A DNA stretch of 64,000 nt from Pegea sp. RAD2-039 (taxonomy: Eukaryota; Chordata; Thaliacea; Salpida; Salpidae), in the NCBI GenBank assembly GCA_034620365.1, contig JAQGEQ010000380.1, positions 2,232,001 to 2,296,000 on the forward strand, in the 5' to 3' direction. The notes beneath the pieces were generated by a model that worked only from the letters and a program-made list of their open reading frames with translations, searched no databases and was not told where the DNA came from. This document shows, one piece after another, positions 1-64,000 of the stretch. A program made the translations under genes and the position numbers. The first letter of the stretch is position 1. Every line of letters begins with the position of its first letter.

Positions 1-1206
1 AATTGTCTAGTTAAATAGATTGCTTGATTAAAATACGCACGTCTAAAGTACGGAAGAAATATAAATACTAAACGGAAGCTTTTATTTTCAATCAAACAAT
101 TTATTTAATTGAACAATTATGTCACCTCTGATGATTATGGTCAGACTAAACATATTTAGACACTGTTAAGGCTCTACACCACATTCGTCCCTAATTAGAC
201 TTTAACGTTTTGTATGTAGTCCATAACTTAAAAAATGTTCAAAATTTTGAATAACCTAAAATTCGTTTACTATGTAAGATTTCTTTAGATGTAGCATGAC
301 TTTTTCTTCATACAAAGACCGTCTTTCAAAGCTTAACATTAAGTCATTGCGATATCGATGCCTTTTCCCTGACATCTTTCCATTATTTAATTTTTATAAC
401 AATTCCTATCACCTTATTTCTAATGATTTGTTTAAATATCGCAATCATCTATACTTATTTAGAGGTTTGTCATTCAATATTTGTAGAATCAACGATTTCA
501 ATAACACCAACTGAACTAATAATTTTTTTAACAGCATAATCACAATTTGGGCTAAAACTCATTCAATTTAATAGATTCTGTGAAGAAAAAATTCCATATT
601 TAATCTCCGTAAACATCTGAACTACATTTTACTTTAGGTCAAGGCTGTTGTTAAAAAGCTTGCTGTTATATCTGCCAGTTAATAATTTTGTAATTTTTAT
701 GCCGCAGACTAATTAATAAAGGGTTTTTATACTTACAAAATAAATTGTTTGAAAAAGTTAATATTTGAACTAGCATTGAACAATTTTGTAGAATACTTGT
801 TTTAGCCACGTTAAAAAATGGTTAAAATAGTATTCATACATTAAAAATATCGTAGTAAAAATGTTGTTAGTCTTATCATTTTATAATAAGATAAACAATG
901 TTGATTAATTTTCAAAGATTTGGGAAACATATTTGTTTCATTTAAAGTCAGATGATAGAGTAATGCCAAAGTCTAGCACGAAAGATACTCGTAGAATAAT
1001 AATTCCATTGAGGCATTAAATAAGCGATGGATATAAGTCATTCTTGGTTTTAAGTTCAGCGAATATTAAAGGGGTAGCTCTATATTGATAGTTTATGTCT
1101 AGTGAGATTTGGTTTAGTCATAATTATCTATTACCTTAAAAATTATATCTATATTTAAAGACTAAATAAGTGGAGGTGAGATTTTGAAAGTTGATTGCTT
1201 TACATC
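1..1206. repeat. Left copy of a segmentally duplicated tRNA-array flank
   Basis: This segment is nearly the same as 11866-13838: bases 1-545 match about 11866-12420 and bases 546-1206 match about 13105-13838. Both copies run directly into a tRNA-Ser/tRNA-Ala pair. The left copy lacks about 690 bases present in the right copy. The short open frame at 296-514 recurs at 12161-12382 with many substitutions and no recognisable domain, so I do not call it a gene. Otherwise no gene is seen here. Confidence 0.85.
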
Positions 1207-1288
1207 GACGAGGTGGCCGAGTGGTTAAGGCGATGGACTGCTAATCCATTGTGCTCTGCACGCGTGGGTTCGAATCCAATCCTCGTCG
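1207..1288 (+). tRNA. tRNA-Ser(GCT), array copy 1 (T-stem mismatch)
   Basis: An 82-nt cloverleaf with acceptor stem GACGAGG/CCTCGTC, anticodon loop CTGCTAA giving anticodon GCT (serine AGY), and the long variable arm expected of a class II serine tRNA (GTGC-TCT-GCAC hairpin). It has a GGTTCGAAT T-loop and discriminator G. Position 1278 is A where the other seven copies have C, which replaces a G-C pair of the T-stem by G-A, so this copy may fold less well. It is followed after 4 bases by tRNA-Ala, with no T-run between them. Confidence 0.93.
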
Positions 1289-1292
1289 TATT

Positions 1293-1364
1293 GGGGATGT
1301 AGCTCAGTGGTAGAGCGCACGCTTTGCATGTGTGAGGCCCCGGGTTCGATCCCCGGCATCTCCA
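1293..1364 (+). tRNA. tRNA-Ala(TGC), array copy 1
   Basis: A 72-nt cloverleaf with acceptor stem GGGGATG/CATCTCC (one G-U pair), D-arm GCTCAGTGGTAGAGC, anticodon loop with TGC, T-arm CCGGGTTCGATCCCCGG and discriminator A. The sequence appears the same in all eight copies. A downstream TTTT run (about 1377-1380) is the first plausible Pol III terminator for the pair. Confidence 0.95.
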
Positions 1365-2306
1365 TGTTCTTATCATTATTTTCATTATTAAATCTTGTTT
1401 TAACAGTTAGATAGAAAATTATGAAAAGATTTCTGATTATTTTTATATTTCAGAGTAATGAAGCAATAAGAACTCCAATTTTAATTAAGAAATCTTTGTT
1501 TTATACCTTTTAAGTTCGGTTGAAGCTAAAGTCTTACAAGAATCCGGTATTCAACACCATCTTCATGACAGCTTTCATACATCTTCACATTTTCAATACG
1601 TTTTTCTCACCAAGTAATCTACTTTTCAATTGCCGTGGAACTTCTCTGGCATCAAGCTCCTAATTTTTGTTTTTACTACCTGGTCACTAACCACTTCTAT
1701 TTTTAAACCACCTAATCCGGATTACAATGTTTTGGCCTACTAAAGAAAATATTTTTAAAGACATTGATCGACTTGTTAAATCTTACAACTGCTACTAAGA
1801 ACTGTTTGAATTATAATTTGATGCAACTTTATTTTAAATCGGATTATTTTCGTTAATTATAACATTCCTATTTCTATCATTTTTTAATTCTCAAATCTTT
1901 TGAACTCTAGTATAAATGAAAAATATCTTTTAAATAAGATAACGACTCGAGTAAAAGTTGCTGCAAACTGTTTAATTCTTAATAAAAATGACAAAAGTCA
2001 TCTAGTATACCAGTTAAAAGTGATAAAGGAAATACTAGGAATAAAACTTTAGTATTAAAAACTTTTCAATTTTGAAATGTAATAATGATTTTACAAAAAA
2101 GTGATTATAACAATCGATATAGATGCAAAAAATATGATTGATCCCTGATTTTTACTTTAGCGAATACTAAAAGTGGAGCTCTATATTGATAGTTGGTGTC
2201 TAGTGGGATTTGGTTTAGTCATAATATCTATTACCTTAAAAGTTACATTTGAATTATAAGAATAAATAAGTGGAGGTGAGATTTTGAAAGTTGATTGGTT
2301 TACATC
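1365..2306 (-). repeat. Type-B spacer, internally deleted (unit 1)
   Basis: Matches the other type-B spacers but lacks about 375 bases between about 1515 and 1525 (the junction reads ttaagttcggttgaagctaaag). The second exon-like block is retained with its TGA. No intact gene is seen. Confidence 0.7.
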
Positions 2307-2388
2307 GACGAGGTGGCCGAGTGGTTAAGGCGATGGACTGCTAATCCATTGTGCTCTGCACGCGTGGGTTCGAATCCCATCCTCGTCG
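2307..2388 (+). tRNA. tRNA-Ser(GCT), array copy 2
   Basis: Consensus copy with an intact D-, T- and long variable arm and anticodon GCT. The spacer to the following tRNA-Ala is TAGT (4 bases), with no terminator between the two genes. Confidence 0.95.
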
Positions 2389-2392
2389 TAGT

Positions 2393-2464
2393 GGGGATGT
2401 AGCTCAGTGGTAGAGCGCACGCTTTGCATGTGTGAGGCCCCGGGTTCGATCCCCGGCATCTCCA
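2393..2464 (+). tRNA. tRNA-Ala(TGC), array copy 2
   Basis: Same 72-nt sequence as copy 1, with anticodon TGC. A TTTTT run lies about 16 bases downstream and would terminate Pol III. Confidence 0.95.
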
Positions 2465-2589
2465 TGTTCTTATCATTATTTTTATTATTAAATCTTGTTT
2501 TGATAGTTAGATAGAAAATGATGAAATGATTTCTGATTATTTTTATATTTCCGAGCAATGAAGCAATGAGAACTCCAATTTTAATTAAG

Positions 2590-3140
2590 AAATCTTTGTA
2601 TTATATATTTGTTTTATAAATGGACAATGATGACTCACGAGTTTAAATTCCCAGTCAAGGTTGATGTTTGATGTATAAACAGGACATCTACAGGGATATC
2701 TTCAATTGTTCTTCCTTTCAGGGACATAACTCTGGAGTCAAAATCTGCCAATCAATTAATAAATTATGGTTAGCATATTTTGCCTCACTAGATGCAGATG
2801 TAGAGAAGATCCTTTTGGGTGTTTTTGTAGTGGAAGGATGACATCTAAGAAAGATATCATCGATGTTTTGTTGTCCTAAATTCTTACAACATCAGAAGAT
2901 TTTCTTCTTAGATGATCAAGAAGGATCTATAAATCTGGGACACTGAGATGGGAACCTGTGAATCAAAACTCTCTTAATAATAATTAAATGCTTAATAAGA
3001 GAATTTAGACTCACTAATTTAAGAGTGAAAGACTTGATGGATCTTCGAAGAATAAACAGAAGATCTACAGGAGATATCATCCATTGTTCTTCAGGTTAAC
3101 CGTTCAGGATATTTCTAATTAAATTGCTTGAAGTTGCAAT
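2590..3140 (-). repeat. Type-A spacer, short form, with exon-like blocks
   Basis: Spacer after pair 2. It contains degenerate copies of a block with the core tctacagg.gatatcatcc. Read on the minus strand, the block gives short open frames such as MISPVDLLFILRRSIKSFTL (about 3014-3085), followed by GTGAGT. Relative to the long form after pair 5 it lacks about 450 bases, as expected from unequal exchange between similar blocks (equivalents of 7024 and 7484). No intact gene is seen. Confidence 0.6.
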
Positions 3141-3318
3141 AAATGTGAGTGATCCCTGATTTTTACTTTAGGGAATATTAAAAGCGGAGCTCTATATTGA
3201 TAGTTTATGTCCTGTGAGATTTGGTTTAGTCATAGTTATCTATTACCTTAAAAGTTATATTTATATTAAAAGAATGAATAAGTGATGGCGAGATTTTGAG
3301 AGTTGTTTGGTTTGCATC

Positions 3319-3400
3319 GACGAGGTGGCCGAGTGGTTAAGGCGATGGACTGCTAATCCATTGTGCTCTGCACGCGTGGGTTCGAATCCCATCCTCGTCG
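3319..3400 (+). tRNA. tRNA-Ser(GCT), array copy 3
   Basis: Consensus cloverleaf. The immediate upstream flank reads ...gttgtttggtttgcatc, a variant shared only with copy 6 at 7752, which ties units 3 and 6 together as duplicates. Confidence 0.95.
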
Positions 3401-3404
3401 TAGT

Positions 3405-3476
3405 GGGGATGTAGCTCAGTGGTAGAGCGCACGCTTTGCATGTGTGAGGCCCCGGGTTCGATCCCCGGCATCTCCA
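3405..3476 (+). tRNA. tRNA-Ala(TGC), array copy 3
   Basis: Consensus sequence. The downstream trailer is cattatatttattgc, so the usual TTTT/TTTTT run is broken to TTT. The first TTTT lies about 38 bases beyond the gene. The same change is present in copy 6. Confidence 0.94.
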
Positions 3477-3599
3477 TGTTCTTATCATTATATTTATTGC
3501 TAAATCTTCTTTTAACAGTTAGATAGAAATTGATAAAATAAATTCTGATTATTTTTATATTTCCGAGTAATGAAGCAATGAGAACTCCAATTTTAATTA

Positions 3600-4610
3600 A
3601 GAAATCTTTATTTTATATTCTTTGAGTTTGGTCTTATATCGGTTTTTATAAGAACAGTAAATGTTAAAGAGACTAATTAAAATGTTACATCATCCACAAA
3701 CTCTTAGTATCTTGTAAATAAAACCTGCCTAGAAAAGAACTGTCTTCAATTCTAAATCCTAGTTGAGTTTTGAGAAATGTCTTCAAATCTTCGCAATTAG
3801 TTAATGTTGTATCAGCAGCACGGGAGAAAATGGTGATTGGTGATGGTTTTCAGAGGTGTTAGTCTGCATCACCTCTTTCCTACTTTTAATATTCTCTGAA
3901 AGTCAACTTAAAACAAGTGAACTTTAGAGACTATCACAAGTATATTTGGAAGCAGTTGTAGGTCCACAGAATAAGCTATATATCAATTGTCCTTGCTTAG
4001 CTGTGTTAAAGCTAAAGTCTTACAAGAATCCGGTATTCAACACCATCTTCATGACACCTTTCATACATCTTCACATTTTCAATACGTTTTTCTCACCAAG
4101 TAAGCTATTACTCAATTGCCGTGGAACTTCTCTGGCACCAAGCTCCTAATTTTTGTTTTTACTACCTGGTCACTAACCACTTCTGTTTTTAAACCACCTA
4201 ATCCGGATTTACAATGTTTTGGCCTACTAAAGAAAATATTTTTAAAGACTTTGATCGACTTGTTAAATCTTACAACTGCTACTAAGAACTGTTTGAATTA
4301 TGATTTGATGCAACTTTATTTTAAATCAAAATATTTTCGTTAAATATAACACTCCTATTTCTATTATTTTTTAATTCTCAAATCTTTTGAACTCTAGTAT
4401 AAATGAAAAATATCTTTTAAATAAGATAAAGACTCGAGTAAAAGTTGCTGCAAACTGTTTAAGTCATAATAAAACTGACAAAAGTCATCTAATATACCAG
4501 TTAAAAGTGATAAAGAAAATACTAGAAATATAACTTTAGTATTAAAAACTTTTCAATTTTGAAATGTATTAATGATTTTACAAAAAAGTGATTATAACAA
4601 TCGAAAAATA
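3600..4610 (-). pseudogene. Type-B spacer with decayed minus-strand exons (unit 3)
   Basis: Two consecutive exon-like stretches are in phase on the minus strand. 4166-4226 (acceptor TTCTTTAG, donor GTAGTA) encodes RPKHCKSGLGGLKTEVVSDQ. 4024-4104 (acceptor TAATAG, donor GTAAGA) encodes a stretch ending in RIENVKMYERCHEDGVEYRI. In this copy an arginine codon CGA near the start of the second exon is TGA. A further open stretch at about 3813-3895 ends in SPVLLIQH and a stop. I do not recognise the protein. The same layout recurs in the other type-B spacers, so this is probably a gene fragment copied along with the tRNA pairs. Confidence 0.45.
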
Positions 4611-4793
4611 TGCAATAAATGTGATTGATCCCTGATTTTTACTTTAGCGAATACTAAAAGTGGAGCTCTATATTGATAGTTGGTGTCTAGTGGGATTTGG
4701 TTTAGTCATAATATCTATTACCTTAAAAGTTACATTTGAATTATAAGAATAAATAAGTGGAGGTGAGATTTTGAAAGTTGATTGGTTTACATC

Positions 4794-4875
4794 GACGAGG
4801 TGGCCGAGTGGTTAAGGCGATGGACTGCTAATCCATTGTGCTCTGCACGCGTGGGTTCGAATCCCATCCTCGTCG
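4794..4875 (+). tRNA. tRNA-Ser(GCT), array copy 4
   Basis: Consensus cloverleaf with anticodon GCT and a 4-base spacer to tRNA-Ala. Confidence 0.95.
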
Positions 4876-4879
4876 TAGT

Positions 4880-4951
4880 GGGGATGTAGCTCAGTGGTAG
4901 AGCGCACGCTTTGCATGTGTGAGGCCCCGGGTTCGATCCCCGGCATCTCCA
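4880..4951 (+). tRNA. tRNA-Ala(TGC), array copy 4
   Basis: Consensus 72-nt sequence, followed by a TTTTT run about 15 bases downstream. Confidence 0.95.
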
Positions 4952-5059
4952 TGTTCTTATCATCATTTTTATTACTAAATCTTGTTTTGACAGTTAGATA
5001 GAAAATGATGAAATGATTTCTGATTATTTTTACATTTCAGTGTAATGAAGCGATGAGAA

Positions 5060-6110
5060 CTCCAATTATAAATAAGAAATCTTTGTTTTAGATATTTAGA
5101 GTTTGGTCTTATATCGGTTTTTATAAGAACAGTAAATGTTAAAGAGACTAATTAAAATGTTACATCATCCACAAACTCAGAGTATCTTGAAAATAAAACC
5201 TGCCACAGAAAAAAACTGTCTTCTATTCTAAACCCTAGTTGAGTTTTGAGAAATGTCTTCAAATCTTAACAATTACTTAATGTTGTCTCAGCAGGACGAG
5301 AGAAAATGGTGATTGGTGATGGTTTTCACAGGGTGTTAGTCTGCATCACCTCTTTCCTACTTTTAATATTCTCTGAAAGTCAACTTAAAACAAGTGAACT
5401 TTAGAGACTGTTACAAGTATCTTAGAGAGCAGTTATAGGTTCACATAATCAGCTATATATCATTTGTCCTTGCTTAGCAGTGTTGAAGCTAAGGTTTTAT
5501 AAGAATCCAGTATTCAACACCATCTTCATCACAGCTTTCATACTTCTTTACATTTTCAATACGTTTTCCTCGCCAAGTAAGCTACTTTTCAATTGCCGTG
5601 AAACTTTCCGGGCACCAAGCTTTTAACTTTTGTTTTTACCACCTGGTCACTAACCACTGCTGTTTTGCTTTCCATTAGTAGACCACTTAATCCGGATTTA
5701 CAATGTTTTGGCCTACTAAAGAAAATATTTTTAAAGACTTTGATCGACTTGTTAAATCTAACAACTGCTACTAAGAACTGTTTGAATTATAATTTGATGC
5801 AACTTTATTTTAAATCAAATATTTTTTAAGTATAACACTCCTATTTCTATCATTTTTTAATTCTCAAATCTTTTGAACTCTAGTATTAATAAAAAATATC
5901 TTTAAAGAAGATAAAAACTCCAGTAAAAGTTGCTACAAACTGTTTAAGTCTTAATAAAACTGACAAAAGCCATCTATTATACCAGTAAAAAGTGATAAAA
6001 GATATACTAGAAATAAAATTCTACAATTAAAAACTTTTCAATTTTGAAATGTATTAATAATTTTACAAAAAAGTGATTATAACTATCGATATAGATGCAA
6101 AAAATATGAT
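5060..6110 (-). pseudogene. Type-B spacer with decayed minus-strand exons (unit 4)
   Basis: Homologous to the unit-3 spacer. Here the arginine codon that is TGA elsewhere is still CGA, so the second exon-like block is open. Its donor has decayed from GTAAGA to ATAAAA. The loss of different signals in different copies is what a non-functional array should show. Confidence 0.45.
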
Positions 6111-6278
6111 TGATCCCTGATTTTTACTTCAGCGAATACTAAAAGTGGAGCTCTATCATGATAGTTGGTGGCTAGTGAGATTTGGTTTAATCATAATATC
6201 TATTACCTTAAAAATTATATCTATAGTTAAAGAATAAATAAGTGGAGGTGAGATTTTGAAAGTTGATTGGTTTACATC

Positions 6279-6360
6279 GACGAGGTGGACGAGTGGTTAA
6301 GGCGATGGACTGCTAATCCATTGTGCTCTGCACGCGTGGGTTCGAATCCCATCCTCGTCG
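6279..6360 (+). tRNA. tRNA-Ser(GCT), array copy 5 (A-box/D-stem mutation)
   Basis: Same as consensus except A at 6289 in place of C (TGGCCGAG becomes TGGACGAG). This breaks a D-stem pair and alters the internal Pol III A-box (TRGYNNARNNG), so the copy may be weakly transcribed or non-functional. Its spacer to tRNA-Ala is 5 bases rather than 4. Confidence 0.9.
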
Positions 6361-6365
6361 TAATT

Positions 6366-6437
6366 GGGGATGTAGCTCAGTGGTAGAGCGCACGCTTTGC
6401 ATGTGTGAGGCCCCGGGTTCGATCCCCGGCATCTCCA
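6366..6437 (+). tRNA. tRNA-Ala(TGC), array copy 5
   Basis: Consensus 72-nt sequence, preceded by the 5-base spacer TAATT and followed by a TTTTT run. Confidence 0.95.
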
Positions 6438-6569
6438 TGTTCTTATCATTATTTTTATTATCAAATCTTGTTTTAACAGTTAGATAGAAAATGATGAAAT
6501 GATTTCTGATTATTTTTATATTTCAGAGTAATGAAGCAATGAGAACTCCAATTTTAATTAAGAAATCTT

Positions 6570-7590
6570 TGTTTTATATATCTGTTTTCTAAATGGAAAA
6601 TGATGACTCACGAGTTTAAATTCCAAGTCAAGTTTGATGTTTGATGTATAAACAGGACATCTACAGGGATATCTTCAGTTGTTCTTCCTTTCAGGGACAT
6701 AACTCTGGAGTCAAAATGTGCCAATCAATTAATAAATTATGGTTAGCATATTTTGCGTCACTAGATGCAGATGTAGAGAAGATCCTTTTGGGTGATATTG
6801 TGGTGGAAGGATGACATCTAAGAAAGATATCATCTATGTTTTGTTGCTCTAACTTCTAACAACATCAGAAGATTTTTTTTTCTTAGATGATCAAGAAGGA
6901 TCTGTAAATCTGGGACACTGAGATGGGAACCTGTGAATCAAAACTCTCCTAATAATAATTAAATGCTTAATAAAAGAATTTAGACTCACTAATTTAAGAG
7001 TGAAAGACTTGATGGATCTTCGAAGAGTAAACAAAACTTCTACAGGAGATATCATCCGTTTTTCTTCCTTTCTGAAATGAAACCTGAGAACCAAAAGCAG
7101 CTTATCAAATATTGTTAAATTGGAGACAAGTTTTGGCTCACCTGTTCAAGATAGAAAGTCTTTGAGGCATCGATACAACATCTACGAAAGACATCAGCGG
7201 TGATTCCTTTTTCAGAGATGAAAACCTGCGAGGCCACAATTCGATTATCAAAAATAATTTAATGATTTATCAAACTGTTAACTCACCTGATGCAGATGAC
7301 TCTTTCAGGTCTTGTACTAATAGGAAGGACATCTACAGAAGATATCTTCGTTCTTTCTGTTCTTCAGGAACTGTTCTTGGATATTGAAATGGAAACTTGT
7401 GAGTCAAAACTCTCGTAATCAAATAATGATTAAGAGAATTTAGACTCACTAATTTAAGATTGAAAAATTAATCGATCTCCGAAGAGTAAACAGAAGATCT
7501 ACAGGAGATATCATCCATTGTTCTTCAGGTTAACCGTTCAGGATATTTCTAATTAAATTACTTGAAGTTGCAATAAATGTGAATGATCCC
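6570..7590 (-). repeat. Type-A spacer, long form, with tandem exon-like blocks
   Basis: On the minus strand several blocks are bounded by good splice signals. 7142-7225 has a CGCAG acceptor and a CAG/GTGAGC donor, 84 bases, entry phase 2 and exit phase 2, reading SSLKKESPLMSFVDVVSMPQ. 6990-7083 has a TCTCAG acceptor and a GTGAGT donor, reading FRKEEKRMISPVEVLFTLRR. A block ending at 7287 with CAG/GTGAGT reads RTERTKISSVDVLPISTRPE. Another near 6790-6830 reads MISFLDVILPP. They share an (I/M)S-x-V-(D/E)-V core at about 150-base spacing. Stops occur in some blocks, so this looks like a decayed tandem-exon gene; the family is not recognised. Confidence 0.5.
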
Positions 7591-7751
7591 TGATTTTTAC
7601 TTTAGCGAATACTAAATGCGGAGATCTATATTGATAGTGTGTGTCCTGTGAGATTTGGTTTAGTCATAATATCTATTACCTTAAAAGTTATATTTATATT
7701 AAAAGAATAAATAAATGATGGCGAGATTTTGAGAGTTGTTTGGTTTGCATC

Positions 7752-7833
7752 GACGAGGTGGCCGAGTGGTTAAGGCGATGGACTGCTAATCCATTGTGCT
7801 CTGCACGCGTGGGTTCGAATCCCATCCTCGTCG
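7752..7833 (+). tRNA. tRNA-Ser(GCT), array copy 6
   Basis: Consensus cloverleaf. Its flanks match copy 3 (shared upstream variant and shared broken terminator downstream). Confidence 0.95.
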
Positions 7834-7837
7834 TAGT

Positions 7838-7909
7838 GGGGATGTAGCTCAGTGGTAGAGCGCACGCTTTGCATGTGTGAGGCCCCGGGTTCGATCCCCG
7901 GCATCTCCA
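7838..7909 (+). tRNA. tRNA-Ala(TGC), array copy 6
   Basis: Consensus 72-nt sequence. The trailer has the same interrupted T-run as copy 3. Confidence 0.94.
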
Positions 7910-8009
7910 TGTTCTTATCATTATATTTATTGCTAAATCTTCTTTTAACAGTTAGATAGAAATTGATGAAATAAATTCTGATTATTTTTATATTTCCGAG
8001 CAATAAAGC

Positions 8010-9050
8010 AATGAAAACTCCAATTTTAATTAATAAATCTTTATTTTATATTCTTTGAGTTTGGTCTTATATCGGTTTTTATAAGAACAGTAAATGTTAA
8101 AGAGACTAATCAAAATGTTACATCATCCACAAACTCTTAGTATCTTGTAAATAAAACCTGCCTAGAAAAGAACTGTCTTCAATTCTAAATCCTAGTTGAG
8201 TTTTGAGAAATGTCTTCAAATCTTCGCAATTAGTTAATGTTGTCTCAGCAGCACGGGAGAAAATGGTGATTGGTGATGGTTTTCAGAGGTGTTAGTCTGC
8301 ATCACCTCTTTCCTACGTTTAATATTCTCTGAAAGTCAACTTAAAACAAGTGAACTTTAGAGACTATCACAAGTATATTTGGAAGCAGTTGTAGGTCCAC
8401 AGAATAAGCTATATATCAATTGTCCTTGCTTAGCTGTGTTAAAGCTAAAGTCTTACAAGAATCCGGTATTCAACACCATCTTCATGACAGCTTTCATACA
8501 TCTTCACATTTTCAATACGTTTTTCTCACCAAGTAAGCTATTTTTCAATTGCCGTGGAACTTCTCTGGCATCAAGCTCCTAATTTTTGTTTTTACTACCT
8601 GGTCACTAACCACTGCTGTTTTTTGACCACTTAATCCGGATTACAATGTTTTGGCCTACTAAAGAAAATATTTTTAAAGACTTTGATCGACTTGTTAAAT
8701 CTTACAACTGCTACTAAGAACTGTTTGAATTATAATTTGATGCAACTTTATTTTAAATCAAAATATTTTCGTTAAATATAACATTCCTATTTCTATCATT
8801 TTTTAATTCTCAAATCTTTTGAACTCTAGTATAAATAAAAAATATCTTGAAATAAGATAAAAACTCCAGTAAAAGTTGCTACAAACTGTTTAATTCTAAA
8901 TAAAACTGACAAAAGTCATCTAGTATACCAGTAAAAAGTGATTCAGAAAATACTAGAAATATAACTTTAGTATTAAAAACTTTTCAATTTTGAAATGTAT
9001 TAATGATTTTACAAAAAAGTGATTATAACAATCGATAAATATGCAATAAA
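8010..9050 (-). pseudogene. Type-B spacer with decayed minus-strand exons (unit 6)
   Basis: Very close to the unit-3 spacer, including the cagaggtgtt variant near 8285 and the TGA in the second exon-like block near 8530. The 61-base first block near 8600-8650 is disrupted by a small deletion relative to unit 3. Confidence 0.45.
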
Positions 9051-9224
9051 TGTGAGTGATCCCTGATTTTAACTTTAGCGAATACTAAAACTGGAGCTCT
9101 ATCATGATAGTTGGTGGCCAGTGAGATTTGGTTTAATCATAATATCTATTACCTTAAAAATTATATCTATATTTAAAGAATAAATAAGTGGAGGTGAGAT
9201 TTTGAAAGTTGATTGCTTTACATC

Positions 9225-9306
9225 GACGAGGTGGCCGAGTGGTTAAGGCGATGGACTGCTAATCCATTGTGCTCTGCACGCGTGGGTTCGAATCCCATCC
9301 TCGTCG
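9225..9306 (+). tRNA. tRNA-Ser(GCT), array copy 7
   Basis: Consensus cloverleaf with a 4-base spacer to tRNA-Ala. Confidence 0.95.
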
Positions 9307-9310
9307 TAGT

Positions 9311-9382
9311 GGGGATGTAGCTCAGTGGTAGAGCGCACGCTTTGCATGTGTGAGGCCCCGGGTTCGATCCCCGGCATCTCCA
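9311..9382 (+). tRNA. tRNA-Ala(TGC), array copy 7
   Basis: Consensus 72-nt sequence with a TTTTT run downstream. This is the last pair before the spacer is truncated near 9985 and the peptide gene begins. Confidence 0.95.
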
Positions 9383-9990
9383 TTCTCTTATCATTATTTT
9401 TATTACTAAATCTTGGTTTGATAGTTAGATAGAAAATGATGAAATGATTTATGATTATTTTTATATTTCAGAGCAATGAAGCAATGAGAACTCCAATTTT
9501 AATTAAGAAATCTTTGTTTTATATATTTTGAGTTTGGTCTTATATCGGTTTTTATAAAAACACTAAATGTTAAATAGATTAATTAAAATGTTACATCATC
9601 CACAAACTCAGAGTATCTTGAAAATAAAACCTGCCACAGAAGAAACTGTCTTCTATTCTAAACCCTAGTTGAGTTTTGAGAAATGTCTTCGAATCTTAAC
9701 AATTAGTTAATGTTGTCTCAGCAGCACGAGAGAAAATGGTGATTGGTGATGGTTTTCACAGGGTGTTAGTCTGCATCACCTCTTTCCTACTTTTAATATT
9801 CTCTGAAAGTCAACTTAAAACAAGTGAACTTTAGAGACTATCACAAGTATATTTGGAAGCAGTTGTAGGTCCACAGAATCAGCTATATATCAATTGTTCT
9901 TGCTTAGCAGTGTTGAAGCTAAGGTCTTACAAGAATCCGGTATTCACCACCATATTCATCACAGCTTTCATACTTCTTCATGAAACTTTA
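9383..9990. repeat. Type-B spacer, truncated (unit 7)
   Basis: Matches unit 4 up to about 9980, where it jumps to the segment equivalent to about 4310 of unit 3 and then to unique sequence. This breakpoint marks the right edge of the first tRNA array block. No gene is seen between here and the 3' end of the peptide gene. Confidence 0.65.
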
Positions 9991-10287
9991 TTTTAAATCG
10001 AAGTATTTCATTTCTACAATCTTTAAACTTGCTTGCTACTCTTCCAATTTAACTAGGTATTTTTTAAGATGCTGCAAATTCGTTTGCGAAAAATTAGTTT
10101 TTATAAATGAAATATGGTTTTTCATTCACCTAAATAGGTATCTTAAACTCAGGAACTACTCTCGGTTCTCTATACTAAATGAGATGCAATAAAAAATTAA
10201 CTGCAGAAAAGCATCAGATGAGACTAACTTGAAAACTACCTTACACCAAACTACAGATAAATCACAAAAAGTTTTACAATTTAATAT

Positions 10288-10293
10288 TTTATT
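10288..10293 (-). terminator. Polyadenylation signal AATAAA of the peptide gene
   Basis: TTTATT on the plus strand reads AATAAA on the minus strand, about 140 bases beyond the predicted stop codon of the secreted-peptide gene. Confidence 0.55.
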
Positions 10294-10432
10294 GCATTAT
10301 AAAGATATTTTACTTTGAATCGAATCAGAAAGAATTTAAACACAATTTTATATGTGAGTTTCCTTAATAAAGTTTTCACAAAATACCAAGACATCTACGG
10401 TTTTTTGGAAATACATTTTTTCATCCGACAAT

Positions 10433-11551
10433 CTAGTTGTCAATTTCAGAGTCTAGTTCATCGAGTGCTTCTTCATCTTCAAAACCATCACTCATATGAT
10501 TAGCTGTTAAAAAATTACAAATGTTTGAACTGACAGATTTCTTATTAAATGTAATCAGACAACACTAAGTTTAGACTAAACATAAATAAAACTATAATTT
10601 TATTTAGAAATTGAATTAAAATAAATAAAACCAGAAGTAATTTTCATTAAGTATTACCTTCTGATGATTTGATGAAGCTGTCTATATCTGTTATCATCGT
10701 TTGAGCTTTATTTTCACCAAATTGGTCCTTTATGTTATTATACAAAGACGCCAAAGTATCTTCATACTCATCCTGATCAAGTGAGCTCTAAAATAAATAA
10801 ACTTGCTACTCAGTGACAATTTGTGTACGTCTTAACTGAAGATTATAACAAAGATTTTGGAAAGATTTAGTTGCTGAAACATAGCTCATCCTTCTGCTGA
10901 TTGTTTATTTCAACCAAGTAACTTACATTTTCTAGTTGCTTATTTTTATCCCCAAGAACCACTCTCATAAAATGATGAATACTAGGCTTTGTTCTTCTTC
11001 GACCTTTGAAAAGTCTTCTGATGCTGTTAAGAGATAAAACAATTATTAAAAAAACAAATTTAAAACATCAAGGTTATTTTTTAAAGAAATTCATACCAGT
11101 ATATTTAAAAATTAAAAATGGTTTTCAAAACTTTATACAAATTTCTAAAGCAGGTGAAATTTAGCCAGCTTAAGTAAAAAATTGCCAGCTTTTTTTGAGA
11201 AGATTAAACACTGGCAGCAATGAAAGTATTTTGCTCAGCACAGTTTTATCAGCAAGGTCAGAATTTGTTCACATGATAAGTTTTCATAGACTTAAACTAT
11301 TTCAGTTAGTACTGCAGTTCATGACTCAAATATAATAAAACTCATTTTTAATCAAACTTTGTATTGTAGATTGGAACTTGAACCAGGATCGGTTGCTGCT
11401 TAAAAATCATAGATTTATGGAATCGCCAGACCAGCATTTAGTCATAAACGATCAAAATAATATAAAGAACTTACAAGGCAGAACTCCAATCGGCATCACA
11501 AGTTGAAATCAGACCCACAGCAATCAACAAGAGGATTGTTTTGTAATTCAT
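10433..11551 (-). CDS. Secreted cationic peptide precursor, candidate tunicate antimicrobial peptide
   Basis: Four-exon gene on the minus strand (11475-11551, 10927-11023, 10658-10787, 10433-10503); the phases fit and give 124 residues. Residues 1-20 are a clear signal peptide (MNYKTILLLIAVGLISTCDA), with likely cleavage before D21. Residues 21-50 (DWSSAFIRRLFKGRRRTKPS, then IHHFMRVVLG) are strongly basic and amphipathic, with a C-terminal Gly followed by Asp that could supply amidation. Residues 59-124 form an acidic tail rich in D and E. Signal, basic core, Gly and anionic tail is the layout of known ascidian antimicrobial precursors (clavanin, styelin and Ciona types); no direct sequence match is claimed. 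The GRRR site would also allow a neuropeptide reading. A TTTTTTCAG acceptor lies about 14 bases before the ATG, and an AATAAA signal (complement of 10288-10293) follows the stop. Confidence 0.72.
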
Positions 11552-11865
11552 TTTCGGTGATTGCTGAAAAAATAAATTTGATAAATATATATAAAAGAAG
11601 AATTCAAATTACTTTTAATTATTATCACGTTGTTAAAAACAGTTAGAAAGTTTGAGCTATATAAAGGATTTGACTTCATGCTAAGTGATATAACTTGAGA
11701 TAATAGGGAAGTGATTGTCAAAGAAGTACAAGTAGTTTTAATTAAAAGCTTTTAAGTTTTATTTAATTTTCTTCCGCAGCTTAGACATAAACCTTCTTCA
11801 GTTAAGACTCTTCAAGTTTCATGAAATAAGAAATACATTTCACTAAATTCAACAGCGGTGAGTTA

Positions 11866-13838
11866 ATTGTCTAGTTAAATAGATTGCTTGATTGAAATAC
11901 GCACGTTTAAAGTACGGAAGAAATATAAAAACTAAACAGAAGCTTTTAATTTCAATCAAACAATCTATTTAATTGAGCAATTATATCACCTCTGATGACT
12001 AGGATCAGACTAAATATATTTGGACACTGTTAGCACTCTACACCACATTTGTCCCTAATTAGACTTTAACATTTTGTATGTAATCCATAACTTAAAAAAT
12101 GTTTAAAAATTTGAATCAATTCAAAAATCATTTACTATGTAAGATTTCCTTAGATGTAGCATGACTTTTCCTTCATACAAAGACCGTCTATCAAAGCTTA
12201 ACATTAAATCATTGCGATATCAATACCTTTTTTCTGACATCTTTCCATTATTTAATTTTGTTAACAATTCCTATGATCTTATTTCTAATGATTTCTTTAA
12301 ATATCGAACCTGCCATCTTTACTTATTTAGAGGTTTGTCCTTTAATATATATAGTATCAACGATTTCAATAACACCAACTGAGCTAATAATTTTTTTAAC
12401 AGCATAATCACAATTTGGGATTATTTTCCTGACATTATCACTTTAGCAGATTCTATTACCTGTTTTAGAATTGTGCTGAAAGAGTATTATTAAAAGAAAT
12501 TTTTAAACAAAGAGTTTAGTTGCTACAATTTAAAAAATCGTTTTTTTTTGTACTTCATTGAAATGTCACAATATTTACAGAATATTCAATATCTCAAGTT
12601 ATAGTAAATATATTTATTTATTTTTAATTATTAAGAGTTTGATTTATGAAATTTTAAAACAAAGTATGTATACTACTGCCCTTTTTTACTATTATGCATC
12701 TTAAAGTTATGTTTAACTTTTTTATAACTTAAATAGTGTTCTAAAATTGTTTTAATCTTTTCTTCTCACTTTTGACAGCCAGTTTCATCTGTATAGTCAT
12801 AATTAATTAAAACAATTAATTATTTGGTATAAGTATTTACTTCACAGAGGTCATTCTGCCTTTATGACTTTTTTACCCTAAACATTTACGACTTTTGGCT
12901 ATTTTTCAATCTGAGAAGCAGCACAAAAACTGTAAAGATTTGAAAATCCCTGTATTAAAATTCCCGTAATTTCTAGTAATTAATTTCAATTCTATAACTT
13001 GTAGTAATCGAACATAAAAGATTTTTATGTACCTACATAAATCGTGGCCAGCTGAAATACTTTAATTAAGATATTAGAAATTGTTATTGCTAGACCTCAT
13101 TTTAAAAATGCTACAACTTATTAATTTGAATAGATTCCGTGAAGAAAAAAATTCCATATTTAATCTCCGTAAACTTCTGAACTACATTTTACTTTATGTC
13201 AAGGCTGTTGTTAAAAAGCTTGCTGTTATATCTACCAGTTAATGATTTGGTAATTTTTATGAAGCAGACTAATTAAGAACAGCTTTTATACTTACAAAAT
13301 AAATTGTTTGAAAAAGTTAATATTTGAACTAGTATTGAACAATTTTGTAGTATACTTGTTTTAGCCACGTAAAAAAGTAGTTAAAATAGTTTATACATTA
13401 AAAACTAAAGTAGTAACAATGTTGTTAGTCTTATCATTTTTAAAGATTGATGAAAATCTACACCTCAATAATTTTAATAAATCCTGTGAAAAAATATAGA
13501 TGTCTTTATAATAACGTAAACAATGTTGATTAATTTTTCAAAGATTTTGGAAACATAATTGTTCCATTTAAAGTCAGACCATAGAGTAATGCCAAAGTCT
13601 AGGACGAAACTTATTCTTAGAATAATAAATCCATTGATGCATTAAATAAGAGATTCAATAAATGTAAGTCATTCTTGGTTTTAAGTTCAGCGAATACTAA
13701 CAGGGGAGCTCTATATTGATAGTTGGTGCCTAGTGAGATTTGGTTTGGTCATAGCTATCTATTATCTTTAAAAAATATATCTGTATTGAAAGAATAAATA
13801 AGTGGAGGTGAGATTTTGAAAGTTTTCTGGTTTACATC
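11866..13838. repeat. Right copy of the duplicated array flank
   Basis: Second copy of the 1-1206 segment, with two extra blocks: about 12421-13104 (absent from the left copy) and about 70 bases near 13440-13510. The extra 690 bases show no open gene. The segment ends at tRNA pair 8, as the left copy ends at pair 1. Confidence 0.85.
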
Positions 13839-13920
13839 GACGAGGTGGCCGAGTGGTTAAGGCGATGGACTGCTAATCCATTGTGCTCTGCACGCGTGGG
13901 TTCGAATCCCATCCTCGTCG
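13839..13920 (+). tRNA. tRNA-Ser(GCT), array copy 8
   Basis: Consensus cloverleaf, separated from copy 7 by about 4.6 kb that hold the secreted-peptide gene and the right copy of the array flank. Confidence 0.95.
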
Positions 13921-13924
13921 TAGT

Positions 13925-13996
13925 GGGGATGTAGCTCAGTGGTAGAGCGCACGCTTTGCATGTGTGAGGCCCCGGGTTCGATCCCCGGCATCTCCA
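13925..13996 (+). tRNA. tRNA-Ala(TGC), array copy 8
   Basis: Consensus 72-nt sequence. It is the last tRNA of the array, followed by a truncated type-B spacer and then unique sequence. Confidence 0.95.
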
Positions 13997-14690
13997 TGTT
14001 CTTAACGTTATTTTTATTATTAAATCTTGTTTGGATACTTAGATAGAAAATGATGAAATGATTTCTGATTATTTTTATATTTCCGAGTAATGCAGCAATG
14101 AGAACTTTAATTATAATTAAGAAATCTTTGTTTTATATTCTTTGAGTTTGGTCTTATATCGTTTTGATAAGAACAGTATTTATTAAAAAGATTAATTAAA
14201 ATATTACATCATCCACAAACTCAGAGTATCTTGAAAAAAAACCTGTCCCAGAAAAATATTGTCTTCTACTTTAAACCCTAGTTGAGTTTTGAGGTATGTC
14301 TTCAAATCTTAACAATTAGTTAATGTTGTCTCAGCAGCACGAGAGAAAATGGTGATGGGTGATGGTTTTCACAGGGTGTTAGTCTGCATCACCTCTTTCC
14401 TACTTTTAATATTCTCTGAAAGTCAACTTAAAACAAGTGAACTTTAGAGACTGTTACAAGTATCTTTGGAAGCAGATGTATGTTCCCGGAAACAGCAATA
14501 TATCATTTGTCTTTGCTAAGCAGTGTTGAAGCTAAAGTCTTACAAGAATCCAGCATTCATCACAGCTTTCTTACTTCTTCACATTTTCAATACGTTTTTC
14601 CTATTGTTTTTTTTGTTGTTGAGCAAGCTACTTCTTTAGTACCATAGGCTGCCACATGTTGGACCTTGCTAGTACCAAGCTCCTAAATTT
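13997..14690. repeat. Truncated type-B spacer after pair 8
   Basis: Matches other type-B spacers (gtttggtcttatatcg ... cagggtgttagtctgcatcacc) to about 14600, then diverges. The 14690-15380 stretch beyond it is AT-rich unique sequence in which I see no gene. Confidence 0.75.
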
Positions 14691-15380
14691 GTTACTTTCT
14701 AAGCCTCAAATTTGAGAGTATTGATACCTAATGATGATGTACCATTTTAATTTATTTTTATTTACTATTTTTATTATTTTCTAATTTTTTTAACTGAATT
14801 ATTTTTAAATGTTTTCTTTATAATTTTGTTTTTTTGTAAGAAAATAAGGTTAAAGATTTTTTGTATTTGCCCAAATTTTTTAGAAACTTAAAAATAGTTT
14901 TGTATTTGAAAAGTCAATCTGTAAGCTTTATAATTGAATATATAATAAATTATAATTATATTATTGTAACAATTAATGAATATTGATTAAGTAACAATTT
15001 AATATTTTATAAGTGATTTAATGCATGGTGTTGTATAGCCTTTAATTTTTGTTTAAATTCTTGTTGTAGTTGATCCATAGTTAGAAAAAAACTAGATTAA
15101 AAAAAAATGAAACATAATATTTTTATATTCTTATAAACATTTCGTGCAACTTTATGTAAGGCTGAAATATTTGTGTCAAATTATATTTTCGAAAAATGTT
15201 TTTTTAATAAAGAAAATTTTTTTCACTTTTTTAAAAGTTTTCTTTAATAATTTTTTACAATTATTTAACTGCAATGATAATATTTGTACAAAAACTTGTT
15301 TTGTTTTGATGGAATTCTTATGTTTTTAGTCTTTTTCTTATCTTCAAGTTTATTTTTTCAGATTTTTAAAAATATTTTAA

Positions 15381-17061
15381 ATGATGAGTGAAGGTGCCTC
15401 TGGAAAGAAGAAAGAGAGTGGAATAAAAAGTGTTGAGGATCTATCATGTTTGGATAAATCTGAACTAATTGATCGAATTCAAAACCAAAAAACACTAATT
15501 GAAAAATTAGAATTGAAAATAAGTAATTGTAAATATTTAATTTATTTTTTTACCTAGTTTTTATAATATATGTAATTGAATATTATTTTGGTTTTAATTA
15601 GTTTTTCTTAGATTATGATAATTAGTTAGTTGTGAATTTTCTATAAATATTTCCAAAAGTTATTATTATTAACTAAAAACTTTTCCTGATGAAATGTTGT
15701 ATATGTTTGTTTTATATATTTTATAAAAGTGTATCCATAACAAAATTATGTATATTTTATAATTTTATTTTTTGTAGTAGATGACCGACCAGAAAAAGAT
15801 AAAGTTCAAATATCAGAATCAAGTAGAAGAGAGAATGTTTTGGTGATGAGACTTGCTACTAAAGAACAAGAAGTTCAAGATTTAACTGTAAGTTGGTTTG
15901 ATAAGTGTCAGAAGTTTTATCTCTTTGAATCAGTTGCTTGAAAACTCAGGAATACAAACTGAATAATTGTAACTCATTTGTAACAGGCTCAGATATCAAA
16001 TCTGCATCGTTGTCAGTTAGATTGTCAAATTCGTGATCTTAAAAAAGCATTTCTTGATCCTAGTATTAATCTTCTCTTTGAGAAGTTTAGAAAAGATACA
16101 GATGAAATGAAGAAGCGTTTGGAGCAAGCAGAAAGCGAGTTAAGCGCTTGGAAATTTACTACAGACAGGTTTGTTTTCTTTTCACTTTTTTACGAACTAA
16201 CAACTTTTGAACACAGTCAACAAGGCAAACGCTTAATCGCAAGATGTCGTCTGCTAATTGCTGAAAATCAAGATTTAGGCAAGCAATTGTCACAGGGAAG
16301 AACCGCTCAGCTAGAAGCTGAATTAGCTTTGCAAAAACAGCAAGTTGCCAAGATGAAGGCTAGTCAGGAAGGTAAATACATCTGCGATTTATGCAAATTA
16401 ACCATAAATGGCTACAACAGAAATGAATGAGTTTGTGATTCAATTGGACGAAGAAGTGGAAGGAATGCAAAGTACAATTCAAGCGTTGCAACAAAGACTG
16501 CTGCATTCAAAGAAAAAAGAAGAACAATTATCAAAGCAGCTAGCCGAAACTGCGGATAAATTGATTACGTGTCAACGGCAATTAGATAATGATAGGTCAT
16601 CACCACTTGATCGGGGAGAGTTGATTGATGATAACATGAAAGACGATGGCATCACTAACTACTATGAAAGTGATGAAAAAAACCTTGACTATGATGAAGA
16701 CTATCACATGAAAACAAACGACCGTCATGCTTCAGTAAGCAGTGAAGTGGCACCCGGAACACCAATCAATGATGAGCATCACAATGACGTCACTTACAAT
16801 CGTAAGCATCAAGAAGAAGATGAACAGAAGAGTTATATCGAAGAAGAGGTTGTCGTGGAAACGGATGAACAGTTTACAGATGACGATGAGACTCTTGGAC
16901 GCGATTATTGGAAGCTTTCACATCGGCATCAAGATCTTACTTCATCTTATTCGATAAAACAAGAATCAAACAATCGGTTTTCAAAATCAGTGAGTAAAGA
17001 TGAAGATGTGGCGTCATCAACGCGCGGTAAAAAGCGTAGAGCTTCAGGGTCAACAAAATGA
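15381..17061 (+). CDS. WTAP: WTAP, regulatory subunit of the m6A methyltransferase complex
   Basis: Five exons (15381-15522, 15778-15887, 15987-16168, 16217-16371, 16421-17061) give 409 residues; human WTAP has 396. WTAP (fly Fl(2)d) is a nuclear coiled-coil protein that holds METTL3/METTL14 in nuclear speckles and also affects splicing. The family core is unmistakable: ENVLVMRLATKEQEVQDLT, SELSAWKFTTDS, GKQLSQGRTAQLEAELALQK and VIQLDEEVEGMQSTI. After about residue 240 the conserved coiled coil ends, and a divergent acidic, serine-rich tail follows, ending in the basic cluster RGKKRRASGSTK. The start is ATGATG; the second Met could also be used. A TTTTTTCAG acceptor 20 bases upstream suggests a 5'-UTR intron or spliced-leader addition. 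AATAAA lies at 17100-17105. Confidence 0.95.
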
Positions 17062-17099
17062 AAATTGTAATAAACTGAATGAAAAGTTTGAAGTTATTC

Positions 17100-17105
17100 A
17101 ATAAA
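17100..17105 (+). terminator. Polyadenylation signal of WTAP
   Basis: AATAAA 39 bases after the stop codon. Confidence 0.6.
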
Positions 17106-17879
17106 AGTTGTTTGGGGGCAGAAGTAACACGATTTGTTTGTAAAATGTAAACGAGTCGAGCTTTTAAAATATATTTGAGAATTTTTTTACATTTTCTCGG
17201 GTATTACTGATATAATAAAAATATATACAGTGCCAAAATATTTCTAGATGAAGGTGTCTCATAAACACCGCTTACCAACTATTTGCCTGAAAACACGTTC
17301 TAATGGCTGAGCAGTTTTAACAAGTCAGGTTGACTCTGCTAACTCATCTCTAATAACTTATTAAAAATTCCTAAAACAAAACTGTGTATTTATTAATAAA
17401 AATTATTTCGCTGTCAGTTGAAGATCACATTTAAAGTTTACAAATTGTCGGTTATAGGAGAATCTGTAGATTCGATTTGTTGTCAGCTTCTGTGATTAAT
17501 TCAAAAAAAGCTTTTTGATAGGGCCAACTAATTAATTAGTCTTCAGATAGTTTATGCTTGATATATATTTATCATAACAATTATAGTCTAACCTGGCCAA
17601 GCAGAATTGTTCAGAATGAAAACTACATTTTTGAAAACAGTATTGATAAATATTGTATTTAATGAAATTCAAAACTGTCATTTTTTTCTAGGATTGCTAT
17701 ACAAATACAAGTTTTTACTAGAATCATACAAACTACGTAAAAATATGTGAACAAGAAGACACTTCAAACAAGTTTAGATTTAGTAGCAATCATTAACTTT
17801 AAAAACGTTGAAAAAGTATTTGTGTTCATGATTTTTTTACTGCCTCTACTTATGTTGAGAAAGTTTTCTTTTTGTATTT

Positions 17880-18310
17880 TATTTATTTATTACAATAAAT
17901 GTGAAGGAGAGTGCCTAAAGAGAGAATCTCCGCCAACACACATTCTCACAAATAACATCTATTAAGTTAGAAATATAGAAAGAAAAAGATGTAACACATG
18001 GCATTTCGGTAGTCCTCAAAGCATGTAACAGTAGACAGTTACATAGAATTATAGTAATACTAAAAAATGAAAAATTCACCGTTTAGAAATGACAATATTG
18101 GCAATATTATAACGGTTCAACTTCTTCTTGAACAACGCGAGTGATTCTGACATGTCTGTCTGATGGCAGCTGGTTCCATGTACTAATTGTGCGGTATGAG
18201 AAAAAATTCGCTCTGACCGATGTACCAGGTGATATGGGCTTATTAAAATGTAATGTGTGTCGTCTGAGTTGATATAACTTGAGGAAAGGACTAATGGAAG
18301 AGAAAATATA
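17880..18310 (-). mobile_element. LINE 3' end, 5'-truncated and frameshifted (copy 1)
   Basis: On the minus strand the sequence reads a typical C-terminal tail of a CR1/L2/Rex-type non-LTR reverse transcriptase: HTLHFNKPISPGTSVRANFF, then SYRTISTWNQLPSD. After a frameshift it continues MSESLALFKKKLNRYN. The WN-x-LP...FK-x-x-L pattern is the diagnostic end of these enzymes. A noncoding 3' tail follows leftward and ends in TGTAATAAATAAAT-type repeats near 17885, as in copy 2 at 35003. The copy has lost two bases in the tail and has no upstream RT domains, so it is dead. It lies between WTAP and ANP32; the rest of 17106-18880 shows no gene. Confidence 0.82.
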
Positions 18311-18882
18311 TTAATCAAAATGTTCAAAATATCTGGTAATCTTATCACTAATGATTTCAAACTTCAATATATAGTTTTAAAAAAAATTAAGTTACAACAG
18401 TCAATAGGTATATTCCATTATTAATTGGATTGAAAAAAAGAATATTTACCAGAGCTAGTAACTTGTGTTCCATATTTTACCAATGAAAGTATTGATACTC
18501 AGTTTTGATAGTATTGGTATTTGATGATTTTTTACTATATCGTATTAATGTATTTTACAACTAAAGTCTCGACTACATCTTTATTAAAATTTATATAAGT
18601 TTAAAAAAATAAATTAGACTAAAATAGAAATACTGTACAATAATGACCACCGTTTCTTTTTTGAAACAAATTAACTTTCAACTAGTTTTATTGCCAACTA
18701 TTCTGTCTTTTTACACTAACACGTTAAATAATAGTCAGCGTTTATTGGTTGAAAATATTGTTATGCTCGAATAGTCAGCAGCAGGACAATTTTTTATGTG
18801 CAGTACAGTACGCGGGATAATTCGACTGAAAAATCTTTTTAATAAAGTCTGTTCTTAAACAAATAGGTTTTTACTAAGAAAT

Positions 18883-21306
<2,424 letters not shown>

Positions 21307-21462
21307 TTGAACTACATCTTCTGAAATCTGTTCTTAGAGAAGTTTTTTTGTGACATCAATTTAAGATATGCTTTTTAGGGGGCGTGAATATAGTAGTTGC
21401 TTTTTCTAGAGAATTTTTTAACGCAACTCTTTATATTTTATATGATGTCAATTTGTAATAAA

Positions 21463-23360
21463 CTTAGTATTACTTCTGACGATTTTTACATATATAAAAT
21501 CAAAGTTAAAGTCAGATTTTAGATTACTGTTACAAGTAAATTTGTTTAATGCTTATGGCAAGAAGTCATTTGAAATTAACTATTAGGTCGAGTTAGAAGA
21601 ACAAGTTGTAGTTTAACAAATTTTTAAAAGATATTGTTAGGATCCTATATCAAAATATTGGATTTAGAGATTATTGAAATAATTTAAATTGTGAAGATAC
21701 AAACTTTATTTGAAAAATTGTCTAACTGCTGAAGTGATAAATAAAACTTACTAGAAAGACGTTGAAAATGTTTTCTAAAGAATTAAAGTACCCATTAAAA
21801 AATTAGCAATAAATTAAAGAATCTTTTAGATAATTACAAGCACATGAAAATTTTGGAATTTCACAGTCTTGTGGATTAAGATATTAAACAGTATCTTCCC
21901 TCGCCAAGTTAAGGAGATCTCATAAAATTCAGTTTTTTACTAGTAAAGTTGCTGTAGAGTTACCTAATTATCAAACTTAAAATCAGATAAGAATGATCTC
22001 TGAAGTTCCAGATCTCTTTTAATTCCAACATTCAAAGTTTTGTAAGCTCTGCCTACAATTTATTATTATCATTACTATATATGTTTATTTTTGCTTATTT
22101 TTATTAACTGGCTACAAGTAGATAAGACAGAGTCAGCAAACTCAAACAATTTTGACTTAGTTCGAGAAGTAGTCTTTACATGAAGCCGATGTCAACAAAA
22201 GTTTAGAAATCAGTACGAGGTATAAATTTGAGCAGCTCAGAAAACCGTGGAAGAGACCCTAAGCTGATTTGCTAATAGCTTTTAGCCGCCTTAACTGTTA
22301 GTTTAGTTTTTCTTATGTACCTCCAGACCATCAGGTGATGGCTTCTTAAAGCAATGGTCCCAATAACTTCTTGGCGTTATCTATTTGCTGAGATGCTCTA
22401 ATAATTAACTCAAAAAAGTTGACTCCAAGAAGTGTTGAAGAAGTTAGTTTTAATGGTCTTAGGTGCTTAAGGAACGCGGAACTACGCGCAGTGTGGCACC
22501 TACTTTCATTGTTGAGTTTATACAACTCAAAGCAGTAAATGGTTTTTAAAAAAGGTTCATAAATCACTAAAAATACATTTAATTAAGTCTTAGATCTTTC
22601 ATAAATTTTATAAGTACGGCTAGTTGCTTCTTGATTGTCTTAAGATCTTTGTCTAGCAACAGGTTCTGTCATCAAACTTTATATCATCGCACAAGATTGC
22701 ATTATAATTTCAATTATATTGATTAAATGAGGCGAATGAATTATTGTGAATTTAATAACTCTACGAATTAAAGAACGGTGAATATACAAGTAGATCTATT
22801 TGTCAAGTACATATAAGTAAGTAGTTATGCTTAGAATCTAACTAATATGGATTTAAAAAAACCTTCCAATTCAAGCATTAGCTAAAAAATCAAAAGTTTT
22901 GTTAAAGATTTCAAAAACATAATTTTATGTTTGAACTTTGAATTTTAGTGATATTATTTTAAGCATTGGTTTAAAAAAATCTCGAAAGTATTGCAACAAA
23001 GTAATAATAAGTGATGTTATTTTCAAAGTTGTTTTTTATACAAATGTAAAAAGCTACGATAAATTTTCCATTATTACCTGTTTGTCACCAAAAGGTATAA
23101 GTACAGTTGTTACAATTCTTATTCAGTGTAATTTACTAGAAAGAGTTTATATTACCGTTTGCAAAGCACAAGAAAGAACATTTTGCTAATCTACTGCTTA
23201 GGTGATCAATTACATCAAAATATTTTTAATTTTTTCTGACTAAATCGTTTATTTATTTTCATGATAGTTTAAATCAATTTTTGAATATTTTTGACGACTC
23301 ATACATAAAAAAATTTTTTTTTCAGTTTTTTTCTGAACCATTTCTGAGCTTTACTGATTC
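21463..23360. other. Intergenic stretch, no gene seen
   Basis: About 1.9 kb between ANP32 and the connexin gene. A somewhat less AT-rich patch at 22120-22560 contains a 73-codon minus-strand open frame with no recognisable domain or splice context. It could be an old repeat remnant. Nothing else is visible. Confidence 0.5.
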
Positions 23361-23368
23361 TGATAAAA

Positions 23369-25863
23369 ATGTGGAGTTTTTTAGAAAAAATTGCAAGTGG
23401 AGTAAGTAAATCAAAAAGTTTATTTAAAAACCTTAAAAATTAGTTACAAATTTAATTAACCAACTTTGTTTGTAGTTTTTTTATAACTGTGTTTTTTTAA
23501 GGTGACCAAATACACAAATATTTTTGGTAAAATTTGGTATATTTTAGTGTTCGTTTTTCGTCTTGTTGTCATTGTATCAATTGGTGGGCCAGGTAATAAT
23601 TCGTTAATTAATTTCCTTATGTGGAATCTTTATCAAAATTTACTAGTTTTGACTTTGTACCTAAATATGACTACAAAAAAAAAAGAATTTTTATAAAGTA
23701 ATAAACAATTCTAATAGTTTCATGTAATCAACAGATTTTTTTCAAAAACCTATATCAAGGTTAAAATTGATTTATCTTTAATTCTCCAAATAAGTTTTTA
23801 CTAAAATCGAATTAAAGCTAAAGTTATTTTTTCTTAATGACGTTTTAAAGTACCCACTATATTACAATAATATTTTGTTAAATTGTAAACTTTTAACTAA
23901 AGGGTTTTTAGACTTCAAGTAAATATTCCAAATTAGCTTTCACTAAATTATTAACTCTGTATAAACATTTTTGAAAAAAAATATTCTAATTTATGTTTAT
24001 GTAATTTCAGTTTATCAAGACGAGCAAAGCGCGTTTAAGTGTTCTACTGAACTGGGTTATGGATGCTTAACTCAATGTTTTAATGAATATACAAAAGTAT
24101 CTCATATGAGATATTGGGGTTTCCAAGTAAGTTTTTCAATGTTTACCTAAACCTCATTCAACGTTCCCGTTTAAACCTAGCTTCTGGGAATGGTGACTCC
24201 CGCGATATTTTTCCACTTTTTTTGTGTTCATGTCACAAATCAACATGAAAAACTGAAAGAGACTCAGAAAGAAATCGAACAACTTTTAAAAGGGGATAGT
24301 GAAGTGAAAGTTGTGAGTCCTTGTGTGCAAGAAACTGAAGTTGTTTAACAATTTTGTATAATGATCTATACAGAGTCAAAAAGATTATCGAAAGTTCAAA
24401 CGTCGCAAATCAAAACTTGGAAAAATTCGTCTGAAAAGAGTCATTGAATTTAATGGAGAAAAAGAAAAAGAAGTAAAAAACTGCATAGAAAAGTTTACTG
24501 AAAATATTATTATATAAAATTGATTTGGTAAACTTTTGATCATTTTAAATTTTAAACTTCAATTTAATCTTGAAGAATTGTTAGAACTACCAGGGACATA
24601 ATCTAAATTATTTCTTCTATTTGATTAAAATGATCAAAAGTAAATAAAACTTTATATTAGTTTCTGATAATTTATCACATTTATAAAATAACAGAAAAAT
24701 GCTTCTTCTTAAAGTAAAAACTTTTTATTTTCAGATTTTATTTACATGGAAAATTGAAATTGGGTACTTGCTCAGTTTGGTTTTACGGTTTATCATTGAA
24801 GTACTTTTTATCGAGTTTGGATTTTTCATTTTTAGAGTCAAAGTATTTAGATTGAAGTTTTATTATCCATATACTATAATCACTCTTAGTATTTAGTATG
24901 CTACTGTAGTATCATGATGATATTATGTAAATAATAATGATAAAAGTAATAAACTTTTTAAGTATCATTATTTGAATAAACATTTTTTAATGTAAAAAAA
25001 CTCAATAAAAAGTTAGTTGAAGAATTGAAAAACAAATTAGAATAGTATTTATAAAGCTTGTATAACCCATACAGAAGTTTATCAAAACAAAAAAAAAGTT
25101 CTAAATGATTGATCTAAAAAAATCAATTCTAATTATAAAAATGATATTTCTTATAAAATTATCGATTGTAGAAAAATCTTATTTATCTAGAAGCACCATG
25201 GATCATGGAATATTCAAAGTTTTCTTGATTATACGTGGGCGGAAGTTAAAGGAGAGTTTCGCTGCAACCAAGACGAAAATAAAGATTTGAAATTAGCTTG
25301 TTTAATTGTTGCTAAACATTTACGAGCAACAATTCCCTGCTGGGTTTCTAGACCTTATGTAAGATTTTTATCAGTTTATTTGTAGATAAAAATGTTTTTG
25401 TAACTTGTATATTTCTAAAATGGCTAAATAAATAATTTATCTTTTTATATTAATGATATTTAGATAAATAAGGAAATTATTCAACAACAATACTTTTATC
25501 TTTGATTTTTTCAATAAATTAGGAAAAAACATTTCTTTTACGTTATATGAATATTGTCAGTGTATTGTGTGTTTTGATGACGATTTTAGAGTTTTGTTCA
25601 ATCGCAAGACGACTGATAAAACGCGCTGTAAAACGTTATAAAAGGTTTACTAATTAATTAAATCGACCAGAAACATCTGATACCTTTATTTTCAGAATGT
25701 ATCAAAAAGATAAAGACGAAGAAGAAGTCATTGAAATTGGCTCTAAATTGAGTTTTTCTAACGATGGTTTTGTAAATATAAAAAATGAAAAGTTGGTCAA
25801 TTACTTTATATTTTCAAAATCATAAAACTATTTTGTTTACAGAAGTTCATCTTTCTAGTTTGA
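23369..25863 (+). CDS. Connexin (gap-junction channel protein), divergent
   Basis: Ten-exon model (23369-23401, 23502-23592, 24011-24126, 24181-24312, 24374-24472, 24735-24842, 25191-25358, 25523-25644, 25696-25795, 25843-25863), about 329 residues. Connexins are four-span membrane proteins that form hexameric gap-junction hemichannels. Visible landmarks are the N-terminus MWSFLEKIASG, TM1 with RLVVIVSIGGPVYQDEQSAF, the E1 loop KCSTELGYGCLTQCF, TM2 WGFQLLGMVTPAIFFHFFCV, a basic cytoplasmic loop, TM3 IGYLLSLVLRFIIEVLFIEF, an E2 loop ending IPCWVSRPYEKTFLL, and TM4 IVSVLCVLMTILEFCSI. E1 cysteines are C-x7-C-x3-C (usual C-x6-C-x3-C) and E2 cysteines are C-x11-C-x13-C, much wider than the vertebrate C-x4-C-x5-C. 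The end is uncertain: an alternative last exon near 25951-26014 would encode SSYNSDDVTSMQDMKSSES. Confidence 0.9.
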
Positions 25864-25971
25864 CGACAATTTTCAGAACATCATACTTTGAGCAGATGTA
25901 ACTTAGATAATTGAAATGCTTTTCTCATATTATTCGGTTTCTTTTTTATCAGTTTCTTCATATAACAGTGA

Positions 25972-25979
25972 TGACGTCA
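25972..25979 (+). promoter_or_regulatory. Perfect CRE palindrome upstream of the Z-disc gene
   Basis: TGACGTCA about 450 bases before the ATG at 26424 and near the end of the connexin gene. In Ciona, muscle enhancers commonly use CRE sites; here the role is inferred. It may also simply lie in the connexin 3' exon. Confidence 0.3.
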
Positions 25980-26423
25980 CAAGTATGCAAGATATGAAGT
26001 CATCAGAAAGTTGATCTTAAGCAGATCTTTTTCTTTTGTGATTTTGTTACTAAATAAAATATTTCATTTTTATTTTAATCGATAAACTTCAATAGTTGAA
26101 AGAGTAAGAAGCAAGAAATAAATTTAAGGTTTATACAAAGCAAACAGATTTAATTAAAGTGTACAAGTTTTGTTATGATGGGAATAATTTCAGTTAGCAA
26201 TTCTTTTTAATTTTAACTTAAAGTTTTTTGGATAGATTTGTTAAATTCAAAACAAGTTTTTCTTGTATAAGTTCAAAGTCTTAATTGTGAATAAAAGAAT
26301 AGTCGAAAGTTTAACAAAAATATTTACAAAAAAATACAAAACGCAGATAACGAGCTTCAAGATTATTTTTTAACTTTTGCTTCAATTATTTAGATAATTT
26401 ATTGTTTAAGTCCGCAAGTTACA

Positions 26424-28371
26424 ATGTCAGAATCAGATCCGGTAGATTCTCCACAGCCTGAATCATCTTACGACTCATCAGATGATTCGCCAGATCAAGA
26501 TTCATCTGTGCATGAATCTTTAGACCACGCAAATATCACTTTAGAATTTGAAGACCCAAATCATGCTCCCAAATTTTCATCCAATAATGAAGTATTCGTT
26601 AGTCCCACTGAGTCTGTGATGCCGAAAGAAGACTTGAAAGTTGAAAGAGGAGGTGGTTAAAGAATAAATAGTCTTGAAACTCCCAACTCTTCATCTACAG
26701 ATCATATCTCACTCGACGACTATCAGTATGAAGCAAACGAAACAAGAGCTCCTGCAGCTATCGCGCTCAATCGAAGCATTTCTTCTTTACTGAGGAGTAA
26801 CAGTAATACAAGAGGTAGCAAGATGTTTCAGAAGCGACGGAAAAGATCTGAAAAATTTGCTTTGGTTGGATACGGAATTCAACCGGTAGAGGGCGCTGAA
26901 GAGTTGGTGATTGATGCTGATTTATTTATTTTTTACATTTCATTAATTTCAAAATTATCAAGATGATTAAAATAATCTTATTTAAATTTGGTGACAAATT
27001 TATAAGCGAATTTACAAAATCACTAGGAGTCATTGAAGTCTGAAACCTCCGAATCGATTGATGGATCTAGTGATGATAACATCGAAGCTTACGATTATCC
27101 TTCCCCAGAAAGTGTCTTCAACAAAAGTGGAGGTCTCGAGCATTCAGTTGAAGTTTGTTGCTGTTAAGATGAAACTTCATCCCATATTTCAGGACGTTGA
27201 ACTACAAACAAAAGGTAAAGGAGCAAAGTTGTTTGTGAAGCGGCAGCAAAGGATGAAGAAATTTGTGATTGATGAAGAAAGTTCAATTCAGACTCAAAGT
27301 AAACAAGTTCTTGAAGTTGAAAAATAAATATATAAAAATCTTCAGCAGGTAGACTCAGTCCTAGTGACTTTGTTCAACCAATCACAACATGTCCAAGCGA
27401 CCGAAAACCACTGACCTCATTTTAGTCAGTCTTTTTCATTCTAATATTTTTTGACATTTTTATAAAGTTTTCAACAATTTGAACTACTTTTGTTTATTTT
27501 CAGCTTTTCAGAGTCTGACAGAGTCACTGATATCAATAAAGCTGCTACTGAAACCCGAATTTTATGTCAAGGTGATATTGATTCAGCAAGTTTAAAGATC
27601 ACTGATTGATTTTATAGCTGCTCCTATGAGAGGAAAAGGAGCCAAGATGTTTCAAAGACAGCAACAAAGAATGAAGAAGTTCACTACTCAAACAGATTTG
27701 TGTTCTTCTATTGAAGATTGTGATCTTGAAGAGAGTAGATCAAAGAAAAATCAAAGATCAGAGATGAGCTTAAACTTGGTAATTTTGATCTTTCAAATTC
27801 GCGGCCTTCGGCGTTTTTGTTTTGAGATTGTCTCTACGAATTATTCTAGTTTTATTATAGGGATTTTAATCTTTTTTTAATATGCTATTTTAATTTATGA
27901 AGTAGATGTTACTTTAAGCAGTGATGTAACATCTATAAATATTCCTGGTTCATGATCAACAATAAAACTATTTTACAGAAGTTAAGAATACTTTTTATGG
28001 TTTTCAGAACTCATCTAAAAATCCTGAAAAATCAGAGATCAAAGTGTGTAAGAGCAATCCTCCCAGCTCTTCTGATTTTATTTGTAGTGATGACCTACCG
28101 TTACATGATGTCATGAAAAGTTCAAGTTCTAATTCAAGACATACTTTAACCAATCCATCAAAGATGAGCTTAACATTTTCAAAGCAACCAAGCAGTAAGA
28201 TTCAACAATTTAGCTTTTTACAATTTTGTGAATTTGATATAAAAACTAATCATGTCACTTTTTATTATTGTTATTTAATCACTTCTTCTGAACTATTTTT
28301 AATATTCTTCTAATATAAATTTAGAAAGTAGCGGTCGAAGCATTCACCAAATCCAAACTTCAAACTATTAA
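26424..28371 (+). CDS. Synaptopodin-2/myozenin-like protein with three basic repeat motifs
   Basis: Nine exons (26424-26652, 26701-26906, 27027-27152, 27193-27298, 27346-27424, 27504-27571, 27618-27778, 28008-28194, 28325-28371) sum to 403 codons (402 residues). The protein is acidic, Ser-rich and probably disordered. It carries three copies of a short basic motif: RGSKMFQKRRKRSEKF, KGKGAKLFVKRQQRMKKF and RGKGAKMFQRQQQRMKKF. The first resembles the motif of myozenin/calsarcin, the others that of synaptopodin-2/SYNPO2L; both families bind alpha-actinin and filamin at muscle Z-discs. The model needs introns of 48 bases (26653-26700, which removes an in-frame TAA) and 46 bases (27572-27617). A CAGCAG acceptor at exon 5 allows two forms. 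The gene lies 0.7 kb upstream of a myozenin-like gene on the same strand. Assignment rests on the motifs only. Confidence 0.62.
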
Positions 28372-28898
28372 ACTGACGTCAACTTTAGAAATCTTAGCTG
28401 GAACTTGGAAATCATGATCAATTTTATTTTGCATGAATCATATCTTCACAGTTTCTTGAAAATATTCTAATTGTTTATAAATTTTCAATTTGTCTTGTTA
28501 GAAATCTTCATTTATTTAACAAAGTTTCAATCAACGTCAATTAACGAAAAAATAAACTTGAAGATAAGAACTGTAGCAATCTGTTTACAATTTGTTTATT
28601 TACTAAAAACATTTTCTACGGAAAACAAGTTAAAAAACAAACATAACACTTATAGAATGAAATTGGAAATCGAGGCTGCTTATGAGATTGTTTAGAACAC
28701 TTGAACAAACTCCAAACTGCTTCAACAAGTTAAATTTACAGATAAAATTTGGACATAAAAAATTTTATATAAATTTCTTTAAAACCAACCAACTAGCCAG
28801 TATTTAACAATTTTGAGGTCTCAGTCAAAGTTTTATCCAACTTGTCTATAGGAAAAAAGTTGAATTTCTGTTCAGGCAAACACGTTAGCTTTACCTTG

Positions 28899-28959
28899 CA
28901 GCTGTTCGTCACGTGACTCTTAAATTAGCTTGCTGTCCCAATAGACATACATGATGTCA
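28899..28959 (+). promoter_or_regulatory. Possible muscle regulatory cluster: MyoD-type E-box, CACGTG and CRE-like site
   Basis: CAGCTG (28899-28904), CACGTG (28910-28915) and TGATGTCA (about 28952-28959) lie 95-155 bases upstream of the myozenin-like start codon. A CRE-like site next to a MyoD-type E-box is the arrangement described for ascidian muscle genes. The motifs are seen; the activity is inferred. Confidence 0.35.
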
Positions 28960-29054
28960 TTTCATCAAATCGAAGAATTGAAAAGTAGATGAAGACTTTA
29001 ATAACGACGGCCGAGGCCGGACATATCCAAACGACTTGAACAGATCACAATAAA

Positions 29055-30470
29055 ATGGTAAAAGACAGATACAGTTCAGATTGGAGGCCCTCTTCCGAAC
29101 CTCCAAGGTGGAACGGGAAATCAAACACCGAACATCCATCTCTACCTCCGAAGCCTCCAGGAAAAACCTTAATGTATGTTTATGAGCATCCAGACGGGAC
29201 TACAACCTATCATACAGTAGCACAAGACTCCCCAGCACCCCCGGAGTATGCCAGTGTTTCTGCTCCCGTTTCAAGAGCTCATTTAAACGGATATGGAGAT
29301 GAGTACTCCAATGGAGGGATCGGGAATGGTATTTCAGGAGTAACTGATTCTAAAAACCGTCATGTTGGAAGAGGATACAATCTTCTTGCAGATGTTGTAA
29401 GTTTTTCAGTTTTTTTTTAATTCTTGTTTGCAGAAGTAATTCTTTTCGTAATGTGTTATAGCTTTTGATACTTTTCTTTTTAATTTTGCGTTTCTAATTT
29501 CTTATTCTGCTTTTTCAACTTGATCTTTAAAAGAATTAGGCTTAAAAAGTTTTTGTTTTGATATTTAAGTATTTATACAAAGTTATCTTCTTTCAGTTTT
29601 AATGTTTCTACGAATTATTATTAAGCTTTTTTTTGATGCCAAAACCTTAGATTAGTTTTAGTTTAAAAAATAAAGTCAAAGATTCGAAACAATTAAAGTT
29701 TAAAAGTTGGTTATTTTTTAAATTGATTGTTAAAAGTTTAGATGATATTTGTAACTTGTTACAAAACTGCGATTTCAACAAATTTGATAGATCAGCCGAA
29801 TGTTGAAAGCAAATGCTCATGAAATTGTTTTCAGGGAGATGGGCCAAGTTTGAGACCTTCATCACGAGCGGGAAGACTCTTCACGAAACAGCAAGAAAGA
29901 ATGCCAAGATACACATCCGAGAGTCAGGCTCCTCCGACACCATCAGCAAGGACACTACCTCCGACTCCTCTTCCAAGAAGATGTCTTACATCAGCAGGAG
30001 ATCGAAACATGCCTTGGCCCTCATCGACCAGCAAACGAGGCAATAACGTAAAATGGGGCGCCCCACAGAATTTACAAAACGGTACTTCAGCATATGATGA
30101 CATTCACAGTTACCGTGGCAACGCTCTTGCACCCCTTCCTCAACCGCTCCCTGAGTGGAGAGCAAAAACTGAATCAAATTACAGATTTGGAGACCCTCCT
30201 ATTCGCCCCTTTTCAACTGTAGGTTTTGGGAACACTTGTTCAGGATGGGAGAATAAAAACTCCTACTATCCTTTCCAACTGGGTTCCAAAATCGGAATCC
30301 CGATTGCCACTGTTAGTTTTGATGCTCGTCTCTATCAAATCAATCCACATCGAAAGCAAGTCGCTCAAGATGCTTATACTCCAGAGTTATTTTTAATGCG
30401 GGATTTCAACACACGCCCTGTCGGTTGGACTCGTGAATTTGTTGATCAGTACTTTCATGGTCGCATTTGA
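29055..30470 (+). CDS. Myozenin (calsarcin)-like Z-disc protein
   Basis: Two exons (29055-29396, 29835-30470) give 325 residues. After a Pro/Ser-rich N-terminus (PRW..., GKTLMYVYEHPDGTTTYHTV), exon 2 opens with RAGRLFTKQQERMPRYTSES. This is the same type of basic motif as in the preceding gene and as in myozenin near its N-terminus. The C-terminus resembles the conserved myozenin end: a GWENKNSYYPFQ stretch in the place of the family's SPWE region, and TPELFLMRDFNTRPVGWTRE matching the P-L-L-N-RP...PW pattern. Myozenins link alpha-actinin, filamin and calcineurin at the sarcomere Z-disc. GC content is higher than in neighbouring DNA. A MyoD-type E-box and CRE-like site lie just upstream. The similarity is partial, so an undescribed tunicate relative is possible. 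Confidence 0.6.
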
Positions 30471-33400
30471 AGATGGTGTGAATAGCGTTCGGCTTATGAC
30501 GTCACTAGTCACGACAGTGGTTTATTTGCAGTTTGTTGCCCTTAGGTGGCGCTGTTTAGTCAGCTTTTAAATATATATGACAAATAGCAGTTGTTCAGTC
30601 TTACATAATATTCTAAATTCACTGCTTTTATGAAGATATGGTGACGTTACAATTGCCTACAAGGTCATATTGAAGAAAAAAAGGATGTTTATTATTCTTT
30701 GCCGACAAGAAAATATAAAAAATACTGATATTCAATTGTTGGTAGTATGTGATTAAAAGAATTGCTACAGCTCAATTATTAAGCTGGACAAAGATTTATA
30801 AGAAAAGCTTAAATTTTATACATATATAAAAGTTTGATTAAAGTTGTTTTACTGATAAGATCAAGCTTTATGACTTTTATATTCTAACTTGACGTAAGTT
30901 TATACATCAATAACAAATCTGTAGTACTTATCTAGAAAATAACAAGTTAGTATTTTAAAACTAGTAAAATACAGTTGTATATAAAGATAATAATAACAGG
31001 GTTAATCATATTAATACTAGTTATGATTGCTTATCTTACAAAACTTAGGGCAAGCCTTTATAGTAAGAAAGCGGAAAATCATAGTTAAAATGAGTAATTT
31101 TATAGCGTTTGGGTTACTTTTAAAGGATGTATAAAAACTATAATACAAAATATGGAGCTCGTTTTTACTCTGTGAGTTTTTCAGATGAAAGTAAATTAGG
31201 GAAATAATTATTTTGTAAGCCTAATGCAGTCGTTTTAATATGTGGCTTGGTAATACAATTTAAACTACTTATGTTTTTGAAAAAGATGATAGAAATCGTT
31301 TATAAATAATTACTCTTCATAGAAACTTGTAACCGTTTGTTTACATGTTTAAACAAAGTATGTTGATAAGTTTTTGGTTGATACCGGTCTACTTTAACTT
31401 TGAAACATAAGGCTTAATAATAATGTAAACAGTTTGAAATACTTACTTCTATCAACTGTAAACATAATTATATAACTCTGATTGTTAAGAGATAATTATT
31501 ATTCGCGTAAATCTTAATATAGCTTAACATTTCTTACTACCTACCCTTGTAGTAGGTTATGCTGCCCTTCAGAATAGAGAATAACTGTCAACCCAAAATT
31601 GTATTTCATGGCAAACTCAACTGGCTGTAGAAAAAGAGGTGATCCAAAAAAGGTACAACCAAGGAAAATTCTTGTTGAAACAGCAAGATAGAAAAACACT
31701 ACAAGTTTCCATTAACTTGGGATGAATCGTGAAGTAAATACCATTAAATGTCGCCAACATCTTTCAGGAGACAAATCAGAGCTGAAGTTACAGAATAAAC
31801 GAAGAAAACGTAAATAATATAAAAAATGCAGTTGTTGTGCCTTTCGTTGCATGTCATCTATGTATTCTACTGTACTCTGATTTCGAAGTAATGCCAATAA
31901 ATATAAAAAAAAAACATTTTTGAAAGTTTAAAAATATTTTTATCAAATACTCAACTCAAATTAACATAAATTAATTGGTTAGATAAAATATAGATAATTC
32001 TTAAAAGAATTCCATTCAATTTCTATTAGTATAGGTTCAGGTCTTATAACATATCTATGAATTAAAAAACATAGCTCTTACCGATGAGAGTATATTGATA
32101 TAAAGGCTGATTACAAATGTTCTAAATGTTAGGATTGACCTCAGTTAGAAGAATATATATAACTTTAAAATACGTTTTTCACTAAATATTATTGAAATAT
32201 GACAGCTAAAATTTTCAAACTAGTTTTTATATTTTGTGGAGAATGTTTAAGTCTTGGCTTCAATGCTTGATATATCAATAAATCAAATATTTTTTAGATA
32301 AATTATTAGATTTTTTGCTGCATTTGTGTTTTAGAAATTAGGAAAAAAATATTTTGAATTTTTCGAATTGTTCTACCTTCTAAATAAGTTTATGATTTAC
32401 TTTTAAAACTAATTTTTAAAAAGTAACCAACTGCCATGTCGATTAAATGTTGTAAATAACGAAAAACTCATTAAGCAATTTAAATTGTTTGTTAGAATTT
32501 TCGTAAATACTTGAGGTTTTAAAAAAAACATTTTTTTGAAATGTAGGTATTTTCTAGTATAAAAACACTATACAATTTGTAAATCATGTGATTTTGCAAA
32601 ACATCATGAGTAAGACTGATATTGCGTTCTATATAAACAACTTTCTGTCATAGGTTTTAGGAAATGATGATATCAGTTTATTAGTTCTAAGCAATTTTGT
32701 CAGTTTATTAATTTAGATTATTATTATTTTTTTATTTTTGCATGACTGTTTTATTTCTTTTATTGCATATTTAATGAAAATACTTCTTTAAATTAGAATA
32801 AAGGTACTGTATATTAGTATCACTTATTAATTTGTATGAAAGAACTAAACATTTGATTTTTTTTATAGTTTATATATTTTTAATGTAATTTTTAAAATGA
32901 AAACTAATCAATACTTTTGATTGTAAAGAATAAATATATAAAAATTTACTTTTTTGTGAGAAATTTTTTTATAAGCTGTATATCTTGTAAAATTAGTATA
33001 AAGTATTTTAAAACCTGTTATATCATTTTACTATAAACTACTTTTATTATGTTTTAATTGCATAATTATAAAAAAAATAATTATCTCACTTTTGTTTATA
33101 AAAAGTACTATAAAAGTAGTAAGTAAATCTTTTATTGATATGTTCAAGTTATTACAGATCTAGAGAATTGACTAAGTTTTATAAATATTACTTGATAAAT
33201 GTGAAGTATACTTCTTATGAAATATATAAATTTATATGAAATATATACAAGTTTATTTTAACCTATACATTAATGTATTAGTTATTTTATCTTACTATAA
33301 ATTCTTTTGAAACTTTTTTTTATTTTCTTTCTAAACACATTTATATATAATTTTAGGATAATTTTATGGAAGATTTTTCTTCTTCAGTTTGGTGTTATTG

Positions 33401-34134
33401 ATGTTTATGTAAATTAAACTTTATTTATAGTATCATTTTATTTGATAACATTTTATTTTCATATCAATAATTAACTGAAGACAACAAAGTTTCATAATTG
33501 TACTGTTTAAGAGTCTATTTCAAAAAGATTAATCAACTATCATTATTATTAATGCAGTATAGGCACAACTATTAATCATTTTGCTAGAAATTTTCTGATG
33601 AATAATGTTTTGTTGCTTTTATAGTTGAAGCTTATGATTATTTTGAAATAATAATTTTTTTTTTTAATTTATACAACAGTATAAGCATATTATATAAGTT
33701 ATATGTGTGACTGTCTAAGATTGTGTATGTATGTTGTACATTAGATTAAGATTAATCTTACACTTTTCTATTAGTATAATTATTTAATTAAAAGATTTCT
33801 ATTTATTTAAGGTAAATTTTACTCTTCAGAAAGTTATTTTTTATGCAATTTTTTGTTTAATAAGTTGCAGAGTTTAAACATTTTAGAATAAAACTTATTT
33901 TTACACTTGTATTTGAATATTTATTTATTTGATTATATTACTCTAAAACTTATTATAGAAATTATAATTATCATCTATTTAAATTAATTGTTTGAAGTAA
34001 TTCTTTAAAGTAGGTTATAAAATTACAAAATAGAAATTTTATTAGTTAGATTTTAATGAATATTTATATTATTTTTCAACAGTTTTTGTAAAACAAGCTT
34101 ATTTGGTTTTGTTGTATTTGTAACTATTGTTGAA
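30471..34134. other. Long AT-rich intergenic region, no gene seen
   Basis: About 3.7 kb. It begins with the 3' UTR of the myozenin-like gene (a TGACGTCA palindrome at 30497-30504 is present). The rest is AT-rich with only chance-length open frames. A minus-strand frame at 31712-31897 has no domain or splice support. Confidence 0.5.
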
Positions 34135-34662
<528 letters not shown>

Positions 34663-34999
34663 GAGTTCTGAGCCTGTATGAATACCCAACATTCTGTTTT
34701 TGTGATTTGTTTATCTTTGTATATTCTTCTGAAAAATGTTTTTAATTGTCATCAACACTATTTACATTCTATCATTTTCTTACATTTAATGTGCTGGTGA
34801 CAATAAAGTGTTTTAAAATAATTGAATTGAGTAAATATTTATATAAATTTTTGAAAGATTCTAGAAGCTTTTTGATTAGTTTTAAATTACAGAAAGGTTT
34901 TGGAAATGAATATTAACAAGAAATGAGTTTGAACAGAAAGTTAAGAGTTGAAATGTTGTTGACACAATGTCATATAATTGTAGTGATGCTTTTGTAAAA

Positions 35000-35515
35000 G
35001 TTCTTTATTTATTACAATAAACGCGAAGGAGAGTGCCTGAAGAGAGTATCTTTCGCGAATGCACATTTTCACAAATAATTAACATTTTATTAATAATAAA
35101 TTAATAATTATTATTTACAATTAAGATAAAAATATTGAAAAAATGGAAGTAACACCTATTATATATAATTAAGTTGGAAATATAGAAAGAAAAAGATGTA
35201 ACACATGACATTTCAGTAGTCCCCATACAATATACAATGAATAATTACATAGAATGTTAGTTATATAAAAGAGAAAAAAAATCGCAGTTTAGAAATGGCA
35301 GTGTTGGCAATATTAAAATGATTCAACTTCCGTTTGAACAACGCGAGTGATTCTGACATGACAATGTCTAATGGCAGCTGGTTTCATGTACTAATTGTGC
35401 GGCATGAGAAAAAAATTCGCTCTAGTTAACGTACCAGGTGATATGGGCTTATTAAGGTGTATTGTGTGTCTACTGAGTTAGTATAACTTGAGGGAAGGAC
35501 TGATAAAGAAAAAAA
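35000..35515 (-). mobile_element. LINE 3' end, 5'-truncated (copy 2)
   Basis: Second copy of the element at 17880-18310, in the same orientation and with the same 3' terminus (tttatttattacaataa...). The tail stays in frame here as NQLPLDIVMSESLALFKRKL, but the conserved Trp codon before it is TGA, so the copy is inactive. It carries about 75 extra AT-rich bases in the 3' noncoding part. No upstream RT domains are present. Confidence 0.8.
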
Positions 35516-38500
35516 TGTCTAAATGAAGGTCAAATAAATTGTGGATAATTTTAAAAACAAAAATTTGGTTGTATTTAATTCGTCGAATTTACAAAGTATC
35601 TAAATTAAATAGGATGAGAGGAGTATAACTTTTGTTTTTGTTTAATGAATTGATTATTCTAAAATTAAAACCACATTAATAGATTACTATTAAAATCCTT
35701 AGCTTTTTACATTTGAATAAAGGTTAAAAACTAAAATAGAAGATTATCTTTAAACTGATTTTGGATTTGAAGTATTCTTAGATCAATAATAACAGCAATT
35801 TTCAAACTTTTGAAGCTCAGAGGTTGCAGATCTGCCAAGTAATAAAGAACATTTAAGTTTCTTGGTATCCAAATAGTAGCTGCATTTACTCTCATAAGAT
35901 CAAAAAACGATCTGGTATTGAGAAATCATGGTATAAAGTGCATTTTGTTAGCCGATGTAGATAGGTGCTTATTTCATTATACTCTTATGCTAAATAACTT
36001 AAAAATACAGCATTAGCTGACCAACTTTACAATTTGAAATGTTGTTTGAACACCTACAATTGATCAAACTTACTTTTATAAAAAATGATAAACTAATTAC
36101 TTTTTTCATGTTAATGATGATATTATTATATTACTACAATTAAAACTTGTTTCTAATTATTCGGTTTTTGGTATTTTTTTATCTTTTTGAACATATTTTT
36201 ACTCAAAGGAAAATCACTAACAAAAAATGTTGAAAAAAATAATTAGTTTTATTTTCACACAAACTTTGTTCGAATAAGCAGAAACTTTGTTCGATAATTT
36301 ACTAATAATAATTCTTTTTCAGAAAAAAAACTTTTAACATTTGCATTCGTTTTAACAATCTCTTTACAATCTGAACTTAAAATCTTATCAGTCAAACTTT
36401 GCAATTGGTTATCCAAGAAACTCGTAAGATTAGTAGACTTAATTCTAGCTTTTCATGGTAATAGTTACTCTCTTCAAGCAAATGTCTTTGAATTAATTCA
36501 ATGGGAGGCTAAAAAGATTAAAAAACTGATTAGTTCGATTTTGAAAGGTTTAGAATAAGTTTTTAGTCCAGGCTATGAATTTATTAAGTAGTATTAGCCA
36601 AATGAAAAAAACAGCAATATATTTGAGTTCAAACTGTGTTGGTGATCTAAGAAAGTTATTTAACTTTGTAATTAAATAAGAGCATTTCTATTTTAAAGAA
36701 AATTCTTATTTTGGAGAACTTATTTTCTTATGGTAATATTTACCAAAATGAAAACCAAGTAAACTAAAAAGTGACTAATTCACCGACTGCAGTATAATTT
36801 ACTAAGAAGTTTTAAGTCAGTTTATTGAAGTGGCTTTTTCAAGCGTATTTCGACTTTGAGTTAGAAACTTTAATTTAATCTAGTTATATTGACTAACCAA
36901 ATTATTTAAGTCGTTCTTAAAGCTGTTTGGATTAAATTAATCACTTTTTTCTGCTTATCTAATTAATAAAGATGAAGTGAATCTATAATTTAACTAAAAA
37001 TTATATCTGACATTTAAAAAAAAGACGAGAAAAACGATGAGTAACATTTTCTCTTTCACTTTTCTCTTCTTGAACAACTGTTTGAAAACTGAATTAGTAA
37101 TAAATCATCAATGATATAGTTATATTTGCGTATCTAAATTTTCAGCATAATAGTCTGATTAAATTACATGACCATATAATTTTATTATTCTGATATATTG
37201 TTCAGCAAATCAGATTTTATCTATTTAAATAGATCAAGTAAAAACAACGAAATGAAAAAAAAAGTTTACCAGAAAACATAAATATAATTATATATCAGCA
37301 TAGGAAGTATAAAATTAAAAATTAAATAAATTAAGAATGATAGTGTAAATTTCAAAAATTTAGTTTTAATATATTTGATTGGGTAAATAAATGTAAATAA
37401 ACTTTTTACCTTAATAAAATTTAAACAATAAGAATATATTTTTGTTTTTTGTTTTTCTTCAAATAGTTTGATAATTACAACCTTTTTATTGTATTAATCA
37501 TAAATCGGTTATTTGATGGATTATCAGCAGCTAATACTGTTTCTACTCGTAGATAGTTTTTTGATATTTATAAACTTAAATTGACAGATTTCACAAAATT
37601 AAATTTTTTTCAAATGTTTTAAAACTGACTAAAGTAGTTGCTTTAAAAACAAATTTCTCGATATCAATTTAACAAAATTGATAAAAGAAAAACAACTTAT
37701 TGAAATTAGATCATAAATTATTGGAAATATTTTTCAAATTATTCAACTGATTATAAAACAACTTAAGGAAAATTGTACTTCCACTTAGTAAATAATCATA
37801 TACACTTTAAAATTAGTTACAACTTGAGGATACTTAAATTGATTTTTAAAGTGAGCTTAAGACGTTGATGATGAAAAAGGTGGATTCTATTTTGATTATT
37901 GTGAAGCTTTATTATAAATAAAGTCAAAATAGAGTTTTGTTGTAAGTTTCAATTTTATATTAAGTTAGAACTCTGTACCTCCTATTTACCAGTTCTATTT
38001 GAGCGCAGACTCAAAATATTGTAACTGTTAACATCTTAAATTATCTCAAATACATTGTAGTTCTTAAAAATATAAAAAGTATCTGATTAGCTAAAATTTC
38101 TCACTATTCTTCTTATTTGTATAAACTATGTTGGTTTTAATTATCAGTACAAAGCAACATCTAAGAAAATTTATATTTATTCTTTTTTAATTCCTAGCTA
38201 ACTATTTCTTATGTCCTTTTTTATATATTTTGCCAGCAGGATGAAACTATTTTTTTAGGTTTTATTTCAATGATAAATGTAAATTATTCATTGGATTTTA
38301 TTACTATTTATTCTATATACACTAGAAGATTTTTACAATTTTTATTTAGCTGTTAATTAGCATACTGTAAAGACTAAATCTATGAAAGTTATTTCTTAAC
38401 CTTTAAGCTTTTTTAAAATGAGTAATTTTACTTTTAAAAAGAATGCTATTAACCAAAGTTTAAATCATTTAATAATTTAGTCATTATCAGTTTCAAGGCC

Positions 38501-39779
38501 AAAGTAAGATTATAAGAAATCGCAAAAACAAACATAAAAGATAACGACGGCGTTCATACAAAGATTTTTAGGCGATATCTATTTAGATAGGCTACTTGAA
38601 TGCTCTTTTGCAAACTAAGTAGATAAAATTAGACTTGTAAGTTGCAACGCTAATTAAATATTTTATCTTTGTCATATTTATAATGTCGACAATAAGACAG
38701 AATTAAAGTTAGTAACACAACTTTAAACACATATTACAATTTTGGGAAATTAGGCGGTTTCCTTTGATAATTTTTTTTGTGAATTTAAAATTTAGAATTT
38801 TGTGAATTCAAAATTTAGAACTTTATGAAATTTCTTGTTTGAAAAGTGTGTTAATAATTCTTTTTTGAATTTTATGTTTTGGCTTTCTTATTAATCGTTT
38901 TTTTTTGTTAAAATTAAAGTTTTTGTGGAAAATTATCATTAATGTACTCCCAACTTTGATCATAAAAAAAATGCTATCAAATAAAAAAAACGAAAAAAAT
39001 GTTTAACTAAAGTAATTTAGCTGAAACTGTAGAGTTAGATAAATTAAATTGAGTAAACTTGGAATTAATAAATGTTTAAAGTGAAAACTGAAGCTATTTA
39101 TTTTGTTCGTTAACTATAAATCAAACCTTATACTAATGGCTCATCGGAAAATATTACAAACGGTTTTGAATAAGTGAAATGTATTCAAATCAAAGACTAG
39201 GTACTTTTCAAACTAAAAAATGTAGCTATTAAGTCACAAATTATGTATATTTTAGAGAAATAATCAAATTGAGTAGAAATATAAAAAATCTCATATGACA
39301 ACAATTAATTTTATAATTAGTAAAGATATATTTACTTACACCAAAAAAGATCATAATTTTGATCTAAGATTTTTGAATCTTTTAAATAGAGTAATACTAA
39401 AGAAAACTTTATATAAACCAATTTATTCAAATGAAAACTTCAAAACAAACTAATTTATATTATAGTGGAATGTTTATAAATTGTTTTTTCCTCTTTATAA
39501 GTTTTAAAATTAAAATTGTGTCTAACAACAATATTATTTACCAAGATGATAGACACAAGCGGCTTAAAGCATTTATTGAGCTTCTTGATTACTTTGACGT
39601 CTATTTGTTCTTCATCGAAGTAAGATTATGCAGAAAAGCAAACAAATAAGTTTGTCAGAATGCTTATTGTAAGACTTTAATCTTATCTTGACTTAATAGC
39701 AGGCTTAATTTTGTGTCACTCTACAAACTAATGAGATGTTTGGCACACTTAAGACAAAAGTAAAAGGTGATATCGCCGG
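35516..39779. other. Long AT-rich intergenic region, no supported gene
   Basis: About 4.3 kb. An open stretch without a start codon runs 36323-36558 after a TTTTTCAG acceptor (contains ISLQSELKILSVKLCNWLSK) and ends in TAA. A 72-codon frame at 39431-39649 contains GAA/GTAAGA. Neither has a recognisable domain or a partner exon, and frames of this length are expected by chance at this base composition. Confidence 0.45.
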
Positions 39780-39811
39780 CACGTGGATAGGGTTTTTCTA
39801 AGAGTATAAAT
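39780..39811 (+). promoter_or_regulatory. Core promoter of the PTF1A-like gene: CACGTG E-box and TATA box
   Basis: CACGTG at 39780-39785 lies in a locally GC-rich patch and is followed by TATAAAT at 39805-39811, about 95 bases before the start codon. TATA spacing predicts transcription start near 39835-39840. The E-box could serve bHLH autoregulation, as known for Ptf1a, though the classic PTF1 site is CAGCTG-type plus a TC-box, which I do not see. Confidence 0.5.
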
Positions 39812-39900
39812 ACTGCTGTGTTATTGAAAAATATTTGACTTGATGTAAGCTAGCTACTGAACATTAGTCATTCAAACTTCATCATATTGAGAGTTTTAAA

Positions 39901-42467
39901 ATGGATTTCTGGCTTCCTCAAGAGGAACCTCTTTCGTATCTGAATTATCCATCGCTTTCAACTGAACCCACATCTCCATTAGATTCTTTTAACTTCTTTT
40001 CAGATTTTATAATTCCTGTTCAAGAACAAAGCTTAGCCTCAGAAGTAACATCTTCTCAATTAAGTAATAATCTTTTGTCCTTGAGTGCTTTTACGCAAAA
40101 ATCTGCGCATGAGACTTCAAATGAAAATTCAGAGAAAAGATATTATCAAGATCATGAAATACTTCAAAAAGTTAACCCTTTATACCCACTACAAGAATCT
40201 TATATGACAGATGATAAGTCTATTGGCCACTATTATCAGGAAGAGAGTATGAGAAATCATGAATACTTCTGCATGAAAGAACTGGATGAAAACTCATGTA
40301 ACTGCGTAGAGTACGAATCGGAAAATAATTTGTTAGCTGGCAATGAACAACACTGTGGGAAATATCTTCAGCAACTGAATGAATGTTCTGAAGAAGAACT
40401 TGAAAAACATTTTTATGAAGGTAAGAAGTATGCAATTTATTAAAAATTTATTTAATTATTTCTAATATTTAATATTTTGCAAACTTATTTTTATTTAATA
40501 CCATTTTGTTAAAAAATTTTTATGTTACATTACTTAGTATATAAAAGAAAAATGTTTTAGATTTAAAAAATTACATTTTGTAAGCATGAGTATTTAAAAG
40601 TAATTCAGTCTTGCGATATAGAGCTAATCGTAATTGCTTATTATCTTTTTTTAATCTACCAACGTTCTTGTTTAAAAATAATTTTCAAAAAAAATTACAT
40701 TTCTAAATTCCTTTATTGCATATGCGAGCTTTAATTGTGTAATTAAAAAATGAACAAATTACAAGACTTCGAGTATACATATAAGATGTAGATCGTTTTT
40801 GTAATCACAAACAGTTTATAAACAAACAAAGCTTAAAAGATGAATCTGTATATTTCAAGCATATCAAGTCACGAACAAGGATACCAGCAATAGACCTTTA
40901 ACGATAACGATAATTGTTTGTATTTTCATTAATAATCAACTTTTTAAAGTAAAAGCAAACATAGCTAGGGTTTTTTAAAGCTGTAAACAGATAGCAACAA
41001 ACACTTATTACAAAGATATTTGATGGTAAATTAACTTTGGTAAAAATGTTGGTCAATAAAAATCCGTGGTCCTGATGCTAAAATAGACTCAAAATATTTA
41101 AACAACATTTTTGTTTCAAAAAAAAATTATTTATTTCAAAAATAAATTTGTTGAAACTTTATTTTACAGAAACAAACTTTTCAGACGATAACTACCTTAC
41201 ATATGATCAGAATGAAAACGATTTCTGTTTGAATTTTAATAGGAAGAAGCAAAGACGAGCTGCCAACAAAAGGGAGCGAAATAGAATGAAGATCATAAAT
41301 GAAGCATACGAGAGACTGAGAAAGCATGTCCCATGCTTTCCGTTTGAAAGGAAGCTATCAAAAGTATACAAACACTTATCAAATGATAATTTATTCACCA
41401 AAAATGTTCATAAATAGTTTTTGATAGAAATGTTTACGACTAAACTTAAGACGGCTAGATCTTCTGCAAAATTGTGACTTTATTTGTTCTTTCAATTGTA
41501 ACGACTAACAATTAGATAATTAAATGAAATAATTTACAACTTTCCTAAAACTGTTTAAATATTTTAGGTAGATACTTTAAAGTCTGCAATTGATTACATT
41601 CATTTCATGACAAGTATATTGAATGAAGATACTAATAAGGAAGGAATACCTCCACATAAGAAGAAAAACAAAATTACAATTTATTCAAAAGGTAAAAACA
41701 AATGTAATAGATTCATTGTAACTTCTATCGACAATTTAGCGTTTTTTACAAAACTAGAAAAATAAAATCTATATCTAAAATTACATACAGAACTAAATTT
41801 CAAAAAAATAAATCTATTTGAAATTTTCATATATTGACCAATAAATAACTTTGCTAAATTTCATTTTTATTTGAGACTATTTCAAGATCATATTCCACAA
41901 ATTTGATTTCAAAAATTTGTTTCAGAAAATGGTGACGGTGAAAATATTGTCCGTGTTTATTCGCTGTCGTGGTCTTGGAATAAAAACAAGTCCTATGAAG
42001 TCGATACTATAGAAAATAATAGACCAGATAATCAAGAAATACAGTTTTCTAAATATAACGGAGATAATAAAAAATGTAATTGGTTTATAAAAAATTATTA
42101 TGGACATAATAATATCAAAAAAAGAATTAAAACTCATTTATGGAGGCCTTCAGACACTGACCAAGATATTAAAAAGAAACCAGGTTTTAGCGACCAGCCT
42201 AAAGATGAATTACCATCTAGCTGGTCGGCAGAACACAACGAGCTACCACCAGTAGAGTCTTTCATACCAACTTACACAGAGCAACTATCATCAGAATTTG
42301 AGATGACTGGAGGTGAAGAAGAAATATTGTTGCCTCTACAGCAACAAATAGAATGTATCTATCCAGAATTTGACGATATGATGTTATTCACAGATAGAAA
42401 TGAATATGATGTTGACATTAGTGACCATGCTTGTCAGCAATGCCAGTCTTCAACTATTAACTTTTAG
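39901..42467 (+). CDS. PTF1A: PTF1A-like bHLH transcription factor
   Basis: Four exons (39901-40420, 41170-41363, 41568-41691, 41926-42467) give 459 residues. Residues about 202-257 are a bHLH domain: [20 protein letters not shown], then [20 protein letters not shown] and [11 protein letters not shown], close to the Ptf1a/Fer family. Beyond the bHLH lie YSLSW (Trp295), matching the family's C1 box (HSLSW), and [10 protein letters not shown] (Trp352), matching the C2 box around RTAKVWTPED. These tryptophan boxes bind RBPJ in vertebrate PTF1A, so this supports PTF1A rather than another class A bHLH. PTF1A drives pancreatic and inhibitory-neuron fates in vertebrates; ascidian Ptf1a acts in coronet-cell fate. 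The N-terminal 173 residues are acidic and Ser/Glu-rich. The protein is longer than vertebrate PTF1A, with about 55 residues separating the two boxes. The gene has its own TATA promoter. Confidence 0.88.
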
Positions 42468-43946
42468 AACTTTCTATCATTTGTTTAAAAAAAATTTCTT
42501 TCTTTTTGCCCAGTTTGTTTACTATTAAAAAAATTCAAAACTTGTTAAAAATTGAAAAAAACAAATTTTTCTACTACTATTATTAAGGCATTCTTTGCAA
42601 TATTGATAAATGTAGTTTTATTTTTGATCAATCAGCATAAACTGCAGATAAACTGAGAACTATAAATAAGAAGAATATATTATGCTTTTAAAATAATCAC
42701 CAATAGATTTTGAATGCTTTTATAAGTTTTTATTTAGAAGCGTAACAAGGTGATGTTAACCATGTAATTTTTAAAAACTTTCCTTGAAATCAAACCTTCT
42801 TATAGATGTTTTGGTTGCGAATAATTTAAATCAAAAATGTTTTTCTATATATCTTTGAAAAACAGGTTTTTTTCTGCCAAACATCTTTAAAGTAACATAT
42901 TCATTAGTGGAAGTTTGTTTGTATGCTATTAATTTTTAGTAAGATCAAATCTAAAACTGGAAAAATTTTATTTTACAGAAGTTCATTTAAAAGTTTTAAT
43001 TTTATTAAAAAAAAATGAATACGGTAGTAATAAAATCCGGCAATAATAAAATAAGTCAAAATAACAAAGCACAATACAAAGTGATATGATATATTGACAT
43101 TGCTGAATTTTAATATTTACTTTGTAATGATTACATCAAGTTGTGATATGTCAAAACATGTTAAAACGATTTGGTTTAAAACTATTTTTATCATCGTATT
43201 TTGCTATACAGTAAAAGGTAGCTTAAACAACTATAACAAAGCTGGTTATGTTTGAATGTAAGCTTAAAACGAAAGTTTCTTTTTATTTCCAATTCTCGGT
43301 AAGACCAACTGATAACTATGTTTTACATATTATATTTGTAACTTTTTTCAACTGAATAACTCAAGAAAAATATTATTTATCTTTATTATCTTTAAATTAA
43401 AAAAAGACTAATGTAACTGTTTGTAATCAATTTATTATATTATTAGAATAAATTGAAATAAACTCTTTATAAATATAGTTGACCCTTCAGATCAAACATG
43501 TAACAACTTTGAGAACCAATTAAATTAAAAGTTTTTGATCATTTAGTTTTGATGATAAATTTTACTTTGCGGTCTTTTTCGGACTTTAGGACATCAATGA
43601 AAGTATTTAAACAATCGATTGCTTTGTAGATACAAAATTTAAACATTGTAAACTTTAGTAAATGATTTGAAAAGAAATAAAGAATAAAACCCAAAATAAA
43701 CTGGAAGAAACTGGCCAAAGAATTCACAATAAGATTGCTGGTTGAAAGTGCAAGCGACAAAAGTACAATTTGGTGTTGTCAGCTTTTGCGAAAAGAAAAT
43801 CATAAAAGTACACCTAGTATAATATACACTTGTAACACAGAATGTAGTGAAACAACAAAAAATCAATCAAAAAATATAATATGAAAAGTTTAAAGGAAAA
43901 GTGGATGAAATGAAAGACAAGCAGAAAGAAAAACTAGAAATTAAAG
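42468..43946. other. Convergent intergenic region
   Basis: 3' ends of the plus-strand PTF1A-like gene and the minus-strand FSD-like gene face each other. A 34-codon plus-strand frame starting at 43149 begins with a hydrophobic signal-like stretch (MSKHVKTIWFKTIFIIVFCY), and overlapping minus-strand frames occupy 43539-43866. None has splice or domain support. Confidence 0.4.
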
Positions 43947-46900
43947 CTATGTCTTTACAAGATAATCAGGAATATCAAGACCAGAGACTAATGTAAGTCT
44001 TCCTCCATGGTAGAAAGGGTTTACTGCAGCACATAACGAGTCAACAAAACCACCATCAACCACACAAGTATGAAGAACCGATTTTTCTCTACAATTCACA
44101 AACTTCAATACTCCTAAAAAAACATTTGCATGCTCTATAATAAGATAAAAAAATTGCTAAAAAATGAAATTACTTAGATAAAATCTAAGCTGTTTGTTGA
44201 AGCCTTTTTTATCTTTTAAATTGAAATTAAATTTTTTTAGAAAATTTAAATAAAAGTCTTTACATGAAGTATACTTTTAAAGTAACTTTAAGAAAATAAG
44301 AATGGTAACAGAGATCAAACAAGTTAAATTAGACTAGTTTAAAATAACTTAAGAATATAGTTTGACACAACGTTTTCAATCGAATGAACTAGGCCTAGAA
44401 GCTTTGAAAAATTACTTTCAGAAAATAAATATTAAATTAATAATTTAGTAAAAATAATTTACTTACATTTTAAACACTAATTTGTAATAAATTTGAACGA
44501 GTCTTAAAGTTTAATAAAGTGATCAAAGTAATGTAAATCTCTTGCAAAATGTATAATTTTCTAATAGTACTTTGAAAATATTTCTTTGGTTTTTGCTGAG
44601 TTAAATCTATAATAAATATAACTTAAAAAGTTATTTAATATGAATTTCTATTTTTCAGTTTTCCGTAAAAGTTTTGTGTTTAACCAAGAAGTAATATTAA
44701 AATCAAAAAGTCATCTTAAATAAAATTTTATGAAAAACATCTTTACCTGACTCATAATCAATGTATATTCCTATCATACTCAAAAAGTTTTCATTCAACG
44801 CTAGCTGAATATCAGTTGATTCACCAGCATGTCGAATCTGTAATTTAGTAATCTGGTTAAGTTTAATAAAAGTTGTAAGAAAAAAGCTTTCTACTTCGAG
44901 CTTTTTATTCGGGAAATTTATATTCATAAATGCTGCAGCCTTAATTAAAATTATACTCAGACTATTTATATTCAAGCACATTAGCTAGTATGTAATTAAA
45001 GCTACAACAAAAGTTTATAAAAAATATCTTAGAATGTTTAGAGATTTGAACTAATTAAGACTTTACGAAACAAAGTTCTGATTACATGCTAGATGTTTCA
45101 GTCGAGTGGTTGCAAATTACCCAAAAAGAAAACTTTAGTTCTCAATAAAGATCAGCAAAAATAATAATGCAATTAAATGGCCAAGTATTTGATAAATTAT
45201 TAACTTATTATTTCTTTTTTATTTCTCTTTAATTTGAAAACACAGAGCTTTTAATCATCAGTAGTGAGGCAAAAGAAAACGTTTTTGTGATATTTAAAAA
45301 ATGTTATGAGATAAAAATAAAACACTTTAACCTTACTAGCAGATAAATTTTTTTCGATTTCAGTCATATCGATTTCTTCAAAGGTTGCTTTATTTGTAAT
45401 TACTTAAGTTTGATGTAAGATAAATAAAAATTGAAAACATAATACTACTTTCAAAGTTAGCCTAGCTTAAGAGCTTGACTTTAAATGATCAAAAAATTCA
45501 AAGAAGCCTAAACAAGTTTTAAATGAAATTGATAAATAAAACTTCTTGTACAAGCTTTGTCTAATTTAATTTATCAATTGAAAATTCTTTGAATTTTAGT
45601 TAGGTTTTCTGCGCCAGAGCAAAATACTTTATAATGTATCGATATTTTCATAAAAAACAAACTTAAATACATAATGACAAGAATTGATAGAAAAATATTC
45701 TAATTTTAAGTTTCAACAAAAAAAGTTGTATTATATTTAATATGAAGAATATTTGCAAATGTTCATCTAAATTTAAGCACGATTTCAATTAGGCTGAATA
45801 AAAACACCAAAGACAAACTTTATATTGATATTTGGCCCCATTAAAATGTAGAATCCAAGATGAGTGGTTGCTTCCTAACCAACTATTTCTAGCTATAGAT
45901 TGATATGCAACACCAGCTGCCCAGCCTTCGTTGTTGACCTTTATTTCAAAGTAGTGTCTGAAAATAACAGTTGCTAAATGACAAATTCTGCCTAAATCTG
46001 TATCCGCTACTATTCAATCTAAATCAATAAAACTAAAAGTGGTTTATTAAAAATTAATTACTGGCCTAAATAGTTTAAATCTAAGTAAGTTTTAGTCGAT
46101 AATAAAGTGACTGTATATAATTCCAGATTAAAAGCTTTTTTACTTCAAAACCTAATTATTTAAGATGAAATTAACTGAGTCATAAATAAATATAATAAGT
46201 TGCTTAAGTGAGAAGTTTTTATCTGGGTCCGATAACAGGTAAATGAACATTGCAAGGCGACAAAAGTTAAAAATAAAGCTAATTAAAGAAACTTTAATGA
46301 AACTATTTTACTGTTAAAGGACATAAAGGTATATATGTAGTTATTGCTTAAAAGACTACTTAAACGTTATTTTTTAATTAGTGCAGTTTATAAATATTCA
46401 CTCATTTTTTCAAACAAAAGTTTGTGCTTTTAACCTTCCAGTGTAGAATGCAATATCACCAAGAACATTTAGGGCAAATGTGAACCTTGAAGAAGATTGA
46501 GAGCTTGAACATTTCGGTTGGTTGTCTCCTCCATAATAAACAGTGTTCGCGTCACGTGATAGCCGAAGTTTAGAATGGGCGGTAGAATTATCAAATTTAA
46601 ATGTTCGTGGACCTAAAAAGTAATTAAAACTATCAAAAATTGAGAATTATTTCTAACAACAAACTTTTACTTCAAAATAAACAATTAAAAGCAAACTTTG
46701 ATAATAATTACTCATAAAAAGTTGCTCTGTTATATGACTTGCTACAACAAAAGCTGTTTGAGAAGTCAATAATGAAATTAAGGCTTTCTTTGCCAAGATT
46801 TTATGATATTATTATTACTCTTAATTCCAAATATTTACAATCAAAGAATTTGATCTTAAAGCTGGATGAAAGGGTTTGAATCTGTATTTCCTAATTCATT

Positions 46901-49900
46901 AATAAAAGCTGCTTGAAAATGAATATCAAATCACAAATTTGTTTAATATTTGATTGTGTTGGTTCAATGGTTCAAAAATGTTTTAAATAATTTATTTAAA
47001 TTTTTCTGAAGTTTTTACCAGCACTAGTAGTAAAAAGAGCAGGAGAACTCCAGGCTACATCTTCACCATTTCTCACTTGTACAGTGACGTCACATAAGGA
47101 CGGCAAGTCTTGTAGGAGCCAGAACATTTGATTGATATTTTTTAGTGATCTGTTAAAGTAAGTCTATTTACAACTTTTACTGGACTATAATTTAAAGCAA
47201 CAATTATTTAAAGAGAAACTAACATAATTTGTGAAAAAATATCTTTTATTTTATTTTTCTATTTGCTTTTGCAGATTTTTAATAAGAATCACGACTGAAT
47301 TTACTATTAGAAATAAAAATATAATTTTAGAGAAAGTTTAGAGACAAGTTTGAAGACCTTGAAATGATTTTAGCAGCTTGTATAATTTAGTTGGACAAAA
47401 AACGTTTTTCGAGATAAGTAAACAAACAAGTAAACGATAATATCGATAAATCAGATTAAATAAATTGATAAGTAATAAACAGTTATTTTACGAAGTTCTA
47501 GCAAACAAATACATTCAAAATTTGGGCACAATAGCTCAAATGTTTTCCTTCAAAATTAATTTTCTTTAATTTTTAGTAAATTGTCATCCTTTAAGGAGAT
47601 ATCAGTTATTTTTTAATAATCCTACACAATCTGTATACATATATCTAAATACAAACTCATGAAACAGTTGATAACAAGCTTTATACTTCAGCTAAATACA
47701 TGTTATTCTGAAACTTTTTTAATTATTTGATATTTACAACCATTAATCAAGATGATCAATTTTTATAAAACTTTTTTAGTTTTCTCCTGAAAAGTACTTC
47801 TCCATAACAACTATATAAATCATCAAGGTTACGGTTAGCTTTAGGCTAAGTATGCAACAATTTTTATAAATTGAAATACGCTTAAAACCGGACTACAAGC
47901 TTCAGAAAAATTTTTGAGAGTAGTTATTTTAACATCAGACTTTTTTCATTTTAGATTAAGCTAAAAAACAATACTTTTTATCTAAATCGTCAACTTAAAA
48001 AATCAATACAGCTATAACTTTTACTTGATATAATTGTATAAAAAATAATTAAGTCTATTTTGATAAGTGGTTTTAAGTATGTCCCTTAAACTTTAGTATT
48101 CTGAAATAAAATTCTTAGAAGATTGGAGCTATATAAAACGATACTACTTAAGAATAGGTCTAGTTACGTCATTTGAATTTGGTTAAGTCATCACATTTAA
48201 AATCGATTAATTAGCAGGTCGAGTAATCTAACTTACATTTCAGTTTTCAATGAAGAAATATATTTAGTTAGTATTTGTAAAAATAGTTTAATTTGAAACA
48301 TTCGTTTTTTAAAGTTATAATTGAATTTCAGTTAAACCTTTTTATGGTAAAATTTTATCATAACACCTAAAAAATAAAGTTAAATTAAAACTTTTCTTTA
48401 TTATCTTAATGCAAGAAAGATTTAAAAAGTTAATAATTATAATTGTAAAGCAACGAGAGGTTTTGTGACAATCGAGTTAAGGTCAAATTTGTTTAAAAGT
48501 AAGTAATATTTGGATTTAGTGAAAAATGAATGATTTTGTTTTTAAAGTTGCAATAAAATATCAACAAACGTTTTCAAATATCCGATAATTACAAACAAAC
48601 CTCGTGATGGTTTTATTTTGTACTTGATATTTCCATTCAATCTGAAAATTTGGGTTAAAGTCATAAGAACTCTTCCACCGAACAAGAACTGAATCTTTGG
48701 TGATATCAGATCGTTTTTGAGAAGCTTCTATAACCGGAATCTGGTTCAAATGAGAGCTGTGTGTTTCTGTAACAACTCAGAAAGTAAGAAAAAGAAAGAT
48801 TAAATCATTAATCCACCTGTCACAGTATCTTCAAAACTTAGTTTTTCAATACAGCTGCGGGTTGCAGTAATATCAACGTGATGATTTTTATTCAATTCAA
48901 TAGATGATTTCCTCAACTTATTTTCTAAATCATAGATTTTTTTAAGTCTGCAAACAAAACAAAAGAGTTAATTTTCTGGTTACCATTTCTTAAAAGTAAG
49001 TGTATTTACAAACAGTAATCTATAAAACTTCTACATTTAGTTAAAGTGAGTCGACCTGAGTTTTAATTCATTTGCCGATTTTTCTTGAAAGTTTCCGTTT
49101 GAGTATTGACGTAAATTTTTTGCAAACGCTAAAGTTCCAGACACACTTTTTAAAAGCTCTCTGCACAAATTAATATCTTCCCGAGCCTGATGGCTAGATT
49201 TTTTGTTGCGATCCTGAAATAAAATAATTTTAGTTGTTATGATTTTAGTGATGATCAAGACTTGTAAACTTCAACTTCAATTGATCTAAATTGAAGAAAA
49301 AGATTTTAATGCATACTACTTGCTGTAAGTTAAGCAACTTAATTAATTCATTTGTTTTTATTTCTAATATCATAAACGTAAGAAACATTTTACTTCACCT
49401 GCAGATCGTTTTTTAATTGAGACTGTTGTTGGAATAGAAGGCTGGTTAGTTTCGATATATCTGTTGTTAGTCGTGTTTGATCTTCTTTAAATTGTTCCTA
49501 TAAATAAATTTGTAAAGATAATAAGTATCTTTATAAAATTAAAATAATAAATTTAGATAGTAAATGGATAGCAATAGGTATAGTTGGTAATAATTGCCAT
49601 TTTGTATTCGTCAGTTCTATAAAGCATTATCAAGCTATGGATAAAAAAATTAAAAAGAGAATAAAAACGAAAATGTTTAAAATATTTCTATTTTAATAAA
49701 ATTGGGTTTTTATTTATCATCTAATATTAACAAATGTAAAATATCAGGAACTTTTTGAAAGTTTCAAATCAACTTATAATTAAATGAAGAAAAAATACCA
49801 ACTATCAATTCATACTCTATTTTTTCAGTGCTTTCATCTGCAGTTGTTTTTAGTTTTTTATGATGACCTACTAACCCTAACTCAAATATATATTACAGAT

Positions 49901-52390
49901 TATCAACTTATTTAAAAATTTCAGAAAAAAAGTCCCAAGGAATTTAGAATATTTTAATAAATCAAATTTAAAATGAGCCTATAGAGAAAGAAATCAATGA
50001 GTGAAATACAACAAAAGTCTCGTGTTTTGAAAATTTTCAAAACTGTTAAATTACATGCTTCAAAAGATAGATTAACATTTGAGGCCTGGAGGAAGAAAAG
50101 GGAAAATTAGATGAAGTATTTCGATTTTGTAATGGTAAAATTTTTTGCATGATTTTACTTTTTTTAACTTTGACAAACAACTTTTATGTATTGTGCAATC
50201 ATTAAACGTTTAACTGCAAAATAATTAAAAATTTTAAAGTAAAATATTTTTATGCGTTACACTCAGAATAGTTTTTGAAGTAAGTATATTTTTAAAATCC
50301 AGCTATTTAGTTTAAAACTTAAAGATATAGTTTTAACATACCGATTTTTTTACTTTTGTGCTACTAATCTAAAGAATTTTTAATCAATTTTAAGACTTAC
50401 AAAATTTTACGCAAGCTACTTAAGTAGAGGGTGAAAGTTGATATGCGTAAAACTAGATAGAACTCAAAATAAACAAAAAGTTGTTTTAGTTTACTATTCA
50501 ATAATTTATATTTCGTTAAAAAAATTTATCAGCTTATAGGAGCACTAAAATAATTCATTTGAAACTCAAATGTAAATATGTTATGTTTACTTATTGTTAT
50601 CAAGAAAAATTTCATTTAATCAAATTTAATTTGGAAATAGATTAAAAGTACAACAAACAATAAAATCTAATTCTTATTTATTACTGATAACAATAATACA
50701 ATTGTTAAATCAATTAACTGCTTGTAAGTTTAAATATTGATAGGCAACTAATAAGGTTTCACACACAAAGTAACTGATTGTTTTATGATAGGATTTTATT
50801 TCAAATTAACAATACAAGGCATACGAAACATCCTTTTTAAACTTGGTCACAAATAGACAGTTTTAAACTTCTGATTTATAAAATATTTAAATAAAATGAT
50901 AACTCACATCATTCTGCTTAAAAACATCCTGAAACTCTTTGAAGATCTCTTGACATTTTTTTAGTTTATCTTCTAATAGATTTATTTGATCCGAGACGTA
51001 ATTACGAAAAGCAGTTGCAACTTGTACAAAAAACTCCTTAAAAACAAAGTATAAACTTCATTATTTAAAAAAGTATTTCCTTTTATAAAATAACAAACTT
51101 AAAGAAGTAAACTTCAAAATTGTTTCATGAACAAGTTTTTTGTATTTTTAGTATTTTAATTTTCTCAATGAATAAAATATTGATAAAAACCCGTATTACT
51201 TGGAAAATAAAATACAGGGTTTGTATAATTTAAATCAAATAATTCTAAAAAGATTTTCAAAGAGTCTTTGAAATTGATATTCTGCATTCATGTTTAGAAA
51301 ACATTTTGGCAACAACCATTAACCAATGACCAGAAGACATATTAATTATACATTTTGTTTATTTGTTCTCAATCAAATAATGGTAGTTTATCATACAAAA
51401 TTAAACAATTAATTTTAAAAATTTGACTACAGTGTAATAATTATACACACTTTTTCTCAAAATATCATCTTCAGCATACTTTTTACTGAAAATAGAACTT
51501 AACTTACATAACCTCTAGAAAAATTGAGCTATTATTATCTTGAAAAATGGTGATTAGTAAACAGTCTAAGAAGTCATTTATTTTCAAATAAAGAATTCTT
51601 TATATTACTTTATTTTATAGTAGTGCTTTTGAAAATTTAATGAATATTTAACTTTCTTGAATGAAGAAAACTATGAATAAGCTGTATGAAGAAGAATATT
51701 TTACTAAAAGCTTATGAAATAAACTTAATTGGTTTTTAAGCTAAAACATTTAATATTTAGAGTAAAGAAAAGTTTAGAAATTTTAAGAAATATAATTTAG
51801 ATAAAAATTTTGGAAATTAGTAAAGTTTTAAAATATTTGCTGCTTATATTTTAGGTAAAGTATTACGCTTTAGTTAAACATTAACGGAAAACCTTTTGCT
51901 TTTAAATTATTCAAACATTCAAAATTAATTATTAGGTCTCCATGAAGCTTAGATATGTGTGCAACCAACTAATGTGATGCCTTCTCAATTTTCTTATTTT
52001 AAAAAGAAACCAATTGGTGTGAACATTTACAAAACTTACAATATCATCTCCATTCTCTTTTTCTTTATTTGCCGCATCTGCAGAAATTAATGCTGCATTT
52101 GGGCACCCCGAATCTGTAGAATTTGCTGATAAGGAGCTGTTTGATAATGTGTCTTCATTTGTTATTTGACCATTACTGACACAAAGTTTCTTTTTATTTT
52201 CGGAGCTTCCTGAAATAAATCCATCAGCGAAGAATTTGATGGAATGTGGGGAGAGAGGCGGTAGATTTTTTGCATAAGGTGAAGTTGGTATACCACTGAT
52301 TGAATTTGAATCTTGTGGTAAAACTAGCGAGTCTTTACATTTTGTGATGCTTTGATCCGTAGATAGTATTTGAGGTGAAACTCCTTCCAT
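43947..52390 (-). CDS. Coiled-coil, fibronectin III and SPRY (B30.2) domain protein, FSD1/TRIM-like
   Basis: Eleven minus-strand exons (52040-52390, 50908-51036, 49399-49497, 49056-49213, 48817-48947, 48601-48766, 47019-47149, 46435-46612, 45819-45957, 44747-44837, 43947-44113), all phases consistent, 579 residues. Residues 1-117 are low-complexity, Ser/Asn-rich. About 118-290 form a coiled coil with a COS-like end (IYDLENKLRKSSIELNKNHH). About 296-388 are an FN3 domain (DSVLVRWKSSYDFNPNFQIE, VTVQVRNGEDVAWSSPALFT). About 390-579 are a SPRY domain (FKFDNSTAHSKLRLSRDANT, HYFEIKVNNEGWAAGVAYQS, SMIGIYIDYESGVLKFVNCR, GGRLTLVSGLDIPDY). This matches the C-terminal organisation of FSD1, FSD2 and C-I TRIM proteins, which bind microtubules. 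No RING or B-box is seen before exon 1, so FSD1/FSD2-type is preferred. An undetected upstream exon cannot be excluded. Confidence 0.88.
49604..49858. repeat. 255-bp dispersed repeat, copy 1 (intron of the FSD-like gene)
   Basis: Nearly the same as 60711-60963, with only a few differences over about 255 bases and sharp edges (start gtattcgtcagttctataaa, end ctgcagttgtttttagttt). No terminal inverted repeat, tRNA-like promoter or poly-A end is evident. Probably a young non-autonomous mobile or duplicated element. Confidence 0.8.
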
Positions 52391-55300
52391 AAGTTGAAAA
52401 AGAAACTTGTAAAGCTTGAACTCAAACTAAAAGATCAATTCAATTTCTGAATAAAATTCATAAAGTTGTAAATAACCAAAAATACATATACTTGTTAAAG
52501 TTTTTGTTGATGTGATATGATCTTTAATATTTCAAAAATAATTTATTAACTATGTCACTTGGCCTGTACAAAGTTACATTAGTACCGAAATGCCTAGTCT
52601 GTTAATAATTAATGACATAAATGTTTTATAAGCAACTAAAATTTATACTATTTTTCCAAACACACAAAATCTTAAAGAATTGAAAAAAGTCTTTATGATA
52701 AACAAAATCTCATCAGTTATTTACAATTCTTCACTTTAAGTACAATCAGGGGATCGTATAAGATACTTATTACAAGCAACATTAATCGTATGACTTTGCT
52801 GATACTAGGAACTTATAAAAAAACTAATTGACATCTCTCACTGAAAGCTTTAAATTTTCGAAGTAAAAAAAAATTAAAATGAGCAAAAAAGAACACGTTA
52901 AGAATGATTTTTTTTCACTTAGTATGTCAGATTATTACACTTTTTCTCTCATTTCAATCTTTTGTATTTACTTGCACAAAGAAACCCAAAAACTTATTTT
53001 TTTAGTTCAGTGTTATAAAGATAAGCCAAAAAACTTCATATTGTAGCTAATAATCTGACAAGTAGAACCTTAAAGCAACAATACCTTTATCAAAGTAAAA
53101 AACATAAAAGAACACTTAAATACCAAAGTCTAATAAAGAAAATAAACAATTACCTTATTATTTTCAATACTGATAAGTCCAAACCTAAAATATTGCAAAT
53201 AAAAAAATTATTTCTTTCCATAAAAACTGAAGTAAAAAAAGTTGTTTAAACACAAAAAAGAAACATTAAGATAGAATTTTTTACAGATTGAAATGCATAT
53301 CAGTATCAAATGCTATGTACATGACAAAAATCAATTTTATACTAAAAAAGGAAAATTGTTTTAAAAAGGTGCCTTAAAAAGCAAACTATGGTTGTAAATA
53401 TTTTATAAAAAAGATAAATTTATCATGTCTCATTTTAGTTACACGAAACCCTCATAGTTTAACAAAAAGTTAGACCTCAAATTTTATATTTTGTTCTTTC
53501 GCTTGTATATACAGTACTTAAACAAATAAACAGATGAAAGCAATACCGAAAACGCCCAAAAAAGAAATCTGCTTGTCAATTTGTAGTTTGTACTAAAAAT
53601 TCGATCAAAATAATAAGTTCTTCACTAAATGTAAAACCCAGAAATGGCACATAATCACATACTTTTTAAAGGACGTCACGCTTTCGTGCACACCAAAAAT
53701 ATCTATGCTCTCAATTCTCTTTAATGCTCTTTCACCTTCGCACTATTGACAATACCTTAAAGAAGATAAAAACTACATATGAAATGATTATAATATTAAC
53801 TGCAGTGTACTAAACTGGCTGATAACAAATTGTAGATAAGCTATTTGTAAACTTTATTCGCTAACTTTCAGTTTTACATTATTTAAACTCCAATCAGTTT
53901 GTTATCAAACAGATACAACTTTTTTCTAATCACATGATGTAGTATCAACCAATTTATCAGTTTAATAAAAATTGGAAAAGCAAAGCAGTTCTTTAAATAG
54001 TTTTTTATTCAATTTTCGTTTTGTTAGGGTCTTAAAATATACTGATATGTTGTTTAATTTTGGCCATTTAAAAAAGGATCATATTTTTCAGCTGAATATA
54101 AATTATTAATGATATAGAAAAAGAGTTTACACTCTAGATGAAATAATATAATTTTAAAAAGAATTACGAATAAATAAATAAATATAAAAAAATATGAAAA
54201 TACCGAATAAAAGCAAAGTGTAAAAAAATTTGATGAGATTTTAATTTGTTTTAAAGTTTAGAAATGTCTAAAAGCCTTGAAAGAAAAACTTTGTTGCTTC
54301 TTTAGTTCAATCAACTAAAACCCAATCTAAAAATTGCTAACATCTGCTTCTATAGGTCAAAATGCTTCTTCAGTTTATTTGAATATTTTATACTATTCTT
54401 AAGCTTTTTTTAAAAGTAAATAAAGTCACTTTCTTTTCAATGCCTTTGAATTCCAATTAAATTAGTTTTCATTTCATTTATCTATATATATAGGTTTTTC
54501 AAATAACATATATGAAAAAGCTTACTGGTTCATCTAAAGTATTTCTAAAACAGCATCTACGACTAGCTTTACTAATTTTATGAAAGTCGTTTATAACTTT
54601 TCACTAGTCTACTACTTTTGTTTGCAAATCAATAAAGGACAAAAGAATTTAGAATGAAAAGGCAGCATTTATAAAAAGTACTATTCAAACAAATAATAGG
54701 AGACTTTTTGTGCGTCAACTACGACCTCAATTTTATTATGAATAATCGATAAAATCATAAGTATCAACATATCTTTAAAGTAAATATCTCTTCATACAAT
54801 TAGTGTCGGTGAGGTACAACAAAAATACATTTCTCATTTTTATATTAATCCTCTTACTAGTAAATTTGCATATATTAAAAAAACTCAATAAAAATGTTAA
54901 CAACACTGACTCCAACATCATGATAATTGTTTTCTAATGAGAATTTGATAGCCTTCAAAAAGTATTTTTAAGGTTTGTTTATTCATTTTTGATAACTTCT
55001 ATCATGAAGACTACTACAAAAATTGTTTAGCTTATGTTTATTTTCATAATTCTTACTAACATCGACAAGAAAATTTAAAACTTATGTTTGGTTACATTAA
55101 AAACTGCACAAAATTCTTTTCTTTAGTTTTATTTTTACGTTAAATCAAAAATTATAAAAACTTTATTAAGAATAAGATTTAAAAAAGGCTTTGCTCAAAT
55201 TTCTTATATGAAAAATGTTGGGATTTTATTCAAGTATTTCAATTTTATTTAAGTATTTAGGTCTAATTTGGGACTTTGATTGATTTTATTAGTTGATACA

Positions 55301-58300
55301 AAAATTGATTTTACAAAACTTTTTTTCTAAAACATGCTCGGTAGTTGAGTATTAAGTTCATAGCAAACTACTTAGCTTAGTATTTTGTGGTAACTTCTAA
55401 AAAATACCATTTATTTATTATTATTGTTTATTTTTAGTTAATTATTATTTATTTTCTTCTGTTTGCACAGCAAGTTTTGAATATTCCCTTTGAATACTTT
55501 TATTTTTATTTGAAATATTTTAAGATGCTTTACAAAGATTTCATATACCGTAGTGTTGACCTTTTTACTTAATCTTGGTTTATTTTCTGTTATTTTGAAC
55601 ATAGTATTTTACTAAATACTTAATTATGTGGAATTAAAGATAGTTAAGATAATCACCCATCATAAGATAATGTCGTTTTGGATTAATCAAAGATGAAGTA
55701 ACTAAGAGCTTATTAGGTTCATATCATTAGAACAAAAACATTTGAATATTACATATATTTCAAAGAAAGAATGACCTTCATTAAATCATAACTTTCTCAG
55801 TTGTTTACTTCAGATGCTTTAAAACTTTTTTCATTCTAGGCTTCTATGACTAAGGTCCTAAGAAGTGCTCAAAAAATCATTTACTTTAATAGTAAATAAC
55901 AAAATTCGTAGCTTTATTAATTGAAAATATTTGTAATGAAAAAATTCTTTTTAAGCGGCTTAAGTTTAATTAAAGTAAAAGTACTTTGTAGAAAGATGTT
56001 GGTACCAGAGCTTATATAAAACAAGCTTGTTTAGTTAATAGTTATAGTTCTTCAACTGTTAAAGTAAAGTTCTATACAACATTTGATTTGATAAGTTATT
56101 TTATTTTGTAGTTTATATTGGTAACTTACAGTTACTTGAATAAACTAATTTATGTTTAGTTATACTTTCAACATATTATGCTATAATGTATTTATAATTA
56201 TTTGTAAAAAATCTTTGGTGATCTTTAACACCATGCAAACACAACAATATTATAATTAAAGATGTTACTTAAATGTAAGAATATTTTTGAAATAAGTTTT
56301 ATCTCATTTACTTTATAAGTTATTATTCTTAAGTACTTATCATTATTAATTTTTACTTATACTAATTTACTTGAAAGTTTAGTTCTTATCAACAGCCAAT
56401 TAATAAGAAAATTATGCCAGCACTTTTTTTGATATGCCGCAATATTTGAATGACAAGAAACGGTCTTGTGTTACATAGCAGTAGATAAGATAATTGGATA
56501 TCACAAGATAGATTTTATAGAAATATACAAAGTAAGCTTAATTCGAACAATGCAATGCAATTGCAACTGACTGAAAAAGTTAAATGAAAAAATTAACAAA
56601 TAAAATGTGAATTAAACAAATTCTGGAATGCAATATTTTTAGAACGCCTTTGTAGTAAAGACCCGTCTGTTTCAAACAAACACATTAAAGCTTATACCAA
56701 AATGCTGATATGACTCAATTTTTTTGAAATCTTGAATTAAATTTGCTGAAAAGTAAACAGCTGAAAAAGAAATAATTCACCAATAAACTATTAAGATATT
56801 TCTAGTTATTTTTTAAAATCAGTATTACGCGTTTTAAACCAAAATTGGCCTTTGTATAAGCTTTTATTATTTAAAATCAGCTGCTTTCTGCGTTATCTCA
56901 AACACAGGCAATAATATTTTTATTTATTTTCAATTTGTATTTTGCTTATTCAGTTCTTGTATCAGTTTCACTTGAAATGTTTTTTTAGAATACTGTTATC
57001 TTTATGTGATAAATTTATTCATTTGCAATAAGTTTACTTATTTATTCAAACAATAAACAATAAAGAGTGTTTCCTTGAAGCAATATTATCAAACTTCTAA
57101 TTACTAATATAAACTTTATAACATTTTTCTGATCGAATTTTTATATTAAGTATGCAACTTAAAATCATTGTAGATACAATCTTTTAACAAATATTTTGTT
57201 GAAATATTAGAATTATATAAATATTTAGTTATTTTAAAAGATATTTATTAGTTTTTATCAACCAAAAGTCAATCAGTTTTTAATAGAATTAAAAGCTTAC
57301 AAATTTATTATCTTTATAATTAGTATTTATGAATCATTTGTTTAAGTTTATTCATAAGATGTTAAAAAACTGATAATTATTAGAAATTGTTTTACTAAAT
57401 TTTGATAGGTATTAAAAGTATTAACAAACTATTTAACAAAAACTTGCCTTTTTACTAAGAAACTATTTGTCATCTACTATTAGTTTTACTCATATTTAAC
57501 ATATATGCATTAGATGATAAATATCGAAGTCTGTTGTATTCAATGTAATTATATATTTGATGAAGTATAAAAAAATATTTTAATGATTCTTGTTATGTAT
57601 TTAAGCGTAATGAACTTTGTACTTAGTTCTTTTGTTAAATTTTAAACTTTTGATATTTTTTTATAATTAGCTCTTAAACTATTTTTAGTTATTTAATATT
57701 TATGATATAAGTAAACTTGTATATCATTTTTAGTTATTTTATATCTTTCAAATGACTAGTATTAGAATTTGATGTTTTAAGTTGAAATTAAATGAAATAA
57801 CCTTTATCTAATTTTTAAGCTTAATTAAAGTTTTGTTATTTAAAGAAGATTGTAATTAAATAGAAATTATATTTAGGGTTTGCATAAATATTTAAAAATG
57901 ATGTTATAATAAGTTATACCAATTTCTTGTTTATACCATTTTGTTTTAAGTTCAAGGTTTGATTATGTTGAGCTTCTGTTAAAAATGTTTCCTTTTTGAT
58001 AGTTCTTAAATGTATATATATCATATTATGTTTTACAGGCAATTAATTACAAATTTTCATTACCCTTGTTTAAATATTTTTTGACCTGATTGAGCCAAGA
58101 ACAGTCATGCTTATATGCTAGACTAGAAATTATGGAAATCCAGTTGTTGTCCATGCAGCAGGATTCCACTCTCCATGCCAAAAAGGTTATGCAGTGGAGC
58201 ACCACAATATTTAAATGTTAATTGGATAAAATTAAGCTGTTTTATCATTTAGAAAATAGTTTTATCAATTATTTATAAAGTAGTTTTAACTTTTAATTGA

Positions 58301-58545
58301 TATATTTTTTAAACTTTAATGTAAAATCAAAGCATTTTATATGTAAGTATGATAAAATGTCTGTTAAACTATTTTTAATAAAAAAGTTTGTCAATAACTT
58401 GAATGAACTTTAAACAATAATCAGCTTTCAAAGTTATTTACTTTGATTTATAAACATAAAGTTGTTTGTTAGGTATTTCTTATAAAAAACTTTATTGTAT
58501 AAATTTGACTATTTTTCAAAGCATCAGTTATAATATTGGTTTGAA
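52391..58545. other. Long AT-rich intergenic region, no gene seen
   Basis: About 6.2 kb between the divergent FSD-like and ADAP genes. I find no exon-like stretches with domain support. A less AT-rich patch at about 58082-58205 (ttgacctgattgagccaag ... gtggagcaccac) stands out by complexity and could hold a noncoding RNA or an old repeat. Confidence 0.45.
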
Positions 58546-61584
<3,039 letters not shown>

Positions 61585-61703
61585 AATTTTATCATCATCA
61601 TCAGTATCTTGAATTTTTCTTATCTAACAGAACGGTTCACTATCCTACGAAGATAGAATCTTCAATCATACTTTTGTTGTACTCAGATATAGACAAATTG
61701 TGC

Positions 61704-61727
61704 AATAAAATTTTTGTAAATTTTATT
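61704..61727. terminator. Overlapping convergent polyadenylation signals of ADAP and TCF25
   Basis: AATAAA at 61704-61709 on the plus strand (ADAP) and TTTATT at 61722-61727, which reads AATAAA on the minus strand (TCF25). Cleavage 10-30 bases past each signal makes the two 3' ends overlap by a few tens of bases. The two stop codons are only about 180 bases apart. Confidence 0.6.
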
Positions 61728-61764
61728 TGGTTTAATTCATGATTTAAAAGATCAGATACTCTTC

Positions 61765-63346
61765 TTAATCCCAATCTTCATCAAATTCCACTTCTTCTTC
61801 CTCTTCCTCAGCTATGTGGAGTCCTTGAAAATGCTGTCGTAGTATTGTATGAAATCGTCTACGGAGACCGACATAATGAGAAATATCAAATGTAGGGGCA
61901 AGTGAATCGAGAAAAAGTTCGAGAGTATTTGAAGCAGGTGGGTTGGGCCTGTAACAGTTGGTTAGAAAAGTTGATGAATCAGCTTAAAACTGACTTGTCA
62001 GGTTTATTGTAGGAAGTGACTGTATCTGGCGGTGGTAGAGGATCAAAACTTAGCAACGTAATTGTTCGAATTTCCTGTTAGTTAGAAGCTAAATAAGAAA
62101 AGTTGAAAAGTTTATCATCTTACAATTGGAATATATTCAGAAACTCCAATCACTTCGCTTATCAAAGCATGACGATAAATATTCAGAGGAGCTTTTTGAT
62201 AATTCGATTTTCTCCTGAAAATTATTTAGTTTTTTTTGCGAGTATGAAATACAAATATCGTTTACATGTTTTGATATTTATCCAAGCGATCATCTTCATT
62301 TTTATCTACGATTTTTAAGACCTTTTCCACATTTTTTTGTAACCATTCAAGAATTAAAGTATCTTTCCAGATAAGGAAATTTCTTTCAATAAACATATGA
62401 CTTAGAAGCTGTAGTCCATAACTTTCACTAAAATATCAAACCAATAAATTAATCAGAACTAGCGACCAGACTTTGATATTCACCTGGTTTTTTGTGTAAA
62501 GAATTTATGTTTAGAAACATCAGAAGACGGTTGAACCGAGCATTTTTCAAGAAGAGCTAATAAGACCTTTAAATTTGATCAATTTTTAATTATTTTCAAA
62601 ATTAACTTATAATTAGTAATGATGATGTAATACTTTGTTGAAACAGGCAAAAAAGTTAAAAAATTTAAGCTGTTTTATGAAAGTGCGCCAACTAGAGGAC
62701 GGAAATAAAGATTTTAAAAAGAAAAATTTTACTTTTTCTCCTTTCAAATCTATTTTTAGTCAGAAATATTTATATATAAAAATGAATACATAGAAATACT
62801 ATGAGCTTACCGAAGGAAACCGAAGCAATGTATCCTGAAGCATCTCATCTGCTCTATTTGTATTTTGATCCTTATTTTTCATCGAGATTTGAAACTCAGC
62901 TAGTGCTTGTGAATATGCCCAGTTTGGTAATTGGTTTAAATTCTTGACTAACTAAAATAGAAGTTAAAAATGATAAAAATAAATATCAGAAATATATCTC
63001 AAAGTGAATTAACAAATATTGTTTAATTAAAGTAAAAATTCTTTGCTTGGTTTCATGTAACAACTGATATTTTCAAATCTTACCCCCCAATCAATAACAG
63101 ATTTTGCGACGAACTCATATTCACCACAATTCATTGCATAGGTATCCATAAAGAGTAGACAGGCTAAAGGATCATTTTCAGGATCCAAACTAAATAAATA
63201 TAGGAAGATGAAGATCACTTAACAAATTCAATTACTTAAAGTGTTAAAAGTACCTGTATAAGAGCTTTGTTAATTCTAGAGATGTTCGATTACAACTTCT
63301 TCTTGAGATGTAATCGATAAGTTTGAACAAGCACAAGAAAAGAGTT
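61765..63346 (-). CDS. TCF25: TCF25 (NULP1/Rqc1 family), C-terminal half
   Basis: Eight minus-strand exons (63254-63346, 63084-63189, 62811-62951, 62484-62566, 62266-62427, 62124-62214, 61995-62074, 61765-61948), about 313 residues. TCF25 is the animal counterpart of yeast Rqc1, part of the ribosome quality-control complex with Listerin and NEMF. Family motifs are seen: ISRRSCNRTSLELTKLLYSL, DPENDPLACLLFMDTYAMNC, LNQLPNWAYSQALAEF, ADEMLQDTLLRFPSVLLALL, and RKSNYQKAPLNIYRHALISE before FDPLPPPDTV. The protein ends in an acidic run (AEEEEEEVEFDEDWD). The first exon listed starts in phase 2, so the N-terminal half (DUF654 basic region) lies upstream beyond a long intron or outside the window; 63347-64000 shows no further exon I can support. 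Confidence 0.93.
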
Positions 63347-64000
63347 CTAAGAAGAAAATTTATTTCAATAAATTTTGGTAAATAAAGAAATTTCTATTTA
63401 GAATTAAACCTGAAAAATGATTATTAAAACTTAAAGTTGAATAAAGTGTTGAATAAGAAAGGAAACTTTTAATCTATCATTGAATCAAGTGAATGTTGCT
63501 AGAAGATGAGAACTCTCTTCACTACATAAAAAAGTCCCGAAGAAGATTTGTTAACATCTCTTCTATGGATCGTAATATTTCTATAAGATATTTTGAAAAG
63601 ATTTTGTAATACATTTAAACAACTTTCATTCCTAATTAGTAGACGGTCAACATGAGTTTTCATTTTTATCAAATTGTTTTAAAAGTATTAAGTTGATAAC
63701 TGATGTAGCTACAAGACATCTTCAACCAAAATATTCTAAATTTGTTTCAAAAATTAACATTCAAATCATTTTATTGAAGATTATATGTAGAACAGCAACA
63801 AAGGTTTTAAGACTCCAATTAAATTATATTTAATTATTATATATAAACATTATTTTAAAAGAAAAACAACTGTACATGACAAGCTGATTTATAATTGATA
63901 TTTGAAAGCGGAGGTTTTCTGAATAGTGAGTAACCTAAAACAGGTTCAAATATTTTTGATAAGAAATAGATTCAGCTCAAAATATCTGTAAAAAAATTTA
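63347..64000. other. Probable TCF25 intron, no exon recognised
   Basis: AT-rich sequence upstream of the first visible TCF25 exon. No conserved TCF25 residues were found in any minus-strand frame, so it is most likely intronic. Confidence 0.4.

Follow-up and report, generated by a model that had tools for sequence, protein, structure and literature searches.

A candidate secreted-peptide precursor gene in a tunicate tRNA array, and its relatives on a shared exon plan

When a short spliced gene turns up in the midst of a tRNA array, two questions follow: is it a gene at all, and what might its product do? The locus considered here lies in a window of 64,000 nucleotides, by which we mean the whole stretch of DNA analysed, and takes the form of a minus-strand gene of four exons with GT-AG introns at 10433-11551, whose product is 124 amino acids long. 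A preliminary description had proposed it as an ascidian antimicrobial-peptide gene, and the coordinates and peptide limits given there proved exact.

Exon structure, copies and setting of the gene

Exon 1 (11475..11551, minus strand; 77 nt) carries a putative signal sequence (11551-11492), the codons of D21-A25 and two bases of that of F26, and ends in phase 2. Exon 2 (10927..11023, minus strand; 97 nt), the payload exon, encodes a cationic segment up to L49, then G50-D51 and a linker, and ends in phase 0; its share of the predicted mature peptide (10954..11023, minus strand) stops at L49, next to Gly50, a possible amide donor if cleavage and amidation occur as we infer. Exon 3 (10658..10787, minus strand; 130 nt) supplies an acidic pro-segment, predicted to be a helical hairpin, and exon 4 (10433..10503, minus strand; 71 nt with the stop codon TAG) an acidic C-terminal tail. 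The introns measure 451, 139 and 154 nt, in phases 2, 0 and 1, so the earlier statement that the first two are short fails for intron 1.

Candidate signals flank the gene. A TATA-like box (TATATAG; 11657..11663, minus strand) is, by eye, identical throughout an alignment of the six copies of the gene, and its function is presumed from its form. Closer in, a pyrimidine-rich CAG (11564..11576, minus strand), 12 nt 5' of the ATG, is a candidate acceptor, either for trans-splicing or for an intron in the 5' UTR. AG sites no more than about 30 nt from the ATG were also seen by eye in the upstream stretches of one B, two C and two D genes (families taken up below), and an acceptor-like site of this kind was not evident by eye in the upstream stretch of E; such sites are a hint of trans-splicing by a spliced leader, or of an intron in the 5' UTR. 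On the 3' side, AATAAA (10288..10293, minus strand), again read by eye, is a candidate polyadenylation signal.

A search of the assembly (105.7 Mb, 387 contigs) found six copies including the window gene, here called family A, the other five at 93-97% DNA identity. All six were modelled, like the B genes below, with splice anchors derived from the copies read first, and in each the frame is complete and the splice sites are preserved. Across them, variable columns number 15 of 375 in exons and 111 of 735 in introns (Fisher p=5.8e-9); the 15 coding changes divide into 5 silent and 10 replacement changes, giving a replacement/silent ratio of about 0.49 that is not significantly below 1 (p=0.19). 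Alleles or assembly overlap may account for some of the six copies. A stretch of 4.3 kb is shared at 99.2% by the end of C6 and the start of C44 (L034, L035), with inverted gene copies (96%) alongside, a sharing that is probably due to assembly overlap or haplotype duplication. The window gene is real and not a chance frame: six copies, intact frames, stronger conservation of exons than of introns, and a homologous sister family that shares its exon plan exceed what chance would produce.

As had been claimed, the gene is embedded in a tRNA array. It stands between the Ser-Ala pairs at 9224-9383 and 13838-13997, within a set of eight tRNA-Ser(GCT)/tRNA-Ala(TGC) pairs (16 tRNA genes; window 1206-13997) whose repeat units are about 1.0-1.5 kb long and roughly 86-96% alike. 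Rfam scores the tRNA-Ser genes of pairs one and five at 58.6 and 57.7 bits, against 66.3 for the other six, and a tandem-repeat finder run over window 1-16000 reported only two small AT-rich arrays. Does this setting bear on the gene itself? In the pieces at the C6 end and the C44 start, which hold two of the A copies, nothing longer than 300 bp matches the tRNA-bearing unit. The pieces around the B genes yielded no tRNA, although stretches read as N limit such counts outside the window; for these two reasons the tRNA link looks incidental. A further candidate point, the absence of tRNA genes from related repeat units, was dropped, as the pieces outside the window hold stretches read as N.

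The setting does invite a reading in which the gene is a duplicate that has decayed or is not expressed, a passenger of the tRNA repeat array among whose units it sits. We regard this as highly improbable, considering that all six copies are intact, that exons are conserved over introns to the degree given above, and that the two copies at the C6 end and the C44 start show no match to the tRNA-bearing unit.

Elsewhere in the window, a gene of the WTAP/Mum2p family, a subunit of the m6A methyltransferase, lies at 15984-16427 (Pfam E=8.6e-35), and an acidic frame at 16408-17058 overlaps it and may belong to the same gene.

Layout of the precursor and a sister family

What kind of product does the gene encode? 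Read by eye, the leader is a hydrophobic, putative signal sequence of 20 residues, in agreement with the signal peptide described earlier. The 29 residues D21-L49 carry a net charge of +7 and include an internal KGRRR (K32-R36), while the 74 residues from Asp51 onwards have a net charge of -17; the strongly basic segment and the acidic tail of the preliminary description are both borne out by these values.

The same layout recurs beyond family A. A protein search of the genome found 12 further places (C83, C189) that match the tail exon at 32-37% identity, and 11 of these were modelled, the twelfth (C83:536275) having been missed by the anchor motif. All 11 models are open; exon 4 is where they are least secure, since the acidic end motif decided between acceptors. 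In each of the 17 models (6 A, 11 B) exons 1 and 3 have lengths of 77 and 130 nt, and exon 2 measures 97 nt in family A, 73 nt in the eight B1 genes and 61 nt in the three B2 genes. End to end, the A protein is 35% identical to one B1 protein (two-sequence E=9e-25). With their flanks, the A and B payloads align better than 5000 (B1b), 4999 (B1a) and 5000 (B2) of 5000 shuffles; once the DW and LGD ends are removed, the payload cores are weakly alike (895 for B1b, 158 for B1a and 919 for B2, of 5000). On sequence grounds, B is a diverged homologous sister family of A with the same four-exon layout. In all 17 models a D/G-W start is followed by a cationic segment (+7 in A, +4 in B), by an L-G-D junction and then by an acidic tail of net charge -10 to -18, so that the Gly-Asp ending noted for the window gene turns out to be a property of both families.

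One part of the earlier account does not stand, namely that the basic segment is amphipathic. Its best 18-residue helical moment, 0.42, is equalled or beaten by 1378 of 5000 shuffles, and the moments of four shorter pieces of the payload are reached by 466 to 1044 of 5000. Among the four payloads compared (A, B1a, B1b, B2), the moment stands out only in B1b, which is clearly amphipathic (reached by 76 of 5000 shuffles), the figures for B1a and B2 being 560 and 1112 of 5000. When exon 2 is modelled alone with AF2, a coil is followed by a helix at I41-L56 that crosses the supposed cleavage site (mean pLDDT 77.9, pTM 0.32). This model lends no support to a single long amphipathic helix that would end at L49, and it leaves our confidence in an antimicrobial reading slightly lower and that in each rival slightly higher. 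The exon 3 stretch, modelled alone from a single sequence, is predicted as two helices with a mean pLDDT of 91.9.

The internal KGRRR resembles a textbook amidation/convertase site. Could the gene then encode the precursor of a neuropeptide or peptide hormone, in which convertases would cleave the segment internally, at RR and KGRRR, and the resulting short peptides, one of them amidated, would act on receptors? GRRR is kept in all six A copies, and the payload exon is the most conserved among them (2 variable columns in 97, a smaller share than in any other exon), as would be expected of a receptor ligand. However, GRRR is found in none of the 11 B models, and what is conserved in all 17 models is an L-G-D boundary without flanking basic residues. 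The three lengths of the payload exon and the many gene copies are, in our judgement, unusual for a ligand, and no repeated peptide units were seen by eye. Because of the conserved boundary without basic residues, and because the payload differs between families, we hold neuropeptide use to be unlikely.

Comparison with tunicate peptides

The nearest known layout is that of the styelins. In the part of the source available, styelin precursors consist of a 22-residue signal, a mature peptide of 31-32 residues, a Gly amide donor and a 26-residue C-terminal pro-piece, and styelin D has bromotryptophan at position 2 (PMC8659048). The window protein matches the layout of styelins A-E (Styela clava) with other lengths (20 residues, 29 residues, Gly50, 74 residues), its tail being far longer than the 26-residue pro-piece given there. 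Styelins are heavily modified after translation, with bromo-Trp, DOPA and hydroxylated Arg and Lys, and are amidated. Trp also stands at position 2 of the predicted mature window peptide, where styelin D has its modified Trp, and against the Phe-rich styelins the window peptide has 3 Phe among 29 residues. This likeness does not extend to sequence: against the N-termini of styelins A and B as printed in PMC8719109 (20 residues, with two blanks, and hence a weak test), anchored comparison gave p 0.12 (A) and 0.09 (B), and local alignment with the window payload p 0.55 and 0.41.

A second comparison is offered by botryllin of Botryllus schlosseri, given in the available part of PMC9966394 as a 158-residue pre-propeptide of morula cells. 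There, antibodies to a propeptide epitope stain both granules and extracellular traps, and it is suggested that cleavage follows release (PMC9966394); the printed fragments include GWYNKHKPTIHK and KEHDRDEYDGAL (PMC9966394). Where the window protein has 124 residues and a predicted peptide of 29, botryllin, as printed there, has 158 residues, a 37-residue mature peptide starting GWYNKHK, and a long propeptide. In these excerpts the mature peptide contains KPTIH and the propeptide DRDEYDGAL, to be compared with KPSIH and DQDEYEDTL in the window protein, in the same order.

How much weight can these short likenesses bear? We compared botryllin through three printed fragments, Ab1 (mature N-terminal), Ab2 (mature C-terminal) and Ab3 (propeptide), in 15 comparisons with uncorrected p. 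Ab1 matches the window protein through KPTIH/KPSIH, with 6 of 1000 shuffles as good in one of these 15 uncorrected comparisons; when all six frames of the window are scanned, at least seven other hits exceed its score of 25, and against three B proteins this printed fragment gave no match (420 to 786 of 1000 shuffles as good). Ab3 matches through DRDEYDGAL/DQDEYEDTL, with 9 of 1000 shuffles as good, again in one of 15 uncorrected comparisons; its score of 30 ties for first place with one other stretch in the six-frame window scan, and among the relatives the corresponding figures for this fragment are 19 to 28 of 1000 for three B proteins and 1 of 1000 for one C protein. The printed Ab2 fragment has no match in the window protein (446 of 1000). 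We treat the botryllin fragment matches as leads and not as proof.

Further afield, the linear cationic peptides of Ciona (Ci-MAM, Ci-PAP and the 2020 candidates) have, in the accessible part of PMC7387483, a signal peptide, a cationic segment and often an anionic helix, and two of the Ciona peptides start with DW or DGW and contain GRRRR (PMC7387483). Sequence comparison with Table 1 of that source gave p 0.22 for the A payload (21 helix sequences) and p 0.93 for the A pro-segment (17 sequences); among the B payloads, p was 0.02 for B2 and 0.43 and 0.49 for B1 against the Ciona sequences printed there. The low homology between antimicrobial peptides is stressed in the same part of that work (PMC7387483), and the lack of obvious sequence identity put forward in the preliminary description holds against both the styelin A/B N-termini and the Ciona peptides as printed in these partial sources. 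Clavanins and clavaspirin are small, amidated peptides of tunicate hemocytes, described as having 23 residues rich in His and Phe, which sets them apart.

Searches of domains and structures were largely silent. Pfam returned only sub-threshold matches for the window protein, eight exon 3 members, three B proteins, one C and one D protein. Against the PDB, the best E-values were an unconvincing 0.79 for the full window protein and an equally unconvincing 0.011 (PINS) for the exon 3 profile, and the A and B payloads had no match; exon 3, being without a convincing PDB or Pfam match, thus has no function suggested for it. In the literature searched (styelin and botryllin relatives and tunicate peptide gene families, subscription papers lying mostly outside), no account of the family or its shared pro-segment exon turned up. 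It looks like a new family on a known plan, that of tunicate cationic peptide precursors.

As to the host lineage, two matches share a strand of C14 with about 1.8 kb between them: one to a glycosyltransferase (PF13632, E 4.7e-15), the other to GH6, at 27.5 bits just over the cut-off of 27. In tunicates, cellulose synthase is fused to a GH6 domain, and we take the C14 pair to fit this arrangement. COX1, sought as a test of the mitochondrial code of ascidians, did not turn up in the assembly. These matches place the gene at the level of tunicates, and it is at that level alone that the earlier "ascidian" is supported; the earlier interpretation as a whole is supported in part.

We think it rather probable, from the sequence comparisons above, that the window gene is a tunicate secreted-peptide precursor working as a host-defence (antimicrobial) precursor of the styelin/botryllin type, a design backed by layout, charge, the L-G-D junction of all 17 models and the short matches to the printed botryllin fragments. 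Signal peptidase would cut after A20, and the acidic segment of exons 3-4 (hairpin and tail) would neutralise the cationic peptide and escort it in a storage granule. A protease would then cut between Gly50 and Asp51, Gly50 would become the C-terminal amide, and the freed +7 peptide D21-L49 would bind and permeabilise microbial membranes. Perhaps the internal KGRRR serves in family A as a second cut, yielding two shorter peptides.

Further families and a modular precursor

The preliminary description made no mention of the gene's membership in a multi-family set, which extends past A and B. A genome search with a B query added three weak matches on C6 (E 0.14-0.25). With a C-exon query, at least 36 places scored; among the matches listed, 12 belong to family B, nine, the query's place among them, are of family C (C6, C59, C78), and 15 are weaker places on C6 and C10. 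Among these listed matches, C is linked to B at E-values of 0.015-0.089, and the 15 weaker places to C at 0.005-0.037. Since the linking E-values are modest, families C-E are only likely relatives of A and B.

Five loci were read, four on C6 (L068, L069, L070, L072) and one on C10 (L071), and 24 of the 36 places listed lie outside family B; those outside may be small secreted genes of the kind read. In all five loci the signal exon is 74 nt long and ends in phase 2; a related helical exon is present too, and the payload exon is short, of net charge -2 to +1 and placed after a Cys that directly follows the leader. The C and D genes read stop, by eye, in or just past exon 3, and their payloads have 12-20 residues and net charges of -2 to 0. 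The widest-reaching result is that the helical-hairpin exon 3 seems to recur in further families whose payloads are non-cationic and follow a Cys.

Perhaps, then, the hairpin is the working part, and the product is a small secreted protein (structural, lipid-binding or a signalling peptide, for instance) in which the N-terminal segment is secondary. Exon 3 seems common to families A-E and folds confidently when modelled alone, unlike exon 2, and the C and D genes end with it or shortly after, behind short payloads that are neutral or slightly acidic. The charge split and LGD junction of A and B point instead to a released cationic peptide, and neither the exon 3 profile in the PDB nor the eight exon 3 members in Pfam yielded a convincing match; we consider a working hairpin rather unlikely, if less so than a ligand.

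More tentatively, yet as a distinct possibility alongside the host-defence reading, we posit that the window gene belongs to a modular superfamily of tunicates, with a signal exon (phase 2) and a hairpin exon kept constant on either side of a payload exon that is freely replaced, and with botryllin as its member from a different species. The payloads would be cationic with KGRRR in A, His-rich and amphipathic in B1, rich in Arg and aromatic residues with one Cys in B2, and short and non-cationic after a Cys in C, D and E. New secreted peptides would arise by tandem duplication, while the hairpin would do the folding, neutralisation and sorting. In conotoxin and frog-skin precursors, too, it is the pre-pro part that is constant. 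Considering the net charges of -2 to +1 of the five C-E payloads read, such a superfamily need not be antimicrobial.

What would these genes offer? As ascidian antimicrobial peptides are hard to find by similarity, an alignable, shared pro-segment exon with fixed exon lengths would provide a handle for genome searches. The same exon lets one ask whether styelins, botryllin and genes of the window type descend from one precursor, and with several payloads on one scaffold, the replacement of payloads would become directly testable.
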